The notes under the pieces were generated by a model that made no database searches, was not told where the DNA came from, and saw only the letters and a program-made list of their open reading frames with translations. From Pseudoglutamicibacter cumminsii (lineage in GTDB: Bacteria > Actinomycetota > Actinomycetes > Actinomycetales > Micrococcaceae): DNA of 64,000 bases. The stretch is from assembly GCF_003143995.1 (NCBI RefSeq), contig NZ_QFWG01000002.1, forward strand, positions 248,001 through 312,000. The letters run 5' to 3'. Shown one piece after another: positions 1-64,000 of the stretch; the first letter of the stretch is position 1; each line of letters opens with the position of its first letter. The position numbers and the translations under genes were made by a program.

Positions 1-542
1 GCGACCAGAACCGAGCCGGCTGGAAGGGTTTCAACAAACCGGTCATAGAATCCGCCGCCTTGCCCGAGCCGTAGCCCGGCCCCATCCACGGCCAGCGCCG
101 GCAATACGACCACCATCGGATGCGTCGGCAGTTCAAGCTCTTCGCCGCCAACCGGCTCAGGAACCGGCGCGACTGATCCGGTGGTCATTTCAAGATCAGG
201 ATGCCACCGGACCCAACTCATGCACGCATCAGGCAAGCTCCGCGGAACCGCAACGCGCAGACCCGCGTCGTGCAGGGACCGCATCGCAAGCGCAACATCG
301 GGTTCGGTATCTGCCGCGCAATATGCGAGCACAACTGGAACAGCACCTTCTGGCGTTACTTGCCGCGCCACTCGGATGACCTCAGCGGAGCGGCACGCGA
401 AACCTTCAGCGGCAGCCTTTCGCGCATCGGCGCCACGTTGACGACGAACGGACCTGATGTGGGAACGCAGGGCCTTCTTCGCGATGCTTGAGACAATGGC
501 GTGCGGGCCGGCCTGAGGCAGATTGGCTGTGGTGTCTTCCAC
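1..542 (-). CDS. 5-formyltetrahydrofolate cyclo-ligase, C-terminus cut by window edge
   Basis: This enzyme converts 5-formyl-THF to 5,10-methenyl-THF with ATP in cytosolic folate metabolism. The reverse-strand reading shows the family signature G-Q-G-G-G-F-Y-D-R near the left edge, preceded by V-V-V-L-P-A-L-A-V-D. The N-terminus has the expected basic helix (K-K-A-L-R-S-H-I-R). I chose a GTG start at 542 because a GGAG sits seven bases upstream and the frame stays open from there. About 180 residues are visible and the family is usually 190-200, so only the last part of the C-terminus is missing. It is transcribed divergently from the membrane protein at 723. Confidence 0.85.
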   Translation of the reverse strand, partial: MEDTTANLPQAGPHAIVSSIAKKALRSHIRSVRRQRGADARKAAAEGFACRSAEVIRVARQVTPEGAVPVVLAYCAADTEPDVALAMRSLHDAGLRVAVPRSLPDACMSWVRWHPDLEMTTGSVAPVPEPVGGEELELPTHPMVVVLPALAVDGAGLRLGQGGGFYDRFVETLPAGSVLV

Positions 543-722
543 GGGAATGCTCCGAGAATGTCGATGAGGGATGGTTTGCAGGCAGTCTCACCAAATAAGA
601 GTTACATTGATGTAGTTTAGTGCCAACACACCGCGAAAACTCCCGTGATCTTGGGGTTTATGTCGTTAGCGTTATATAAGAAAACCGTTCAGACTTCCGT
701 TGATATCTACCAAGGAGGGCGC

Positions 723-1553
723 ATGACCGCCGACGCAAAGCGCTCGCAAGGACGCCTCAAAATCCGTTGGGGCCGGCTCAGTGTAGCCGCGATTGGTGCC
801 CTGGCTTTGGTGGGGGCGCCTGTTTTCTTGGTGCTTGCCGCTCTGACTCCGATGAGCTGGTGGTGGCCGCTGGCTAGCGTCCTGATCGCTTTTGGAACGC
901 TAGTTACGTTGCGTACGTGGGCTGTTCAGGAGCGTCGTCAGGAAGCCTGGAAGCGTGCGGCTGAAGAGGTTGCCGCGCAGCACGAGCAGGAAGCAGCTGA
1001 GACTGACGAACAGTCTGAGGTTGCGACCGATGCTTCGGAGGTCGCGGCCGAAACCGAAGCTTCTGATGAGCTGAACGACGCGCAGGAATCCGCAGAGACG
1101 GAGACCGCTGAACAGAATACTGAGCAGGCCGTTGCCGAGGCGGAAGCGGACGACGCCCCGTTCGATGTCGACGGCGGTGTCGACGGCGGCGCTGAGCCTG
1201 CAGCTACCGATGCGGAAACCACTGCGGAAGCTGAAACAGACGCCGATGCTCAGGCAGAAGCCGACGCAACGTCTGAGGCAGAAGCCGCGGAAGAGGCGTC
1301 GGGCTCTGAGGAAGCGAAGCGTGTTGCTGAGGCGACGAAGGCCGGTAAGGGCTGGGTTCCGAATAAGCTTCCGGCACCTGGTTACGCCTCCAAGGCTGAG
1401 GCTCGCCGCGAGAAGCCTGAGCCGTTCCAGGTTGAGGAGAAGAAACCTGAAGAGGTCACGTCGATCCGCAAGTCTGAGCGCGCACGTGCTGAGCGTGAAC
1501 GTCACCAGAACGCGTTGGATCTGGACGACATCATGAACCGTCGTCGGGCATAA
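723..1553 (+). CDS. Small membrane protein with acidic Ala/Glu-rich tail
   Basis: About 276 residues of unknown function. Two hydrophobic segments (about residues 19-40 and 47-65) are followed by a long low-complexity acidic Ala/Glu/Thr region (about 75-215). The C-terminus is basic and ends A-L-D-L-D-D-I-M-N-R-R-R-A. I chose ATG 723 because a strong AAGGAGG lies just upstream; an in-frame ATG at 645 has no such site. The layout suggests an inner-membrane anchor with a cytoplasmic, probably disordered, charged tail. A terminator follows. No enzymatic motif is visible, so no role is assigned. Confidence 0.75.
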   Translation: MTADAKRSQGRLKIRWGRLSVAAIGALALVGAPVFLVLAALTPMSWWWPLASVLIAFGTLVTLRTWAVQERRQEAWKRAAEEVAAQHEQEAAETDEQSEVATDASEVAAETEASDELNDAQESAETETAEQNTEQAVAEAEADDAPFDVDGGVDGGAEPAATDAETTAEAETDADAQAEADATSEAEAAEEASGSEEAKRVAEATKAGKGWVPNKLPAPGYASKAEARREKPEPFQVEEKKPEEVTSIRKSERARAERERHQNALDLDDIMNRRRA

Positions 1554-1600
1554 GCCACGTTAGTAGTCCCGATGCATGACACATCGGAGTAATCTTGGAG

Positions 1601-1634
1601 AGGCGTCGATCACGTTTGTGATCGACGCCTTTTC
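1601..1634 (+). terminator. Rho-independent terminator
   Basis: A perfect 13-bp stem (AGGCGTCGATCAC / GTGATCGACGCCT) around a GTTT loop is followed by a short T run. It lies after the gene ending at 1553 and only 20 bases before the alaA start. Confidence 0.85.
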
Positions 1635-1653
1635 AGCATGATTGGATAGAAGA

Positions 1654-2883
1654 ATGTCGGAGATCAAACAGTCAGCCAAGCTCAACAATGTTCTGTATGA
1701 CATCCGTGGGCCTGTGCTTAAGGAAGCGCAACGTATCGAAGAGCAGGGCAACCGTGTCCTGAAGCTGAACATCGGGAACCCCGCGCCGTTCGGTTTTGAG
1801 GCGCCCGATGCGGTGTTGGTTGACATGATCCGGAACCTTCCGCACGCGCAGGGGTATTCGGATTCGAAGGGCATTTTGTCTGCCCGCACTGCTGTCAGCC
1901 AGTACTACCAGACCAAGGGCATCCAGACCATCGGGGTCGATGACATCTACCTTGGCAACGGTGTTTCTGAGTTGATCCAGCTGAGCTTGAACGCGTTGCT
2001 GAACCAGGGCGATGAGGTTCTGATTCCTGCGCCGGACTATCCGCTGTGGACTGCCGCGACGTCGTTGTCGGGTGGTAAACCGGTTCACTACTTGTGTGTC
2101 GAGGAAGAGGGGTGGATGCCTGACCTCGAGGATATGGAAAGCAAGATCACGCCTCGCACTAAGGGCATCGTGGTGATCAACCCGAACAACCCGACTGGCG
2201 CGGTGTACCCGAAGCACGTGCTCGAGGGGATTTTGGAGCTTGCTCGTAAGCATGGGCTGGTGGTTTTCGCGGATGAGATTTACGAGAAGATCACGTATGA
2301 CGGCGCGCAGATGCACAACATGGCGGCGCTTTCGGACGATGTCTTGACGTTGTCTTTCTCTGGGTTGTCGAAGGCTTACCGCGTGTGTGGTTACCGGGCT
2401 GGCTGGATGGCGATTTCTGGCCCTAAGCACACCGCATCTGACTACATTGAGGGTATCGATCTGCTCGCGAACATGCGCTTGTGCGCTAACGTTCCCGCGC
2501 AGCACGCGATCCAGACGGCACTGGGCGGTTACCAGTCGATCAACGACTTGATTCTGCCGGGTGGGCGCTTGCTGGAGCAGCGTAACGTCGCGTATCACCG
2601 TTTGAACGCGATCCCTGGTGTTTCGGCGCAGCAGGCTGATGGTTCGCTTTACTTGTTCCCGCGCCTTGACCCTGAGGTGTACCCGATCAAGGACGACGAG
2701 CAGTTCGCGTTGGATCTTTTGCGTCAGCAGCGGATCCTCGTGACGCAGGGTACCGGCTTCAATTGGCCGAACCCCGATCACTTCCGGCTCGTGTTCTTGC
2801 CGGGCGTGGATCTGCTCAATGAAGCGCTGGACCGCATCGAGGAATACCTCGAGGGCCTGCGTGAGCGCGGTGTCCGTTACTGA
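1654..2883 (+). CDS. alaA: Alanine-synthesising aminotransferase AlaA
   Basis: A PLP-dependent class I/II aminotransferase of 409 residues. It interconverts pyruvate/glutamate with alanine/2-oxoglutarate. It resembles E. coli AlaA along its whole length: Y-D-I-R-G-P-V-L-K-E-A near the N-terminus, N-I-G-N-P-A-P-F-G-F, I-N-P-N-N-P-T-G-A-V-Y, and the PLP lysine in S-F-S-G-L-S-K-A-Y-R. The length also matches (E. coli about 405). ATG 1654 gives the family N-terminus M-S-E-I-K-Q-S; a TTG at 1642 is possible but less likely. Monocistronic, between a terminator and the convergent xseB. Confidence 0.9.
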   Translation: MSEIKQSAKLNNVLYDIRGPVLKEAQRIEEQGNRVLKLNIGNPAPFGFEAPDAVLVDMIRNLPHAQGYSDSKGILSARTAVSQYYQTKGIQTIGVDDIYLGNGVSELIQLSLNALLNQGDEVLIPAPDYPLWTAATSLSGGKPVHYLCVEEEGWMPDLEDMESKITPRTKGIVVINPNNPTGAVYPKHVLEGILELARKHGLVVFADEIYEKITYDGAQMHNMAALSDDVLTLSFSGLSKAYRVCGYRAGWMAISGPKHTASDYIEGIDLLANMRLCANVPAQHAIQTALGGYQSINDLILPGGRLLEQRNVAYHRLNAIPGVSAQQADGSLYLFPRLDPEVYPIKDDEQFALDLLRQQRILVTQGTGFNWPNPDHFRLVFLPGVDLLNEALDRIEEYLEGLRERGVRY

Positions 2884-2890
2884 CTAGCCG

Positions 2891-2907
2891 GTAGCGCTAC
2901 TTGTTTT
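2891..2907. terminator. Short palindrome plus T run between convergent genes
   Basis: The perfect 10-bp palindrome GTAGCGCTAC is followed by TTGTTTT, between the 3' ends of alaA and xseB. It could end alaA transcription, but the stem is short and leaves little room for a loop. Confidence 0.3.
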
Positions 2908-3175
2908 AGGCGTGGGCCGTTCCGTCTTCGGATGGGGCGGCCGACGTTGGTGTTTCCTCGCGGCGTGCTTTCGCAGCGTCGAGTTTGGCTTGTGCGCCGT
3001 CGAGCCATGCCTGGCAGCGCTGGGCTAGCTGTTCGCCACGTTCCCACAGTTCGAGGGATTCTTCGAGGGTTGCGCCGCCGGCTTCGAGTCGCTGCACGAC
3101 GTTGATGAGTTCGGCGCGGGCCTGCTCGTAAGAGAGCGTGGATACGTCAGGGCGTTCGGTTGGGTTCTCAGTCAT
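2906..3175 (-). CDS. xseB: Exodeoxyribonuclease VII small subunit
   Basis: An 89-residue subunit of the nuclease that degrades single-stranded DNA from both ends. It shows the family core S-Y-E-Q-A-R-A-E-L followed by V-V-Q-R-L-E-A-G-G-A-T-L-E-E-S-L-E-L-W-E-R-G, which forms the helical hairpin that binds XseA. The length is normal for actinobacteria. It lies 68 bases downstream of xseA on the same strand, so the two are probably one operon. Confidence 0.93.
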   Translation of the reverse strand: MTENPTERPDVSTLSYEQARAELINVVQRLEAGGATLEESLELWERGEQLAQRCQAWLDGAQAKLDAAKARREETPTSAAPSEDGTAHA

Positions 3176-3243
3176 AGGGATTCCTTCGTGGGTTTCAGTT
3201 CAGACGGGCAGTTCAGGCGGGTTTCGGTTTAGAAGGGCTCGGC

Positions 3244-4578
3244 TTAGTTGCGTGCTCCGCGGGAGGTCAGCGTCAGTGTTCCGTCGCTGAGCCTTGCGGT
3301 GAGTTCGGTGTCTTCGGGTGCTTGGTCGGTGTTCATGATGACGCGTCCTGTTGTGCTGTCTTGGAGCACTGAGTAGCCGCGTTCAAGGGTTTTCTGTGGG
3401 GAGAGTGAGCGCACCCGGTCGAGGAGATGTGTGATCTCTTGGCGCGAGTGGGTCAGTGCACCGCGCGTTGATAGTTCAAGCCTGCCCTCCCACTGTGAGA
3501 GTTCGCTGCGGCGTTCCTCGACCATCCGTTCAGGGTTTTGTAGAACAGGCCGGGAGCGGCGGTCGGCGAGGTCTGTTCGGGCTCGGGTCAGCATCGTGTG
3601 TATTGCGGCGTCGATGCGGGCTAGCCCTTCGAGGATGGTTGCTTTCTCCACGGCGACGTCGGGGATGATGCGTTTCGCGGCGTCGGTGGGGGTTGAGGCG
3701 CGGAGGTCGGCCACATCGTCGAGGATGGGGCGGTCGTTCTCGTGACCGATCGCGGAGACGACGGGGGTTTGCGCGGCTGCGACGGCGCGGATGATGCGTT
3801 CGTCGCTGAAACCGAGGAGGTCTTCAAGGGAGCCGCCACCGCGGGCGATCACGATCACGTCGACTCGCGGGTCAGCGTCGAGGTCTTCGAGGGCCGCGAG
3901 GACCTCAGGTACGTTGCGTGTGCCTTGGACGGCGACGTGCCGGACTTCGAATTCAACTGCAGGCCAGCGCAACTCCGCGTTGCGGAGGACGTCCTTTTCC
4001 GCATCGGAATGTGCGCCTGTGATGAGGCCGATCCGTTGCGGGAGGAAGGGGATTGGCTTCTTGCGTTCGGGTGCGAAGAGGCCTTCCGCGGCTAGTGAGC
4101 GGCGGAGCTTTTCAAGCCGCAGCAGCAGCTCACCTTCGCCGACGGGTTTCATGTCGGTGACGTGCATCGAGAGGCGGCCGGTTTTGAGCCAGAAGTTGGG
4201 TTTGATGCGGGCTACGACGCGTTGCCCGACTTCGGGCCGGGTTTCGAGTGAGCCTGCGACGTTCCCCCAGATCGCAAGCGAGAGCGACGCTTCTTCTTCG
4301 AGGTCTCGCATGGTTGCGAAGACGGATCCGCGGCGGTGATTGACCTCAATGAGTTGGCCTTCGACCCACGTGTTGGAGACACGTTCGATGTGGCTTTTGA
4401 GGTTGTTCGCGAAGTAGCTGAGCGGCCACGGGTTTTCGTCGGTGGTTTCCGCGGCGGTGCTGGCGAGGGTTCGTTGCGGGTCGGGGGTAGGCACGGATGC
4501 GGCGTCTGGAAGCTGAAGCGACGCGTCGGTTGCGGCGGCCTCGCCAGGTGTTTGGGGCGCATCGGGTGTTTGAGTCAT
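3244..4578 (-). CDS. xseA: Exodeoxyribonuclease VII large subunit
   Basis: The 444-residue catalytic subunit of exonuclease VII. After about 55 poorly conserved residues comes the OB-fold (W-V-E-G-Q-L-I-E-V through V-A-R-I-K-P). The catalytic domain follows with L-I-T-G-A-H-S-D-A-E-K-D, V-I-V-I-A-R-G-G-G-S-L-E-D-L and S-A-I-G-H-E-N-D, then a C-terminal coiled region that receives XseB. A GGAAGGA ribosome site precedes the ATG. First gene of the xseA-xseB operon and divergent from the membrane protein at 4705. Confidence 0.95.
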   Translation of the reverse strand: MTQTPDAPQTPGEAAATDASLQLPDAASVPTPDPQRTLASTAAETTDENPWPLSYFANNLKSHIERVSNTWVEGQLIEVNHRRGSVFATMRDLEEEASLSLAIWGNVAGSLETRPEVGQRVVARIKPNFWLKTGRLSMHVTDMKPVGEGELLLRLEKLRRSLAAEGLFAPERKKPIPFLPQRIGLITGAHSDAEKDVLRNAELRWPAVEFEVRHVAVQGTRNVPEVLAALEDLDADPRVDVIVIARGGGSLEDLLGFSDERIIRAVAAAQTPVVSAIGHENDRPILDDVADLRASTPTDAAKRIIPDVAVEKATILEGLARIDAAIHTMLTRARTDLADRRSRPVLQNPERMVEERRSELSQWEGRLELSTRGALTHSRQEITHLLDRVRSLSPQKTLERGYSVLQDSTTGRVIMNTDQAPEDTELTARLSDGTLTLTSRGARN

Positions 4579-4704
4579 GCCCGTGTGTTTCCTTCCCGTT
4601 GTTGTTACACACCATTAGACCTGATGTCCATGGGGTTGGGGCAAGCTATGTGGATAGGATTGTGTTTGTCCACACCGTAGGGCCCTGAGATGGGATGTTG
4701 ATCT

Positions 4705-5604
4705 GTGCGTAATGTTTTGGCTGTTTTGTTGGCGGCTACCGCGGCGGTGTGTGGTGCGTTGGCGTGGTCGGGTTTCCGGGTGGATGGGTTTTTGGATCAC
4801 CCGGATGAGGTCAAGAAGCTGTATGGGCCGGTGATTGATGATCCGCAGGTGCGGGAGCGGCTCACGAAGAACGCGAATGACAAGCTGTTCCAGGGTATTC
4901 ATGTCGAGAATGCTCAGTTGGAGGGTCTGCTTGAGGAGCCGCTGGGCAAGGTGGTCGATGCGGTTTTGGATAGCCCTGAGGCGCATGCGGCGTGGTTGGA
5001 GACGTTGGATGAGTCTCGGGCTGCTTACGTTGAGCAGGTGCGGTCCGGGCAGGCTTCTGCCGGCGAGATCCCATTGGTTTTGGATCCTTTCGTGAAGCAA
5101 GTGAACGCGAAGGTTGATCAGGTTGTGGATCAGCTGGCGGAGCGGTTCCCGGCGTTGCGTTCCATGGTGCCGGCTTCGGGCGCCGTGTTCGGGGATGAGT
5201 GGCGTATGCGGTTCAGCATTGCGGAGCGGATCCCGATTTCTGCAGTGGGTGTGCCGATGTTGACGTCGCAGGTGAAGCAGTCGGCTCATTGGGAGGCGTA
5301 TGCCGTGGTTTCGGCAGCGGCTTTGGTTTTGGCGTTGCTGGTTGCGAAGCGCCGTGCGGTGGTGTTCATGGCGGCTGGGTTTGTGGCGGTTGCGATGGGC
5401 GCGCTGGTGATGGGGTTGACGGGGATGTTGGATACGTCGGCTCGCGTGGTTTCGGAGCCGTTGGCTCGCCCGTTTATTTTGGGGATTAAGGATGTTGCGG
5501 GTTCGGTTGGTTTGCCGGTGCTGATTGCTGGTGGGGTTTTGGTTGTGTTGGCTTTGGTTGGTTTGGGTATAGGCCGTGCTCGTAGGCGGCCGGTAGAATA
5601 CTGA
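4705..5604 (+). CDS. Membrane protein of unknown function upstream of ispH
   Basis: 299 residues starting at GTG. An N-terminal transmembrane segment (about 4-22) is followed by an external domain of about 170 residues and three C-terminal membrane helices (about 197-214, 219-241, 267-289). The topology suggests an extracytoplasmic domain held between membrane anchors. I recognise no catalytic motif. It ends three bases before the ispH start, and a promoter-like box inside its last codons may serve ispH. A longer antisense reading frame runs across this gene and ispH, but it is a composition artefact. Confidence 0.7.
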   Translation: MRNVLAVLLAATAAVCGALAWSGFRVDGFLDHPDEVKKLYGPVIDDPQVRERLTKNANDKLFQGIHVENAQLEGLLEEPLGKVVDAVLDSPEAHAAWLETLDESRAAYVEQVRSGQASAGEIPLVLDPFVKQVNAKVDQVVDQLAERFPALRSMVPASGAVFGDEWRMRFSIAERIPISAVGVPMLTSQVKQSAHWEAYAVVSAAALVLALLVAKRRAVVFMAAGFVAVAMGALVMGLTGMLDTSARVVSEPLARPFILGIKDVAGSVGLPVLIAGGVLVVLALVGLGIGRARRRPVEY

Positions 5605-5607
5605 AGT

Positions 5608-6693
5608 ATGTCGACTGCTGCTGTTTCTTTGGGTTTGCCTCCGGTTCCGCGTGTGCGTCGTTCTCGTGAAGAGGTTGAGGCTGCGGCTGAGGTTCGTGGG
5701 CCTAAGCGTGTGCTTTTGGCTGAGCCGCGTGGTTATTGCGCGGGTGTTGACCGTGCGGTGATCACGGTTGAGAAGGCTTTGGAGCATTTTGGTCCGCCGA
5801 TTTATGTGCGTAAGCAGATTGTGCATAACCGCCACGTTGTTGAGACGTTGGAGGAGCGCGGCGCGATTTTCGTGGAGGAGACCGATGAGGTGCCTGAGGG
5901 TGCCATGGTGATTTTCTCTGCGCATGGTGTTTCGCCGGCTGTGCATCAGGAGGCTGCGGAGAGGAATCTGCGCACGATTGATGCGACGTGCCCGTTGGTG
6001 ACGAAGGTTCACCGTGAGGCTGTGCGTTTCGCGAAGGCTGGTCAGGAGATTTTGCTGATTGGTCATGATGGTCACGAAGAGGTTGAGGGCACGTATGGTG
6101 AGGCCCCTGAAGTGACGACGGTGGTGAATGACGTTGAGGAGGCGCGCACGGTTCAGGTGAAGAATCCTGATTCGTTGCGTTGGTTGTCTCAGACGACGTT
6201 GTCGGTTGACGAGACGATGGAGATTGTTGAGGTTTTGCGGGAGCGTTTCCCGAATCTGCAGGATCCGCCGTCGGACGATATTTGTTATGCGACGACTAAC
6301 CGTCAGTCTGCGATTAAGGAGTTGGCGCCGCGCGCTGATTTGGTGATCGTGGTGGGTTCTACGAATTCGTCGAATTCGGTGCGGTTGGTTGAGGTTGCGT
6401 TGCAGTATGGCGCTAAGCGTGCGGAGTTGGTGGATTTCGCTCGTGAGGTGGATGAGTCCTGGTTTGAGGGCGTCGCCACGGTGGGTGTCTCTTCGGGCGC
6501 TTCTGTTCCTGATGTTTTGGTTCAGGAGGTTTTGGATCTTCTGGCTGAGTACGGTTATTCCGATGTTGAGCCGGTTGTGACGGCGGAGGAGGACATTCTG
6601 TTCTCGTTGCCTAAGGAGCTTCGCGCTAAGTTGCGTGAGGACGGCGATGATTCCCGTGTTCTGGGTGGCCGTGGAGCACGCCCGACCACGTAG
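5608..6693 (+). CDS. ispH: 4-hydroxy-3-methylbut-2-enyl diphosphate reductase
   Basis: The last enzyme of the MEP isoprenoid pathway, a 4Fe-4S protein making IPP and DMAPP from HMBPP; 361 residues. The three cluster cysteines are visible in [21 protein letters not shown] and [11 protein letters not shown]. Catalytic-site residues appear in V-H-N-R-H-V-V, S-A-H-G-V-S and the S-T-N-S-S-N-S motif. No Shine-Dalgarno is seen; TAGAAT (5594-5599) lies eight bases before the ATG, which fits a leaderless transcript. It is convergent with rmuC 22 bases away. Confidence 0.96.
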
Positions 6694-6715
6694 TTTTTGA
6701 CACACGCCCAACCAC

Positions 6716-7927
6716 TTAGTCGTTGATGTGTGGCGCCGGGTTTGCGCTGGTGCCGAGGGCTGTAAGGTCCTGTTCGGCGTTGGATGCTCCGATGGCGGGA
6801 TCGAGTTCTTGGATACGGCGCAGGCTTGGGATGAGCCGGACGTTCATTGAGCTGAGGATCCGGTTGTAGCTTTCGACGCTGTGGTTGAGTGCTTTCCCGT
6901 GTTCGTTGAAGTGGCCGATGACCACTCCGATGCGCTGGTGCAGCGTTTTCGCTTCTTTATAGAGGGCGGTCGCGTTATCGGTGAGCTGGTGCTGACGCCA
7001 TGACACGGCGAGGCCCTTGAGGATGGCGAGCAACGTGTTGGGGGAGGCCAGTACAACGTTGTTCGCGAACGCGGTATCGAGTAGTTGCGGGCGTGCGTCA
7101 AGTGCGCGGGAGAGCATTGACTCTGCTGGCACGAAACACACGACGACGTCCGGGCTGCCGTCGAGCACGGTTTCGTAGGAGCGTTTGCTGAGTTCTTTGA
7201 TCCGGTCTTCGAGCACTTTCGCGGTGCTGAGTTCGTATTCACGTTGATCGGCGAATGATGCGGCGTCTGGGAACGGCGCTTTCGCGTCGACGGCGATGTT
7301 GCCGTTGCCTGGCAGGTGCACGACCATGTCGGGACGCCCACCGGGCGCTTCACCACTTGCCCGTACCGAGGCTTGCTCGGTGAAGTCGACGTAGCGGGCC
7401 ATCCCGGCCAGCTCGACGATGCGCCGCAGCTGGATTTCTCCCCAAGTTCCGCGTTTGGAGCTGTCTTTGAGCGCACCGGCTAGGGCCGTTGTGGTTGTGA
7501 GCAGTTTCTGGTCGTGCTCCATGAGGCTGCGCAACTGCTCTTGGAGGGTTGCATCGTGCCGGTTGCGTTGCTTCTCCATGCTGTTGACCGTGATCCCAAG
7601 TTCATGGAGCTTGGTCGTCATCGGCGCGAGCGTGCGCAGGATCTGGTTTTCGGTCTGCTCTTGCTCCGCCTTCTGCGCCTCGTATTCGGCTTGGGCACGT
7701 TCCAATACGTTCGCACGCCCGAGCGCACCCGCAGCTTCTTCCCGCGCGCGAGACTCCGCAGCACGCGCTTCATCGAGCCCGCGCTGTAACTGATTCACGC
7801 TCGCTTGCAAACGTTCCACCTCGCCCCGTTCCGCAGAGCCAGGTCCCCAACGCAACGCTGCGAACGCACCCAACACGAGCCCGATCAGCAGGGCGAAAAC
7901 TGCGACAAGTACAGACATAACCTCCAT
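6716..7927 (-). CDS. rmuC: DNA recombination protein RmuC
   Basis: 403 residues. RmuC proteins limit DNA inversions and carry a PD-(D/E)xK-like nuclease core. The N-terminus is a membrane anchor (about 3-25), then a long coiled coil (about 30-125) and the conserved domain with G-T-W-G-E-I-Q-L-R-R-I-V-E, R-P-D-M-V-V-H-L-P and V-D-A-K-A-P-F. The start is uncertain: ATG 7927 or the ATG nine bases downstream (M-S-V-L-V). Length and order of domains are normal. It reads towards ispH, and its promoter region abuts the terminator of the large surface-protein gene. Confidence 0.92.
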   Translation of the reverse strand: MEVMSVLVAVFALLIGLVLGAFAALRWGPGSAERGEVERLQASVNQLQRGLDEARAAESRAREEAAGALGRANVLERAQAEYEAQKAEQEQTENQILRTLAPMTTKLHELGITVNSMEKQRNRHDATLQEQLRSLMEHDQKLLTTTTALAGALKDSSKRGTWGEIQLRRIVELAGMARYVDFTEQASVRASGEAPGGRPDMVVHLPGNGNIAVDAKAPFPDAASFADQREYELSTAKVLEDRIKELSKRSYETVLDGSPDVVVCFVPAESMLSRALDARPQLLDTAFANNVVLASPNTLLAILKGLAVSWRQHQLTDNATALYKEAKTLHQRIGVVIGHFNEHGKALNHSVESYNRILSSMNVRLIPSLRRIQELDPAIGASNAEQDLTALGTSANPAPHIND

Positions 7928-8011
7928 GCATCGAGCTTCTCAGGACCCCCTGACAGTTTGAAACTGAGCAGAGCCTCAACCGTGAAAGACGCCCATAACA
8001 CCCCACAAAAC

Positions 8012-8046
8012 AGCGGTGGCTCCCTCCGCATGGAAGGAGCCACCGC
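8012..8046 (-). terminator. Terminator of the large surface-protein gene
   Basis: An 11-bp perfect stem GCGGTGGCTCC / GGAGCCACCGC (8013-8023 with 8036-8046) followed on the minus strand by TGTTTTG, 43 bases after the stop codon of the gene ending at 8089. Confidence 0.75.
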
Positions 8047-8088
8047 GTTGTTATCGGCTAACCCTGGCGGGCCGCCTATGTCGCAGGG

Positions 8089-11000
8089 TTAGCGCGTGCG
8101 ACGGCGCAGCATCCAAGCCATGGCCATGCCACCCATCGTGAGGGCGGCAGCAGCGAGGCCGAGGGTCATGACGTTCGCGCCGGTTGCAGCGAGCCCAGGG
8201 GCCGGCTGGTTCGGACGGTAGTGCCCGATGGTGTGTGAGCCGGCACCGTTGTTGGAGCCCGGAACGCCCGTCTGGCCAGACTGTCCCGGAGCCCCAGGCT
8301 GGCCCGGTTGGCTTGGCTGGCCCGGCTGACGCGGCTGGCCTGGAACGCCCGGTTCGCTCGGCTTGGTCGGCTTGTTTGGATCCTCTGGTTTGTTCGGATC
8401 CACGTCGGTGCCTGGGTTCTCTGGTTCCTCTACGTGGCAGTCGCCGCCTTCGATGGTGACGCGCTGTAGCGCGGAGTAGTGCTTAGCGCCGTATGGGTCG
8501 GTCGTCAGAACGTAGATGGTGTGCTCGCCTTCAGCGAGGTTCTCAACGGAAACCTTGGCCTCGGTGCCGGACTCCACGTCCTCAACGGAGCCGAGTTCCT
8601 TGGCGGTGAGCACGTCGACGCGTGCCTTGGCCGTGGTGAGAGACTTGGTGGTCTGCTCAAGCCCCAGCGCGTCGTAGCTGATCGTGAATTCCTGGTGCTC
8701 TGGTTCAAGGGTTGCGTCGTCGGCGTTGTACTGCTTCAACGATGGCGAGAAGGTACGGACCTTGACGTGCTGGCCCTTGTTGTCAAAGTGCATGAGCCGC
8801 AGGAAGCCCTGGCCGCCTTCTGGCAGTGCCTGGTAGTCGAACAGCATCTGGGTCACGGTGCGCTCTGGGTTGCCGTCGCCGTCGTCGTCGAAGCGGTCCA
8901 CGCGCGTGTAGGCGTCGTGGTAGTGGCCGCTCATGACGGCGCGGACGTTGGCGTTCGGGGTGATGACTTCGTCGTAGATCCGCTGTGGGATCGGGCCGAG
9001 GCCACCGGTGGTGAGCATGTATTCGTGGAGGTTGATGATCGCGGTGCGTTCTGGGTAGGCCTCGAGCACTTCGTTCATCCATTCGATCTCGGCATCGCCT
9101 GGGGCCCAGCCCATGTAGAGCATGATGAAGTCGTGCCCGCCGGCGGTGATGAGGTCGTAGTGGCCTCGGTTGTTCTGGTATGAACCGCCGTACCACGGGT
9201 TGTGTGCGTAGCGGTCTTCGCCGAAGTTCTTCGAGTATTCGGTGAAGTCGTTGCTCATGTGGCCCACGTCGTGGTTACCGGCGAGCACACCGTATGGGAG
9301 GCCGGCTTCGTCGAGCATCTTGTATGCCTTGTTGGCATTGTCCCACTGGAACTGCTGCTCGGCCTTGTCGACGATGTCACCGGTGTGGAAGAGGTACTGC
9401 AGGTTGAGTGCTTCGCGACGTTCCAGAAGGTAGTTGTGGATTGCGATCTGGTGGTCGTAGAAGGACTCGTTGTAGTACTGGGTGTCGGTTTCCCATGCGA
9501 ACGTGAAGTCGTACTGGTCGCGTGGGGTGTCTTCTGGGTGGTATGGCTCTACGGCGCTGTCGCGTCCGGAGAGGTTAGGTCCGGCCCAGCCTTCGGAGTG
9601 CTGCACGACTGCGCGGATTTCGCCGTCCACTGCGTGCTCGCCGAGCGGCACCATCGCTTCGAGTGTGGCTTCGCCGGTTTCTTTGTCGGTGAGTGCCACA
9701 TCGACTTCTTGGTATGCGTTGGCCGCCGTGTTCCATACGAGCAGGCGGACGCGTGCACCTGGGTCGGTGGTGCCTTCCCATGCGACGCGCACGAGGGAGT
9801 CGTCGCTTGCGCCTCCCGGTACGTCAGTGGTGAACGCGTGGAATGGAAGCTCGGAGTCCGATGAGGTGGTTCCGCCAGCCTTGAGCGCGTCGCCTTCGCG
9901 TTCGGTCTGGTTGGCGTTGTTGACGGTTCCGCTCACTGCGGTGAGGGTCTCGTTTTCGAGGCTTACGGTGTGGCCTTCGCGGAAGGACACGGTGAGTGGG
10001 TCGCCGCTCGGGTCGGAGACGCGGGCGGAGAGTGAACCTGGGGTGCAGATGCTCAGTACTGCGCCGGCCCGGTTGGAGATCGCTCCGTTAGGTTGTTCGA
10101 CTGGCGTGGTGAACGTCAGCGTGCGCTTGGAGACGTTGCCGATCTTGTCTTTGGCGGTGATTTCCAGGGTGTGGGTGCCGGCTGGCATGGTCACGCTGGA
10201 GAGCTCGGTGCCGGTGCCGATCTTTTCGCCGTCGAGGGTCGCTTCGATGCTGTCAAGTCCGGAGCCTGCGTCGGTTGCTTCGAAGTCGACGGTGAACGCG
10301 CCGCGTTTTTCTTCGCCGTCTTTCACGGATGTGGTGATGGCGGGTGCGGTGTTGTCGACCTTGATGGTGCGTTCTACGCGCTCGCCGTTGGAGTCGGTGC
10401 CGCATACGGTGTGTTCACCGTCGGCAACGGTGGTGGAGTCCCATTGTGCCGCGTGGGCGTTGTAGGCGTCTTCTGGGATGGTGAAGAGCGCTTCCAGCAC
10501 TTCGACTTTGCCGGAGGAGTCGCCCATCTGGATGATCTTGGCGGGGTCGTCCCAGTTTGGTGCGCGCAGAGTGCGGCCGTCGGGGAGGATGAGCCGTACG
10601 TTGCGGACCACGAAGTCGTCGTTGTTTTCGTTCGGGTCCGGGCCTGGCGCGGCTTTGGTGCCGGCAGCGATGTCGACCTGGAGTGGTTTGCCGGCGGTTA
10701 CGTGGTTGAGTGGGATGTCAGTTGAGATGGTGGCCCACTCGGAGTAGGTGCCTTCGTCGAAGATGTTCAGAATTTCGCCGTCGACGAGCACACCGTTACG
10801 GAAGAACGTGTCCGTTTGGGAGGTTTCGAAAGCGAAGACTGGTTCTTTTTCGAGGGATGCGTGGGTTTCGGTCAGGTCGGTGTCGTTTACGCAGAGTCCG
10901 AGCTTTTCGCCTGGGTTGTCGGATGCGACGGAGATCGGGACGGTTCCGCGCACGAACTGGCCGTCTTCAACGTTGAGCCGCAGCGGGTCGGTGTTGACGC

Positions 11001-12750
11001 CGTCGAGCGGTACGCGGACCTTTTCGGTGGTGGTTTCGTTGGTGCCGTCGGTTGCGGTGACGGTGTATTCGAAGTAGCGCTTACCGACGAGGTCTGCTTG
11101 CGGGATGGTGAACGTGTAGGTTCCGTCGCCGTTGGTGGTCAGGTTGTGGACCTGTGGCTCTTTGTCCGCGTTGTTGGAGAGGCTGAGCTCTGCTCGGCGT
11201 ACCTGAACGTTGTCGGTGATGCTGAACTTGAGTTCGGCGTCGGTGTTTGGTGCCAGGGACTTAGGGCTTTGGTCTTTGATGACCGGGGCTTCGGTGTCCT
11301 CGGGTACCTCGATGGCGCTGCCAGGAACTTGTTCTGGCTTGACGCTGCCAGGGGTTGCAGGGCTCTTCTCGAGGATGGTCGAGTTGCCTGGGTCCTCAGT
11401 GTTGTAGCCGTAGTGGAGGCCTTGGTCTTTGGCCGGGTCTTTCTTGTCGGTGGTGTTGTAGTTGACGCGGTGGACTTTTTCACCGGTGCGGGTGCGCAGC
11501 TCCATACCGCGCGGGCCGCCGTTGGCCATGCCGGCGGAGTGGACTTCTACGAGGGTGAGGTCCTTAACGTTGACGCCGTAGTTCTTCGCGAAGTCTTCCG
11601 CGGTGAGGTTGTCGTTAGGGCCGTTCTTGACCCAGACGACAACGGTTTTACCTGGTTCAACCACCGCATCCTGTGGCTCCATGGGCCATTCGGCGGAGCT
11701 GGTGATGGTGAGGTCGTTGAGGATGTACAGGTAGTGCAGCTGGTAGTCGCGGAGGTTGATGGCGCGGTTGGTTGGGTTGTAGATCTCGATGAACTCGTAT
11801 CCGTCTGCTCCGCCTACGTTGGTGGAGTCTGGGACGAGCTCGGTGATCAGCAGCTGGCCGAGGTGTGCCTCTGACGGTGCGGCCTGTGGCTTGGCTTCAG
11901 CGGATTCCGATGCGGTGGCTGATTCCGATGGGGTAGCGGATTCCGATGGGGTAGCGGACTCGGATGGTGCCTCAGATTCCGAAGGCGCCTCGTTCTCGGA
12001 AGGCGCCTCGGTGTCGGATGGCTTTTCAGATTCAGTCGGCTCTGCGCTCTCAGTCGGTTCCGCGGATTCAGTTGCGGTGAAGGCGCGGGTGAGTTCCTTG
12101 CCGTCGGCGTTGGAGATGCGGAGACCGAAGTCCTTCTCTGCGTCCTCTTCGAGGCCGCTAGCGACTTCAACGCGGGTCGAGTCTTTGAGGTCCCAGGCCT
12201 TCTTGAAGTCCGCGATCTCCTTCTCAGTGACTTCTGCTTCAGCGGATGCTGCAGCCCCGTCGTTAGCCTTAGCATCAGCAGCCTCATCGGAAGCGTCTTC
12301 ACGCTTTGGGGTCAGCCACAGCACGACCTTTTCGTCTGGCTTGATGGTGACTGGCTCGCTGACGGTGAGTTCGACATCGTCGGCGGTTTCGGCGGTGTCT
12401 TCGGTGATGTAGCTGAGCTTGAGGCCGTCTTCGCCGATCGTGACGGGCTTGGTGCCTGGGTTGGTGAGCTCAACGAATGGGTAGTTGTGTGTTGTGTTGT
12501 TGTCGGTGCCGCTGTCGAGCTCGGTGATGGCGAGCGGGGCAGTGGCGGTGTCGGTCTGGACTGAGCGATCGGCACGGGCCGCGTGTGCTGCGTTGTGTGC
12601 AGCGGATGCGGTGGCCGGCGCGAGGATCGGGGCAGAAGCGAGTGAGAAGCTGAGGACCGCTGCGGCAAGAACCTTGTTGGCTTTACCGTTGCTGCGGTGT
12701 TCGGTGAACCTCGAGGGTGTCATGTCCTTCACTTTCGGTACGAGTGTCAT
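8089..12750 (-). CDS. Giant cell-wall-anchored lamin-tail/metallophosphoesterase protein
   Basis: 1553 residues. A long signal peptide is followed by a first lamin-tail-like domain (about 75-160), a Ser/Glu/Pro repeat linker (about 225-295), a second lamin-tail domain starting L-L-I-T-E-L-V-P-D-S, and several Ig/bacterial surface domains. The calcineurin-like phosphoesterase domain shows D-T-Q-Y-Y, G-D-I-V-D, G-N-H-D and G-H-Y-H-D, so a binuclear metal site is likely. After it come a Pro/Gly/Gln collagen-like stretch, L-A-A-T-G, a hydrophobic helix and R-R-R-T-R: an LAxTG sorting signal, expected to be used by a class E sortase that is not in this window. The first metal motif is D-x-Q instead of D-x-H. 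The start could also be the ATG ten codons downstream. The substrate is unknown; extracellular phosphoester scavenging is an inference. Confidence 0.85.
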   Translation of the reverse strand: MTLVPKVKDMTPSRFTEHRSNGKANKVLAAAVLSFSLASAPILAPATASAAHNAAHAARADRSVQTDTATAPLAITELDSGTDNNTTHNYPFVELTNPGTKPVTIGEDGLKLSYITEDTAETADDVELTVSEPVTIKPDEKVVLWLTPKREDASDEAADAKANDGAAASAEAEVTEKEIADFKKAWDLKDSTRVEVASGLEEDAEKDFGLRISNADGKELTRAFTATESAEPTESAEPTESEKPSDTEAPSENEAPSESEAPSESATPSESATPSESATASESAEAKPQAAPSEAHLGQLLITELVPDSTNVGGADGYEFIEIYNPTNRAINLRDYQLHYLYILNDLTITSSAEWPMEPQDAVVEPGKTVVVWVKNGPNDNLTAEDFAKNYGVNVKDLTLVEVHSAGMANGGPRGMELRTRTGEKVHRVNYNTTDKKDPAKDQGLHYGYNTEDPGNSTILEKSPATPGSVKPEQVPGSAIEVPEDTEAPVIKDQSPKSLAPNTDAELKFSITDNVQVRRAELSLSNNADKEPQVHNLTTNGDGTYTFTIPQADLVGKRYFEYTVTATDGTNETTTEKVRVPLDGVNTDPLRLNVEDGQFVRGTVPISVASDNPGEKLGLCVNDTDLTETHASLEKEPVFAFETSQTDTFFRNGVLVDGEILNIFDEGTYSEWATISTDIPLNHVTAGKPLQVDIAAGTKAAPGPDPNENNDDFVVRNVRLILPDGRTLRAPNWDDPAKIIQMGDSSGKVEVLEALFTIPEDAYNAHAAQWDSTTVADGEHTVCGTDSNGERVERTIKVDNTAPAITTSVKDGEEKRGAFTVDFEATDAGSGLDSIEATLDGEKIGTGTELSSVTMPAGTHTLEITAKDKIGNVSKRTLTFTTPVEQPNGAISNRAGAVLSICTPGSLSARVSDPSGDPLTVSFREGHTVSLENETLTAVSGTVNNANQTEREGDALKAGGTTSSDSELPFHAFTTDVPGGASDDSLVRVAWEGTTDPGARVRLLVWNTAANAYQEVDVALTDKETGEATLEAMVPLGEHAVDGEIRAVVQHSEGWAGPNLSGRDSAVEPYHPEDTPRDQYDFTFAWETDTQYYNESFYDHQIAIHNYLLERREALNLQYLFHTGDIVDKAEQQFQWDNANKAYKMLDEAGLPYGVLAGNHDVGHMSNDFTEYSKNFGEDRYAHNPWYGGSYQNNRGHYDLITAGGHDFIMLYMGWAPGDAEIEWMNEVLEAYPERTAIINLHEYMLTTGGLGPIPQRIYDEVITPNANVRAVMSGHYHDAYTRVDRFDDDGDGNPERTVTQMLFDYQALPEGGQGFLRLMHFDNKGQHVKVRTFSPSLKQYNADDATLEPEHQEFTISYDALGLEQTTKSLTTAKARVDVLTAKELGSVEDVESGTEAKVSVENLAEGEHTIYVLTTDPYGAKHYSALQRVTIEGGDCHVEEPENPGTDVDPNKPEDPNKPTKPSEPGVPGQPRQPGQPSQPGQPGAPGQSGQTGVPGSNNGAGSHTIGHYRPNQPAPGLAATGANVMTLGLAAAALTMGGMAMAWMLRRRTR

Positions 12751-12959
12751 ATTCAGTGGACACGACTAGCTGTACTCGCCGTTCCTTACCCCGCGGTGAA
12801 CCGAACGTGCTTCCTGGTGACTACTTGCCGTATTTTCTGACAGCTCTGCGTAACCTGAAAGCAACCTGGAAGGGCTATTAGCTTCCGTCGGTGGGGGGAG
12901 CTCGGGGCGGTTTCAGGGCGCTTAGGGCCGTCGCGGCCGTCCATTTGCTCACCGCCACG

Positions 12960-12965
12960 TAGAAT
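12960..12965 (+). promoter_or_regulatory. -10-like box for leaderless ychF
   Basis: TAGAAT ends seven bases before the GTG at 12973, the spacing expected if transcription starts at the start codon. No clear -35 box is seen. Confidence 0.45.
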
Positions 12966-12972
12966 GGAGGGC

Positions 12973-14052
12973 GTGGCTCTTACTATTGGAATCGTTGGAC
13001 TCCCGAACGTGGGCAAGTCCACTATGTTTAACGCTTTGACCCGTGCCGATGTTTTGGCGGCGAACTACCCGTTCGCGACGATCGAACCGAACGTGGGTGT
13101 GGTGCCCCTCCCGGATTCGCGTTTGCCTCAGCTCGCGGAGATTTTCGGTTCGGAGAAGATCCTCCCGGCGACCGTGTCTTTCGTTGATATCGCGGGCATC
13201 GTGAAGGGTGCGTCCGAGGGCGAAGGCCTCGGCAACCAGTTCCTCGCGAACATCCGTGAAGCTGACGCGATCTGCCAGGTGACCCGCGGCTTCCAGGATT
13301 CCGATGTCGTCCACGTTTCCGGGCAAGTTGACCCCGCATCGGACATTGACGTCATCACCACTGAGCTTGCGTTGGCTGACTTGCAGTCTGTGGAGAAGGC
13401 ATTGCCTCGTCTGCAGAAGGAGCTGACGAACAAGAAGGTCGAGAAGGCCTACGTTGAGGCGGTTGAACAGGCGGAGAAGATCCTGTCCGATGGCCGCACC
13501 CTGTTCTCTGCCCGCGATGAGGTGGATCTGGACGAGCTGAAGCCGCTGCAGCTGCTGACCGCTAAGCCGTTCATTTACGTGTTCAACCTGGATGACGATG
13601 GGCTTGCCGATGAGGAGCTGAAGGCTTCGCTTGCGGAGTCGGTTGCGCCTGCGGTTTCGGTGTTCTTGAACGCACAGTTTGAGGCGGAGCTTGCGGAACT
13701 TGATGAGGACGATGCGGCGGAGATGCTCGCTGACGCCGGCATTGAGGAGTCTGGCCTGGAACAGCTCGCGAAGGCTGGCTATGAGGCGCTTGGTTTGCAG
13801 TCGTATTTGACGGCGGGCCCGAAGGAGACGCGCGCGTGGACGATCAAGCAGGGCGCTACCGCACCTGAGGCGGCCGGCGTGATTCACACGGACTTCCAGC
13901 GCGGATTCATCCGTGCCGAGGTTGTTTCGTTCGACGACCTGATCGAGGCCGGCTCGATGCAGGCCGCGAAGGCCGCGGGCCGTGTGCGCCTCGAGGGCAA
14001 GGAATACATTATGCAGGACGGCGACGTCGTTGAATTTAGGTTTAACGTGTAG
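12973..14052 (+). CDS. ychF: Redox-regulated ATPase/GTPase YchF (EngD/Ola1)
   Basis: A TRAFAC P-loop NTPase of about 360 residues that binds ATP and associates with ribosomes. G1 is G-L-P-N-V-G-K-S-T-M-F-N, G3 D-I-A-G-I-V-K-G-A, and the helical domain is followed by a C-terminal TGS domain (A-W-T-I-K-Q-G-A-T-A-P-E-A-A-G through D-V-V-E-F-R-F-N-V). GTG 12973 gives the universal N-terminus (V/M)-A-L-T-I-G-I-V-G; an ATG at 12964 would add three residues. The GGAGGG before the GTG is too close to act as a normal ribosome site, so leaderless translation is likely. The 3' end is intact, although it is the apparent insertion point of the accessory block that follows. Confidence 0.95.
   Translation: MALTIGIVGLPNVGKSTMFNALTRADVLAANYPFATIEPNVGVVPLPDSRLPQLAEIFGSEKILPATVSFVDIAGIVKGASEGEGLGNQFLANIREADAICQVTRGFQDSDVVHVSGQVDPASDIDVITTELALADLQSVEKALPRLQKELTNKKVEKAYVEAVEQAEKILSDGRTLFSARDEVDLDELKPLQLLTAKPFIYVFNLDDDGLADEELKASLAESVAPAVSVFLNAQFEAELAELDEDDAAEMLADAGIEESGLEQLAKAGYEALGLQSYLTAGPKETRAWTIKQGATAPEAAGVIHTDFQRGFIRAEVVSFDDLIEAGSMQAAKAAGRVRLEGKEYIMQDGDVVEFRFNV
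14029..14052 (+). repeat. ychF 3' end, copy A of the att-like repeat
   Basis: The last eight codons of ychF (V-E-F-R-F-N-V-stop). The same 24 bp recur with few changes at 17625, 19964, 28189 and 30106. This copy is the functional gene end and probably the left boundary of the inserted block. Confidence 0.8.
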
Positions 14053-14064
14053 CGAGGAACGGTT

Positions 14065-15105
14065 GTGGAGGAGGCAGTCGCGGATACACAACTGGGTGGG
14101 CATTTGCCCGATGAGGTGAGAAGCACCACGGAGCATCACACTGCCATCGTCGTCGGCGGTGGCCAGTCCGGCCTAGCCACGGCATACTACCTGCGGCGCT
14201 TCAAAGTGGGCTTTCTGATCTTGGACAACCAAGAGGAACCCGGTGGAGCGTGGTTGCACACGTGGCCTTCACTGACACTTTTCTCCGCCGCGGAGTTCTC
14301 CAACCTGCCCGGCTGGCCTATGCCGCGGTACCCGGGGTACCCGCCGGCAAGTCATGTCATCGACTATCTGGAAAGCTACGAAAAACGCTATGACCTCCCG
14401 GCTCGGCGTCCAGTGCACGTTCACAGCGTGTCCCGTGACGAAGGGATGTTCTACCTAGATACGAGCGCCGGTCAATTCACAGCGGAACACGTTATCGCGG
14501 CCACAGGCACGTGGTCCGCGCCCTTCGTACCCCACTATCCCGGTACCTTCCAAGGACGCCAGTGGCACTCGTCGACCTACCCCGGTCCCGAACCATTCCG
14601 CGGCGCGAAGGTCGCGGTGGTCGGTGGGGCGAACTCGGGGGCCCAGATCGCCGCGGACCTCCTCGGGACGTCGGAGGTCACATGGTTCACACGTGAGCAA
14701 CCGCGCTGGATGCCTGATGATGTCGATGGCCGCGATCTCTTTCTCCGCAGCCGCCGCCGGATTCTCGGCGGCGATTCCGGCCCGAACCTCGGGGACATTG
14801 TCGCGCTTCCTCATCTCCGTGAGCTCCGCAACTCCGGCCAACTCACCGCTACCCCCATCTTCGATAGCTTGAGCGAGCTCGACCACGACCATCTGATCTG
14901 GTGCACTGGTTTCCGTCCGGCTCTCGGCCCATTCCGTCACCTCATGCGTGGCCGCGAAACCGCGGTGCAGAATCTGCATCTCGTCGGCTACGGCAATTGG
15001 ACCGGCGACGGCTCGGCAACCCTGATGGGTGTCGGGCCGTTTACCAAACACACCGCCCAGGTAGTCGCGGGCCGTGTCGATGAAGCTGGGCGTCAAAAGT
15101 TTTGA
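14065..15105 (+). CDS. FAD/NAD(P)H-dependent monooxygenase, ArsO/CzcO-like
   Basis: 346 residues of the flavin-containing monooxygenase fold. The FAD motif V-V-G-G-G-Q-S-G-L-A lies near residue 30, P-G-G-A-W-L-H-T-W follows, and a second dinucleotide motif is V-V-G-G-A-N-S-G-A-Q at about 190. The C-terminal A-T-G-T-W and V-G-Y-G-N-W-T-G-D-G-S-A-T-L-M-G segments match ArsO-type enzymes found in arsenic and metal-resistance loci. The GTG start has a GAGGAA upstream. It is the first gene after ychF and convergent with the metal ATPase. A role in detoxification is inferred from context; the substrate is unknown. Confidence 0.75.
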   Translation: MEEAVADTQLGGHLPDEVRSTTEHHTAIVVGGGQSGLATAYYLRRFKVGFLILDNQEEPGGAWLHTWPSLTLFSAAEFSNLPGWPMPRYPGYPPASHVIDYLESYEKRYDLPARRPVHVHSVSRDEGMFYLDTSAGQFTAEHVIAATGTWSAPFVPHYPGTFQGRQWHSSTYPGPEPFRGAKVAVVGGANSGAQIAADLLGTSEVTWFTREQPRWMPDDVDGRDLFLRSRRRILGGDSGPNLGDIVALPHLRELRNSGQLTATPIFDSLSELDHDHLIWCTGFRPALGPFRHLMRGRETAVQNLHLVGYGNWTGDGSATLMGVGPFTKHTAQVVAGRVDEAGRQKF

Positions 15106-15183
15106 GATGACGCTTGGTCCCTGAGTAGCTCGATCCTTCCAAGATCCGCATTGGAGATCCAGCGCGCTGGGCGAAAGTGTGGC

Positions 15184-17076
15184 TCAGCGCTTCGCTCGCG
15201 CAGCCCGCAGACCGTTCAAAATCACGATGACTTCGGCGACCTCGTGGACCAGCACGACGGCGGCCAGGCCCAGCACGCCGCTGATCGCCAGCGGCATCAA
15301 CACGATGATGATGGCCAGAGACAGCACGATATTTTGGTTGATGATCCTGCTGCCTCGGCGGGCGTGCTGCAGAGCCTGCGGGATCAGTCGGAGGTCGTGC
15401 CCGGTGAAGGCGACGTCAGCGGACTCGATCGCGGCGTCGGAGCCAGTCGCTCCCATCGCGATGCCCACCGTAGCGCCCGCCAGTGCCGGCGCGTCGTTGA
15501 TGCCGTCGCCGATCATCGCCGTCGGCGTCTTGGATGAGAGTTCGGCGACGATGCTCGCCTTGTCCTCCGGGCGCAGCTCGGCGCGCACGTCGTCGATTCC
15601 GGCGATTTCAGCCAGCGCCCGGGCGGTGCGAGTGTTGTCGCCGGTGAGCATGCTTACTTCCACGCCGTTGGTGCGCAGGGTCTGCACGGCCTCGGGCACC
15701 TCGGGCCGCAGCTCGTCGCGGACCCCGATCGCCCCGGCAAGGGCGTCATCGACGGTGACAAGGACGCAGGTCTGGCCCTCGGACTCCATGCGCTCAACGT
15801 CTGCCTTTAGTGGCCCGGCGTCGATCCACCGGGGGCTGCCCACCAGCACCCGTCGACCTTCGATAGTGCCGCCGATGCCATGTCCGGCTTCCTCGCTGAT
15901 GTCCTGGGCGGCGGGCGCTTCGGGCACCGCTGCCGCGATCGCCGCAGCGAGGGGGTGCGTCGATTGCTGCTCAACTGCCGCCGCGAAAGCAAGCACCTGC
16001 GCCGGATCGAATCCGTCTGCCGGGACCACGCCGGTAACCTCGGGCTGGTTGCGGGTAAGGGTTCCGGTCTTGTCCACCGCCAGGTGACGGATGCCACCGA
16101 GTCGCTCGAACGCCGCGCCGGACTTGATGACCACGCCAAACTGGCTGGCCGCGCCGATCGCGGCCACGACCGTCAGCGGCACGGAGATTGCCAGCGCGCA
16201 CGGCGACGCTGCGACCAGGACCACCAGTGCACGGGTGATCCACGTCTCAGGATCGCCGAGCAGCGAGCCGATCACGCCGACCAGCACCGCCAGGATCATC
16301 ACCCCGGGCACGAGGGGGCGGGCAATCCGGTCGGCGATCCGGGCGCGGTCGCCCTTTTCCGCCTGCGCCTGCTCGACTAGGTCCACGAGTGTGGTCAGCG
16401 AGTTGTCCGTTCCAGCTGCGGTCGTCTCGACCTCCAGCGAACCGGCGGAGTTGATTGCTCCCGCGGGCACCTCGTCGCCGGGCGCTACCTCCTCCGGAAT
16501 GGATTCTCCGGTGATCGCTGAGGTGTCAAGGCTGGAGCGCCCGGACCGAATGATGCCATCCGTGGCGATCCGCTCTCCGGGGCGCACGAGCATCAGCTCG
16601 CCAGCCACGAGGTCCTTCGCGGCGACCTCGACCGCCGTGCCGTCGCGCAGCACCGTCGCGGTTTGCGGTACCAGCTTCAAGAGTGCCCGCAGTCCGCCCT
16701 GGGCCCGGTCCATCGCCTTGTCTTCCAGTGCCTCGGCGATCGAGTACAGGAACGCTAACGCCGCGGCCTCCCCGACGTAACCGAGGATCACCGCGCCGAC
16801 CGCGCTGATCGTCATCAGCAAACCAATGCCGAGCTTGCGCTTCGTGGCAAGGTTCCGGATAGCGCCGGGCGCGAACGTATACGCCCCTAGCAGCAGGCCG
16901 ACCCAGAACAGTACTGTCGCGGGTGTCTCTAGCCCGGACCAGCCCAGTGCCAATCCTATGCAGAGGGCTACGCCGGAGAAGATCGGCAGTAGCAACTCGG
17001 GGTCCTTCCACCATGGCCGATCGAGATCTTCGATCTCCGTGGCTGGTTCGTGTTCGCATCCACATGCTGAACTCAT
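15184..17076 (-). CDS. P1B-4-type heavy-metal-exporting ATPase (Cd/Zn/Co class)
   Basis: A 630-residue P-type ATPase that pumps divalent metal ions out of the cell. It has T-G-E-S (actuator), D-K-T-G-T-L-T (phosphorylation), G-D-G-I-N-D-A-P, the membrane motif S-P-C-A-L-A, and a last helix with H-E-V-A-E-V-I. The S-P-C plus H-E pair and the lack of an N-terminal HMA domain mark the P1B-4 class (CtpD/CoaT/CzcP). The N-terminus C-G-C-E-H-E may bind metal. I chose ATG 17076 over an in-frame start 13 codons upstream: AAGGAG lies seven bases before it, and it overlaps the repressor stop as ATGA, indicating translational coupling. A paralogue lies at 35694. Confidence 0.9.
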   Translation of the reverse strand: MSSACGCEHEPATEIEDLDRPWWKDPELLLPIFSGVALCIGLALGWSGLETPATVLFWVGLLLGAYTFAPGAIRNLATKRKLGIGLLMTISAVGAVILGYVGEAAALAFLYSIAEALEDKAMDRAQGGLRALLKLVPQTATVLRDGTAVEVAAKDLVAGELMLVRPGERIATDGIIRSGRSSLDTSAITGESIPEEVAPGDEVPAGAINSAGSLEVETTAAGTDNSLTTLVDLVEQAQAEKGDRARIADRIARPLVPGVMILAVLVGVIGSLLGDPETWITRALVVLVAASPCALAISVPLTVVAAIGAASQFGVVIKSGAAFERLGGIRHLAVDKTGTLTRNQPEVTGVVPADGFDPAQVLAFAAAVEQQSTHPLAAAIAAAVPEAPAAQDISEEAGHGIGGTIEGRRVLVGSPRWIDAGPLKADVERMESEGQTCVLVTVDDALAGAIGVRDELRPEVPEAVQTLRTNGVEVSMLTGDNTRTARALAEIAGIDDVRAELRPEDKASIVAELSSKTPTAMIGDGINDAPALAGATVGIAMGATGSDAAIESADVAFTGHDLRLIPQALQHARRGSRIINQNIVLSLAIIIVLMPLAISGVLGLAAVVLVHEVAEVIVILNGLRAARAKR

Positions 17077-17432
17077 GCGTCCGCTCCTTTTCCGTCGCAG
17101 CCGGGCACCGAGCACTCAGGGTCGATGCACGGGGCGTTTTCGTCGACAGCCAACGTCGCGTTCACTAGCGCGTTGAGCGCTGTCGCGAGGTGCGGATCGG
17201 CGATTTCGTAGCGTGTCTTGCGGCCCTCCGGCTCGGCGACGACGATGCCGCAGTCACGCAAGCAGGTCAGGTGGTTCGAGACGTTCGAGCGGGTCAGGTC
17301 CAGGTCGCGCGAAAGCACGGCCGGGTAGCTCGGGCCGTCGAGTAGTGTCATCAGGATTCTGGAGCGCGTCGGATCCGCCATGGCCCGGCCGAGCCGGTTC
17401 ATGACGTCGAGGCGTGAAACAATGGTCAGCAT
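17073..17432 (-). CDS. cmtR: CmtR-type ArsR-family metal-sensing repressor
   Basis: A 119-residue winged-helix repressor resembling mycobacterial CmtR, a Cd(II)/Pb(II) sensor. The helix-turn-helix contains T-R-S-N-V-S-N-H-L-T-C-L-R-D-C. The two cysteines there, plus the A-P-C near residue 102, correspond to the three CmtR metal ligands. The tail adds further cysteines (C-I-D-P-E-C-S-V-P-G-C). Binding of metal should release it from its own promoter and allow expression of the downstream ATPase, whose start overlaps the repressor stop. The transcript appears to be leaderless. Confidence 0.9.
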   Translation of the reverse strand: MLTIVSRLDVMNRLGRAMADPTRSRILMTLLDGPSYPAVLSRDLDLTRSNVSNHLTCLRDCGIVVAEPEGRKTRYEIADPHLATALNALVNATLAVDENAPCIDPECSVPGCDGKGADA

Positions 17433-17479
17433 GTGCTGAACAATACATCGTGTGCTGAACTATTCAAAATGCGCTGAAC
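17432..17479 (-). promoter_or_regulatory. cmtR promoter with three 19-bp-spaced operator repeats
   Basis: On the minus strand TTGAAT (17467-17462) and TATTGT (17445-17440) are 16 bases apart, and TATTGT ends seven bases before the ATG. TG(T/C)GCTGAAC occurs three times on the plus strand, at 17432, 17451 and 17470, exactly 19 bp apart, covering the -35, the spacer and the start. This is the likely CmtR operator. Confidence 0.7.
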
Positions 17480-17624
17480 TGACAGTTACGCGAAGGTCCT
17501 GCGACCTGCAAGAATTAGTCGATGGGATAGCAGATGACTGATCCTTTGTGGTTCGGCTGCCACCCAACGCGGGAGCGACGTGGGCGGCGAGGTTCTCGAG
17601 AAAGTAACTTTGCAACTACATACC

Positions 17625-17648
17625 GTCGAGTTTAAGTTCAATGTGTAG
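17625..17648 (+). repeat. att-like copy B of the ychF 3' end
   Basis: The sequence encodes V-E-F-K-F-N-V-stop. It is followed by CTAAGG and, 23 bases later, by a serine-recombinase start. It shares its left flank (CCGTSGAG) and right flank with copy C, so these two copies are closer to each other than to the ychF copy. Confidence 0.75.
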
Positions 17649-17670
17649 CTAAGGGCCTTATTAATAGCGT

Positions 17671-17989
17671 TTGACAACACGCGCTCCTATTTACCTTCGT
17701 ATCTCACGAGACGCTGACGTGGATGGCCTCACCATCGACCGGCAGCGTCAGGACTGTGAAGCCATTGCAAAGCAGCGTGGCTTGCACGTTGGACATAGGA
17801 CATAACTACGTCGATCAGTCCATTTCCGCGTCAAAGAAGAATGTGGCTCGCCCCGACTACGACGCCATGGTGGCGTCCTTTGAACGCGGCGAAATCGACG
17901 CGATCATCTGCTGGGACCTCGAACTACCCGCCCCACGTCGGTGGATAGTCCGATCGGTCGGACAAAATTACTCCCGCACCACAGCGTAA
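17671..17989 (+). pseudogene. Large serine recombinase, N-terminal remnant with frameshifts
   Basis: From TTG 17671 the frame reads T-T-R-A-P-I-Y-L-R-I-S-R-D with the catalytic serine in Y-L-R-I-S, then L-T-I-D-R-Q-R-Q-D-C-E-A-I-A. It hits a stop after about 45 codons. A +1 frame continues with Y-V-D-Q-S-I-S-A-S and F-E-R-G-E-I-D-A-I-I-C-W-D-L, the second half of the resolvase domain. Another shift then destroys the D-R-L-T-R segment. The large C-terminal DNA-binding part is absent. It is evidently the integrase of the erm(X) segment, now dead. Confidence 0.8.
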
Positions 17990-18189
17990 TCAGGGGTGCA
18001 CCTTAAAAACATCCGGAGGTGGGGGTAACTCCCCCTCGTTGCCCAGAGACAAAATACGCCAGTGGCGTCTGTACGACGAGCCGAAAGTAGGACAAATTCC
18101 AATCCAGAGAGGTCTTGCACTGTTGCGGTGCGGTTGTCTTCTTTCTCACCGTATTGGACCCTGCGAGATTAATTGGATACGATAGGCCC

Positions 18190-18237
18190 ATGTTGATTTC
18201 AGGTTCCGTTTTCATGCGGCCGCTCACCAGCCGCTAA
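18190..18237 (+). CDS. erm(X) leader peptide
   Basis: A 15-codon open frame M-L-I-S-G-S-V-F-M-R-P-L-T-S-R upstream of erm(X). Macrolide-induced stalling on such leaders unmasks the ribosome site of the methyltransferase. It begins M-L-I-S-G like known erm(X) leaders as I remember them, but it is short. Confidence 0.65.
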   Translation: MLISGSVFMRPLTSR

Positions 18238-18238
18238 G

Positions 18239-18271
18239 GCGGTTTTCTCCCTCCCGCAGGTTAGAAACCGC
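18239..18271 (+). promoter_or_regulatory. Attenuator stem in the erm(X) leader
   Basis: GCGGTTTTC (18239-18247) can pair with GAAACCGC (18264-18271) directly after the leader-peptide stop. Further GC-rich complementary stretches follow up to the erm start. This fits translational attenuation. Confidence 0.5.
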
Positions 18272-18338
18272 TCCGGTCCTTTAGCCGGGCGGCCATTTGC
18301 CATGCCCGGCTTCGTTTCAACTCCACGGAGCACACCTG

Positions 18339-19193
18339 ATGTCTACATACGGATACGGCCGTCACGAACATGGCCAAAATTTTCTCACAGACCACAAGAT
18401 CATCAACTCCATCGTCGATCTTGTAAAACAATCCTCTGGCCCCATCATTGAGATCGGGCCAGGAAGCGGTGCCCTCACTCACCCGCTATCCCGCTTGGGG
18501 AGGCCAATAACGGCAGTTGAGGTAGACGCAAAACTAGCTGCCAAACTCACAAAAAAGACCGCCTCGGCGTCGGTCGAAGTGGTCCATGATGATTTCCTTA
18601 ACTTCCCGTTACCCGCCACTCCCTGCGTCATTGTGGGAAACATTCCCTTTCACCTCACTACTGCCATTCTTCGAAAGTTGTTGCATGCGCCGGCATGGAC
18701 TGACGCTGTACTCCTCATGCAGTGGGAAGTCGCTCGCCGCCGGGCCGGGGTAGGCGCAAGCACAATGATGACGGCTCAGTGGTCCCCATGGTTCACATTT
18801 CACCTTGGTTCCCGAGTACCAAGGTCTGCTTTCCGGCCACAGCCAAACGTTGACGGGGGGATCTTAGTGATCCGCCGGGTGGGTGACCCGAAGATCCCGA
18901 TAGAGCAGCGCAAAGCCTTTCAGGCGATGGTGCACACCGTTTTCACCGCCCGGGGACGCGGGATAGGGGAAATTCTCCGAAGGGCAGGGTTGTTTTCATC
19001 ACGTTCAGAGACACAATCATGGTTGCGCTCGCGAGGAATCGACCCCGCAACCCTACCTCCCAGATTGCGCACCAGCGACTGGATCGATCTCTTCCAGGTG
19101 ACTGGTTTCTCTCCACCGCGCCATCGGCCCATTTCACAATCGGGAAGTAGTCAACGCCCTCCTCAACGGAAAAAACGAGGCCGGCGGCGGTAA
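18339..19193 (+). CDS. erm(X): 23S rRNA (adenine-N6) methyltransferase Erm(X)
   Basis: 284 residues. It methylates A2058 of 23S rRNA and gives resistance to macrolides, lincosamides and streptogramin B. Motifs: G-Q-N-F-L-T-D-H, the SAM site I-E-I-G-P-G-S-G-A-L-T, and the catalytic N-I-P-F-H-L. The sequence and the Arg-rich tail R-K-K-R-G-R-R-R match Erm(X) of corynebacteria, with a few substitutions at both ends (M-S-T-Y-G-Y-G at the start). ATG 18339 follows a GGAG, and an upstream in-frame ATG lies inside the attenuator. The gene sits between a dead recombinase and a methyltransferase fragment. No flanking IS1249 copy is visible here. Confidence 0.95.
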   Translation: MSTYGYGRHEHGQNFLTDHKIINSIVDLVKQSSGPIIEIGPGSGALTHPLSRLGRPITAVEVDAKLAAKLTKKTASASVEVVHDDFLNFPLPATPCVIVGNIPFHLTTAILRKLLHAPAWTDAVLLMQWEVARRRAGVGASTMMTAQWSPWFTFHLGSRVPRSAFRPQPNVDGGILVIRRVGDPKIPIEQRKAFQAMVHTVFTARGRGIGEILRRAGLFSSRSETQSWLRSRGIDPATLPPRLRTSDWIDLFQVTGFSPPRHRPISQSGSSQRPPQRKKRGRRR

Positions 19194-19295
19194 TCCCCCC
19201 ACCACCAAAACCGAAATCCACCAGTAGTAGTGAACGACCCATGCTCGTCTACCGTGAACCGCGTTATGACAGTGACGTGTTCTCGTCGGGCACAG

Positions 19296-19740
19296 TCATA
19301 GTTCCCGGCGTTGCCAGCGACAGGGTTCTACACCCGGCAGCGGGCCGATCAAAATCACCCGCACGGGGAACGACCCTGCTGGTGGTTTCGATTTTGATGA
19401 AAGCGAGGAGACATAGCCCCTCGCCAACTCCCCGTAGCTGGCGAACAGTAGCTCCTGGCGGTGGCGCTCGTTGGTGAGTTTGCGTGCCGCACCGAAAGCC
19501 TTATCGACTTCCTGGTCCAAGTTGTTGTGAGCCTTGAGCAGAATTGGGTCCATCGATAACGGGTTGTAGTGCTCCGCGAGTGACCGCCGGGGGTGCCGCT
19601 CGCGTGCCCGCAGCACCAACTGTCCAGCGTCGATGATTCGCTGCTGCGCCTTCTCATCTAGTTCACACAGAGCTGGTCCGCAGTTGTAGCTCCCGATGTA
19701 CTCCGAAAAACGGAAAAAATAAATAGCGGGGATACATCAA
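19296..19740 (-). pseudogene. C-terminal fragment of a type II (MmeI-like) DNA methyltransferase
   Basis: The minus-strand frame from about 19740 reads F-R-F-S-E-Y-I-G-S-Y-N, A-L-C-E-L-D-E-K-A-Q-Q-R-I-I-D-A-G-Q-L-V-L-R-A-R, H-Y-N-P-L-S-M-D-P and L-T-N-E-R-H-R-Q-E-L-L-F-A-S-Y. This is the conserved C-terminal end of large class I SAM-dependent restriction/methyltransferase proteins. The catalytic domains are missing and the final residues look unrelated, so both ends are broken. Confidence 0.6.
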
Positions 19741-19799
19741 CCTTCCACTTTCCATTCTTCCGGCTCAGAGTATTGAGGGGTCTGGGACCGGGTCCGTAA

Positions 19800-19897
19800 A
19801 CCCTTTATGTTTTCCGCGCACAGCGGTTTTTAGCGACGCGCCCTATAGGTTTTCCGCAGAACCTATATGTGTTTCTGTGCACCCCATATGTTGTCTG
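19800..19897 (+). repeat. Iteron-like imperfect direct repeats
   Basis: Variants of CCTATATGTTTTCCGCGCA start at about 19802, 19842, 19862 and 19883, about 20 bp (or 40 bp) apart. The stretch 19741-19963 has no recognisable gene. It could be a remnant plasmid-origin or protein-binding array. Confidence 0.4.
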
Positions 19898-19963
19898 TTT
19901 TAGCGGTATTTCGTTGTTAATTCCGCACGCGCGCATCAAATGGTTAGTTATCGCCGACACTCC

Positions 19964-19987
19964 GTGGAGTTCAAGTTCAACGTAACC
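19964..19987 (+). repeat. att-like copy C of the ychF 3' end
   Basis: The sequence encodes V-E-F-K-F-N-V and then diverges at the stop codon (GTAACC). It is followed by CCTAAGG and a recombinase start like copy B. Confidence 0.7.
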
Positions 19988-20010
19988 TAAGGCGCGCTAG
20001 TGTTAGTCGT

Positions 20011-20067
20011 ATAACAACACGTGCTGCCATTTACCTTCGCATCTCGCTCGATACCCTGCTGTGGGGG
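20011..20067 (+). pseudogene. Second serine-recombinase stub
   Basis: Codons 20011-20067 read (I)-T-T-R-A-A-I-Y-L-R-I-S-L-D, parallel to the remnant at 17671, then run into the 3' end of the multicopper oxidase gene. The aligned start codon is ATA. Only 19 codons remain. Confidence 0.65.
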
Positions 20068-21543
20068 TTACTCGTAGCGAAGCGAGCTGAGCATCCCGGT
20101 TTCCATGTGATAGGCGTTATGGCAGTGAAATGCCCACTCACCGGGGTTGTCAGCGATCAGGTCGGCGATCATGGTTTCACCGTGGCGGAGAAGGACGGTG
20201 TCCTTGCGTAGTCCGCCGCTGCCGGGCAGCGCCCACGTGTGGCCGTGGATGTGCATGGGGTGGGGCATCATGGTCCTGTTGCGCATGACCATCCGCAGGC
20301 GCTGGCCCTCCTGCACGGTCGCGGAGGAGGATTGGCCGTCGGTGAGAATGCTCCATTCATACGGCATCATCTGCCCGCCCAGGTCGATGCTGACTTCTCG
20401 GTCTGGTGTGTCCTCGGGTAGGAGTGCACGGTCTGCTGGCTTCAGGGAGGACAGGAGCAGTCCGGTGGACGACAACTCGGGGAAGTCGACATCGGGGTGG
20501 GGGGCCTGGCCGCCGGCGGTGCGGATGACGGCGAAGGCGCGGTCGTCCTTACCCACCGCCAAAGCCGTGAGCGGGAAGATGCCGTCGCCGAGGATGACCT
20601 CGACGTCGACACGCTCGCCCATCGACAGGTAGATCGATTCGGTCTCCCGGGGCTGGACGGGGAAGCCGTCGGTGTGGGTGACGGTCATGCGGTGACCACC
20701 GAGGGCCACCTTGAAGATGGTGTCACCGCCGGAGTTGATAAACCGCAGGCGGGCCTTGTCGCCCGGGCGAGCCTCGAAGGTCCGGTGAGCACGGGGGATA
20801 CGTCCGTTGATGAGGTAGTGCGGATACATCACATCGCCGACATCCCCGCCCAGTACCCGGTCCGGGGTGCCGTGCATCATCTGGCCGTGACCTCCCATTC
20901 CCATACCCCCGTTATGGTCGCCCGAACCCATTCCGGTGAGCTTGTCGAGCTCATCGTCGGGAGTGCCCTGAATGCCATCGACCCAGTCGTCGAGCACGAT
21001 GGTCCACTCAACGTCCTGGTCTTCAGCGTCTTGCGGGTCACGGATGATCAGTGGGGCGTGGAGGCCGCGATCAAGCTGCAGGCCGGTGTGGGAATGGTAG
21101 AAGTAGGTGCCACCGTGGGGGACTTCAAAAACATAGGAGAAAGACGCGCCAGGTTCAATGGGGTCCTGGGTCATGCCGGGCACACCGTCGGCTGCGTTGT
21201 GGAGTGCGATGCCATGCCAGTGGATGGAGGTGCTCTCAGGCAGTTCGTTAGTGATATCGACCTGGAGGACGTCGCCGGCAGTGGCCTCAATGGCCGCATC
21301 CCCGGTGTCAGAGACGTATCCCCACGTCTTGGCTTCGATGCCGCCGATATCCAGGGAGAGGGGCCGGGCGGTCAGTGTCCGGCGCACCGTCGGCTCACCG
21401 AGCGCAGTGGGGGTGGGGCGAAGGGAGGAACCTGGTGCCGAGGCAGCGGGTCCAGGGTCGCTGGTGCAGGCGGCCAAGGCCCCGGTGCCGGCGAGGACGA
21501 GCCCGCCGAGCAGAAACTGTCGTCGGGAAAACGTGTTCGTCAT
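20068..21543 (-). CDS. copO: Multicopper oxidase, Tat-exported lipoprotein (CopO/CueO-like)
   Basis: A 491-residue laccase-type oxidase that oxidises Cu(I) outside the membrane. The N-terminus S-R-R-Q-F-L-L-G-G is a Tat signal and ends with a lipobox L-A-A-C. Copper ligands are H-W-H-G, Y-H-S-H, H-P-M-H-I-H-G-H and H-C-H-N-A-Y-H-M-E-T-G-M, giving a type 1 site and a trinuclear cluster. A Met/His-rich insert (G-M-G-M-G-G-H-G-Q-M-M-H) in the middle fits Cu(I) handling. It is followed on its 5' side by cueP on the same strand. The cluster layout resembles the C. glutamicum copO-copRS region as I recall it. Confidence 0.93.
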   Translation of the reverse strand: MTNTFSRRQFLLGGLVLAGTGALAACTSDPGPAASAPGSSLRPTPTALGEPTVRRTLTARPLSLDIGGIEAKTWGYVSDTGDAAIEATAGDVLQVDITNELPESTSIHWHGIALHNAADGVPGMTQDPIEPGASFSYVFEVPHGGTYFYHSHTGLQLDRGLHAPLIIRDPQDAEDQDVEWTIVLDDWVDGIQGTPDDELDKLTGMGSGDHNGGMGMGGHGQMMHGTPDRVLGGDVGDVMYPHYLINGRIPRAHRTFEARPGDKARLRFINSGGDTIFKVALGGHRMTVTHTDGFPVQPRETESIYLSMGERVDVEVILGDGIFPLTALAVGKDDRAFAVIRTAGGQAPHPDVDFPELSSTGLLLSSLKPADRALLPEDTPDREVSIDLGGQMMPYEWSILTDGQSSSATVQEGQRLRMVMRNRTMMPHPMHIHGHTWALPGSGGLRKDTVLLRHGETMIADLIADNPGEWAFHCHNAYHMETGMLSSLRYE

Positions 21544-21614
21544 GATTTAACCTTTCTTGGTGCAAGATTTCAGTGACACGGGAGACAGGCGCAGGCGAGG
21601 ACCCTGCTGAGCTA

Positions 21615-22190
21615 TCACGTCAGGCGCAGGTCTGTGTAACAGGTAGCACCGTCGTCGGTGGTGGAAAACTCCGTGGTGCCGGTACGCCCCTGGTAGCTGA
21701 CCTCAATCAGGCCGGTGACATCATCGGGAAGCCAGAAGCCAATAAACCCGTTGTCGAAGGTGGTTGTCGCCTCGTCCACCAGCACCTCACCGGTCGCCTC
21801 ATCGGTGATCGTGACCTGGATGTCCTTATTGTCGAGTTCCCCCTGGCAGGTCGTGAGGCTGTGGTAGAAGCAGTCGTGGGTGGAGTTGAGATAGGGTGCG
21901 ATCGAGACATACGTCTGATTGTCGGGAAGATCGACCACGACTTCCTGGTCACCGCTCGAGAGCAGCAGTTCATCGGCACGTACTGAGGCGATCAGATCCG
22001 TGGGACGCTCAGTGACCTTCTGCCGGTCGAGGTGATCAATGATCTCCACCGCGTCCAAGTCGGCCAGGCCATGGGTAGTCAAGAATGTATCTTGGGACAC
22101 CGTCCCGTCGGCCGTGGGTTCCGGGTCGGCGGCCGAACACCCCGTGAGGGCGAGGGCAAGGGCGGCGGCTGCGATCGCTGCTCGTTTCAC
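21615..22190 (-). CDS. cueP: CueP-family copper-binding lipoprotein
   Basis: 191 residues, with a lipoprotein signal (A-L-A-L-T-G-C) and the CueP domain. Visible family features are H-G-L-A-D-L-D-A-V-E-I-I-D-H-L-D, H-D-C-F-Y-H-S-L-T-T-C and a C-terminal A-T-C-Y-T-D-L-R. The cysteines and histidines should bind copper outside the membrane, possibly feeding the oxidase next door. I chose GTG 22190, preceded by AAGGAGA at five bases, over an in-frame ATG 25 codons upstream that would bury the signal peptide. It is divergent from copR and probably co-transcribed with the oxidase. Confidence 0.85.
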   Translation of the reverse strand: MKRAAIAAAALALALTGCSAADPEPTADGTVSQDTFLTTHGLADLDAVEIIDHLDRQKVTERPTDLIASVRADELLLSSGDQEVVVDLPDNQTYVSIAPYLNSTHDCFYHSLTTCQGELDNKDIQVTITDEATGEVLVDEATTTFDNGFIGFWLPDDVTGLIEVSYQGRTGTTEFSTTDDGATCYTDLRLT

Positions 22191-22515
22191 GTCAATCTCC
22201 TTGGATCGTGGTAACACTGTGAGAAGACACCACCTCAAGGTCGGTGCCATACCTTTATCTTGCACGGGCGCCTGACGGAGTAGAAATCAAAAACCCTGCT
22301 CACAGCCTTATAACAGGGCGAAAAGGGGGTGAGTTCGGTGGGCTGGGTCACCACCGGGACACCTCTCCACAGCCGTGGGTGATGTCCTTCTACCCGCCTC
22401 AGGTATGCGGTGCAGGCAGTGAAATCCCTGGTGGCGCCTGCTGAACCGACGAGGAGAGGCGATGCCACCGGCCCGGGGTGGGGCACAGGGGTGACGGCGG
22501 TTGAAGGGTGATGTT

Positions 22516-22535
22516 TGAAGATTTGATGAAGATTT
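22516..22535 (+). promoter_or_regulatory. CopR box between cueP and copR
   Basis: TGAAGATTT-GA-TGAAGATTT, two 9-bp direct repeats 11 bp apart, in the 403-base divergent region 22191-22593. It matches the motif reported for CopR of Corynebacterium glutamicum as I remember it. The remainder of this gap shows no gene. Confidence 0.75.
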
Positions 22536-22593
22536 CCCCGCCGGGCACTGAGCGAGGGTGGTATTCCCCCTGCCCCGAGCGATACTGGGGTCT

Positions 22594-23316
22594 ATGGCTG
22601 ACCGCACACCGACCACCGCCACGTCCCTGGGGCGGGTGCTGGTCGTCGATGATGAACAACCCCTGGCTCAGATGGTGGCCTCGTACCTCATCCGGGCCGG
22701 CTTCGATACCCGCCAGGCGCACACCGGCACCCAGGCCGTGGACGAGGCCCGTCGCTTTTCCCCCGATGTTGTGGTGCTGGATCTGGGGCTGCCCGAACTC
22801 GACGGTCTGGAGGTATGCCGACGGATCCGCACCTTCTCGGACTGCTACATCCTCATGCTCACCGCGCGTGGCAGCGAGGACGACAAGATCAGCGCTTTGA
22901 CCCTGGGGGCGGATGACTACATCACCAAACCTTTTAGCATCCGGGAACTGGTGACCCGGGTGCATGCGGTGCTGCGCCGCCCGCGCACCAGCATCACCCC
23001 ACCGCAGGTGACCAGCCCCTTGATCGTTGGTGACCTCATTCTTGACCCCGTCGCCCATCAGGTGCGGGTGGGGGAGACGACCGTGGAGCTCACCCGCACG
23101 GAGTTCGAGCTGCTGGTTGCCCTGGCCCTGCGCCCCGGCCAGGCGCTGACCCGGCACGATCTGGTCACCGAGGTCTGGGACACCACCTGGGTCGGTGATG
23201 AACGCATCGTCGATGTCCACATCGGCAACTTGCGTCGCAAGCTCGGCACCGACACCCGGGGCCGGGGGTTTATCGACACCGTACGTGGCGTGGGCTACCG
23301 GGTGGGGCAGCCATGA
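22594..23316 (+). CDS. copR: OmpR-family copper-responsive regulator
   Basis: A 240-residue response regulator. The receiver domain has V-V-D-D-E-Q, the phospho-acceptor in V-V-V-L-D-L-G-L-P and lysine in Y-I-T-K-P-F. The winged-helix domain has L-T-R-T-E-F-E-L-L and the C-terminal V-R-G-V-G-Y-R. ATG 22594 gives a normal N-terminus; an in-frame start 12 codons upstream lies in the promoter region. Its stop overlaps the kinase start (ATGA). Together with the box at 22516 it should activate copO-cueP and the downstream genes under copper stress. Confidence 0.9.
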   Translation: MADRTPTTATSLGRVLVVDDEQPLAQMVASYLIRAGFDTRQAHTGTQAVDEARRFSPDVVVLDLGLPELDGLEVCRRIRTFSDCYILMLTARGSEDDKISALTLGADDYITKPFSIRELVTRVHAVLRRPRTSITPPQVTSPLIVGDLILDPVAHQVRVGETTVELTRTEFELLVALALRPGQALTRHDLVTEVWDTTWVGDERIVDVHIGNLRRKLGTDTRGRGFIDTVRGVGYRVGQP

Positions 23317-24440
23317 ATCACGGACCCGGCCTGACCTTCCGCTTCCTGGCCGCTCAGGTGTTGGTTGTGGTGATTAGCCTGCTGGTGGCCGCGGCCGTGG
23401 CCACGACGGTGGGCCCGCCCCTGTTCCATGATCATATGTTGATGGCCGGCCGGGAGGACCCCTCGCTGGAGCTATTCCATGCCGAGCAGGCCTACCGGGA
23501 CGCCAACCTGATCACCCTGGCCGTCGCCCTGCCCACTGCCTTGATCAGCGCCCTACTGGCCAGCCTGTGGTCATCGCGTCGTCTGCGCACCCCCCTGCAG
23601 GATCTCACTCGCGCCGTTACCAGCCTGGCGGCCGGTAACTCCCGTATCCGCGTGCCCGACGGAGAAGCAGGCCCCGAGGTCGCCACCCTGGCGCATGCCT
23701 TCAACACCATGGCCGACCGGCTGGAACACACCGAACAGGTCCGCCGCCAGATGCTCTCTGATCTGGCCCACGAAATGGGCACCCCTTTATCGGTGCTCAC
23801 GGTCTACCTCGATGGTCTCCAGGACGGGGTCGTGGACTGGAATAATGCCAACCACACGATCATGGCTGACCAACTCACCCGCCTGACCCGGTTGATGGAG
23901 GACATTGACGATGTCTCCCGGGCCCAGGAACACCGGATCGATTTGGACCTGGCGGAGGAAGGGCTCGGGGATCTGCTCCATACCGCCGCTGCTGCCGCGG
24001 GGGAAGCTTATGCTGACAAAGGCGTCGATTTACACGTCGAGACCATTACGGACACCGCCCGAGTGCTCGTGGACCGGCAACGCTTCGGCCAGGTGATGAG
24101 CAATCTCCTGTCGAACGCGCTACGGCACACCCCGGCCGGCGGGCAGGTCCGGATCAGCGTCCACCGCCAGGGGGCGTCCACCGCGCTCATCCACGTCGCC
24201 GATGACGGCGAGGGCATCCCACCTGGCCAGCTCGGACACATCTTCGAACGCTTCTACCGGGGGGATGCCGCCCGCAGCCGGGACAACGGCGGGTCCGGTA
24301 TCGGTCTGACCATCTCCAAGGCATTGATCGAGGCCCACGGCGGCACTCTCACAGCCACCTCCCCCGGACCCGGTCGCGGAGCGGTGTTTGCCCTCCGCCT
24401 CCCGCTGTCCTCTCCCGACAGTGAGGGGGCTGCTCGGTGA
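23313..24440 (+). CDS. copS: Copper-sensing histidine kinase
   Basis: 375 residues. Two transmembrane segments (about 8-30 and 65-88) enclose a short external loop of about 35 residues with H-D-H-M-L-M, which could bind Cu. HAMP follows, then the H-box D-L-A-H-E-M-G-T-P, N-box N-L-L-S-N-A-L-R-H-T, D-D-G-E-G-I-P and G-S-G-I-G-L-T. It overlaps copR by four bases. The very small sensor loop suggests direct metal binding close to the membrane, which is an inference. Confidence 0.9.
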   Translation: MNHGPGLTFRFLAAQVLVVVISLLVAAAVATTVGPPLFHDHMLMAGREDPSLELFHAEQAYRDANLITLAVALPTALISALLASLWSSRRLRTPLQDLTRAVTSLAAGNSRIRVPDGEAGPEVATLAHAFNTMADRLEHTEQVRRQMLSDLAHEMGTPLSVLTVYLDGLQDGVVDWNNANHTIMADQLTRLTRLMEDIDDVSRAQEHRIDLDLAEEGLGDLLHTAAAAAGEAYADKGVDLHVETITDTARVLVDRQRFGQVMSNLLSNALRHTPAGGQVRISVHRQGASTALIHVADDGEGIPPGQLGHIFERFYRGDAARSRDNGGSGIGLTISKALIEAHGGTLTATSPGPGRGAVFALRLPLSSPDSEGAAR

Positions 24441-24486
24441 CCACACCCTGCCCCGCGTGAGAGCCGTGCCCTCCACTCCTTGAAAA

Positions 24487-24506
24487 TATACCCCGGGGGG
24501 GTATAT
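24487..24506 (+). promoter_or_regulatory. CsoR-like operator
   Basis: TATACCCCGGGGGGGTATAT, a G/C-tract pseudo-palindrome of the type bound by the copper repressor CsoR, located 49 bases before the HMA protein. No csoR gene is present in the window. Confidence 0.7.
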
Positions 24507-24554
24507 GCTGGAGAGCGGAATTGCCGCACCCCACCGAACCGAAGGAGCCTTCCC

Positions 24555-24881
24555 ATGATCACCTTCCCGCCCCGTCTCTTGCCGATGGCCTCCCGCGGCT
24601 GCAGCTGTTGCGGACCCGCCTCAGATGCCGACACCGCCTCCATCCCTGCCGCCAGCGACTCGTCAGCAGGAGGGGCCTCCCGTAGCTACCAGGTCACCGG
24701 CCTGACCTGCGGCTACTGCGCGAAAAGCGTGACCCAGGCCCTTCAGGGCCTCCCCCAGGTCGACGACGTCCAGGTTGATCTCGCTGCTGGTGGTGTTTCC
24801 ACCGTCACGGTCACCGGTGTCGTACCTCCGGAGATGGTTCGCCGGGCCATCGAAGAGGCCGGCTGCACCGTCTTATCCTGA
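24555..24881 (+). CDS. HMA-domain copper chaperone (CopZ-like) with Cys-rich N-terminus
   Basis: 108 residues. The C-terminal HMA domain has the metal loop G-L-T-C-G-Y-C-A-K-S and a typical end E-E-A-G-C-T-V. The extra N-terminal 40 residues contain C-S-C-C-G-P, a possible second copper site. ATG 24555 is preceded by GAAGGAG at seven bases. It lies directly before copB under the CsoR-like operator, so it probably hands Cu(I) to CopB or to a regulator. No membrane segment or signal is convincing, so it is assumed to be cytosolic. Confidence 0.85.
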   Translation: MITFPPRLLPMASRGCSCCGPASDADTASIPAASDSSAGGASRSYQVTGLTCGYCAKSVTQALQGLPQVDDVQVDLAAGGVSTVTVTGVVPPEMVRRAIEEAGCTVLS

Positions 24882-24932
24882 TCAGTTTTACCCATCATCT
24901 CGACCCCGACCGGGTTGAGCGGAAGGAACCTC

Positions 24933-27167
24933 ATGAGCACTCCCCACCATTCCGGTGATCACCATGGTGATCACCCCGCTCCGGAAACAGACCACACCCA
25001 CCACCCGCATCATGCCAGCCACGAACACCACGCAGATGCCGACACCCACGGCCAGGCGATGCCCCACGATCACCCGCACTCCGCCATGGACGAAGACCAC
25101 CACGTTCATAGTCACGGCGAACACGCCGGACACAGCACCGCAATGTTTCGGGAACGCTTCTGGTGGTCGCTGATTCTGTCCATTCCCGTCGTTATTTTCA
25201 GCCCCATGGTCGCCCAGCTGCTCGGCTACCACCTCCCGGCATTCCCCGGGTCCACCTGGATCCCCCCGGTGCTGGGCACGATCATCTTTGTATACGGCGG
25301 AACGCCTTTCCTCAAGGGCGGATGGAACGAACTGAAATCCCGCCAACCCGGGATGATGCTCCTGATCGCCATGGCCATCACCGTGGCGTTTGTTGCCTCC
25401 TGGGTCACCACTCTGGGGCTGGGCGGTTTTGACCTGGACTTCTGGTGGGAGCTGGCCCTGTTGGTGACCATCATGCTGCTGGGCCACTGGCTGGAGATGC
25501 GCGCTCTCGGGGCCGCGTCCTCCGCGCTTGACGCGCTGGCTGCGCTGCTGCCGGATGAGGCCGAGAAAGTCATCGACGGGACCACCCGCACCGTGGCCAT
25601 CTCCGAGCTGGTCGTCGACGACGTCGTGCTGGTGAGGGCCGGTGCCCGGGTGCCGGCCGACGGAACCATCCTCGACGGAGCCGCCGAATTCGATGAGGCG
25701 ATGATCACCGGCGAATCCCGTCCCGTCTTCCGCGACACTGGTGACAAGGTGGTCGCCGGTACCGTGGCCACCGACAACACCGTCCGCATCCGGGTGGAGG
25801 CTACCGGCGGGGACACCGCCCTGGCCGGAATCCAACGCTTGGTTGCCGACGCCCAGGAGTCCTCCTCCCGGGCCCAAGCCCTGGCGGATCGGGCGGCGGC
25901 GTTGTTGTTCTGGTTCGCGCTGATCTCCGCTCTGATCACCGCGGTGGTATGGGCCATCATCGGCAGCCCGGACGATGCCGTGGCGCGCACGGTCACGGTA
26001 CTGGTCATCGCCTGCCCGCACGCCCTGGGCCTGGCGATTCCGCTGGTCATTGCGATCTCCACCGAGCGGGCCGCGAAATCCGGGGTGCTCATCAAGGACC
26101 GAATGGCGCTCGAGCAGATGCGCACCATCGACGTGATGCTCTTCGACAAAACCGGCACCCTGACCGAGGATGCACACGCGGTCACCGATGTCGCGGCAGC
26201 TGTCGGCGTCACCGAGGGCGAGCTGCTGGCCCTGGCTGCCGCCGCGGAGGCCGACAGCGAGCACCCCGTGGCCCGCGCCATCGTGGCGGCCGCGGCCGCC
26301 CATCCCGAGGCCTCCCGTCGGCAAATCCGTGCAACTGGTTTCAGCGCCGCCTCCGGCAGGGGAGTCCGGGCCACTGTCGATGGCGCTGAGATCCTCGTGG
26401 GCGGGCCGAACATGCTGCGCGAGTTCAACCTCACCACCCCGGCCGAGCTCACCGACACCACCAGCGCCTGGACCGGGCGTGGGGCCGGTGTGCTCCATAT
26501 TGTCCGCGACGGTCAGATCATCGGTGCGGTGGCCGTCGAAGACAAGATCCGCCCCGAATCCCGCGCCGCCGTGAAAGCCCTGCAGGACCGCGGGGTGAAG
26601 GTCGCGATGATCACCGGTGACGCGCAGCAGGTGGCCCAGGCAGTTGGCCAGGACCTGGGGATCGATGAGGTCTTCGCCGAGGTCCTGCCCCAGGACAAGG
26701 ACACCAAGGTCACCCAGTTACAGGAGCGTGGCCTGAGCGTGGCCATGGTCGGCGACGGTGTCAACGACGCCCCCGCTCTGACCCGCGCGGAGGTCGGTAT
26801 CGCCATCGGGGCCGGCACGGATGTGGCCATGGAATCTGCCGGGGTGGTCCTGGCCAGTGATGACCCGCGGGCAGTGCTGTCGATGATTGAGCTCTCGCAG
26901 GCCAGCTACCGCAAGATGATCCAGAACCTCATTTGGGCCTCTGGCTACAACATCCTCGCCGTGCCGCTGGCCGCCGGCGTGCTCGCCCCGATCGGGTTCG
27001 TGCTGTCCCCGGCCGTGGGCGCGATCTTGATGTCTGCCTCGACCATTGTGGTGGCCCTGAACGCCCAGCTGTTGCGCCGCATTGATTTGGATCCGGCCCA
27101 CCTGGCTCCGACCGAGTCGAAGGAGGAAAACACCACGCCTACTCCGGCATCCACCGCCGTCCGCTGA
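24933..27167 (+). CDS. copB: CopB-type copper-translocating P-type ATPase
   Basis: 744 residues. The first about 65 residues are very His/Asp-rich and replace the usual CxxC domain. Core motifs are T-G-E-S, I-A-C-P-H-A-L-G-L (the CPH motif of the P1B-3/CopB class), D-K-T-G-T-L-T-E, H-P-V-A and G-D-G-V-N-D-A-P. CopB enzymes export copper across the membrane. ATG 24933 follows GGAAGGA; an in-frame ATG six codons earlier is less likely. It is part of the operon that begins with the HMA chaperone. Confidence 0.93.
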   Translation: MSTPHHSGDHHGDHPAPETDHTHHPHHASHEHHADADTHGQAMPHDHPHSAMDEDHHVHSHGEHAGHSTAMFRERFWWSLILSIPVVIFSPMVAQLLGYHLPAFPGSTWIPPVLGTIIFVYGGTPFLKGGWNELKSRQPGMMLLIAMAITVAFVASWVTTLGLGGFDLDFWWELALLVTIMLLGHWLEMRALGAASSALDALAALLPDEAEKVIDGTTRTVAISELVVDDVVLVRAGARVPADGTILDGAAEFDEAMITGESRPVFRDTGDKVVAGTVATDNTVRIRVEATGGDTALAGIQRLVADAQESSSRAQALADRAAALLFWFALISALITAVVWAIIGSPDDAVARTVTVLVIACPHALGLAIPLVIAISTERAAKSGVLIKDRMALEQMRTIDVMLFDKTGTLTEDAHAVTDVAAAVGVTEGELLALAAAAEADSEHPVARAIVAAAAAHPEASRRQIRATGFSAASGRGVRATVDGAEILVGGPNMLREFNLTTPAELTDTTSAWTGRGAGVLHIVRDGQIIGAVAVEDKIRPESRAAVKALQDRGVKVAMITGDAQQVAQAVGQDLGIDEVFAEVLPQDKDTKVTQLQERGLSVAMVGDGVNDAPALTRAEVGIAIGAGTDVAMESAGVVLASDDPRAVLSMIELSQASYRKMIQNLIWASGYNILAVPLAAGVLAPIGFVLSPAVGAILMSASTIVVALNAQLLRRIDLDPAHLAPTESKEENTTPTPASTAVR

Positions 27168-27215
27168 TCCACCACTTCTTTCCACTACCCCCATATGACC
27201 CTGAAAGGCTCCACC

Positions 27216-27902
27216 ATGAAGCGCACCCTTGTTTTTTCCGCTCTCGCCGTGGCCTCCACCCTGGCGCTGGCCGCCTGCGGTGAGACCACCGAGTCAGACA
27301 ACACCGACGCCACCATCTCGGCCACCAGCACTGCGACGACTACCGCTGAGACGACCGAGACCACCACGGCGACGACTGAGGCGGACGGGGAGACCTCCGC
27401 CGATCACAACGACGCGGACATCATGTTTGCCCAGATGATGATCCCCCATCACCAGCAGGCCGTAGAGATGAGTGAGATGCTCCTGGTCAAGGAGGGTATC
27501 CCCGCCCAGGTCGTGGAGTTTGCCCAAGGGGTTATTGACGCCCAGGGACCGGAGATTGACCGGATGAACGCCATGCTCGAGGCCTGGGGCCAGCAGCCGG
27601 TCACCGACTCTGGGGGCATGGGGGCCATGGACGAGATGGGTGGAATGGATCACGGCGAGATGGGTAGCATGAGCGGGATGATGAGCCAGGAGGACATGAC
27701 AGCCCTTGAGGAGGCCCAGGGCACCGAGGCTGCCCGCCTCTACCTGGAGCAGATGACCGCCCACCACGAAGGTGCGGTCGACATGGCCCGTGACGAGGTT
27801 GCTGACGGCCAGAATCCCCATGCGATCACCTTGGCCGAACAAATTATCAACGACCAGGAGGCCGAGATCGCCCAGATGCAGCAGATGCTCACTGACCTAT
27901 GA
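27216..27902 (+). CDS. DUF305-domain lipoprotein
   Basis: 228 residues. A lipoprotein signal ends L-A-L-A-A-C-G and is followed by a Thr/Glu-rich linker (to about residue 65). The DUF305 four-helix domain has two repeats of the signature: F-A-Q-M-M-I-P-H-H-Q-Q-A-V-E-M and Q-M-T-A-H-H-E-G-A-V-D-M. A Gly/Met-rich loop lies between them. Such proteins are common in copper clusters, and their Met/His residues may bind metal outside the cell. It follows copB by 48 bases and probably shares its transcript. Confidence 0.88.
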   Translation: MKRTLVFSALAVASTLALAACGETTESDNTDATISATSTATTTAETTETTTATTEADGETSADHNDADIMFAQMMIPHHQQAVEMSEMLLVKEGIPAQVVEFAQGVIDAQGPEIDRMNAMLEAWGQQPVTDSGGMGAMDEMGGMDHGEMGSMSGMMSQEDMTALEEAQGTEAARLYLEQMTAHHEGAVDMARDEVADGQNPHAITLAEQIINDQEAEIAQMQQMLTDL

Positions 27903-28068
27903 CAGGTCCCCGTCTTTTTCTGATCCCGAGGACAGGCATCTGAAAAAGAGGGATAACCGTGACGATTGCCACCTGCTGTGGGCGATGGGTCGTTGTCACC
28001 GCAGCGGGTGCACCGGGGTGGATGTTTTTTCTCCCTCTGGTCGCACCACTGAGGAAGGGAAAGCTCCT

Positions 28069-28188
28069 GTGTCCAGACCCTTGGAGGACTACGCATTATT
28101 GTCCGATACTCACACGGCCGCCCTGGTCTGCCGGCAGGGCAGCATTGTTTGTTGGGGGTGTCCCCCGAGTAGTGGACACGGCGTTGGT
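28069..28188 (+). pseudogene. N-terminal stub of a GH15-type glucoamylase/trehalase
   Basis: From GTG 28069 the frame reads S-R-P-L-E-D-Y-A-L-L-S-D-T-H-T-A-A-L-V-C then R-Q-G-S-I, the conserved start of GH15-family enzymes. It then breaks and runs in frame into att-like copy D, ending at the ychF-like stop. The rest of the gene is missing. Confidence 0.65.
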
Positions 28189-28212
28189 GTGGAGTTCCGG
28201 TTTAACGTGTAG
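28189..28212 (+). repeat. att-like copy D of the ychF 3' end
   Basis: The sequence encodes V-E-F-R-F-N-V-stop. It matches the ychF copy most closely (R instead of K, and GTGTAGCG following). It is the right boundary of the copper segment. Confidence 0.75.
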
Positions 28213-28251
28213 CGTTATTGACGTGTGGCGTTATGGGGGGTAGGGTGAAGC

Positions 28252-28533
28252 ATGATCCAGTCATTCGCCAACAAGGACACCGAGCGGTTGTGGAATCGAG
28301 AGCGGGTGCGCTCGATTGATTCCAGAATCCATTCGGTGGCACTGCGCAAGCTGCGGCAGCTTGCGTACGTGCAAAGCCTCGAGGAGCTGCGGATTCCGCC
28401 GGGAAACCGTCTCGAGGCGTTGAAAGGGGGCAGGCGGGGTCAACACAGTATTCGCATCAACAGCCAGTGGCGGATCTGCTTTCGGTGGACGGCAGCTGGT
28501 CCAGAGGAGGCCGAGGTCGTTGACTATCACTGA
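28252..28533 (+). CDS. higB: HigB-type toxin (RelE superfamily)
   Basis: A 93-residue mRNA interferase-type toxin. Family features are A-L-R-K-L-R-Q-L, L-R-I-P-P-G-N-R-L-E-A-L-K-G and the C-terminal Q-H-S-I-R-I-N-S-Q-W-R-I-C-F-R-W. It lies just after repeat copy D and overlaps the antitoxin gene by 14 bases, as usual for higBA with the toxin first. It appears complete and could be functional. Confidence 0.9.
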   Translation: MIQSFANKDTERLWNRERVRSIDSRIHSVALRKLRQLAYVQSLEELRIPPGNRLEALKGGRRGQHSIRINSQWRICFRWTAAGPEEAEVVDYH

Positions 28534-28828
28534 CAAGCTTCCACCAGTACACCCTGGTGAGATTCTCATGGAGGACTTCCTCAAGGAGATGGGGGTCACG
28601 CAGCACAAACTCGCTGTTTCCATCGGTGTTCCACCGCGCCGGATCAATGAGATCGTTCACGGGAAGCGGGCTGTTACTGCCGATACTGCTCTCCGTTTAG
28701 GGAAGTATTTTGGGGTGAGCCCGCAGTTTTGGCTGGGGCTGCAAGCGCAGTACGACCTAGATGTGGCCGAGGACAAAGTCCGTGCCGAGGTTGAGCAGAT
28801 TCAGCCGGTCCAAGCTGCCTCGGCGTAG
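28520..28828 (+). CDS. higA: HigA antitoxin (Xre family)
   Basis: 102 residues starting at TTG. P-P-V-H-P-G-E-I-L is the HigA N-terminus, followed by a helix-turn-helix (T-Q-H-K-L-A-V-S-I-G-V-P-P-R-R-I-N-E-I-V) and F-W-L-G-L-Q-A-Q-Y-D-L. It neutralises HigB and should repress the operon. An ATG at 28569 would cut off the conserved P-G-E-I-L, so TTG 28520 is preferred. Confidence 0.9.
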   Translation: MTITDKLPPVHPGEILMEDFLKEMGVTQHKLAVSIGVPPRRINEIVHGKRAVTADTALRLGKYFGVSPQFWLGLQAQYDLDVAEDKVRAEVEQIQPVQAASA

Positions 28829-29008
28829 CTTTGGCAATTCAATCCAAGCCCTAATGAGTTTCGTCTTTGACGCCTGCGCTTCTAGCTGTAATCATCCACT
28901 GACCTGATGGTCATACCGCGAGCATCAAGCTCATTCCTCGCTCAGCGAAGAACGAATCGATGTCCTCCTTCTGCAGAGTTTTGTTGAAGAACTTTCACCC
29001 TCGCGTTA

Positions 29009-29130
29009 TTGAGTCTGCTGGAAAGCTATTCGCGGGCGGCCATGCGGAAGCTCGAGCTGATCCACGCGGCGAGAGACCTCGATGATCTGCGAATCCCGCC
29101 CGGGAATCGGCTGGAGCGTCTCGTCGTCAA
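29009..29130 (+). pseudogene. Fragment of a second higB
   Basis: M-R-K-L-E-L-I-H-A-A-R-D-L-D-D-L and R-I-P-P-G-N-R-L-E-R-L parallel the intact HigB at 28252. The start is missing, and the frame fuses into an MNT-type nucleotidyltransferase fragment. Confidence 0.65.
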
Positions 29131-29137
29131 CTGGCGC

Positions 29138-29336
29138 GGACAGCGACATCGACTTCCTCGTCGATTTCCTTCCCGGCCGGCCCGATCCGTTTGAGGACTT
29201 CTGCGCGCTGCATCACGATCTTCGCGCCATCGTTAGGCGCGATGTCGATCTGGTCGTGAAGCGAGCAATCCGCAATCCTTACTTTCGTGAGTCGGCCCTC
29301 GGTCGGGCGGAGACTGTCTATGTTGCCGACGTCTAA
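29138..29336 (+). pseudogene. MNT-family nucleotidyltransferase, C-terminal fragment
   Basis: G-A-D-S-D-I-D-F-L-V-D-F retains the D-x-D metal site, followed by D-V-D-L-V-V and a normal end. The first about 40 residues, with the G-S motif, are missing. MNT proteins AMPylate and neutralise HEPN toxins; the partner remnant follows. Confidence 0.65.
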
Positions 29337-29514
29337 GGCCCACTTATGGGATGCCAAGGCCACTGCCGAAGTACCGGACCTTGAGCGGATCATTGGGATG
29401 CGCAACATCATCGCCCACGAGTATGGCACCGTGGACCACGAGATCGTTTGGGTGGTGGTGGATGCACGGCCGTCTCCTCTCGCTGCCAGGTTGGCGGTGT
29501 TGCTCGAGGCCTGA
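29320..29514 (+). pseudogene. HEPN toxin with internal deletion
   Basis: ATG 29320 overlaps the MNT stop by 17 bases, as in intact HEPN/MNT pairs. The start (T-S-K-A-H-L-W-D-A) and the catalytic R-N-I-I-A-H-E-Y (RX4HXY) are present. The helices that normally lie between them (about 60-70 residues) are deleted in frame. Confidence 0.65.
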
Positions 29515-30105
29515 CATGGCCCCGGAATCGTGACCAAAGAGGACTACGACCCAGACGCACCATGATCGAGAAGCTCTACCTGCTGCTTCAACCCGGTGGA
29601 GCTTCGAAGACGCATCCTGTTGTTGCAGTAGTTATGGAGTCTTCTGGTTTGATTCCGTGTTTTGTGGCGCTTGGGCGGACTTCCATTCAGACAGCATTCC
29701 GTAAAGCTTCTCGGATTGCTTGGGATCTCGACCATCCGTGGGCGGCCGCGTATTTATCCAGGTCTGAAATTTCGCTGGGTGAAAGGCGAATGGAGATAAC
29801 TTTAGCCGCATTTTCGTGGCGAGGTTTCCTGCCTCGACGGCGAAGCGTCTCCACATCTTAGCCGTCCTCGGCTTCCGCTACCCACTCATCGATTTGTTCT
29901 TCGCTAACCTGTTGCCCATTAATCGTCCTCATATTCTTAATCGTGATACGGAATTGAGTGCGCCGGCTAGTGAGACGTCGCTTCTTCAGTATCAGGCGCC
30001 TCGCTTCTATCTTTCCAGCGCACCCCATTCACGCCAGGACTGTTGATAGCAGGCGGACTGGCTTGACAGTCGCTGACTGCAGACACTTCTCAGTGTCGAA
30101 GCTCG
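29515..30105. other. Gene remnant region without recognisable gene
   Basis: No frame in this 591-base stretch resembles a family I know. Short open frames exist, but codon use is not convincing. It is probably decayed DNA before repeat copy E. Confidence 0.4.
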
Positions 30106-30129
30106 GTGGAGTTCCGCTTTAACGTGTGA
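30106..30129 (+). repeat. att-like copy E of the ychF 3' end
   Basis: The sequence encodes V-E-F-R-F-N-V and ends with TGA instead of TAG. It is the last copy, so probably the right end of the composite island. Confidence 0.75.
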
Positions 30130-30165
30130 GTCCTTGTCCCTGAGGGCTTTTCGACGGCGGCCGGC

Positions 30166-30738
30166 TCAGTCCTCTTCGTGCCGCGTGTACCCGTAGGTGT
30201 CGGTCTGAGTCTCGTTGATCCAGATCTCAGCCTCCTGGCGGGGATCGTCCGGATGCTCCATGTGCAGGGTCCGGCCGTAGGCCTCATCCACCAGGGCCAC
30301 GCGGAACCCGGCCCCCTCCAGCGGCTCCTTCAAGGCCCCCACATCCGCGGCCTCAAAGGCAATCACCGTGGACTCCTCCCTGCCGATGTGCACACCCACG
30401 ATCCCGTCGCCGACCAGGTCTGCCCAGTCGCCGCTGTCCGAGGTCAGCCGCCTCTGCAGCCCCTGGCCCGCGAGCATCTGCGCGGTCTTCTCGACCTGCG
30501 GTGTGCACAGTAGCGGGGCCACCTGCACGGCGCCGCTTTTCACCGGCCGCTCGCCTCGGACCTCTTCGAGGCCGAACTCCACGCTGGGGGAGTCTCCGGA
30601 GGCGACCGAGAGCCGACCGCCGGCGAACTCGGCCAGGTGAGTGCCGTCGTCGTGCGTGGACACCGAGGCGCCGAGCGCCTTCAGCAGTGCGATCCATCGC
30701 TCCGGGTTCGGGGTGGTGATGACGGGGTGCACGATCAT
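30166..30738 (-). CDS. VOC-superfamily (glyoxalase-like) protein
   Basis: 190 residues with two beta-alpha-beta-beta-beta modules, each opening with a strand-helix pattern ([27 protein letters not shown]). No clear metal-ligand set is visible, so the activity is unknown. Its start overlaps the stop of a small ribbon-helix-helix gene (ATGA), so the two are co-translated. The pair may be regulator plus effector. Confidence 0.65.
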
Positions 30739-30878
30739 GACTGCTCCTTCTGCAGGTATTCGGTCAGTGCCTTCTCGACGAGCGCGGACAGGCTGGTGTT
30801 CTCATCTACGGCGCGGTGCTTCACCTGTGTGACGAGCTCGCGCGGCAGATAGACGTTGAATTGGGACTTCTCGGCCAT
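30735..30878 (-). CDS. Small ribbon-helix-helix (CopG-like) regulator
   Basis: A 47-residue protein: [17 protein letters not shown] followed by [15 protein letters not shown]. The strand plus two helices fit an RHH DNA-binding fold. Such proteins often act as antitoxins or autorepressors. Its start lies eight bases from a 10-bp palindrome, the likely operator, and its stop overlaps the VOC gene by four bases. Confidence 0.75.
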
Positions 30879-30885
30879 GGATAGG

Positions 30886-30895
30886 ATGCTAGCAT
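30886..30895. promoter_or_regulatory. Palindromic operator candidate
   Basis: ATGCTAGCAT, a perfect palindrome just upstream of the RHH gene start, consistent with autoregulation. Confidence 0.45.
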
Positions 30896-31096
30896 ACTAG
30901 GTTATGGCGTGGGCGCTGCACTGGAGTGGCGCCTCGGCTGCCGGGCTAACGCTCGCCACGGGGACGCAGGCTGTTCGGACCCGCGACGGCATCCTCGTGG
31001 TGCCCTGCCACCGAAGTCAGGTACGAACCATGCTCGGTGGGAGTGCTGTTTGAGTAGGGACGGGTTACGCCTGGTTTAGTAAGTAAGATGTGGTGC

Positions 31097-31579
31097 ATGA
31101 GCTACAGGAATGTCCACATCAGCTCCGCTGCGGCGCTTGTCCTGAGTCTGTTAGGGGCGGCGTTCTTTGCCCTGGGGCGGGTGATGTTTGGGGTGGGTGG
31201 CTGGATGGTGTTCTATACAGTTCCACTTGGGGTGATCGTTGCAGTTGCGCTTCTTGCTCTGTGGTTTATCCCCGTGCGCAGCGTGAAGGAAAGGCCGTAT
31301 AAGACCTTCGGATGGCGCGAGTCTTGGGTCTTCATCGCGATGACGGTGTTTCTCTTCCTTGCTGGATTCTTTCTGGTCGATGGCGGTGACACCGAAGAGA
31401 GCGTGAAATCCGCCTTCACCCAGTTTGTTGGGCGGGAGGCGTTAGAGCTTTCCTCACTATTGTTTTTGCTGTGTGCCCTTGGGGTGATTGTGTCCTACAT
31501 CGTGGGAGTTGTTGTCGCGGTGATAGGACGCAGGGGTGCCGCTAAAGAACGGACGTCGCTTTCTGGGTCTGCCTATTAA
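31097..31579 (+). CDS. Membrane protein of unknown function (four helices)
   Basis: 160 residues with hydrophobic segments at about 8-28, 38-58, 77-95 and 120-145. M-S-Y-R-N-V-H at the start and a basic end R-R-G-A-A-K-E-R. TAAGAT (31084-31089) ends seven bases before ATG 31097, so this start with a leaderless transcript is preferred over ATG 31088. No motif suggests a function. Confidence 0.65.
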   Translation: MSYRNVHISSAAALVLSLLGAAFFALGRVMFGVGGWMVFYTVPLGVIVAVALLALWFIPVRSVKERPYKTFGWRESWVFIAMTVFLFLAGFFLVDGGDTEESVKSAFTQFVGREALELSSLLFLLCALGVIVSYIVGVVVAVIGRRGAAKERTSLSGSAY

Positions 31580-31658
31580 TGCTGCTTAGCGCGGATTCGC
31601 TGCGACCGGTCTGGTGAGGCGTACCCGCTATGCTGTTGGGCATTCAACTAGGAGGATC

Positions 31659-32690
31659 GTGAAGCGCTTTGGATTCCTGAGTTTTGGTCACCACGGCCCG
31701 GAAGGTGACCCGTTCGACGCTCGGGCGTCGTTGCACAGCGCCATCGAGTTGTCCGTCGCAGCCGATGAGCTGGGTGTTAACGGCGCCTACTTCCGGGTGC
31801 ACCACTTCGCCAGGCAGGCGGCCTCGCCGATGCCGCTGCTCTCGGCGATCGCGGCGCGGACGAGGCACATCGAGGTCGGCACCGGCGTGATCGACCTGCG
31901 CTACGAGAATCCGCTCTACCTCGCCGAGGAGGCAGCCGCACTCGATCTCATTGCCGACGGGCGCGTCGCCCTGGGTGTGAGTCGCGGGTCGCCGGAGCCC
32001 GCCCATCGTGGGTGGGAAGCATTCGGTTACACCGGCTCGACCGACCCGCGAGGTGCGGACATCGCGCGCGAGAAGTTCCCGCTGTTCATGGCGGCGATCC
32101 GCGGCGAGAAGGTGGTCGATGCCGATCCGAAGCAGTTCCCCGTCGGTAGCCGGCTCGGTATCCAGCCGCATTCGCCGGGCTTGGATCGTCGCATCTGGTG
32201 GGGTGCCGGAAGCCGGGACACTGCCGTGTGGAGTGCGCAGCAGGGGGTCAACCTCATGAGCTCGACGCTGCTCACCGAGGCGACCGGCGCGAGCCTGGGC
32301 GACCTGCAGGCTGAGCAGATCCAGCGGTACCGCGACGCTTGGGCCGAGGCCGGGCACGGGTGGGAGCCGCGCGTGTCGGTTAGCCGTTCGGTGTTCCCGA
32401 TCGTGAGCGACCTTGACCGTCGTTACTTCGGCAGGGGTGGCCAGGGCCGTGACCAGGTGGGTGTCATTGACGGCTTCACGTCGACGTTTGGCCGTACCTA
32501 CGCGGACGAGCCGGACAAGCTCGTTGAGCAGTTGCGGGCGGACGCGGCGGTGATGTCGGCGGACACGCTCATGTTGACGATTCCCAACCAGGTCGGCACC
32601 GAGTACAACCTGCACGTGCTCGAGTCGTTCGCGAAGTATGTTGCGCCTGAACTTGGCTGGGAGCCGGCGAACGCACCGTCGAATCCTTGA
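31659..32690 (+). CDS. LLM-class (luciferase-like) flavin-dependent oxidoreductase
   Basis: 343 residues of the bacterial luciferase-like TIM barrel, which uses FMNH2 or F420. G-F-L-S-F-G-H-H-G forms the first strand; H-H-F-A-R, T-G-V-I-D-L-R-Y-E-N-P-L-Y-L-A-E-E and L-G-V-S-R-G-S-P-E-P are typical of the family. GTG 31659 is preceded by AGGAGG. The substrate cannot be deduced. It stands alone between a membrane protein and the toxin-antitoxin cluster. Confidence 0.85.
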   Translation: MKRFGFLSFGHHGPEGDPFDARASLHSAIELSVAADELGVNGAYFRVHHFARQAASPMPLLSAIAARTRHIEVGTGVIDLRYENPLYLAEEAAALDLIADGRVALGVSRGSPEPAHRGWEAFGYTGSTDPRGADIAREKFPLFMAAIRGEKVVDADPKQFPVGSRLGIQPHSPGLDRRIWWGAGSRDTAVWSAQQGVNLMSSTLLTEATGASLGDLQAEQIQRYRDAWAEAGHGWEPRVSVSRSVFPIVSDLDRRYFGRGGQGRDQVGVIDGFTSTFGRTYADEPDKLVEQLRADAAVMSADTLMLTIPNQVGTEYNLHVLESFAKYVAPELGWEPANAPSNP

Positions 32691-32839
32691 TGCCGCCCGC
32701 AGACCTTCTGCGTCAACGTCGACATGCAGGAGGTCATGGCGCGGCAGACTGGACAGCATGGTCCCTCCGGCGCCTCTTATTCTCTTTCTATGGCACACCG
32801 CTCGCGCTCTCAGTGTTGATAGCAGAAGGGGTGGTGCTG

Positions 32840-33073
32840 ATGGCGTCTATTATCGTGCGTGGTCTTGGTGACCATGTGAAGGAGCAAATCGCGGCCCAGG
32901 CGAAGGCGAACGGACGATCCATGGAAGCTGAGGTTCGCGCCATCCTGACGAAAGCGGCGCTGAGGATGCACATCGGCGTGACCCTTCTGAATGTGGCGCG
33001 GGATGTCGATGGGGTCGATGAGTTACCGATTCCGACGCGCGATGATGTCGCACGGGCGGCGGACTTTGAATGA
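32840..33073 (+). CDS. FitA/VapB-type antitoxin
   Basis: 77 residues. The N-terminal ribbon-helix-helix M-A-S-I-I-V-R-G-L and the E-A-E-V-R-A-I-L segment are typical of FitA-like (Arc) antitoxins of PIN toxins. The C-terminal part, which would wrap the toxin, ends D-V-A-R-A-A-D-F-E. It overlaps the following PIN gene by four bases (ATGA). The partner toxin is truncated, so it may now be orphaned. Confidence 0.8.
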   Translation: MASIIVRGLGDHVKEQIAAQAKANGRSMEAEVRAILTKAALRMHIGVTLLNVARDVDGVDELPIPTRDDVARAADFE

Positions 33074-33387
33074 TCATCCTTGATACGAACGTTGTCTCGG
33101 AGATCTTCCCGCCCTCGCCGGACCCTCGTGTTCTCGAGTGGCTCGCGTCGCTGGCAGGAGAGGTGGCGATCACGTCCATCACCCTTGCTGAATTGCTTGC
33201 TGGTATCCGGAGGTTGCCGGAGGGGCAGCGAAAAGACGAGCTGGCACGCGGGGTCGAGGAAGCGGTAGCGCCGTACAAGGGGAGCCGCTCGATTCTCGCG
33301 TTCGATGCCGATGCGGCGGTGCAGTACGCGGAGGTGCTGGCCTTGCGTGAGGCGGCAGGCGCGGAAGACGTTGTTCCCGCTCATTGA
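33070..33387 (+). pseudogene. PIN-domain toxin (FitB/VapC), C-terminus lost
   Basis: I-I-L-D-T-N-V-V-S-E carries the first catalytic Asp and T-L-A-E-L-L-A-G the Glu. After L-R-E-A-A-G the frame leaves the family and stops. The last about 35 residues, with the remaining two acidic residues, are missing because the DNA switches into a yefM fragment at about 33359. It is probably inactive. Confidence 0.8.
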
Positions 33388-33430
33388 GCGTGTGAATCTC
33401 GACTGCGAAGCTGTCGAGATCGTCTCGCCT
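33359..33430 (+). pseudogene. yefM antitoxin fragment
   Basis: In the second frame the sequence reads A-R-K-T-L-F-P-L-I-E-R-V-N-L-D then C-E-A-V-E-I-V-S, the N-terminal core of YefM/Phd antitoxins. It lacks its start and its C-terminal half. Confidence 0.65.
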
Positions 33431-33438
33431 GGGGCAAG

Positions 33439-33672
33439 TTGGCCTGGGAGGGCTATAAGCATTGGCAGGCTACCGATTGCAAGGCGCTGAAGTGCATCAA
33501 CACTCTCATTGATGTGTATCTCCGCGAGCCTTTTTCTGGAATTGGTAAGCCCGAACAGCTGAAGTATGGAGCGCAAGGCTCATGGCCACGTTGTATCACC
33601 GACGAGCATCGTCTGGTTTACCTCGTGGGTGGCGGCGATCTTGTGATCCTTCAAGCGCGCTACCACTATTAA
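33439..33672 (+). CDS. yoeB: YoeB-like toxin, N-terminus shortened
   Basis: 77 residues from a TTG start. A-W-E-G-Y-K-H-W-Q, G-I-G-K-P-E-Q-L-K, W-P-R-C-I-T-D-E-H-R-L-V-Y and the final A-R-Y-H-Y match YoeB, a ribosome-dependent mRNA interferase. About eight N-terminal residues normal for YoeB are missing, because the gene is joined to a yefM fragment. The catalytic Glu/His region is present, so residual activity cannot be excluded, but no intact cognate antitoxin is adjacent. Confidence 0.6.
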   Translation: MAWEGYKHWQATDCKALKCINTLIDVYLREPFSGIGKPEQLKYGAQGSWPRCITDEHRLVYLVGGGDLVILQARYHY

Positions 33673-33681
33673 GGTTCCGAA

Positions 33682-34296
33682 CTACTGCTTCGGTACTACG
33701 ACGGAATGCGAGTTTTCCATAGAGATGACGTCCAACTGGATGAAAACACGACCCTCAGGGTCGGTGATCTCATCCTCGCGGATAGTCGTCACTAATGGGA
33801 CTTCTACTTGTTCGCCCGGTGTGAGCTCCTTGGAAAGCTCTTCTTCTGCGAAGTCGAACACGAAGTCATCGCCGGGGGCATGCCCCATGTCCTGCTCATG
33901 CGCGATTTTTGTGGTGAGCTTGGGGTTGAGGACACGTTCTTCGGGGATGATCGGCTCATCGCTGGTGTTGGTGATGACCACGTTGGCGACTACAAGCTTC
34001 AAGTCATCAGGTGCGTTGATGACGAATTCGTCATAGGCCACGCCCTGGAACTCTTTCGTGAACTCAACCGACTTCACCATGATGGAGTAGTCCATAACAG
34101 CTGCATCGATGTCGACGGTTTCGCCGATCTCGAAGAGCTACTTGTCGCTCTTGTTCTCTTCCGCCGCTTTGTTTTCCGTGGTGGCTTCAGCGGATGCATT
34201 GCCGCCATCGTTGGAAGCGTCACCTGAGCCGCCGCCGCAGGCAGTAAGCAACAGGGCGCCACTGAGGAGGAAAGCAGATGCGAGTTTCTTAGACAC
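33682..34296 (-). pseudogene. DUF4352-like lipoprotein with in-frame TAG
   Basis: From GTG 34296 the frame reads a lipoprotein signal (K-K-L-A-S-A-F-L-L-S-G-A, lipobox L-T-A-C-G) and an Ala/Glu/Lys linker. TAG at codon 53 (34140-34138) then interrupts it. The same frame continues without break through I-G-E-T-V-D-I and a beta-rich domain (V-V-A-N-V-V-I-T-N-T) to 33682. GGAG precedes the start. It is a single nonsense change or a sequencing error; a protein restarted at 34095 would lack the signal. Confidence 0.75.
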
Positions 34297-34465
34297 GTGT
34301 ACTCCGGGGCTATCGGTTCGGTCAACTGGTCAGAGCGCGGGCTAGGTCTAGTCCGCAGCGCACAGAGCGATGTGACCGACCCTACATACGATCCTTCTAA
34401 TACTCAACGAAGCGTTTTCGATCTGTATCGCGGTCGCTGATGAGGGGTGTATCGGCAGGGGGCGC

Positions 34466-34495
34466 TTTACAGATAGACCATGTAGGGTCTATAGT
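34466..34495 (+). promoter_or_regulatory. Promoter/operator of the three-gene toxin-antitoxin operon
   Basis: TTTACA (34466-34471), 18-base spacer, TATAGT (34490-34495), six bases before ATG 34502. The palindrome AGACC-ATGTAG-GGTCT (34475-34490) covers the spacer and the edge of the -10, suiting repression by the Xre antitoxin. Confidence 0.65.
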
Positions 34496-34501
34496 TGTTT
34501 C

Positions 34502-34852
34502 ATGTGGAGCGTAGATCTTGAGCGAATTAAGGAATGGCTCGTTACGCTGGACACCGATTCGCGCGCGCAAGTGGTCGCTGCGATCGAGCTGCTCGAAGGG
34601 GAAGGGCCTAACCTTGGGCGGCCATTGGTCGATACCTTGTCCGGATCTAGGCATCGAAACATGAAAGAGCTTAGGCCGGGATCGTCGGGTCGTTCTGAGT
34701 TACGTATTATTTTCGCCTTTGACCCGAAGCGTAAGGCCATCATGTTGCTTGCTGACAACAAGGTAGGCAAATGGACGCGTTGGTATAAGGAGAATATCCC
34801 GCTGGCCGACGATATGTTTGACGAACACCTGCGCAATTTGAGGAGAGAGTGA
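34502..34852 (+). CDS. RelE/HigB-like toxin (Gp49 family)
   Basis: 116 residues. L-V-D-T-L-S-G-S-R-H-R-N-M-K-E-L-R and S-E-L-R-I-I-F-A-F-D-P-K-R-K-A-I-M-L-L are characteristic of the phage Gp49-like/RelE superfamily toxins, and K-W-T-R-W-Y follows. It is the first gene of a compact operon: its stop overlaps the Xre antitoxin gene start by four bases. It likely cuts mRNA or inhibits translation. The transcript appears leaderless. Confidence 0.85.
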   Translation: MWSVDLERIKEWLVTLDTDSRAQVVAAIELLEGEGPNLGRPLVDTLSGSRHRNMKELRPGSSGRSELRIIFAFDPKRKAIMLLADNKVGKWTRWYKENIPLADDMFDEHLRNLRRE

Positions 34853-35163
34853 GCAAGATGGCTCTGTCGTTGAGGGAATTTCTAGCCGATCATCCTGTAG
34901 ATCGCGAGCTTGTTGAAGCGCATAAGTCACGCATGATTCATGAGATGCGCGCATATCGGCTTCGTGAGTTGAGGGAGCAGGCCGGTTTGACGCAGGCTCA
35001 GCTTGCTGAGCGCATCGGCGTAGGACAACGTCAGGTTTCCAAGATAGAGAACGGCGATATCGATAGCGCGAAAGTCGGAACGGTTCGCAAGTATTTGGAA
35101 GCTGTTGGGGGCAGCTTGACGCTTGAATACGTGTTGGGTGACCGGCACTTCCGGGTGGCATGA
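34849..35163 (+). CDS. Xre-family antitoxin
   Basis: 104 residues. The C-terminal half has the helix-turn-helix L-T-Q-A-Q-L-A-E-R-I-G-V-G-Q-R-Q-V-S-K-I-E. The N-terminal helices should contact the toxin. It overlaps both neighbours by four bases, so the three proteins are translationally coupled. It is the likely binder of the palindrome at 34475. Confidence 0.88.
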   Translation: MSKMALSLREFLADHPVDRELVEAHKSRMIHEMRAYRLRELREQAGLTQAQLAERIGVGQRQVSKIENGDIDSAKVGTVRKYLEAVGGSLTLEYVLGDRHFRVA

Positions 35164-35432
35164 CTGAACCTGATCGGCCTGCCGTCGACCGCGCGCCTGC
35201 CTTTGGTCTCGTCGATAGGGACAACCTGGATAGCCTGATCATTCAGGTCAACGAATCGTCCGAACCGTTGACAGCCACAGGGAGGCCTAACAGGGCTGTT
35301 TTGCTAGGGGATGATGACTGGCGATCTCTCCAGGAGAGCTTGTTCTTGCTTTCGATCCCGTCCCTAGCTGAATCGATCCGAACGGCACGTAAGGAAGGCA
35401 TCGACGTCGGGGCAGAGCAGCTCGACTGGTGA
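35160..35432 (+). CDS. Phd/YefM-like third component
   Basis: 90 residues. The pattern S-E-P-L-T-A-T-G-R-P-N-R-A-V-L-L-G followed by D-D-W-R-S-L-Q-E-S-L-F-L-L-S-I-P matches Phd/YefM antitoxins, with a C-terminal peptide ending G-A-E-Q-L-D-W. No YoeB-type toxin follows. Its start overlaps the Xre stop (ATGA), making it part of the operon. It may be a second antitoxin or the remnant of a second module. Confidence 0.75.
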   Translation: MTEPDRPAVDRAPAFGLVDRDNLDSLIIQVNESSEPLTATGRPNRAVLLGDDDWRSLQESLFLLSIPSLAESIRTARKEGIDVGAEQLDW

Positions 35433-35477
35433 CTCACTACGCTCATGGGGTTAACCCGCAAGCACCCCGCAAACCCC

Positions 35478-35516
35478 TCTTGAAAATCACTGTCTTGAAA
35501 ATCACTGTCATTTTCA
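35478..35516 (+). repeat. 15-bp tandem repeat with TGAAAAT/ATTTTCA dyad
   Basis: TCTTGAAAATCACTG occurs twice in tandem (35478-35507). The second copy forms TGAAAAT-N7-ATTTTCA (35496-35516). The half-sites resemble actinobacterial Zur boxes but with a longer gap. It lies about 180 bases before the metal ATPase. Confidence 0.5.
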
Positions 35517-35554
35517 GCTGTAACTCGCGCAAAAAAGTAAGTTACACATGTTTC

Positions 35555-35582
35555 TTACGATGTGCCTCGCATCACGTATAAA
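35555..35582 (+). promoter_or_regulatory. Candidate promoter of the second metal ATPase
   Basis: TTACGA (35555-35560), 16-base spacer, TATAAA (35577-35582). The inverted repeat GTAAG...CTTAC (35537-35541, 35554-35558) overlaps the -35. The leader that follows holds CCTGA-AA-TCAGG and AACCGG/CCGGTT pairs. Confidence 0.45.
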
Positions 35583-35693
35583 TGCCCGTTCCACACCTCT
35601 TCGGAGCTATCCTGAAATCAGGTTCACCGGCTGTTTAAGAACCGGATGCCCGTCCAGGTTCTTCAGCCGGTTTTCGTCAAGGAGAAGGGTGAC

Positions 35694-37625
35694 ATGAGCT
35701 CAGCGTGCGGTTGCGATGGCGACATCGTCATGGAAGGCATCGAGGTCAAAACTGTCCCGTGGTGGCGGGACATCGAAATCCTCGTGCCACTCACCTCGGG
35801 CCTGCTCCTCGTCGCAGGTTTCATCACCGGCCTACTCGGCCACGAAACCGCCGAACAGGCCCTCTACTGGGCGAGCCTCATCATCGGCGCGGCAACCTTC
35901 GTACCCGACGCCCTCAAACGCCTAATCAAAGGCAAGATCGGCGTCGCGCTCCTCATGACCATCAGCGCCGTCGGTGCCGTGATCCTCGGCTACGTCGGCG
36001 AAGCCGCGGCCCTCGCATTCCTGTTCTCCATCGCTGAAGCGCTCGAAGAAAAAGCGATGGCCAAAGCCCAAGGCAGCCTGCGCGCCCTCCTCGACCTCAC
36101 CCCAGACCAAGCGACCATCCGCCGGGGCGAAGCCACCATCACCATCCCCACCACAGACCTCGCGGTAGGGGACCACATCCTCATCCGCCCAGGCGAACGC
36201 GTCCCCACCGACGGCCTCCTACTCACCAGCCGCACCGACATCGACACCAGCGCCATCACCGGCGAATCCATGCCGTTCAGCGTCGAACAAGGCGAACACG
36301 TCAGCGCCGGCTCCATCGCGACCACAACGCCACTCGAAATCCAGGCCACCGCGCCAGGAACCGACAACTCGCTCACGACCATCGTGTCCCTCGTGCAGGG
36401 AGCGCAAAGCGAACGCGGGGAACGCGCCCGCATCGCAGACCGTATCGCCACCCCGCTCGTCCCCGGTGTTCTGATCCTCGCGGCACTCATCGCCGTAGTC
36501 GGTTCACTCCTAGGCGACCCAGAGCTGTGGATCACCCGCGCACTCACCGTGCTCGTGGCGGCGTCCCCGTGTGCGCTCGCGATCGCCGTCCCGCTCACCG
36601 TGATCGCCGCTGTCGGCGGGGCCAGCAAGTACGGCGTGATCATCAAATCCGGTGCCGCGTTTGAACGGTTCGGAACCATCCGCCACATCGCTATCGACAA
36701 GACCGGAACCCTGACCCGCGGCAAACCACAGGTCGCCGCTGTCCGCTCCGTCCCGAGCGTGACCATGGACGTCGCCCTGGAATGGGCCGCCGCCCTCGAG
36801 CAACACAGCTCCCACCCGATCGCCACCGCCATCACCACCGCCGCGCCAGTCGTCCCCACCGCGACGGACGTCACGGAGCAAGCCGGCAGCGGCATCGAAG
36901 GCTGGGTTGACGGCGACCGCATCGCCATCGGTAGCCCACGATGGCTGAGCCCCGGTCCGCTCGCCACTGACACCGCCGAGCTGGAAGAGGCCGGCATGAC
37001 CACCGTGGTCCTGCATGTCAACGGCGAGGCTGTTGCGGTGATCGGCGTGCGCGATGAGCTCCGTGAAGGGGCGGCCGATGCGGTGGCCGCGTTGAAGAAG
37101 CAGGGCATCGGGATCACGATGCTGACCGGCGACAATGCTCGCACCGCAAAAGCGATCGCGGCCCAAGCTGGCATCACGGACGTGCGTGCTGAACTGCGTC
37201 CGGAAGACAAGGTCGCGGCGGTTGAGGAGCTCAGCCAGGTTGCGATGATCGGCGACGGCATCAATGACGCTCCTGCGCTCGCCGTGGCTGACATCGGTAT
37301 TGCGATGGGCGTGGGCGGTGCCGATGTTGCGATCGAGTCCGCTGACATCGCCTTCACCGGCACGGATATTCGGTTGCTTCCGCGGGCTTTCGCTCATGCA
37401 CGCCGCGGCCGGCGCATCATGAACCAGAACCTTGCGGTGTCGCTTGCGTTGATCGTGCTGTTGTTGCCGCTGTCGTTCTTCGGGGTCATGAGCCTCGCGG
37501 CGGTGGTGCTCGCACACGAACTCACCGAGGTGCTTGTCATCTTGAACGGCTTGCGGGCCGCACACCAGCCGCACATCCACAATCACGGCCACAGCCACGG
37601 TCACGCGCACACGCAAGCTTCGTAG
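35694..37625 (+). CDS. P1B-4-type heavy-metal ATPase with His-rich C-terminus
   Basis: 643 residues, similar end to end to the ATPase at 15184: same M-S-S-A-C-G-C start, T-G-E-S, A-S-P-C-A-L-A (SPC), D-K-T-G-T-L-T, G-D-G-I-N-D-A-P and a final helix with H-E-L-T-E-V-L. It differs by a C-terminal tail H-N-H-G-H-S-H-G-H-A-H that should bind Zn/Co/Ni/Cu. ATG 35694 follows AAGGAG by nine bases; the in-frame ATG 16 codons upstream is not supported. No ArsR gene is adjacent, so regulation must come from elsewhere. Export of Zn/Cd/Co is inferred from class. Confidence 0.9.
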   Translation: MSSACGCDGDIVMEGIEVKTVPWWRDIEILVPLTSGLLLVAGFITGLLGHETAEQALYWASLIIGAATFVPDALKRLIKGKIGVALLMTISAVGAVILGYVGEAAALAFLFSIAEALEEKAMAKAQGSLRALLDLTPDQATIRRGEATITIPTTDLAVGDHILIRPGERVPTDGLLLTSRTDIDTSAITGESMPFSVEQGEHVSAGSIATTTPLEIQATAPGTDNSLTTIVSLVQGAQSERGERARIADRIATPLVPGVLILAALIAVVGSLLGDPELWITRALTVLVAASPCALAIAVPLTVIAAVGGASKYGVIIKSGAAFERFGTIRHIAIDKTGTLTRGKPQVAAVRSVPSVTMDVALEWAAALEQHSSHPIATAITTAAPVVPTATDVTEQAGSGIEGWVDGDRIAIGSPRWLSPGPLATDTAELEEAGMTTVVLHVNGEAVAVIGVRDELREGAADAVAALKKQGIGITMLTGDNARTAKAIAAQAGITDVRAELRPEDKVAAVEELSQVAMIGDGINDAPALAVADIGIAMGVGGADVAIESADIAFTGTDIRLLPRAFAHARRGRRIMNQNLAVSLALIVLLLPLSFFGVMSLAAVVLAHELTEVLVILNGLRAAHQPHIHNHGHSHGHAHTQAS

Positions 37626-37675
37626 GGTACGCCAAACCTGGTCGCAACCCACGAACGCTCGCTAGAGTGAGGTTC

Positions 37676-38458
37676 GTGAACGACATTCTGCGCGAGGTCT
37701 GGCCTGCTCTGGTGCCGCACCTGTTGATCACGGCCGGGATCCCGGCCGCGACGATCGCATTCTTGCTGTACATCAGGCATCGTAAGCCGACCGTCGGTAG
37801 ACAACCTGATGCGGGTGAGGAACAGAAGTACCGGCTGCCCTTTGTTCTCTTACCGGGGCTGTTTGGCGCAGCGCAAGTAGTGCAAGTTGTGTGGATGTAT
37901 CTGCTCGGTCCCGAGGGGGAGGACCCGACGACGCACATGCTCACGGGCGCTGGTTATCTGGCGCTCGGGGTCGCGCTCATCTTGCTCGCCTATATGTTCG
38001 CTTCGTTCAGGCTGTATGCGGGCATGAACGAACTGGTGGTGTACCGCGCGTTTCGTGGCTGGATGGAGTTGCGCCGTGAGGATGTTGTCTCAGTTGATCG
38101 CAGCACGGGCGAATACACGGCGATGATTACGATCGTGTACCGGGACGGCTTGGCTAAAAAGCGTTTGCGGCTGCTGCGGGATCAGTTCGAGGTCGATGCT
38201 TTCACTTGCTCGGACAGGTATGACTTGCGCCGCTACATCGACAAGCACGCGTCCCGGCCGGATGCCTATGTGGTGGATGGTGAGCCGCACGAGGGGGCTA
38301 CCGTGCTCGAAAAGTCTGATGGGGCCTACCACGTGTACGTTGTGGAGCGCGGCCGTACCCAAGCCGTGCGGGATTTCCGCGAAGAGCAACAAGCGGTGCG
38401 GTACATGCTCGAGATCGTTGAGCGTAACGAGCAACGCTTAAAGGACTACGGCTGGTGA
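37676..38458 (+). CDS. Membrane protein with PH-like cytoplasmic domain
   Basis: 260 residues. Three hydrophobic segments (about 12-32, 55-75, 92-112) precede a soluble domain that begins Y-A-G-M-N-E-L-V-V-Y-R-A-F-R-G-W-M-E-L. This resembles the beta-rich PH-like domains often seen in actinobacterial membrane proteins. TAGAGT (37663-37668) ends seven bases before GTG 37676, which I chose over GTG 37667; the transcript is probably leaderless. Function unknown. Confidence 0.65.
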   Translation: MNDILREVWPALVPHLLITAGIPAATIAFLLYIRHRKPTVGRQPDAGEEQKYRLPFVLLPGLFGAAQVVQVVWMYLLGPEGEDPTTHMLTGAGYLALGVALILLAYMFASFRLYAGMNELVVYRAFRGWMELRREDVVSVDRSTGEYTAMITIVYRDGLAKKRLRLLRDQFEVDAFTCSDRYDLRRYIDKHASRPDAYVVDGEPHEGATVLEKSDGAYHVYVVERGRTQAVRDFREEQQAVRYMLEIVERNEQRLKDYGW

Positions 38459-38487
38459 GTGTGCCGGCAGGTGACGGTGCCCGCCGC

Positions 38488-39378
38488 TTAGACGCTGACT
38501 CCGGACTCGCCGGCGATGGTCCGGATGCCTGTGATGACTGAGTCCACCACGATCCCGCTGGTTGCCGGGGAATCCGGTAGGGGATTGTTGGTGATCTCGA
38601 ATTGGTAGGTGCCCGATGCGCCAGCAGCTGTGATGGTGTGTTTGGTTTGGTTGGCGGCTGGGTCAGCGATGAGTTTCACGACTGTGTCTTCCCACATTCC
38701 GGTTGCGTGGGCGAGGGCTACGGCGACGTTGAGGTTCGCCGGGAACTTGTCGATAGCCCCGGCCACGTCACCCTCGTAGAGAACGATCGGCTCAGTGGTC
38801 TTGCCGTCCCGGATCGCGGAACCGCCCCGGAGCTGTTCGGTGAGGCCGCCGTCCATCCACGGCTGGATCAAGCTGGCCGGCGCTTTCCGGGTTTCCAAAG
38901 CCACGGAGTCTAGGCCGCCGTCGCGTGCGGCACCGGCGAGGATGTCGAGCCCACCGATCGCGCCGTTCGTCACGTACACGCGGCCCGGCCCGTCATCGAG
39001 CAGGGTTCGGCGTAGCTGCGGGTCAGCGAGCGCCCCAACGCTGGTGATCAACAGGTCTTTGCCGGCCGCAACGATCGCGGGACCGTATTCAGTCACGGCG
39101 GGAACTCCGGCGCATTCAACGAACAGATCCACGCGCCGGGCAGATTCTCCGCCCGCATCCACGCGCCGGGCAAATTCTCCGCCCGCATCCGCGCCGCGCT
39201 CAGCCGCGCCGTCAGCAAGCGCATCGTTCAGGCTCAGCTCAGCCACGCCGTCGTCGGCTGCTTGCCCCGGCGTGCGCACGAGCGCACCCACGAGTTCAAC
39301 GTCGTGCATGTTGCGAACCGCGGCGGCGACTCGGGAAGCGATCCCTCCGTATCCGATCAGCGCGATGTTCAACGTCAT
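38488..39378 (-). CDS. nadX: L-aspartate dehydrogenase
   Basis: 296 residues. It oxidises aspartate to iminoaspartate with NAD(P), a possible first step of NAD synthesis. The Rossmann motif is I-A-L-I-G-Y-G-G-I-A-S-R-V; other family segments are E-C-A-G, S-V-G-A-L, Y-V-T-N-G-A-I-G-G-L-D and N-L-N-V-A-V-A-L-A. GAGGAGG lies five bases before the ATG. Between the first two strands of the NAD domain is an in-frame duplication (G-G-E-F-A-R-R-V-D-A then G-G-E-S-A-R-R-V-D). No nadA or nadC neighbours are present. Confidence 0.85.
   Translation of the reverse strand: MTLNIALIGYGGIASRVAAAVRNMHDVELVGALVRTPGQAADDGVAELSLNDALADGAAERGADAGGEFARRVDAGGESARRVDLFVECAGVPAVTEYGPAIVAAGKDLLITSVGALADPQLRRTLLDDGPGRVYVTNGAIGGLDILAGAARDGGLDSVALETRKAPASLIQPWMDGGLTEQLRGGSAIRDGKTTEPIVLYEGDVAGAIDKFPANLNVAVALAHATGMWEDTVVKLIADPAANQTKHTITAAGASGTYQFEITNNPLPDSPATSGIVVDSVITGIRTIAGESGVSV
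39128..39187 (-). repeat. 30-bp tandem duplication inside nadX
   Basis: Two adjacent 30-bp units (39128-39157, 39158-39187) differ by one base. They add ten residues in frame. Confidence 0.9.
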
Positions 39379-39555
39379 GCGGCCTCCTCGTTCGCAGATG
39401 CTTCACTTCCGATCCTATGCGGTTCCTATGCGGTGCGGCTCAAGCCTGGACTCCCCGGGAGAGTTACTAAGGTAGATAGCGACCGGCGAGCGCAGGCGTA
39501 AACAAGCGCAGGTGTAAACAAGCGCCGGCGTACGAAACCGTTCGGGAGGGTAACC

Positions 39556-39924
39556 GTGGGCTCATTGAGCGCTAAGTGGACGTTTCGTCGTGTCTATGGG
39601 GAAACGGAACCGACCAAAGGTACCCGCGTTTTGACTGACAGGCTGTGGCCGCGCGGGATTAAGAAGGAAGCCCTCGACTATGACGTGTGGGCTAAGGACG
39701 CCGCCCCGAGCAACGCGTTGCGCAAGTGGTTTCATGAGGCGCCGCAAGAACGTTGGGACGAGTTCAAGAATTGTTACCGCGCGGAATTGGACGAGAATGA
39801 TGCGGCCGCGGAACTCGCCGAGGAGCTGTCGCACAAGGCTCACGTAACCTTATTGACGGCGGCCAAGGATGTCGAGCATTCCCACGTTCCGGTTCTGGCG
39901 GCTTGGTTGCAAGAGAACGCGTAG
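39556..39924 (+). CDS. DUF488 family protein
   Basis: 122 residues starting at GTG with GGGAGG upstream. V-L-T-D-R-L-W-P-R-G-I-K-K-E, W-A-K-D-A-A-P-S and L-L-T-A-A-K-D-V-E-H-S-H are the signatures of DUF488 (YeaO) proteins. Their function is not known, although the conserved W-P-R-G and acidic/His residues suggest an enzyme. It is followed by a GNAT gene 37 bases later, possibly in the same transcript. Confidence 0.8.
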   Translation: MGSLSAKWTFRRVYGETEPTKGTRVLTDRLWPRGIKKEALDYDVWAKDAAPSNALRKWFHEAPQERWDEFKNCYRAELDENDAAAELAEELSHKAHVTLLTAAKDVEHSHVPVLAAWLQENA

Positions 39925-39960
39925 GGAAGCAACAACGTTTAAGGAAGACAGGGTGACCGC

Positions 39961-40362
39961 ATGATCACTTACCTCGATGAGCCAGGCGCTATCCGAGCCG
40001 AGCAGGTCGGGGAGGGTTTCTTTGTCGGCTGGCCGACCCCGCCGAGCGCGCAACAGCTCGTGGACGTCATGGATGGCTCGTACCGGCGCGTGTGGGCGCT
40101 CGATGGCGACCGCGTCGTCGGCTACATCAACGCGATCAGCGACGGCGTCCTCACCGCGTTCATCCCGTGGCTTGAGGTCTTGCCGGAGTATCAAAGCCAG
40201 GGAATCGGCCAGGAGCTGGTGCGCCGCATCGTGGCCAGCCTTGACGGAATGTATTCGATCGACCTGGCGTGCGACGACCACCTGATTGGTTATTATGAGC
40301 GGCTCGGTTTCTTCGAGGGGACCGCGATGGTCATGCGGAACCCGCGGGTGCTGCGCGGCTAG
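39961..40362 (+). CDS. GNAT-family acetyltransferase
   Basis: 133 residues. The acetyl-CoA loop Y-Q-S-Q-G-I-G-Q-E-L-V and the motif B segment Y-Y-E-R-L-G-F identify the GNAT fold. The short length is normal for small GNATs. The substrate is unknown. It follows DUF488 closely. Confidence 0.85.
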   Translation: MITYLDEPGAIRAEQVGEGFFVGWPTPPSAQQLVDVMDGSYRRVWALDGDRVVGYINAISDGVLTAFIPWLEVLPEYQSQGIGQELVRRIVASLDGMYSIDLACDDHLIGYYERLGFFEGTAMVMRNPRVLRG

Positions 40363-40410
40363 ATTGTCACCAGCGGATAGGGTCTGAAAGCGAACGCGGG
40401 AGGAGGGTTC

Positions 40411-40920
40411 GTGGCGTCACCGCAGAACATCTTGATGTATTTGCCGCCGGAGCAGGAGCGGCAGGTGCGCGAGATTTTCGACGCCCTCGAAGCCCGCGGT
40501 TTCCCGCGCCAGAACCAGACCCCGCACATCACCCTCTCTTTTTCGCACGACATGTCGCCCGCGGCCGTTGATCGCGCCGCCGAGGTTTTACCGGGCGTTG
40601 TCCCCGCGGATTTTCAGCGGGTCGGGACCGTGATTTTCGGTACGCGCCGCAAGCAAACCGTCGCGTGGCTGCTTGAAACGGGGGAGCCGATGCGGCAAGC
40701 GGCCCGCGAGATCAGCTCGCTCAACCCGGATGATCACCGCACCGATTGGATCCCTCACCTCACGATGGGGTTGCGGCTCCCGCGCGAGATGGTGCCTGGC
40801 TACATCGCTGCTTTGGATGAGGTGACTCCGCGGCATTTCAAGGAGTTGCTCGCGCATCGTGCTGGGTTCTGGAAGCCAGCAACCCAGGAATATAGGGCGC
40901 TCGCCGGGGACCACGCGTAG
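40411..40920 (+). CDS. 2H phosphoesterase / 2'-5' RNA ligase-like protein
   Basis: 169 residues from GTG with GGAGG upstream. Two H-x-T motifs, T-P-H-I-T-L-S-F and I-P-H-L-T-M-G-L, about 75 residues apart, define the 2H phosphoesterase fold that cleaves or joins 2',5' or cyclic phosphodiester bonds. The substrate is unknown. It is the last gene of the small cluster with DUF488 and GNAT. Confidence 0.8.
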   Translation: MASPQNILMYLPPEQERQVREIFDALEARGFPRQNQTPHITLSFSHDMSPAAVDRAAEVLPGVVPADFQRVGTVIFGTRRKQTVAWLLETGEPMRQAAREISSLNPDDHRTDWIPHLTMGLRLPREMVPGYIAALDEVTPRHFKELLAHRAGFWKPATQEYRALAGDHA

Positions 40921-41235
40921 CCGGCGCTAGGAGCTCGGCGCCAGCCTGTCGCCGCCCGCCGCCCGCCATCGTCCGCCGCCGCCCGCCATCGTCCGCTAAC
41001 CCACCCCCCAATTCGCGCTCTCGGGAACCTCTTCGCGTTCCTCCAGGCTCGCCGCAGAGCGTTTTCAGGATCAATTCAGAATTGGGTTATACCTTCTTTA
41101 CGAACCTTTACGGCGCGCTGCATTCTGCGAATCAGTTTTCGCTCTCCACGATGTATGCCACTGTGGGTAGCCCCGCGACGAGTCTTGCGATCAGCGCCAC
41201 GGACGCGCCAACCGTTTTACCGTGAAAGGGAAACT
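40921..41235. other. Intergenic region with 20-bp tandem repeat
   Basis: 315 bases without a gene. GCCCGCCATCGTCCGC occurs at 40961-40976 and 40981-40996, period 20. The promoter region of the ABC exporter follows. Confidence 0.5.
41072..41091 (+). promoter_or_regulatory. Operator/promoter candidate of the ABC exporter
   Basis: The perfect inverted repeat CAATTC-A-GAATTG (41072-41084) lies directly before GTTATACC, a weak -10-like stretch. Confidence 0.35.
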
Positions 41236-42603
41236 GTGACGTTTCTGGGAAGGGCTTGGCGCTATTGTGTCCGCAAGCCTGTCAAAACTCTGATTATTTT
41301 TGTTGTTCTTGCCGTGATGGCGACTGTGGTGATGTCCGCGGGGGCTGTGACGCGTTCTGCGGATCAGGTAGCGCAGGAGGTGGACGCAAAGACCGGTAGT
41401 GGTTTCGTGTTGGAGAACAATCCGCAGTACAACATGGGTACGCCGCGCGGCGCGGGCAACGTCAAGCCGGCTGATATTGAAAAGCTCGCGGGCCTGGACG
41501 GTGTTGCTTCGCATGTGGCCCGGCAGAACGTGACCGCTGATCTTGTGGGTGCGAAGGTGCTCAAGCCGGATCACGACGACTATGACCAGCAACGCGAGGC
41601 ACAGTTCGGTAACGCTGTGAACGTGTGGGGTGTGAACCGTAGCGATATGGCTAACGCGTTCCGTAGCGGCTCGTTGAAGCTCGTTGAAGGCCGCCACTTG
41701 ACGGCTGAGGACAAGAACAAGGCCGTGATTCACGAGGATCTGGCGAAAGCGAATAACCTCAAGCTCGGCAGCACCCTCACCTTGAAGGGCAACAAGTACG
41801 ACGCCGATAACCAGAAGCAGTCCACGAAGGAAGTAAAGACTGAGGTTGTGGGCATCGTTTCGGGTAAGAACACCCGCCCGGTTGCTGTGCGTAGCGAGCT
41901 GTACGCGAACACGGTATTCACTGACTTGGATACCACGCGTGCGCTGTATCAGTTCACGCCAGAAACCGAGATTTATCAGGACGCGAACTTCTTCGTGGCT
42001 AAAGACGCCAACTTCGAGGATGTCGTGAAGGCCGCCGCGGCACAGGGCATCGACTGGAACAACTATCAGCTCTCGCGTTCGGCCGAGTACCTCGCCGGCA
42101 TCACCGGGGCGGTCGATGGCGTCAAGAGCATCATGAGCAACACGATGGTGGGTGCCACTATCTTCGCGGCCGCAGTGGTTGCGCTGGTGTTGTTCTTGTG
42201 GCTCAACGAACGCAAGAAAGAAACCGGAACCCTGCTCGCCATCGGCGTTCGCAAGGGCAACATCACGGCCCAGTACTTCGCGGAGCTCATCCTGATCGCG
42301 ATTCCGGCGTTCATCCTCGCGTACTTCGCTTCGAGTGCCGTCGCTCAGTGGATGGGTAGCGTGACGCTCGCGAGCGTGAACAAGTCCACTGAGCAGCAGA
42401 TGGAGCAGGCAGGCCAGTTCGGTGCGGACATGGAGTCTTCAGCATCGCTTCAGACGCTGGATAGCCTCGCTGTTGGCCTGACCAATGGTTCGGTGATCCA
42501 GGCCGTGATTATCTGCGTGGCTGTGATCGCGGTGGTCGTTGCGATCACGTCGATCCCGATGCTGCGTAAGAGCCCTCGCGCGATCCTCGTGGACAACAAA
42601 TGA
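41236..42603 (+). CDS. FtsX/MacB-type ABC transporter permease
   Basis: About 455 residues. One N-terminal membrane helix (about 17-38) is followed by a large external domain (to about 310) and three C-terminal helices, the layout of FtsX-domain permeases. A GTG at 41236 with GAAAGGG upstream is preferred over an ATG 27 codons earlier. Its stop overlaps the second permease start by four bases. With that permease and the ATPase it should form an exporter for a peptide, lipid or antimicrobial. The substrate is unknown. Confidence 0.82.
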   Translation: MTFLGRAWRYCVRKPVKTLIIFVVLAVMATVVMSAGAVTRSADQVAQEVDAKTGSGFVLENNPQYNMGTPRGAGNVKPADIEKLAGLDGVASHVARQNVTADLVGAKVLKPDHDDYDQQREAQFGNAVNVWGVNRSDMANAFRSGSLKLVEGRHLTAEDKNKAVIHEDLAKANNLKLGSTLTLKGNKYDADNQKQSTKEVKTEVVGIVSGKNTRPVAVRSELYANTVFTDLDTTRALYQFTPETEIYQDANFFVAKDANFEDVVKAAAAQGIDWNNYQLSRSAEYLAGITGAVDGVKSIMSNTMVGATIFAAAVVALVLFLWLNERKKETGTLLAIGVRKGNITAQYFAELILIAIPAFILAYFASSAVAQWMGSVTLASVNKSTEQQMEQAGQFGADMESSASLQTLDSLAVGLTNGSVIQAVIICVAVIAVVVAITSIPMLRKSPRAILVDNK

Positions 42604-43886
42604 CGAACCCGTGGCCTCGAGCAATCCGTAGCGTCCTGCGTAAACCGCGGCGCAGCGTCCTGATGATCCTCATCATGGCCGTTGTGTTCACCGCGCTCGT
42701 TGCGCAGTCTGGTGTGCGTTCCTCTATGGCTGAAGTGAAGAACGCGATCAGCGCCAACGTTGGCGCTGGCTTCACCGCAACAGCAGCCGTCGATGCGGCG
42801 CCTGGTTCTGAAGCACAGCCCGGTTCCGATGCGCAGCAGCAGCCACCTGCCCAGCAGGCACCAGCCGAGCAAGCCGGCGTCGATGAGAAGGTCGCTGAGC
42901 GTTTGGCGGGCATCCCGCAGGTGGGTAAGCACAGCCTGGAGGCGGAGACGATCGCCCAACCTGAGGGTGCCAAGCCGGTCACGAGCGGCCGCGGGGTTCA
43001 GTTGGATCCTGAGTTCGCTGGCGGTGTCACTGTGACCGGCACGAGTGATTCTTCGCTCAACCCGGCCTTCCAGGGCAAGCTGTATCAGCTGGTTGAGGGT
43101 ACGCATGTGGCCGCAACCGCATCGCAGGCTGTGATCCATCGGGACTTCGCTGAGCACAACAACCTCAAGCTGGGGGACAAGCTGGCCCTCACCCAGGGTG
43201 GCAAGAAGGTCACCGTGACGGTCGCCGGCATCTTTGAAGGGAAGACAGAGAACCCGAGCGGGCTTCCGGCCGGCGCCTCAGAGAACAACGTGTTTGTGGA
43301 CCTCGCTTCAGCGCAGGAGCTCGGCGCGCCGATCACGGCTGGACGCTATTTCACGCACAACGCGGAGGAGCTACCGCAGGCGCTCGCCGCGGCCAAGAAG
43401 ATCGCTCCGAAACTGACGCTGGAAGACAACTCGGCACAGTTCGCGCCGGTTCTTCAGGCGATCACTGGTGTGGACAAGCTCTTGGCGACGATGCTACTGG
43501 GTTTGAGCATCGCTGGTGCGCTGGTGCTCGCGTTGGTGAGCACGTTCTGGGCTCGCGGCCGCATCCACGAGGTGGGTGTGTTGCTTTCGCTCGGGAAAAG
43601 CAAAGGCAATGTGCTTTCGCAATTCGCGCTTGAAGCAACTATTTTCGCGGCCGTCGCCGCCGCCATTTCAGCGGTGCTCGGGTCAGTTCTTTCGGGTTCT
43701 CTCGGCCGGGCGGTTGTGGCCCAGGCCGGGGACGAGACCCTTTCCTCGATCCACCTCGCGACCAGCGCCAGCGGTATCGCTACAGCGCTCGCGTGGGGAT
43801 TCATCATCGTCTTGATGGGCGTTTCGGTGGGGGTTTTGCCTCTCATCATGCAGCGTCCAAAACGCATTCTTTCGAAACTTAGTTAG
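42600..43886 (+). CDS. Second FtsX-type ABC permease
   Basis: 428 residues with the same topology as the preceding permease: helix at about 20-40, external domain with a Gln/Pro/Ala-rich insert (about 63-90), and three helices in the last 130 residues. The two are only distantly similar and probably form a heterodimer. It is coupled to its neighbour by an ATGA overlap and followed after eight bases by the ATPase. Confidence 0.85.
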   Translation: MTNPWPRAIRSVLRKPRRSVLMILIMAVVFTALVAQSGVRSSMAEVKNAISANVGAGFTATAAVDAAPGSEAQPGSDAQQQPPAQQAPAEQAGVDEKVAERLAGIPQVGKHSLEAETIAQPEGAKPVTSGRGVQLDPEFAGGVTVTGTSDSSLNPAFQGKLYQLVEGTHVAATASQAVIHRDFAEHNNLKLGDKLALTQGGKKVTVTVAGIFEGKTENPSGLPAGASENNVFVDLASAQELGAPITAGRYFTHNAEELPQALAAAKKIAPKLTLEDNSAQFAPVLQAITGVDKLLATMLLGLSIAGALVLALVSTFWARGRIHEVGVLLSLGKSKGNVLSQFALEATIFAAVAAAISAVLGSVLSGSLGRAVVAQAGDETLSSIHLATSASGIATALAWGFIIVLMGVSVGVLPLIMQRPKRILSKLS

Positions 43887-43894
43887 GAAAAATT

Positions 43895-44533
43895 ATGTCT
43901 ATCATGCAGCTTGAGAACGTCGATTTCACGTACGGTAGCGCCGCTCAGCGCGTTTTGAAGAACGTGAGCTATGACTTCGAGGTCGGCACGTTTTACGCGA
44001 TCGTGGGTTCTTCCGGCGCCGGCAAGACCACGATGCTGAGCTTGCTCGCAGGCCTCGATGCGCCCACAAACGGGGTTGTACGCTTCGACGGCAACGACAT
44101 CGCCTCCACCGGCTACACACGCCACCGCCGCGACCAGATCGCGTTGGTGTTCCAGAACTACAACCTCATCGACTACCTCACCCCACTCGAGAACCTGCGT
44201 CTCGTGAACTCGAAGGCCACGGTTGAGGACCTCACCCGCCTGGGGCTCGATGCGGCGGCAGCTAAGCGGAATGTGTTGGCTTTGTCGGGTGGCCAGCAGC
44301 AGCGCGTCGCGATCGGCCGCGCACTCGTGTCCTCGGCCCCGGTGATCTTGGCTGATGAGCCTACGGGTAACCTGGATGAAGAAACCGCGGACGGCGTGAT
44401 CGAGATTTTGCGTGATGCCGCGCATCAGCAGAACAAGTGTGTCATCGTGGTGACCCACTCGAAGCAGCTGGCGAAGGCAGCGGATGTCACGTTGCGTCTT
44501 GAGCGCCGCAACCTTGTGGAGCACCGCAACTGA
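43895..44533 (+). CDS. ABC transporter ATP-binding protein (LolD/MacB type)
   Basis: 212 residues. Walker [11 protein letters not shown]-loop F-Q-N-Y-N-L-I, signature [10 protein letters not shown], Walker [13 protein letters not shown] and H-loop V-T-H-S. It energises the two FtsX permeases upstream. Typical length for the LolD-type subfamily. A strong stem-loop follows. Confidence 0.93.
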
Positions 44534-44544
44534 CTCCGGCGCCG

Positions 44545-44576
44545 GGTGCCGCATCGGCGCTGGCCGATGCGGCACC
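44545..44576 (+). terminator. Strong stem-loop after the ABC operon
   Basis: A perfect 14-bp stem GGTGCCGCATCGGC / GCCGATGCGGCACC with a GCTG loop, 11 bases after the ATPase stop. It has no T run, so it is either a U-less terminator or an RNA-stability element. Confidence 0.55.
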
Positions 44577-44644
44577 GCTGGTAGCCGCCACCGCATCGTC
44601 CGCTGCATCCGACACAACCGCATCCCACACAGAGGAGAGCACTC

Positions 44645-44989
44645 ATGAGCGAGACCATCAAGATCCCTGTCAGTGACATCCCGGAGGCGGAGGCCTACTT
44701 GGTTCCGGGTGATGAGAACTCGACCGGCGAGGACATTTCGGTGTTCCATGCCGAGGATGGCTCGTTCTATGCGCTCAATGACGAGTGCACTCACGAGGTC
44801 GCAAGCCTCGCCGATGGCTGGATCGAAGGCACCGAGGTTGAATGCCCGATGCATGCGGCCCGGTTCTGCCTCAAGAGCGGTAAGGCGTTGTGCTTGCCGG
44901 CCACGGTGGACGCGAAGACACACAAGGTTGAGGTCGAAGGCGACACCGTGGTCCTGTACCCGGGTGTCCCTGCCACTGACGCTGAATGA
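44645..44989 (+). CDS. Rieske-type 2Fe-2S ferredoxin
   Basis: 114 residues. The cluster ligands are C-T-H (C-x-H) and C-P-M-H (C-x-x-H) about 20 residues apart, as in non-haem dioxygenase ferredoxins. No membrane segment, so it is a soluble electron carrier. GAGGAG precedes the ATG. Its stop overlaps the reductase start (ATGA), so the pair is one electron-transfer unit; the terminal oxygenase is not in the window. Confidence 0.9.
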   Translation: MSETIKIPVSDIPEAEAYLVPGDENSTGEDISVFHAEDGSFYALNDECTHEVASLADGWIEGTEVECPMHAARFCLKSGKALCLPATVDAKTHKVEVEGDTVVLYPGVPATDAE

Positions 44990-46317
44990 TGGCGGTGGGG
45001 TCTGTTGCCATCGTCGGTGGTGGCGTGGCTGGTTTCACGGTCGCGCAAGAGCTGCGTTCGCGTGGCTTTGACGGCGAGATCACGATGGTGGAGCCGGGTG
45101 GGCTGCCCTATGATCGGCCGCCGCTGTCGAAGGATTATCTGCTGGGCGCTCAGACGCTCGAACAGATTCAGTTCCAGCCGCGGGAATGGTTCGTTGAGAA
45201 CCGCGTGACGCTCATCGAGGACTCGGCCGTGGCGGTAGACGCTCCAGCGGCTGGTTCCGCTAATGACCAACCAACCGTCCGGTTGAGTAACGGCGATGCG
45301 GTGGCCGCCGACCGCATCGTGCTCGCTACGGGCGGTGCCGCCCGCAAGCTCCCGGTTCCCGGCGGCGAGCTGCCCGAGGTCCTCGAGCTGCGCACCCGCG
45401 CCGACGCTGACCGTTTGCGAGACAGCGTCGGCGAAGGCACCCGCATCGTTGTTGTGGGCGCCGGGTTGATCGGTGCGGAAGCGGCTTCGACACTGTTGGC
45501 GCTGGGTGCTGACGTGACTCTTGTGGAGCCGGCTCAGCCGCCGCTTGTCCCCGCTGTTGGACCGGTGCTGGCCGAGTATCTTCACGCGATGCACGCTGAA
45601 CGCGGGATCGACGTCATCCAGTCCGCCCCCGCGCGCATCGAAGTGGGCGGTACTGAGCTCGATGGGGCCGAGATCGATGGCGCCGAGCGGGTCGTCACGC
45701 TCACGGACGGCACGCAGCTGCGGGCAGGTCAGGTCCTGGTGGGTATTGGCATCACACCGAACACGGCGCTCGCCGAAGCCATGGGTCTTGAAGTCAACGA
45801 CGGCGTGGTTGTCGATGAGCGCCAGCAGACCTCGAATCCCGCGGTCTTTGCCGTGGGCGATGCCGCTCGCATGCGCACCGCAGACGGCGAGCTTTTGCCG
45901 CGCGCGGAGCATTGGGAGAACGCGATGCACAGCGGCGCCCGAGCGGCCGCCGCGATCCTGGGGCAGGACATTCCTCAGCAAGGTGCGCCGTGGTTCTGGT
46001 CTGACCGCCACGGAGTTCACGTCGAAGGCGTGGGCTCGCTGGCACCCCAGCCAGTAGCCCACCCGGCACCCCACCCGGAGGCCGGAGCGGCGGACTCAGC
46101 CCAGTACATTCACCGGTTCAACGGGGACGGCACTCCGCAGGCGACGTTCCTGCTGAATCCGGATGGAAGCATGGCGGGGTGCGCCGCTGTCGATGGCGGC
46201 ATGACGGTGCGTGCTGCCCGCCGCATCATCGATCAGGGGATCGTTGTCCCCGCCGATGCGTTGGCCGATCCGTCGGTTCCGCTCCGGAAACTCGCCCGCC
46301 CGCCCCGGAATGCATAG
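44986..46317 (+). CDS. Ferredoxin reductase (FAD, NAD(P)H)
   Basis: 443 residues. The FAD motif is I-V-G-G-G-V-A-G-F, the NAD motif V-V-G-A-G-L-I-G-A-E, and the second FAD motif F-A-V-G-D-A-A. P-Y-D-R-P-P-L-S-K is characteristic of dioxygenase/P450-type ferredoxin reductases. The C-terminal domain includes an Ala/Pro/His insert. It is co-translated with the Rieske ferredoxin. The acceptor oxygenase is unknown. Confidence 0.9.
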   Translation: MMAVGSVAIVGGGVAGFTVAQELRSRGFDGEITMVEPGGLPYDRPPLSKDYLLGAQTLEQIQFQPREWFVENRVTLIEDSAVAVDAPAAGSANDQPTVRLSNGDAVAADRIVLATGGAARKLPVPGGELPEVLELRTRADADRLRDSVGEGTRIVVVGAGLIGAEAASTLLALGADVTLVEPAQPPLVPAVGPVLAEYLHAMHAERGIDVIQSAPARIEVGGTELDGAEIDGAERVVTLTDGTQLRAGQVLVGIGITPNTALAEAMGLEVNDGVVVDERQQTSNPAVFAVGDAARMRTADGELLPRAEHWENAMHSGARAAAAILGQDIPQQGAPWFWSDRHGVHVEGVGSLAPQPVAHPAPHPEAGAADSAQYIHRFNGDGTPQATFLLNPDGSMAGCAAVDGGMTVRAARRIIDQGIVVPADALADPSVPLRKLARPPRNA

Positions 46318-46427
46318 CGGACGCCCGGCCGCTGCCCAGCGTTCGGCTCCGACGCCGCACCCACGCGCAAACCCGGGAAACATAGCTAAAACGAACCTCA
46401 GGTAAACGTGGTCTGAAGTTTCGCGTC

Positions 46428-46507
46428 GTTGTCGCTAATTCGGTACAAAATCCGGGTTGTTGGCGACAGATCTGCGATAGGTTGAAGCGTCCTTCGCCGT
46501 AGCGTTG
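46428..46507 (+). promoter_or_regulatory. Conserved upstream element, copy 1
   Basis: GTTGTCGC (46428), TAC-A-AAA, GACA-N3-CTGCGA and CGTAGCGTTG (46498) occur in the same order and spacing as at 47826. Probably a shared promoter/regulator region of the two lipoprotein/OmpA pairs. Confidence 0.5.
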
Positions 46508-46577
46508 ATATCAACGGGGCGGCAGAAAGCCACTCCACGAAAACTCAACTGAAGCTAGTAGACGCGAAAGGTTCGTC

Positions 46578-47255
46578 ATGTTTAAGTCAGCAACTTCTAA
46601 AGCGATCGTATGTTTGGGGCTTGCGACCTCGCTCGCTTTGACCGGCTGCTCGGTTGGTGTGAGCGATGAGGGTAAGGACAACACCCAGAATGCTGAGCAG
46701 GCTTCGGCTCAGCAGCAGGGTGCCCAGCCGCAGGACGGCGGCTCGATGACTCAGGAGAGCCAGCCTGCTGAGGGTCCGGAGGAGAGCGCCACTGCTTCGG
46801 GCGAGGACCAGGGCGGCAACGCTGAAGGTACGGCATCGGGTGATGGCGTCACAGCGGATTCCTTGGAGGCGTTGGCGAGCACCACGGTTCGTACAAAAAT
46901 CGGTGGAAATGATGACGCGAGCCTGACTGTTGAGTTGCTCTCGGTTAAGCGGAAGGGTGATCTGATCGAGGCGGTGTACGGCTTCACCGCGAACACGGAC
47001 ACAACTGACCTCACGTCTTCGGTATTCGATGTGAATGACAACTCGCAGTTCTGGCCTTACCTGATTGACCAGAAGAATTTGAACCGCCATTCGCTGGTCC
47101 GGGACGCTTCGGATAATGCCGCGAAGATCAAACTGATGCCGAATAAGCGGGTCACGGGTAAGTTCGTGTTCCCGGCCCCTCCTGAGGATGTTCACGAGAT
47201 GGACTTCCAGCTGTGGCGTGGCGCCGAGATGGCGAAGGACGTGAAGATCGATTGA
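46578..47255 (+). CDS. Lipoprotein of the lipoprotein/OmpA pair, copy 1
   Basis: 225 residues. Lipoprotein signal A-L-T-G-C-S-V-G-V-S-D-E-G, a Gln/Glu/Gly-rich linker (to about 85), then a beta-rich domain ending P-P-E-D-V-H-E-M-D. It is paralogous to the gene at 47954. GCGAAAGG precedes the ATG. Its stop is inside TTGA, which also holds the TTG start of the OmpA gene. Function unknown; a cell-envelope role is inferred from the partner. Confidence 0.75.
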   Translation: MFKSATSKAIVCLGLATSLALTGCSVGVSDEGKDNTQNAEQASAQQQGAQPQDGGSMTQESQPAEGPEESATASGEDQGGNAEGTASGDGVTADSLEALASTTVRTKIGGNDDASLTVELLSVKRKGDLIEAVYGFTANTDTTDLTSSVFDVNDNSQFWPYLIDQKNLNRHSLVRDASDNAAKIKLMPNKRVTGKFVFPAPPEDVHEMDFQLWRGAEMAKDVKID

Positions 47256-47761
47256 AACGCAGGAAAGTAGTTGCAGCAGCGGCGGTGGCGTCGATGCTTG
47301 CGTTGACAGTCCAGCCGGCGTCGGCGAGCGACGGCAAGATCAGTCCTCTCGATATCAACATCACGCCGCTTGATATCAACATCACTCCGCTTGGGACCAA
47401 GGAGAAAGACGGCAACGAGGATGTTGTGACGTTGTCTTCTGACGTTCTGTTCGACATCGATAAGCATGAGCTTTCGGATAACGCGAAGAAGAAGATCGGC
47501 GCCCTGGTCAAGGACATCCCGAAGAACGCGAAGATTTCGGTGGGTGGCCACACAGACAACGTGAAGTCGAAGGTCGGGAACAAGAAGCTTTCCGAGCTGC
47601 GTGCAAAGTCTGTGGCCGATGCGGTCAAGGCTGCCCGCAAGGACCTCAAGGTCGATGCGAAGGGCTTCGCAGATTCGAAGCCGGTAGCGGATAACGGCTC
47701 GGATGCTAAACCGAACTTGGAGGGCCGCGCACAGAACCGTCGCGTGGAGATCCGGTACTGA
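47252..47761 (+). CDS. Secreted OmpA-domain protein, copy 1
   Basis: 169 residues. Signal peptide with A-S-A-S, a short repeat (I-S-P-L-D-I-N-I-T-P-L twice) and an OmpA-like peptidoglycan-binding domain: F-D-I-D-K-H-E-L, V-G-G-H-T-D-N, L-S-E-L-R-A-K-S-V-A and N-R-R-V-E-I. TTG 47252 overlaps the lipoprotein stop and yields a proper signal sequence; the in-frame upstream start does not. It probably binds the cell wall and interacts with the lipoprotein. Confidence 0.85.
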   Translation: MKRRKVVAAAAVASMLALTVQPASASDGKISPLDINITPLDINITPLGTKEKDGNEDVVTLSSDVLFDIDKHELSDNAKKKIGALVKDIPKNAKISVGGHTDNVKSKVGNKKLSELRAKSVADAVKAARKDLKVDAKGFADSKPVADNGSDAKPNLEGRAQNRRVEIRY

Positions 47762-47825
47762 ACCGCCGCGTCTAGATCCGGTACTAAAGCGCGGGCCCAG
47801 GGCCCGGTACTGACGGGTTTCCGGG

Positions 47826-47904
47826 GTTGTCGCGATATCGATACGAAAACTCACTGTTTGAGACAAAGCTGCGAAAAAACGCCTCCTGATTGTTCGTAGC
47901 ATTG
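47826..47904 (+). promoter_or_regulatory. Conserved upstream element, copy 2
   Basis: The same blocks as at 46428: GTTGTCGC (47826), TACGAAA, GACA-N3-CTGCGA and CGTAGCATTG (47895), with spacing differing by one base. Confidence 0.5.
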
Positions 47905-47953
47905 TAAACGAGACGGAGGCACACAGCTTTCTGTAAAGGCGAAAGGTTTAGCT

Positions 47954-48631
47954 ATGAACAAGTCAACTGCTAGCAAGATGATCCTGGGCCTGGCGCTCGC
48001 CTCATCCATTGGTTTGGCGGGCTGCTCGGTGGGTGTGAGCGATGAGGGCCAGGACCAGAACGCGAACCAGGCTTCTGCACAGCAGAGCACCCAGGACGAC
48101 AACGCAACCACGGAAGACCAAGCCCAGACCACGTCGGGCGATTCCACCGCAACCGATTCCACCGCATCGGACAATGCAACTGACCAGGGCAACGACTCCG
48201 GCGAAGGTAGCCAGTCCGGCGAGATGGACAACCGGGAACCGATCCTGACCGTCACCACGGGCGTGACTGTGGAAGGCGATAAGGACGCCAAGCTGACCAT
48301 CGACATGCTTGAGGCGAAGCGTGAAGGCAAGTTCGTCAAGGTCGTCTACGGCTACACGCTGCACACCACCGCGGAAGATGAAGGCAAGTTCAACCTGTGG
48401 AAGGTCGCGGGGAATCAGCACCTCGTGACTGAGTACGCGATCGACCAGAAGAACCTCAACAAGCATGAGCGGCTGAACGCTCGAGCGACCACCAACCAGG
48501 TTGTGCACCTGACCCCGGGGAAGCGCGTGTATTCGACGTCCGTGTTCGCGGCTCCACCTGAGGACGTACACGAGATGGACATCAACTTGTGGAACAGCGT
48601 GGAGATGGCTCAGGGGGTTGAGATCGATTGA
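47954..48631 (+). CDS. Lipoprotein of the lipoprotein/OmpA pair, copy 2
   Basis: 225 residues. G-C-S-V-G-V-S-D-E-G at the lipobox and P-P-E-D-V-H-E-M-D near the end are identical to copy 1; the Gln/Asn/Thr-rich linker and middle domain are diverged. It has a GCGAAAGG ribosome site. It overlaps the OmpA gene by TTGA like copy 1. Tandem duplication of the pair is evident. Confidence 0.75.
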   Translation: MNKSTASKMILGLALASSIGLAGCSVGVSDEGQDQNANQASAQQSTQDDNATTEDQAQTTSGDSTATDSTASDNATDQGNDSGEGSQSGEMDNREPILTVTTGVTVEGDKDAKLTIDMLEAKREGKFVKVVYGYTLHTTAEDEGKFNLWKVAGNQHLVTEYAIDQKNLNKHERLNARATTNQVVHLTPGKRVYSTSVFAAPPEDVHEMDINLWNSVEMAQGVEID

Positions 48632-49170
48632 GGCGCGTAACAGGTGTTGCGGCGTCGCTCGTGGCTCTCGCCTTGGTGGCGGGGGCGCAACCGGCGCTCG
48701 CGGATGATGATCTGTCTGAACTGAGCGATGAAGAGATTTCTGACTCGATTCATCCGATTGATCCGATGATCGAAAAGATGGATCTGGGCATCAAGAAGCT
48801 TGAAACTAAGCGGAAAGAAGAGGGCAAGGAAGTCCTGAGTCTTTCCTCTGACATCCTTTTCAACATCGATAAGCATGAGCTTTCTGATAACGCGAAGAAG
48901 CGCATCGGTGAGCTGGTCAAGGATGTTCCGAAGGGTGCGAAGATTTCGGTGGGTGGCCACACGGATAACGTGCCGTCGAAGGTCGGGAACAAGAAGCTTT
49001 CCGAACTGCGTGCAAAGTCTGTCGCTGATGCGATCAAGGCGGCGCGCAAGGATGTCAAGGTTGATGCGAAGGGCTTCGCTGACTCGAAGCCGGTTGCCGA
49101 TAACGGCAGCAAAGAGAAGCCGAATTTCGAAGGCCGTGAGAAGAACCGACGGGTCGAAATTCGTTATTAG
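48628..49170 (+). CDS. Secreted OmpA-domain protein, copy 2
   Basis: 180 residues. Signal peptide ending A-L-A-D, a charged helical linker, and an OmpA domain nearly identical to copy 1 (F-N-I-D-K-H-E-L, G-G-H-T-D-N, G-F-A-D-S-K-P-V-A-D, N-R-R-V-E-I-R-Y). It starts at TTG like copy 1. A two-component system follows 74 bases downstream and may regulate or sense this envelope function. Confidence 0.85.
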   Translation: MRRVTGVAASLVALALVAGAQPALADDDLSELSDEEISDSIHPIDPMIEKMDLGIKKLETKRKEEGKEVLSLSSDILFNIDKHELSDNAKKRIGELVKDVPKGAKISVGGHTDNVPSKVGNKKLSELRAKSVADAIKAARKDVKVDAKGFADSKPVADNGSKEKPNFEGREKNRRVEIRY

Positions 49171-49244
49171 CGGCTAGGCTGGGTCCATCGCGCGGATGCA
49201 CCGCGTGGTGGGCCCGCTTGGCGTTGTGAAGGGTAGGAGTGTTC

Positions 49245-49967
49245 ATGGGCGGTGTTGCGCCTCGTCCGCAGATTCTGTTGGTTGATGACGACGCGACCAT
49301 CAGGGAACATCTGGCACCCGTTTTGAGCCGGAACGGTTTGGACGTGGACGTCGCCGTGGACGGAGCGGATGCGCTGCGGAAGATTGAGCACCGCCGCCCG
49401 AGCTTGGTTATTTTGGATGTTTTGATGCCGCGGGTTGATGGCCGCGAGGTTTTGCGCCGCATCCGAGCCGATGACGACTGGCTTCCGGTGATCCTGTTGA
49501 CGGAGGTCGGGGAGTCGTTCGAACGTGCCGCCGCGCTCGATGACGGCGCTGATGACTACTTGACCAAGCCTTTCGATCCGGTCGAGTTGATGGCTCGGAT
49601 TCGCGCGGTGTTGCGGCGTAGCGGGCAGGGTGGTGCCCCGCTGAGTGCGGCGGAGTCGCTGGTTGCTGGCGATCTGAAGCTGGACAGGCCCGCTCGCCGT
49701 ATTTTTGTTGACGGCCGCGAGAAGTCGTTGACCCCGCGGGCGTTCGCGTTGCTCGAGTTCTTGATGAGCCACCCTGATGAAGTGTTTTCGAGGCAGCGTC
49801 TGCTGGAGACCGTGTGGGGTTTCGAGGCGATCGTGACCACCCGTGCGGTTGACCACCGTGTTGCTGAGATCCGCAAGGTGATCGGCGATGCGGGCGCCGG
49901 TCAGTCCTTGATCGAGACGGTCTCAGGCGAAGGCTACCGTTTCGCTGGCGAGGTGGAGCGCGCATGA
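49245..49967 (+). CDS. OmpR-family response regulator
   Basis: 240 residues. Receiver motifs: L-V-D-D-D-A, phospho-acceptor in I-L-D-V-L-M-P, Y-L-T-K-P-F. The DNA-binding winged helix shows L-T-P-R-A-F-A-L-L-E-F and E-G-Y-R-F-A-G. ATG 49245 has TAGGAG six bases upstream; a GTG two codons earlier is possible. It overlaps the kinase by four bases. A possible regulator of the upstream OmpA pairs, from position only. Confidence 0.88.
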   Translation: MGGVAPRPQILLVDDDATIREHLAPVLSRNGLDVDVAVDGADALRKIEHRRPSLVILDVLMPRVDGREVLRRIRADDDWLPVILLTEVGESFERAAALDDGADDYLTKPFDPVELMARIRAVLRRSGQGGAPLSAAESLVAGDLKLDRPARRIFVDGREKSLTPRAFALLEFLMSHPDEVFSRQRLLETVWGFEAIVTTRAVDHRVAEIRKVIGDAGAGQSLIETVSGEGYRFAGEVERA

Positions 49968-51040
49968 ACCAGCCGCCACGCCCAACTGAATTACAGGGCC
50001 AATCGGCGCCGCATCCGCCGATCATGCCCCCAGCCCACCACGGCAACACTGAGCCGGCCCCGCGTCAGCCGTCCCCGCATCGTACCCAACAGCCGCGCCA
50101 GCAACCGCGCTCACAGCCACAACAGCAACAGCGCAAGCAGCGTCGCAGCGGCAAGCTGAATTGGACGTTGTTGTGGGTTTTTGCGCCGCTGGTGGTGGGG
50201 CTTGTCGCGAGCCTCGTGTGGGCTCCACTTGATAGCGGCAAGGTTTTGACGGCCGCGACCCAGCTCGCGTGGGTTCCTTTCATTCTGGGGCTCTTTGCGA
50301 CTGCCCTGTTGCTTACTGGCTGGTGGGCTGTCAGCTGGTTGCGTCGGGGCGAGGTGCGCGCCGTTCGCAAGGAGCGTGAGGAGCAGACGCAGCGCCGGCA
50401 TCGGCTCATGGCGCGTCTGGATCACGAGTTGAAGAACCCTATTCAGGGGATCCGTGCCGCGCTCGCGGATGAGCCGTCGCAGCGGCAGCTCGACAGCATC
50501 GGCGTCCAGGCTCAGCGGCTTTCTAGCCTGTTGAGTGACTTGCGGAAGATCAGCGAGGTTGAGCACGCGGAGCTTGAGATGACAAGCGTGGACCTCACGG
50601 AGCTGGTGGAGGAAGCCGTTCAGACGGTCATGGAGGTTCCTGGCGCGCGTGAGCGTCACATCGAGGTCGCTCTGCCGCGGGCACCGCGTCCGTTGCCGCG
50701 CATTCATGGGGACTCGGACCTGCTGTTCCTCGCTATCTCTAATGTGCTGAGCAACGCGGTGAAGTATTCGGAGCCGGGCGCGCGCATCGAAATCCATGGC
50801 CGTGAGGCGGACGGTTCGGTCTATATTGACTGCGCGGACACGGGCCGCGGCATCGCGCCGGATGAGCTGGAGACGGTGTGGGAAGAGCTTGGCCGTTCGC
50901 GTGAGGTGCGCGGCACCGAGGGTAGTGGCTTGGGGCTGCCGATGGTGCGGGCCATCATCGAGCGGCACGGCGGTTCCACGGGACTGGAGTCGTGGCACGG
51001 CCAGGGCTCTAAGGTGACGTTGCGTTTACCTGTGGGGTAG
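49964..51040 (+). CDS. Sensor histidine kinase
   Basis: 358 residues. A cytoplasmic Pro/Gln-rich N-terminus of about 65 residues precedes two membrane helices (about 68-88 and 98-120) with almost no external loop. Then come H-box L-D-H-E-L-K-N-P-I-Q-G, N-box N-V-L-S-N-A-V-K-Y-S, D-T-G-R-G-I-A and G-S-G-L-G-L-P. The missing sensor domain suggests intramembrane sensing of envelope stress. Coupled to the regulator gene. Confidence 0.9.
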   Translation: MNQPPRPTELQGQSAPHPPIMPPAHHGNTEPAPRQPSPHRTQQPRQQPRSQPQQQQRKQRRSGKLNWTLLWVFAPLVVGLVASLVWAPLDSGKVLTAATQLAWVPFILGLFATALLLTGWWAVSWLRRGEVRAVRKEREEQTQRRHRLMARLDHELKNPIQGIRAALADEPSQRQLDSIGVQAQRLSSLLSDLRKISEVEHAELEMTSVDLTELVEEAVQTVMEVPGARERHIEVALPRAPRPLPRIHGDSDLLFLAISNVLSNAVKYSEPGARIEIHGREADGSVYIDCADTGRGIAPDELETVWEELGRSREVRGTEGSGLGLPMVRAIIERHGGSTGLESWHGQGSKVTLRLPVG

Positions 51041-51098
51041 CGACTGCCGGGGTAGCGAATGAGCTAGCGGCGGGGCGGGCGTCGTAGCATGGTCGCTG

Positions 51099-52307
51099 AT
51101 GAGTGAAGAACGTTCTGTGAGCCGTCCGTTGCCGCGCCGCATGATCGCGGTGTTGGGGTTGTGTGGTGGGCTGGCGCCGTTTGCGATCGACGCTTATATC
51201 CCGGGGCTGGATCAGATTTCCCGGGAGTTTGGTGCGAGTGCGTCGGTGACGCAGTTGTCGCTGACGGGGTTCTTGATCACGATGGCGTTGGGTCAGTTGG
51301 TGATCGGTCCGTTGTCTGATCAGCGTGGCCGGCGCACGCTGTTGGTGCTTGGCTTGGTGGGTTCGGGTGTGGCGTCGTTGGTTGCGGCGTTGGCTCCGAG
51401 CATTGTGGTGTTGATTGTGGCGCGCTGTTTCCAGGGTTTGTGCGGCGCTGCTGGGGTGGTGTTGTCGAAGGCGATTATCGCGGACATCGGGCGCGGTAAG
51501 GGGATCGCTAAGGCGTTGTCCACGATCATGGCGATTCAGTCGATCGCACCGGTGATCGCTCCCGCGGTGGGTGGGGTTTTGATTCCGTGGCTTTCGTGGC
51601 GTGCTGTGTTTGTGATGTTGGCGTGTGTTTTCGCGGTGGCGGCTTTGGGTGTGTGGTGGGCTGTCCCGGAGACGCTACGTAGCGAGGACCGGCATTCGGG
51701 CGGTTTGAAGAAGGCGTTCGGCAACATGGGGGAGTTGCTAACCCGTGGCGCGTATGCGTTCCCGACTCTCATGTATGTGGGCAGTTTCGCTACGATGTTC
51801 GCCTATATTTCGGCGAGTTCGTTCATCATGATCCGCATGAATGGTTTCTCAGCCGGCGAGTATGCGGCCATGTTCACGTTCAACTCGCTTTCGCTGGTGC
51901 TTGCGAGCGCGGTGAATCCGTGGATTATCGACCGGATTCCGCCGCGTCGCTGGGTCACGATGGTGGGGTGTACGCAGGTTGCGGCTGTTGCGTGGCTTGT
52001 GGTTTCGGTGACCTTGTTGGAGGCGTCCGCATGGCCATTGATGGCTGGGTTTGTTGTGGTGGTGTGCTGTAACGGTTTCTTGCTGCCTAATTTGGTGGCG
52101 TTGTCTTTGGAGTCCTCGCGCGGCCGTACAGGAGCGGGGTCTGCGTTGTTGGGTGCGGCTCAGTTTGGTTTAGCCGCCGTGGTGGCGCCGTTGACGGGTA
52201 TTGGCGATGGCACTACCGCGTTGCCGATGGCGCTGACGATGGCGGTGGCGTCCTGCGTTGTGATCGTTGCGTTGGTGGGTGTGCGGCGCACCCACCCTGC
52301 CGCTTGA
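51099..52307 (+). CDS. MFS drug-efflux transporter, Bcr/CflA family
   Basis: 402 residues with 12 predicted helices. G-G-L-A-P-F-A-I-D-A-Y-I-P at the start, the loop motif G-P-L-S-D-Q-R-G-R-R and R-C-F-Q-G-L-C-G-A-A-G-V-V in helix 4 match Bcr/CflA exporters. Proton-driven drug export is expected. TAGCAT lies eight bases before the ATG, so the transcript may be leaderless. Convergent with the ZIP transporter gene. Confidence 0.9.
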   Translation: MSEERSVSRPLPRRMIAVLGLCGGLAPFAIDAYIPGLDQISREFGASASVTQLSLTGFLITMALGQLVIGPLSDQRGRRTLLVLGLVGSGVASLVAALAPSIVVLIVARCFQGLCGAAGVVLSKAIIADIGRGKGIAKALSTIMAIQSIAPVIAPAVGGVLIPWLSWRAVFVMLACVFAVAALGVWWAVPETLRSEDRHSGGLKKAFGNMGELLTRGAYAFPTLMYVGSFATMFAYISASSFIMIRMNGFSAGEYAAMFTFNSLSLVLASAVNPWIIDRIPPRRWVTMVGCTQVAAVAWLVVSVTLLEASAWPLMAGFVVVVCCNGFLLPNLVALSLESSRGRTGAGSALLGAAQFGLAAVVAPLTGIGDGTTALPMALTMAVASCVVIVALVGVRRTHPAA

Positions 52308-52346
52308 AGGCAGCCGTCGCGCCGGGACCGAGCGCCGTCCACGCCG

Positions 52347-53147
52347 TTACGTCAGCAGCGAGAGCCCGGCGCCGAGTGCGAAGCCGAGTACGGTGAGTAG
52401 CCCTGCGGTGCGTCCGGTTTTTGCGCGGGCTTCGGGGATCATCGAATCCACGAGCATCACGAGGAGCGCCCCGCCCGCGAAACCGTTGATTCCGGCTTGG
52501 GCTTCGGGGGAGAGTGTGTGGGAGAGTCCGTAGCCGATCACGGTCGCCAGCGCGCAGAGCGCCGGGACAAGTAGCCAGATTCCGAGGATCCGTCGCGTCG
52601 GCACGCCGGCCGATTTCATGTCGGAGGCGGAGCCAACGGATTCGGGGATGTTGGCGAGGCAGATCGCAATGAGGAGCGCGATGCTGACGTCGTTTCCGGC
52701 GCCCATTCCTACACCGAGCACGGTTTGTTCCGGGATCCCGTCGAGGATCGCTCCCATGACGAGCACCATTCCCGCGTTATTGCGGCGGGTTCGCCGCTTT
52801 GTGCGGGATGAGTGCTGCGCTGTGCTGGCCTCGGTCGCCTCACTGGCCGCACTCGCCGCACTTGCCCCACTGACCGCACCGGACGGGGTTTCGCGGCCTT
52901 CGATGAGCCGGTCTGCGATGAAGTAGGTGAGCGCCCCGAGTGCCACGCCGATCGCGGTGGCGAGTGGCCCGCCGCTCGTGATGGATTCTTCTGCGAGTTC
53001 GAATGCGATGGTTGAGAAGATTGCGCCGGCACCGAATGCGAGGATCGCACCGATGAGCTTCGGCGGCCAGGGCGTGATGAGCCCGAGGACGGCACCGATG
53101 ATGAGCGATGAGGCGGCGATGGTTCCCCACATGGTGGCGGTGAGCAT
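52347..53147 (-). CDS. ZIP-family metal transporter
   Basis: 266 residues with about eight helices. L-D-G-I-P-E-Q and A-N-I-P-E-S-V (the helix IV/V metal-binding E residues) identify ZIP proteins, which usually import Zn, Mn or Fe. A cytoplasmic Ala/Ser/Arg-rich loop between helices III and IV replaces the His-rich loop. Metal preference cannot be read from sequence. Confidence 0.85.
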   Translation of the reverse strand: MLTATMWGTIAASSLIIGAVLGLITPWPPKLIGAILAFGAGAIFSTIAFELAEESITSGGPLATAIGVALGALTYFIADRLIEGRETPSGAVSGASAASAASEATEASTAQHSSRTKRRTRRNNAGMVLVMGAILDGIPEQTVLGVGMGAGNDVSIALLIAICLANIPESVGSASDMKSAGVPTRRILGIWLLVPALCALATVIGYGLSHTLSPEAQAGINGFAGGALLVMLVDSMIPEARAKTGRTAGLLTVLGFALGAGLSLLT

Positions 53148-53265
53148 ATGGACAGTCTCGCACGGCTCGGGTGCGGCGGCGTCTTATTGGTGTTTTCTCT
53201 GGTGATTTTGTGGTTGATGCGGAAATGTAGAACCAGGCACGTCGCCGGAGGTGTAGGAGGTTTGT

Positions 53266-54057
53266 GTGCTTGGTTTAGCGTTGGGTGGCGGTGGTGCTCG
53301 TGGTTTGTGTCATGTGGGGGTGTGGCGCGAGCTGGAGCCGTTGGGTGTGCGTCCGGAGGTGATTGCTGGGACGAGCATGGGCGGGATCATCGGTGCGTTG
53401 ATTGCGGCGGGGCATGATGCGGCGTCGGTTCAGAAGATCAGCGCGAATGTTGATTGGTTGAAGGTCCTGAATTGGGGTTTCAGCGGCCGCGTGTTTTCGA
53501 CTAAGCGTCTGCGTTCCTTCTTGGCCCAGTATTTGCCGGAGACGTTTGAGGAGCTTGAGATTCCGTTGGTTGTGGTGGCCACGGATGTCGCGAGCGGCAC
53601 CACCCGCTACCTGCATTCGGGGGATCTGCTCGCCGCGGTGCATGCCTCGGCCGCGTTCCCTGGGGTTTTGGAGCCGGTCCGGGTGGGGACTGATCTGTTG
53701 ATGGATGGCGGGATGTTGAATCAGTTGCCGGTGGATGCGGCGCATTTCTTTGGGGCGCAGAATGTGATTGCGGTGAATGCGACGTCCTTGCAAACCGTGG
53801 ATATGACCAAGGATTCTCAGCCGGTCCCCACGGGTCGGTTCCTTAAGGGGACGTTCAAGGAGGCTGTGCGTGGGATCGAGATTATGCAGGCGCAGCTGAC
53901 CAAGATGCGGTTGTCGCTGTTTCCGCCGGATGTGTTGATTGATCCTGCGATGGACGATGTGGGGTTCACTTCGTTCAACAAGTCTGAGCGGGCTGCCGAA
54001 GCCGGGGCGGAAGCAACGAGGGAGCGGGCCGAGCAGCTGAAAGCGCTGCTGGGTTAG
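53266..54057 (+). CDS. Patatin-like phospholipase (RssA type)
   Basis: 263 residues. Oxyanion loop G-G-G-G-A-R-G, nucleophile G-T-S-M-G-G and catalytic D-G-G form a complete Ser-Asp dyad. Substrate lipid is unknown. GTG 53266 follows AGGAGG by five bases. It is convergent with the gene at 54060 with only two bases between stops. Confidence 0.9.
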   Translation: MLGLALGGGGARGLCHVGVWRELEPLGVRPEVIAGTSMGGIIGALIAAGHDAASVQKISANVDWLKVLNWGFSGRVFSTKRLRSFLAQYLPETFEELEIPLVVVATDVASGTTRYLHSGDLLAAVHASAAFPGVLEPVRVGTDLLMDGGMLNQLPVDAAHFFGAQNVIAVNATSLQTVDMTKDSQPVPTGRFLKGTFKEAVRGIEIMQAQLTKMRLSLFPPDVLIDPAMDDVGFTSFNKSERAAEAGAEATRERAEQLKALLG

Positions 54058-54059
54058 CT

Positions 54060-54755
54060 CTACAGGTTGTTGATGCTCCAGCCGGGGCCGCCTACGCGTG
54101 CGGTGCGTACGGCTGAGGCCCATGATTCGGCTTCTGCCATGAGGAGTTTCGCTTTGACGTCTCCGTGTGGCCGGGCGCTTTCGGGTGGCGCTGGTAGTTC
54201 GCGTCCGGTGCGTGCGGCCTCGAGGGCGTCGTTTTCCCAGTCGACGTGTTCTTGGAGTTCCTCGATCCGGCTCGCGTACGGTTCGGTGGGCCGTACGTTG
54301 CGGTAGTGGTCGTGGCGTGATTCGGCTTTCATGGCTTGGTAGAGCCAGTGCATGCGGATGTCACGGTTTTCTTCCACGGTGAGGGGCCAGCATTCGATCG
54401 CTTTGAGGTCTTGTAGCAGGTCGTATTCGTTCGAATACTTCGTGGTTTCGCGTGCTTCAAGCTGTGGTGCCTGACCGAATTCCAGGTGCCATGCCCCGTT
54501 GACTTTCCGCAGCGTCGTGGGTTTGGTCCACGGGGTGCGGCGCGGCGGCAGCGTTCCGGCCGGCAATTTGGCCAGGCGGCCGCTCCATTCGGGCAGTCCA
54601 CCGAAGCCGACCGGGGCTGTAGGTGGCCAGAACCAGCTGAGTTCTTCGTCGTCGGCCACGTTGGTGTCGGCGAGCCAGCCGCGTTTCCAAAGCAGCCCTC
54701 CGATGTCTTGGTTGACGGAGGAGAAGGCGTTCATGAAGAGCTCGATGTCGTCCAT
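54060..54755 (-). CDS. Hypothetical protein
   Basis: 231 residues, no recognised family. It is acidic and Trp-rich in the first half (W-F-W-P-P, P-P-R-R-T-P-W) and helical and Glu/Arg-rich in the second. No signal peptide or membrane segment, so it is probably cytosolic. GGAG precedes the ATG. It is separated from the upstream permease gene by a strong terminator. Confidence 0.6.
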   Translation of the reverse strand: MDDIELFMNAFSSVNQDIGGLLWKRGWLADTNVADDEELSWFWPPTAPVGFGGLPEWSGRLAKLPAGTLPPRRTPWTKPTTLRKVNGAWHLEFGQAPQLEARETTKYSNEYDLLQDLKAIECWPLTVEENRDIRMHWLYQAMKAESRHDHYRNVRPTEPYASRIEELQEHVDWENDALEAARTGRELPAPPESARPHGDVKAKLLMAEAESWASAVRTARVGGPGWSINNL

Positions 54756-54823
54756 GGCGGCTCCTGTTCGCTTGAGGTCGGTGTGTTCGCGGCTGGTGGT
54801 TAAACGGCACTGTGGTTAAACGT

Positions 54824-54861
54824 TAGTGCCCGGCGCTGAAGCGTGTCAGCACCGGGCACTA
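54824..54861 (-). terminator. Terminator after the APC permease gene
   Basis: TAGTGCCCGG / CCGGGCACTA stem of 10 bp with an 18-base loop. GTGGTTAAACG repeated twice lies next to it. Confidence 0.6.
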
Positions 54862-54867
54862 GCGTAT

Positions 54868-54907
54868 CGGTTGGCCCATCAACCTAGCGGTTAGCCCACC
54901 AACCTAG
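54868..54907. repeat. 20-bp tandem repeat
   Basis: CGGTTGGCCCATCAACCTAG and CGGTTAGCCCACCAACCTAG are adjacent (54868-54887, 54888-54907), just after the permease stop. Each unit can fold on itself (GGTT/AACC). Confidence 0.7.
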
Positions 54908-54910
54908 TGG

Positions 54911-56581
54911 CTATTTCATGGGTTTGGCTGGGTCGGGATCGTCCGGTTCTTGTTCGGCGAGGGTCTCCGCGGCCGCGGCGGTGTGTGGTGCCATGTCGGA
55001 GGTGTCTGCGCCTGGCATCGGGACGATCGGGATCGCACCGGTGATGCGCTCGACTTCTTCGTCGATGTGTTCCTGGTCGAGGTACACGTCTTGGTGTTCG
55101 CCGAGCATGACGTCGCGGGTTTCTTCCTCGGTGAGCGCTTCGAAGCGGGGGCGGCGCACCAGGAAGAAGATGACGCCGAGCACGAGCCACGCGATGAGCG
55201 CGATGAGCGATTCCTTACCGAGTGCACCTGGCGAGAACGGCAGGAACAGAAGCAACAGGAACATGATGGAGATCAAAGCGCCGAGCAGCGCAACCGGGCC
55301 GGAGAGCGCCATCCAGAACGGGACGCGTTCCCCGGATGCGCGCAGGAGGGAGCGGTCGCGGTGCATGACCTTGAACGCGCACAGGCACGTGTAGAAGTAC
55401 GCGATGGTCACACCCACGGAGCTCATGTCCACGACCCAGCTGAGGGCAGCGCGGCCGAACCACGGGGTGATGAGGCACAGCAGAACCACCACGACGAGCG
55501 CGACGTGTGGGGTGTGGAAGCGTGGGCTGATCTTTGCGGTGGCTTCCGGCAACATGCGTGCGCGGCCGAGCGAGAGAATGACGCGGGAGGCGGACATCGT
55601 GAACCCGTTGAGGCCCGTGAAGATACCCATCGATACGCCGATGACCAGCAGCACCACGCCGAACTGGCCGAGGACGCCGGCGATGACGTCGGCTGGTGCC
55701 CACGTGTCGTCGCCGATGTTTTCGATTCCGGGGCCCGCCGACAGCGATACGGCCATGATCATGAGCACGTAGATGGCGACTGCCGCGAAGATCGCGAACA
55801 GGATGAGGCCGAGTGCTTTACGTGGCGAGAAGTTGAATTCGCCGGCGACCTGCGGGACGTTATCAAAGCCGATGAACGCCCACGGCGCGATCGCAACGAG
55901 TGTGATGATCGCGGCCATAGGCGGGACGTCGGTTGGGAAGGCTGGGCCGAAGCTGAGTTCGTTGCGGCCGGCCAGGGCCACCACGCCGATCACGATGAGC
56001 GCGACTGCGATCAGCATGATGATCACGGCGATGAACTGGACGCGGCCTCCGAACTCGGCGCCGCGGATGTTGAGCCAGCCGAACAGGACGAGGCACGCGG
56101 AAGCGAAGATGACCTCAGGCAGGTAGACGTCGAATCCGGCGATGGTCCATAGGTGGACTTTCTCCATGATCCCGGGCACTAGGCGTCTGGCTACGAGCGC
56201 CATCGCTGATGCGTTGAGCGCGACGATACACAGGTACCCGAGCGTGAGGAACCATCCGACAACGAACGCGTGCCGCCGTCCGAAAGCAACGAGGGCGTAC
56301 GCCACCTCACCGCCGGTGACGGGGAGGGCTTTGATGACGATGCCGTAGCTCAACGCGATGAGAGCGATGAGGGCGCCGCCGATGGCCATACCGAGTGCGG
56401 CACCGACGATACCGCCTTGGTGGAGCCAGTCGACAGGGAGAACGAAAGCACCCCATCCGACTGCTGATCCGACAGCGACAGCAAAAATCCATCCGGGTTT
56501 TTGTGTCTTTTTCAGTTCGCCTTCTTGTGGGGCGTTGGCATTCGCTGCTATGGCGGCGCCGCGGTGAGTTTCGCTACTCAT
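54911..56581 (-). CDS. APC-superfamily amino-acid permease
   Basis: 556 residues. About 12 helices from residue 30 to 465 (G-S-A-V-G-W-G-A-F-V-L-P in helix 1 is the substrate-binding G-x-G type motif), then a cytosolic tail of about 90 residues with an Asp/Glu-rich end. Amino-acid or amine uptake/exchange is expected; the substrate is unknown. It follows the aldo/keto reductase gene on the same strand after 132 bases. Confidence 0.85.
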   Translation of the reverse strand: MSSETHRGAAIAANANAPQEGELKKTQKPGWIFAVAVGSAVGWGAFVLPVDWLHQGGIVGAALGMAIGGALIALIALSYGIVIKALPVTGGEVAYALVAFGRRHAFVVGWFLTLGYLCIVALNASAMALVARRLVPGIMEKVHLWTIAGFDVYLPEVIFASACLVLFGWLNIRGAEFGGRVQFIAVIIMLIAVALIVIGVVALAGRNELSFGPAFPTDVPPMAAIITLVAIAPWAFIGFDNVPQVAGEFNFSPRKALGLILFAIFAAVAIYVLMIMAVSLSAGPGIENIGDDTWAPADVIAGVLGQFGVVLLVIGVSMGIFTGLNGFTMSASRVILSLGRARMLPEATAKISPRFHTPHVALVVVVLLCLITPWFGRAALSWVVDMSSVGVTIAYFYTCLCAFKVMHRDRSLLRASGERVPFWMALSGPVALLGALISIMFLLLLFLPFSPGALGKESLIALIAWLVLGVIFFLVRRPRFEALTEEETRDVMLGEHQDVYLDQEHIDEEVERITGAIPIVPMPGADTSDMAPHTAAAAETLAEQEPDDPDPAKPMK

Positions 56582-56713
56582 CTCAATTCCTCAGCCATGC
56601 GTTCTGAGCATGTCTTCTTTGCGGTTACGTATGAAAATGTGATCCACCTTACCTGAGGGGAGGGTGGTTTTCGAGTTACGCGTGGCTTGGGGCTAAGCGA
56701 GAATGGCTTGGCA

Positions 56714-57703
56714 CTAGGCGAAGATCTGGTCGAGTTCGGCCTTTGCCTCGTCCGTGAGGGCTGCCTTCGCCTCGAGCGCGCCAAGGTTTTCGTTGAGCTG
56801 CTTGACCGAGGTTGCGCCGGTGATGACGGTGGAGACGTTCGGGTTTTTCAGCAGCCATGCGAGCGAAAGCTGAGCCGGGGTCACGCCGAGGTCGGATGCC
56901 ATTGCGACGAGCTTGCGGACCTGGTCCTTTTGGGTTTCGTTGCCCAGCGCGGCTTCGAGGGTCTTGCCGTAGCGGCCCGCTGCACGGGAGCCTTCAGGGA
57001 TCTCGTCGAGGTATTTTCCGGTGAGGATGCCGCCAGCAAGTGGGGACCACGTGGTGAGGCCGAGCCCGATGTCGTCGTAGAGGCGAGCGTATTCCTGCTC
57101 GACCTTGGTGCGTTCCAGCAGGTTGTACTGCGGCTGTTCCATGTATGGCTTGTGGAGGTGGTGGCGTTCGGCGATCTCGTAGGCGGCGCGGATTTCGTCC
57201 GCGGACCATTCGGAGGTGCCCCAGTAGAGTGCCTTGCCGCTGGCGACGATGTCGCTCATGGCCCACACGGTTTCTTCGATGGTGGTTTCTGGGTCTGGGC
57301 GGTGGCAGTAGATGAGGTCTACGAAGTCGAGGCCGAGGCGCTCGAGCGAGCCGTCGATGCCCTGCATGAGGTATTTGCGGTTGAGCGTGTTGGTGAGGTT
57401 GACCTTGCCGTCGGAAATACCCCAGAACAGCTTGGTGGAGATGATGTATTCGGAGCGGTTCCAGCCGAGTTCTTCGATGGCTTTGCCCATGATGGTTTCG
57501 GACTGCCCGCCCGCGTAGACCTCGGCATTGTCGAAGAAGTTGACGCCGGCGTCGGCTGCGGCTTGCATGCATTCTTTTGCGAGGCCGGTGTCGATGGTGT
57601 CGCCGAAGGTGACCCAGGAGCCGAAGGAGAGTTCGGATACTTTGAGGCCGGCGCGGCCGAGTCGGTTGTATTCCATGGTGCTGTTCTGCGTGTTCTTCGT
57701 CAT
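56714..57703 (-). CDS. Aldo/keto reductase (Kv-beta-like)
   Basis: 329 residues. The catalytic tetrad is visible: Asp and Tyr in [11 protein letters not shown], Lys in S-T-K-L-F-W and His in I-Y-C-H-R-P-D. The NADPH-binding C-terminal part has the usual S[14 protein letters not shown]. The length and the G-L-K-V-S-E-L N-terminus match the Kv-beta branch. Substrate unknown. Confidence 0.9.
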
Positions 57704-57815
57704 GTTTTTAGCCTACTCGGTGCAGTGTTGATTGTTCTTTCTGTGTGGCTTCTGGTTGCGTGTTGGGGATCTCAGAAAGAATTTCCGAAATCAGGGAATT
57801 CTGAGTAAATCCTTT

Positions 57816-57937
57816 GTGTTGCTATATGCGGGCCTGCGAAGCAGCAACACTTCTGTCGTTGGAACCTATATATTCCGCCCGCATGAAGGAGTAGAATCTA
57901 AGGCGGGTCAGCGTTGGTTCACAGCTGAGGCTCAGCT
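57816..57937 (+). other. Possible structured leader RNA (pseudoknot-like pairings)
   Basis: The gap 57704-58043 has no gene. GTGTTGCT (57816-57823) pairs with AGCAACAC (57843-57850). ATGCGGGC inside that loop (57826-57833) pairs with GCCCGCAT (57877-57884). CCGCC (57875) can instead pair with GGCGG (57902). A palindrome AGCTGAG-G-CTCAGCT (57923-57937) follows. This could be a regulatory leader of the surface protein. Confidence 0.4.
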
Positions 57938-58043
57938 TTGGTGGTTCTGAGCATGTTGGTGGAACTGGTTTAATCGATTGTTCTGCATTTATTGACGGCC
58001 CAGCATTCATAGGTTGCGCGGCTGAAAAGAGGGAGGTAAGAGT

Positions 58044-59864
58044 ATGCGTCAACGTCAACGCGTTCTTTTGCCGTCCTCCAAGCGGTGGGTTGCAGGTTCC
58101 GCCGCGCTCGCGTTGTCTGCTGGTGTGGCTTTCGCGCCGTCGTGGGGTTCGGATGCTGCACACGCGGGCCAGGCTTCGGGGTCTGCGCTTGCTGCGCCGT
58201 TTAACAAGGATGTTAATAACGATGCGGTTGCCCAGGACAGTCCGGACCGTGACAGCTCCGTAGCCCCGTCGGTATCGGGCCCGGTTTTCACTCCGATCTC
58301 TGTTGACGGGATGGACGCTGATTCCGCGTATGTTGCGGGCTTGTTTAATGCTGCTCGCTGGTCGGAGCAGGCCGCTCATGTTTCCTCAGATTGGGCTTCG
58401 CTGCCGCGGTGGGATAAGCGTGTCCAGGGCTCGTTTATCGGGGTTGTGAAGCAGAAGGCTCGTGGCGGTTCTGAGGGCGATGCGTCCGATGGTGGTTTGG
58501 CGCCGGCCGCGGGCGTCACGGTGATTGGTGCGTACGTCAATGACTGGGTTGCGCACGGCATGGATCGTTTCATGCTGTTGAATCCGGGTGTTGGTCGTGA
58601 TGCGGCCTTGGCTGAACAGGTGCGGTTGCTCAAAGAGTATGAGCAGCTGACGGGGAAGTCGGGGATCGCTGAGACGAAGATGACGCTCACGGACAGCAAG
58701 GGCCAGTATGTTTTGGCTTTTGACGGCACGTTTAATAAAGGGCTGCTTGAGGATCGGCTGCATGGCGAGCTTGCCTCGGATGCTTCCGATGGTTGTTTCA
58801 CGAGTGCGTTGGGCAATTCTTTGTGCAAGCCGGGGGAACGCCGTAAGCACGTGAACTTCAAGTACTCGATGCTGTATATCGGCCATGCGCCGGATACGGA
58901 GCTTGGTTGGGCTAGCCCGGCATTGTTGCCTCAGTTTGATATCCCGAGTAGTGGGGGATTGCCGATTGCGTGGGGCGCGTTCGGTTCGTATGTTGTGAAC
59001 TTCACGCTGCCACCGGTTTCGGAGCCGGAACCTGAGCCAACGCCAGAACCGACGCCTGAACCAACCGAGGAACCTACCCCGGAACCTACTCCTGAGCCGA
59101 CGCCGGAGCCGGGCGAGGAACGGACACCTGAGCCGAGCCAGGAACCAACCACTGAGCCGACCCAGGAACCCAGCCCGGAACCAACTCCGGAACCGACACT
59201 TGAACCAAGCACGGCCCCGACCCAGCGGCCTGGCCCTGCGCCGACGCCTGAGCCGATCCCGGAGCCTACGCAGGAACCTACTCCGGTGCCGCTTCCTCCG
59301 GTGGAGTCGAACCTTCCAGAAGATCCGGCTCCGACGGCTGTGCCGTCGCCGGTGCCTGTTCCGCAACCGACATCTGTTCCGGAACCAGCGCCGGCACCTA
59401 CCCGGGCGCCGGTCCCTACTGCGGTGCCGCTTCCATCGGCTGAGCCGGACCCTTCGGTGGCCCCGTCCGCTGATCCGAGCCTGCCGGCGGTGATTGATGT
59501 GGAGCCGAGCGATGCTGTGCCTGTTCCTTCGAATGAGTCGCATGTAGCCGCTGACCTAGGAACTTCTAACCCGCTAGCCCCTGCCGCACCAGCACCTGCC
59601 CCGGAAGTCACGGATGACGCCGCGGACGATGCCGCAGAAGAGGACGATGCCTCGGAGGGCGACGATGCCCTGCCGGGCTCGTTAGCGCCGTTGGCGAAGG
59701 TGACTCCGCAGGGTGATATCCGTTCGGAGGCTCAGGGTCCGCAGGAGTCTGTGGGTATTCCGTGGGTTCATCGTGGTACCCAGGCCGCGGGTGTGATTGT
59801 GGCGGCCGCTGGTGTTGCGGTGCTTGGCGGTGTGGGCATTTTCGTGTTCCGCCGCGGCTTATAG
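58044..59864 (+). CDS. Surface protein with Pro-rich stalk and C-terminal anchor
   Basis: 606 residues. Signal peptide (about 1-42), a globular N-terminal domain (to about 315) that includes an SdrD-like/carboxypeptidase-regulatory segment (G-V-T-V-I-G-A-Y-V), then about 200 residues of E-P-T-P-E-P-type repeats, an acidic Ala/Asp stretch, a C-terminal helix and F-R-R-G-L. No LPxTG is obvious before the helix (only L-P-G-S), so it may be membrane-anchored. GGGAGG lies eight bases before the ATG. Its leader region may be structured. Confidence 0.75.
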   Translation: MRQRQRVLLPSSKRWVAGSAALALSAGVAFAPSWGSDAAHAGQASGSALAAPFNKDVNNDAVAQDSPDRDSSVAPSVSGPVFTPISVDGMDADSAYVAGLFNAARWSEQAAHVSSDWASLPRWDKRVQGSFIGVVKQKARGGSEGDASDGGLAPAAGVTVIGAYVNDWVAHGMDRFMLLNPGVGRDAALAEQVRLLKEYEQLTGKSGIAETKMTLTDSKGQYVLAFDGTFNKGLLEDRLHGELASDASDGCFTSALGNSLCKPGERRKHVNFKYSMLYIGHAPDTELGWASPALLPQFDIPSSGGLPIAWGAFGSYVVNFTLPPVSEPEPEPTPEPTPEPTEEPTPEPTPEPTPEPGEERTPEPSQEPTTEPTQEPSPEPTPEPTLEPSTAPTQRPGPAPTPEPIPEPTQEPTPVPLPPVESNLPEDPAPTAVPSPVPVPQPTSVPEPAPAPTRAPVPTAVPLPSAEPDPSVAPSADPSLPAVIDVEPSDAVPVPSNESHVAADLGTSNPLAPAAPAPAPEVTDDAADDAAEEDDASEGDDALPGSLAPLAKVTPQGDIRSEAQGPQESVGIPWVHRGTQAAGVIVAAAGVAVLGGVGIFVFRRGL

Positions 59865-59951
59865 CCCGCGCTGGTGCCGCTAGGCGGCTTCCCGGCCCAC
59901 TCGCCTCATTCGCTGGCGCTCTGCGTATGCATGCCTGGTTAGGCTGGTCTC

Positions 59952-60764
59952 ATGGCTGATTCTGTGGTGCTTGATGCGAACCTTCCTGTGCAGGTTGTGG
60001 GGGAGGGGCCTGTCCCGCTCGTGTTTTTGCATGGTTTGATGGGGCGCGGCCGTAATTTTGTGTCGGTGGCGCGGGCGTTGTCTTCGGTGGCGACGTCGTA
60101 TCTGGTGGATCTCCCGAACCATGGAGCGGCCGCGTGGACGGATGAGTTCTCGTACGACCAGATGGCGGATTCGGTGGTCGCGACTATGAAAGCTCGTGGC
60201 GTGGATTCTGCTGTGGTGGTGGGGCATTCGATGGGTGGCAAGGTTGCGATGAAGGTCGCCCTGCGCCACGGGGATTTTGTGCGTGCTCTGGCGGTGATTG
60301 ATATTTCGCCGCGGCCTGCCGATTATGAGGCGCAAGATGCGCCGTTCAAGCACCTTTTGGACAGTGTGCTGTCACTTGATCTGAATGGTCTGGAATCTCG
60401 CAAGGATGCTGATGCGGCTCTGGCTTCCGAGGTGGAGGAGCCGGGCGTGAGAGCTTTCTTGTTGCAGAACCTGCAGCGTGAGGGTGATGGCTGGTCGTGG
60501 CAGCCGAATGTGGCGAGCTTCCGTTCGTGGCTGGGGAAGATTGGTGACTTCCCGAGCTCAAGCGATGATGTTCCGTATGGAGGCCCGGTGGTGTGGGTCG
60601 GTGGCGCAGATTCGGTTTACATCAGCGACGCCGATGTGCCGGTCATGAAGGAGCTGTTCCCTGCGGTGCGCAAGGTCATGGTCAAGGGTGCGGGGCACTG
60701 GGTGCATGCGGACCAGCCGGAGATCGTGATTCAGATCTTGGGCTGTGTTGTGCAGGGTGCGTGA
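59952..60764 (+). CDS. Alpha/beta-fold hydrolase
   Basis: 270 residues. F-L-H-G-L-M-G (oxyanion), nucleophile G-H-S-M-G-G and catalytic His in G-A-G-H-W-V-H-A-D; the acid is probably in V-G-G-A-D-S. It resembles YbfF-like esterases. TAGGCT lies six bases before the ATG, fitting leaderless translation. A structured element follows. Confidence 0.85.
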   Translation: MADSVVLDANLPVQVVGEGPVPLVFLHGLMGRGRNFVSVARALSSVATSYLVDLPNHGAAAWTDEFSYDQMADSVVATMKARGVDSAVVVGHSMGGKVAMKVALRHGDFVRALAVIDISPRPADYEAQDAPFKHLLDSVLSLDLNGLESRKDADAALASEVEEPGVRAFLLQNLQREGDGWSWQPNVASFRSWLGKIGDFPSSSDDVPYGGPVVWVGGADSVYISDADVPVMKELFPAVRKVMVKGAGHWVHADQPEIVIQILGCVVQGA

Positions 60765-60836
60765 CGTCTATCTCGTGAAGTTGAAGTCTGAAGTTGCTAT
60801 TTCTCAAGTGCTTTTATTTCAACTATCCGCTATGTG

Positions 60837-60894
60837 AGACGACTACCGTCCGAGGTGTCGGACCCGTCTGACAGTCCGAAGGGTCGGAGCGTCT
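60837..60894 (+). other. Cloverleaf-like double hairpin
   Basis: AGACG (60837-60841) pairs with CGTCT (60890-60894). It encloses GTCCGA-GGTG-TCGGAC (60848-60863) and TCCGA-AGGG-TCGGA (60875-60888). A short T-rich stretch follows. It lies in the gene-free gap 60765-61194. It may be a terminator or a structured RNA; it does not look like a tRNA. Confidence 0.45.
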
Positions 60895-61194
60895 TAGTTT
60901 TCGCGGATTTGCGCCACTTCTAAGGCGCGAAGTTGGGTGACGGTGGTGAATGTTTGGTGAAGTCTCGCAATTTATCAAACGTACATGTGTAATCCTGCTT
61001 CCTGTGAAGCTACTATGAGTAGTAATGGCTTCGGCTGAGCTATGCCCTGTCCGATCTGCCAAAAGTATCGACATAGTTTTGTTGCGGTGGGTTCCGCGAC
61101 GCGACGTGTGGATATGTCCCGTACCTCACGGGTGGGTGGGCGAATGCATGCTCTGCGATGGCCTGGAGTAGATACAAGAGAGGATCTCCAACTC

Positions 61195-64000
61195 ATGACC
61201 GAGAATAAGTCTCGCGGCATCTTTGGGCGTAGTGCGTTGCGCGCTGGTGCAGCTGGTCTGACCCTCGCGCTCGCGGCTTCGCTTGCGCCTGGTTTTATCA
61301 GCTGGAGCAACCCTGCCCCTGCGGCCGCTGCGCAAGACCCAATCGACTCCCCGGGTGACTGGCTGGGAAAGAAGACCGTTAACGGTAAGGTCTTCCTTGA
61401 CCGAGACGCCAACGTTGCCTCGGCTCAGAACGTTGATGAGCCACTTGCCGGTGTCAAGGTCTACGCTCAGTGGATCGATTACAACAACAAGAAGCAGCGT
61501 GGCGCCGTATCGCCCGTCTACACCACCCAGACCAAGGCTGATGGTACGTACACCATTAGTCTGCCGGACTGGACCGATGCGCTGGGGACTGTCCACAAGT
61601 GGGAAGCGACTGCTGGGCAGAAGCTCCGCATTTGGGCTGACAACCCGGACCCGAAGAACCTCCAGCTTGCGTTCGTTGAGGGTGACTCGGTGTTCGGTGG
61701 CCAGGGTGACCGTTACCTCGGTACGTGGAACGGTACGGTCGGAATCCAGCTCGCTGAGAACTACAACATCGCGTATCACGAACGTGATGTTGTCGAGGGT
61801 GGCCAGGATTGGCTGTACCTGCCTGAAGATAAGTCCACCACCGGTGAAGCTCACACAGGTGAAGGTTGGGTTCAGGGTCGGGTCTACTACGACCAGCGCG
61901 GTACCTTCGGTAACGATGTCTGGGATGGTCAGTATGAGAAGCGCTACGGCGATGTCGCTGTCCCTAAGGTGAAGATTCGCGGCTCCTATGTCCAGGATGA
62001 GGTCGCGCGTCGTTTCGATCAGTGGAAGAAAGACAATAAGGGCTACACTACTGAGGCCTTCCGTGCAGCGCAGAAGCAGATCATGGCCGAATACGAGGCC
62101 GAGACCGGCAAGAGCGCTATCGCCGAAACCGTCATCACCGAAACGGATAACGAAGGCAAATATCAGCTCCAGTTCAAGGGGCTGTATGGCGACGCCTACG
62201 ACTTCAAGGGCATTGTTCCTGCTGATAAGTTCGGTGAACTTGCCGGCAGCTCCACCGAAGGTAGCTGGCTCGCTGGCAACACGCGGTCGAAGCACATCAA
62301 CCAGGACTACATGTATGTCTCGCCGGTTCTTCCAGAGGGCGTTGACGCGAACATGGACTCTGTACAGAGCGCGATGTTCCAAGATGTGACTCGTGCCTCG
62401 ATGGTGCACACGGTCACAGACGGTGGGCCTCGTTCGAACTACGTGAATAGCCTCGACTTCCAGTTGCGTCAGACTTCACGCGGCTTCGATGTCACGCCGT
62501 ACAACACGACCGATAACCCGGCGGCTCCTGGTGACACCGCAAAGACTGATACGTTCGGTCTGATCCCGAACACTGGTCACGTGATCGTTTGGACTGACAG
62601 CGAGGGCAAGGAAGTTCACCGTTGCGAGGCGAACTCCGACAACCTCGGTGTGATTCCTTCGTGTGATTTCCAGGTTCCGGAAGACCTCGCTAAGGACACC
62701 CTGTACACCGCCACGGTATACAACGCGGCTAACGAGAAAACGCCTCTCATGGCTGACTCCTTCCTGGCCTACGTCGCTCCTGAATACAAGGAGACCGAGG
62801 TCAAGGTTGGCGAAGAGGCCACGGCTGAGCGCCCGGTCAACAAGAACGGCACCGCTGTTCCTGACTCCGCTAAGTTCGCTGCAGCAACCGCAGAGGACGT
62901 CAAGAACGCTCCTGAGTTCCAGAAGGCCGGCCTTCCGGAAGGTGTCGCTCCGCAGGACTGGGTCACCGTAAACGCTGATGGCACGCTGACCATCAAGCCG
63001 GGTGCCGACGTTAAGCCAGGTACGTACAACGTTCCGGTTAAGGTCACCTACGAAGATGGCACCACCAAGGTCATCAACGCACCTATCAAGGTCGTTGACG
63101 AGACCAAGCAGAGCGACGAGTTCGAGCCTGCTTACGAGGACAAGCTGGTTGTTCCTGGTGAGGAAACCAAGTCGTCCCCGACCTTCACTGACAAGGACGG
63201 TAAGGAAACCCAGGCTCCTGAGGGTTCAAAGTTCTCGATCCCTGAGGACTTCAAGGCTCCTGAAGGCTACGAAGTCAAGATTGACGAGAACACCGGTGAG
63301 ATCACCGTTACGTTCCCTGATAAGTCGAAGCTGAACAAGGACACCGTTGAGGAGTTCGATGTTCCTGTCACAGTGACCTACCCTGACGGCAGCACGGACA
63401 AGACGGACGCTAACTTCAAGCTGGACACTGACGGCGACGGCGATCCTGACGTCACGGATCCGGACGATGACGGTGACGGCATCCCGGACGAGGAAGACCA
63501 GAACCCGAAGGTTCCTGACCAGAACACGATCTACGAGCCTGCGTACGAGGACAAGCTGGTTGTTCCTGGTGAGGAAACCAAGTCGTCCCCATCCTTCACT
63601 GACAAGGACGGTAAGGACACCACGGCTCCTGAGGGTTCGAAGTTCTCGATCCCTGAGGACTTCGAGGCTCCTGAAGGCTACGTCGTTGAGATTGACGAGA
63701 ACACCGGTGAGATCACGGTTACGTTCCCTGATAAGTCGAAGCTGAACAAGGACACCGTTGAGGAGTTCGATGTTCCTGTCACGGTGACCTACCCGGATGG
63801 CACCAAGGATGAGGCTCCAGCTAAGTTCAAGCTGGACACCGACGGTGACGGCGATCCTGACGTCACGGATCCGGACGATGACGGTGACGGCATCCCGGAC
63901 GAGGAAGACCAGAACCCGAAGGTTCCTGACCAGAACACGATCTACGAGCCTGGTTACGAGGATGGTTCGGGTAAGCCAGGCGATGAGGTCAAGATCGACG
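61195..64000 (+). CDS. Large adhesin with Rib/YPDG-type repeats, truncated by window edge
   Basis: 935 residues are visible and the frame is open at the right edge. Signal peptide to about residue 46 (A-P-A-A-A-A). An N-terminal region has two SdrD-like B domains, with K-V-F-L-D-R-D-A and D-G-T-Y-T-I-S-L in the first. It is followed from about residue 530 by Rib/YPDG domains (V-T-V-T-Y-P-D-G) each ending in a thrombospondin type-3-like segment (D-T-D-G-D-G-D-P-D-V). GAGAGG precedes ATG 61195. Repeat units of 137 residues are almost identical. A cell-wall adhesin role is inferred; the C-terminal anchor lies outside the window. Confidence 0.88.
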   Translation, partial: MTENKSRGIFGRSALRAGAAGLTLALAASLAPGFISWSNPAPAAAAQDPIDSPGDWLGKKTVNGKVFLDRDANVASAQNVDEPLAGVKVYAQWIDYNNKKQRGAVSPVYTTQTKADGTYTISLPDWTDALGTVHKWEATAGQKLRIWADNPDPKNLQLAFVEGDSVFGGQGDRYLGTWNGTVGIQLAENYNIAYHERDVVEGGQDWLYLPEDKSTTGEAHTGEGWVQGRVYYDQRGTFGNDVWDGQYEKRYGDVAVPKVKIRGSYVQDEVARRFDQWKKDNKGYTTEAFRAAQKQIMAEYEAETGKSAIAETVITETDNEGKYQLQFKGLYGDAYDFKGIVPADKFGELAGSSTEGSWLAGNTRSKHINQDYMYVSPVLPEGVDANMDSVQSAMFQDVTRASMVHTVTDGGPRSNYVNSLDFQLRQTSRGFDVTPYNTTDNPAAPGDTAKTDTFGLIPNTGHVIVWTDSEGKEVHRCEANSDNLGVIPSCDFQVPEDLAKDTLYTATVYNAANEKTPLMADSFLAYVAPEYKETEVKVGEEATAERPVNKNGTAVPDSAKFAAATAEDVKNAPEFQKAGLPEGVAPQDWVTVNADGTLTIKPGADVKPGTYNVPVKVTYEDGTTKVINAPIKVVDETKQSDEFEPAYEDKLVVPGEETKSSPTFTDKDGKETQAPEGSKFSIPEDFKAPEGYEVKIDENTGEITVTFPDKSKLNKDTVEEFDVPVTVTYPDGSTDKTDANFKLDTDGDGDPDVTDPDDDGDGIPDEEDQNPKVPDQNTIYEPAYEDKLVVPGEETKSSPSFTDKDGKDTTAPEGSKFSIPEDFEAPEGYVVEIDENTGEITVTFPDKSKLNKDTVEEFDVPVTVTYPDGTKDEAPAKFKLDTDGDGDPDVTDPDDDGDGIPDEEDQNPKVPDQNTIYEPGYEDGSGKPGDEVKID
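63124..63945 (+). repeat. 411-bp near-identical tandem repeats in the adhesin
   Basis: Units begin at 63124, 63535 and 63946 (GAGCCTG-(C/G)(T/G)-TACGAGGA). The spacing is exactly 411 bp (137 codons). Each unit holds a Rib/YPDG domain and a thrombospondin type-3 stretch. Confidence 0.9.

Follow-up and report, generated by a model that had tools for sequence, protein, structure and literature searches.

A recurrent two-gene lipoprotein and OmpA module in Pseudoglutamicibacter cumminsii and other actinobacteria

Introduction

The diderm envelope is held together by Pal, OmpA and Lpp, while the non-covalent protein attachment of the monoderm actinobacterial membrane to its thick wall has, to our knowledge, been little studied. 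The closest described systems are the Pal and YiaD-type lipoproteins (TIGR02802, NF053611), which resemble the system reported here in combining a lipid anchor with an OmpA domain. They reside in the diderm outer membrane with the anchor and the OmpA domain on one chain, whereas the present system consists of two genes, occurs in a monoderm and includes an extra conserved domain. An actinobacterial OmpA domain is known from Rv0899 (ArfA/OmpATb; structures 2kgw and 2lbt) of Mycobacterium tuberculosis, which has a BON-type partner domain, a membrane helix and the arfABC operon but is not known to have a lipoprotein of the family described here. In Streptomyces, neighbouring genes annotated as 'hypothetical protein' and 'OmpA family protein' represent the same two-gene unit, the lipoprotein not being named there, and the Streptomyces-type domain often carries a CxC motif that the copies studied here lack. 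Lastly, four PknB-type Ser/Thr kinases carry the lipoprotein domain on the outside; these are a different gene, with no OmpA domain on the chain.

The window analysed here, a stretch of 64,000 nucleotides from the 2.09-Mb genome of Pseudoglutamicibacter cumminsii (contig NZ_QFWG01000002.1, positions 248,001 to 312,000), harbours two tandem lipoprotein and OmpA gene pairs followed by a two-component system. The pair is a recurrent two-gene module, larger than first noted. With somewhat better than even confidence, we read it from its sequence as a split, Pal-like tether between membrane and wall in a monoderm bacterium, which in this genus would be made on an envelope signal; a sensing role for the pair is possible.

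Architecture of the locus

All genes of the locus lie on the plus strand. Lipoprotein 1 (46578-47255) is composed of a signal peptide, the lipobox LTGC, an acidic linker and a C-terminal domain (46857-47252), and is followed by OmpA protein 1 (47252-47761), which has a TTG start, a signal peptide as judged by eye and a match to PF00691 (E 9e-11). The second pair comprises lipoprotein 2 (47954-48631; lipobox LAGC, C-terminal domain 48227-48628) and OmpA protein 2 (48628-49170; TTG start, PF00691 at E 2e-10). Both lipoproteins thus have the signal peptide and lipobox cysteine of bacterial lipoproteins, and both OmpA proteins score above the PF00691 gathering score and belong to that family. The preliminary description of duplicated pairs coupled by a TTGA overlap was borne out, as both junctions read GATTGA, with the lipoprotein stop TGA and the OmpA start TTG sharing four bases. 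The motifs GCSVGVSDEG and PPEDVHEMD, which it had placed in each lipoprotein, are indeed identical in the two copies, the identity between copies being 43% for the lipoproteins and 70% for the OmpA proteins.

Downstream of the pairs lie an OmpR/PhoB-type response regulator (49245-49967; Pfam PF00072 and PF00486) and a histidine kinase (49964-51040; PF00512 and PF02518). The regulator start was placed by eye at the ATG at 49245 behind AGGAG, while the open reading frame listing begins at the GTG at 49239. Intramembrane-sensing histidine kinases have two membrane helices joined by a loop of under about 25 residues, and by hydropathy the window kinase has this layout, with hydrophobic peak windows at 69-87 and 101-119 and a minimal outer loop of about 13 residues between them, in keeping with the sensor with hardly any loop first reported. 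The two-component system was also compared with named NCBIfam equivalogs and fell under the cut-off for PhoB/PhoR (196 of 296 and 117 of 334 bits), MtrA (179 of 300), CseB (171 of 350) and WalK (87 of 725).

For the window OmpA proteins, the best NCBIfam similarities were to the YiaD and PA1041 types, all those shown being below cut-off. Assignment as a Pal or YiaD equivalog was rejected (Pal_lipo 31.6 and 28.4 against 125 bits; YiaD 78 and 75 against 175), and the lipid anchor that Pal and YiaD carry on the OmpA chain is found here on the partner gene, where the lipobox lies. Searches of solved structures with these proteins retrieved relatives including 2kgw and 2lbt.

The preliminary description had allowed that the lipoprotein domain might match a known unrelated function, and no curated family names it: the C-terminal domain gave no curated match in Pfam or NCBIfam (28 and 8 members scanned), the hits being scattered and weak, and profile searches of the PDB returned nothing credible. 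Two AlphaFold models, each made only from the four window and L022 (Pseudoglutamicibacter albus) sequences, consist mainly of strands with a mean pLDDT of 55, and Foldseek found no match for the first of them at E<=0.001. The domain is probably beta-rich. Literature searches, whose coverage mostly excluded subscription journals, returned no paper on the lipoprotein and OmpA pair.

Gene linkage and distribution

Within the genus, both pairs were present in three of the four Pseudoglutamicibacter genomes, and the fourth (G065) has pair 2 only. The lipoprotein of P. albus is 84% identical to the window lipoprotein; across the genus, first copies share 84-91% and second copies 80-89% identity, compared with 38-45% between first and second copies. 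As like copies match across species better than the two kinds match each other, the duplication predates these species. In G065 the left part of the upstream region resembles that of pair 1 and the right part that of pair 2; the simplest account would be that a recombination event joining the two upstream blocks removed pair 1.

In the family Micrococcaceae, a profile of the C-terminal domain matched 32 of 295 genomes, our own among them, from 8 of 32 genera; it found nothing in the other 263, so the pair is dispensable. All loci at the 41 matched places were taken and yielded 40 lipoprotein ORFs, the degraded copies L106 and L109 being kept in this count. An OmpA ORF lies directly downstream of 39 of them; the remaining copy is degraded and accompanied by fragments of OmpA. 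The lipobox pattern was present in 34 of the 40 (that in the degraded L106 being probably spurious), and the six others are fragments or have mechanically assigned over-long starts. A possible OmpA start overlaps the lipoprotein stop by four bases in 28 ORFs and by one base in three; one has none, and the eight with another start, outside the lipoprotein stop, were counted against the tether reading. The neighbouring genes differ between genera, which marks the pair as the conserved unit.

The linkage extends beyond the family. A broader profile matched six genomes besides our own among 296 genomes of the phylum, and in all six an OmpA gene comes directly after the matched gene. A further profile (A8), constructed from these six members and two Micrococcaceae rows (L116, L117) without any window sequence, recovered both window lipoproteins (E 3.7e-7 and 5.3e-6) and matched 11 of the 296 phylum genomes, eight of them from one genus. 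We take this genus to be Streptomyces because the 11 plasmid records found with the same query all belong to Streptomyces. The suggestion that OmpA domains are uncommon in such bacteria held for the family, where 50 of 295 genomes match an OmpA profile, with the qualification that the eight genomes listed for the presumed Streptomyces all carry a relative of the lipoprotein.

Among 246 genomes of the class, the A8 profile matched 51, counting our own. Loci were fetched for all 84 search rows from genomes other than our own and gave 85 ORFs in 73 loci; L229, whose frame as read by eye resembles what we take to be an acyl-CoA thioesterase, was removed as a false hit. Of the 84 domain ORFs left, 79 are adjacent to or fused with OmpA: 38 lie directly before an OmpA gene, 29 are OmpA fusions and 12 lie directly behind an OmpA gene (11 assigned by script and L162, with a mechanical start inside its neighbour, by reading). 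Four more are fused to Ser/Thr kinases and one (L210) stands alone. Adjacency required the same strand and either an OmpA domain start within 600 bases downstream or a gene end within 120 bases upstream; as a genome has a handful of OmpA genes, such adjacency would in most cases lie far beyond chance, with the reservation that the search profiles were made of pair members and divergent lone relatives could escape the counts. The unlinked scatter that the preliminary description had named as counter-evidence was not seen, the two genes being linked almost throughout the family, phylum and class samples, and in this respect its proposal stands.

The architectures encountered are the split pair, domain-OmpA fusions with a further, separate and secreted copy of the domain behind them, OmpA-domain fusions and kinases with the domain outside, and a single locus (L184) has the order OmpA then lipoprotein. 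Lipid anchor and OmpA domain occur on one chain in fused relatives only, the lipobox pattern lying near the start in five of the nine fused proteins printed; in the rest the start was set mechanically or the motif varies. Profile-profile comparison with the A5 profile, which has no row in common with its targets, gave probabilities of 98.8% for the Streptomyces type, 97.2% for the fused type, 91.2% for the kinase type and 83.3% for the OmpA-domain fusion type, against 2.8% for the N-terminal region of the latter. The A7 profile gave 99.4% for the Streptomyces type (two shared rows, L116 and L117), 98.0% for the fused type, 96.3% for the kinase type and 96.8% for the OmpA-domain fusion type, with 13.0% for the N-terminal region of that type and 0.1% for the OmpA control.

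These fusions bear on two other explanations of the pair. The lipoprotein could chaperone or hold a secreted OmpA protein whose site of action is elsewhere, as an adhesin or surface antigen, with no tethering; by eye the OmpA protein carries a signal peptide but lacks an anchor, and gene order together with the overlap would fit a chaperone and its client. Natural one-chain fusions would be incompatible with a transient chaperone, however, and we regard this explanation as quite unlikely. The domain could also be a general beta-sandwich module, its link to OmpA being no more than a by-product of joint export and operon inertia, as the weak similarities of individual members to Big_5, DUF1573 and FxLYD, all below threshold, would allow, but this seems very improbable as the pair persists amid changing neighbours and the fusions occur in two orders.

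A mobile origin was considered and rejected, although the 11 Streptomyces plasmid records with the Streptomyces-type domain demonstrate that plasmid carriage exists there. Of the four named plasmid records opened, three list an 'OmpA family protein' beside the match; that of S. chartreusis (L205), whose gene table is incomplete, lists none. The window lipoprotein domain had no match among plasmids, and scans of viral contigs with Streptomyces-type and Arthrobacter-like-size family members as queries found no relative. The OmpA domain itself occurs in 19 phage records, whose hosts, where given, are mostly Acinetobacter, Pseudomonas, Salmonella and Listeria.

Upstream sites and signalling genes

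Each pair is preceded by the same blocks at nearly the same spacing, as had been noted at the outset and as the coordinates bear out: GTTGTCGC lies at 46428 and 47826, and CGTAGC(G/A)TTG at 46498 and 47895, that is 70 and 69 bases from it. Across the genus, all seven aligned upstream regions show the order TGTCGC-n2-WWYCGRTAC, GMGACA-n5-GCGAWA and CGTA-n2-(G/A)TTG. The first conserved block, TGTCGCNNWWYCGRTAC (46430-46446, plus strand, at pair 1; in all seven aligned regions), has two matches in the 2.09-Mb genome, both upstream of the pairs (47828-47844, plus strand, at pair 2), against none for the control, which is more than chance. Direct-repeat sites with an 11-base period, identified from the upstream alignment and a genome-wide pattern count, follow at 46463-46479 (GCGACA-n5-GCGATA, plus strand) and 47860-47876 (GAGACA-n5-GCGAAA, plus strand). 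An operator-like site on the minus strand (46419-46435, GCGACA-n5-GCGAAA), left out when the pattern GMGACAN5GCGAWA was derived, also matches it and is intact at pair 1 only. The pattern has three matches genome-wide, all within the upstream regions of the two pairs; one or two would be expected by chance, as the reversed control pattern has two. An 11-base repeat spacing is what is expected of OmpR/PhoB-type regulators, and the adjacent response regulator may bind these candidate sites. The third block, CGTAGCGTTG (46498-46507, plus strand) at pair 1 and, from the upstream alignment, CGTAGCATTG (47895-47904, plus strand) at pair 2, contains at pair 1 a TAnnnT-type -10 candidate and may serve as a promoter; a sigma-70 promoter scan found no promoter.

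In all four Pseudoglutamicibacter genomes the pair has the regulator and kinase next to it. BLAST with the window regulator and kinase placed them beside the pair at none of the other 33 loci of the Micrococcaceae; at four of these a regulator match lies at least 3 kb away. The closest relatives of the two-component system, in six of 114 other genomes (regulator identity 53-56%, E<=1e-60), showed no pair within the 9-16 kb read. Hence the pair is conserved elsewhere and the kinase is not, as opposed to the conserved pair plus kinase first envisaged, and the two-component system was rejected as part of the unit beyond the genus. Apart from this, six of the 33 loci outside the genus have a gene for a Ser/Thr kinase upstream of the pair (by clustering, three Pfam-checked), with a sigma-70-type factor, ECF by our reading, beyond it in four (one Pfam-checked).

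Such neighbours raise the alternative that the pair is mainly a sensor, in which occupancy of the wall by the OmpA protein alters the contact between the lipoprotein domain and a membrane kinase (the short-loop histidine kinase here, a Ser/Thr kinase elsewhere), and that kinase in turn signals the state of the wall. The near-absence of an outer loop in the adjacent histidine kinase, the Ser/Thr kinases upstream of some pairs and the use of the lipoprotein domain as the outer part of four Ser/Thr kinases (three Pfam-checked, one by motif) are in its favour. Most pairs, however, have no kinase found adjacent and the two-component linkage is confined to the genus, while the kinases upstream of pairs have by eye a different outer part and the kinase-type domain is the weaker link to the window type (91% with A5); we consider this alternative rather unlikely.

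Wall ligand and proposed role

Returning to the tether, binding of the OmpA protein to the wall may be supposed from its conserved residues. According to PMC5974059, Asp271 and Arg286 of A. baumannii OmpA bind diaminopimelate. In our reading, by way of an alignment with OprF, the HTD and LSxxRA motifs of the window proteins would correspond to these residues. Both motifs are invariant in the eight OmpA proteins aligned, and the Asp/Arg pattern recurs in 66 of the 68 OmpA ORFs from the class and 40 of the 42 from the family; L217 and L218 have SD yet keep LSxxRA, and the other exceptions are a 375-aa OmpA protein of L099 with LAxxRA and the degraded L106. The host MurE has DDPH at the position of DNPR in diaminopimelate ligases, DNPR being the mark of diaminopimelate addition by MurE, so the wall of the host is probably of the lysine type and the ligand in the genus probably a stem peptide of that type. 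A lysine-type wall set against diaminopimelate as the known OmpA ligand is a real weakness of a simple transfer from OmpA.

In the proposed mechanism, the lipoprotein would be held by its lipid at the outer surface of the cytoplasmic membrane, and its acidic linker would bear the lipoprotein domain, which in turn would hold the OmpA protein through contact with the OmpA domain. The OmpA domain would grip the stem peptides of peptidoglycan, and the gene overlap would provide both proteins in matched amounts, while the fused relatives in other actinobacteria would constitute a one-chain tether. In Pseudoglutamicibacter, the neighbouring OmpR/PhoB-type regulator probably recognises the direct-repeat sites of both pairs, through which tether production would follow an envelope signal.

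More broadly, and only tentatively, the domain might be an Actinomycetota-wide OmpA-binding domain, used as a membrane clamp with OmpA or, on Ser/Thr kinases, as their outer sensor, and coupling wall attachment to kinase signalling, including in bacteria with walls that lack diaminopimelate. That some Ser/Thr kinases carry it on their outer side offers a clue to what this class of kinase may recognise. As a unit kept across genera despite changing neighbours, and also in Streptomyces, the pair is a directly testable tether candidate, and its near-constant pairing suggests an undescribed membrane-wall clip or a form of wall sensing in monoderm actinobacteria.

Gene neighbourhood of the pairs

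Alignment of the upstream regions revealed that the region 5' of the single lipoprotein–OmpA pair in G065 (locus L024), a Pseudoglutamicibacter genome with pair 2 only, is a hybrid whose left part resembles that of pair 1 and whose right part resembles that of pair 2, so that pair 1 looks to have been deleted by recombination between the two upstream blocks. Ahead of the pairs, window positions 41155-46317 encode, in this order, two permeases of the FtsX type, an ABC ATPase, what we read as a small Rieske-type protein and a pyridine-nucleotide reductase; within the genus this gene order is conserved over the stretch that the fetched loci cover. The histidine kinase downstream of the pairs (49964-51040) has an N-terminal extension rich in proline and glutamine (49964-50130), and the kinases of P. 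albus and G065 align to it only from its residue 45.

In some other genera the genes 5' of the pair encode a sigma-70-type factor and also a Ser/Thr kinase. A further lipoprotein-like gene lies 3' of the pair in six of the 33 Micrococcaceae loci outside Pseudoglutamicibacter, and no Pfam family was found for the two of these six genes that were scanned. Locus L025 (5190-6050 and 7508-9455, minus strand) is an example of such flanking genes.

The lipoprotein domain, OmpA proteins and wall type

The C-terminal domain of the lipoprotein also forms the outer C-terminal part of Ser/Thr protein kinases, two of them in tandem (L170, 2423-3910 and 3795-5414), with others at L171 (2090-3553) and, by motif only, at L214 (2434-4047). 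By motif count, 41 of the 84 domain ORFs in the class carried CxC within the domain, whereas only 2 of the 40 Micrococcaceae lipoprotein ORFs did; this motif is possibly a metal or redox site.

OmpA profile searches returned up to six matches per genome in Micrococcaceae, and genomes of some genera (G244, G236, G152, G012 and others) encode several long OmpA proteins with open frames of ~360-690 aa. As MurE of the window's genome (L236, G000:C10:28439-29908) has DDPH in place of DNPR, its sequence points to a lysine-type peptidoglycan in this organism.
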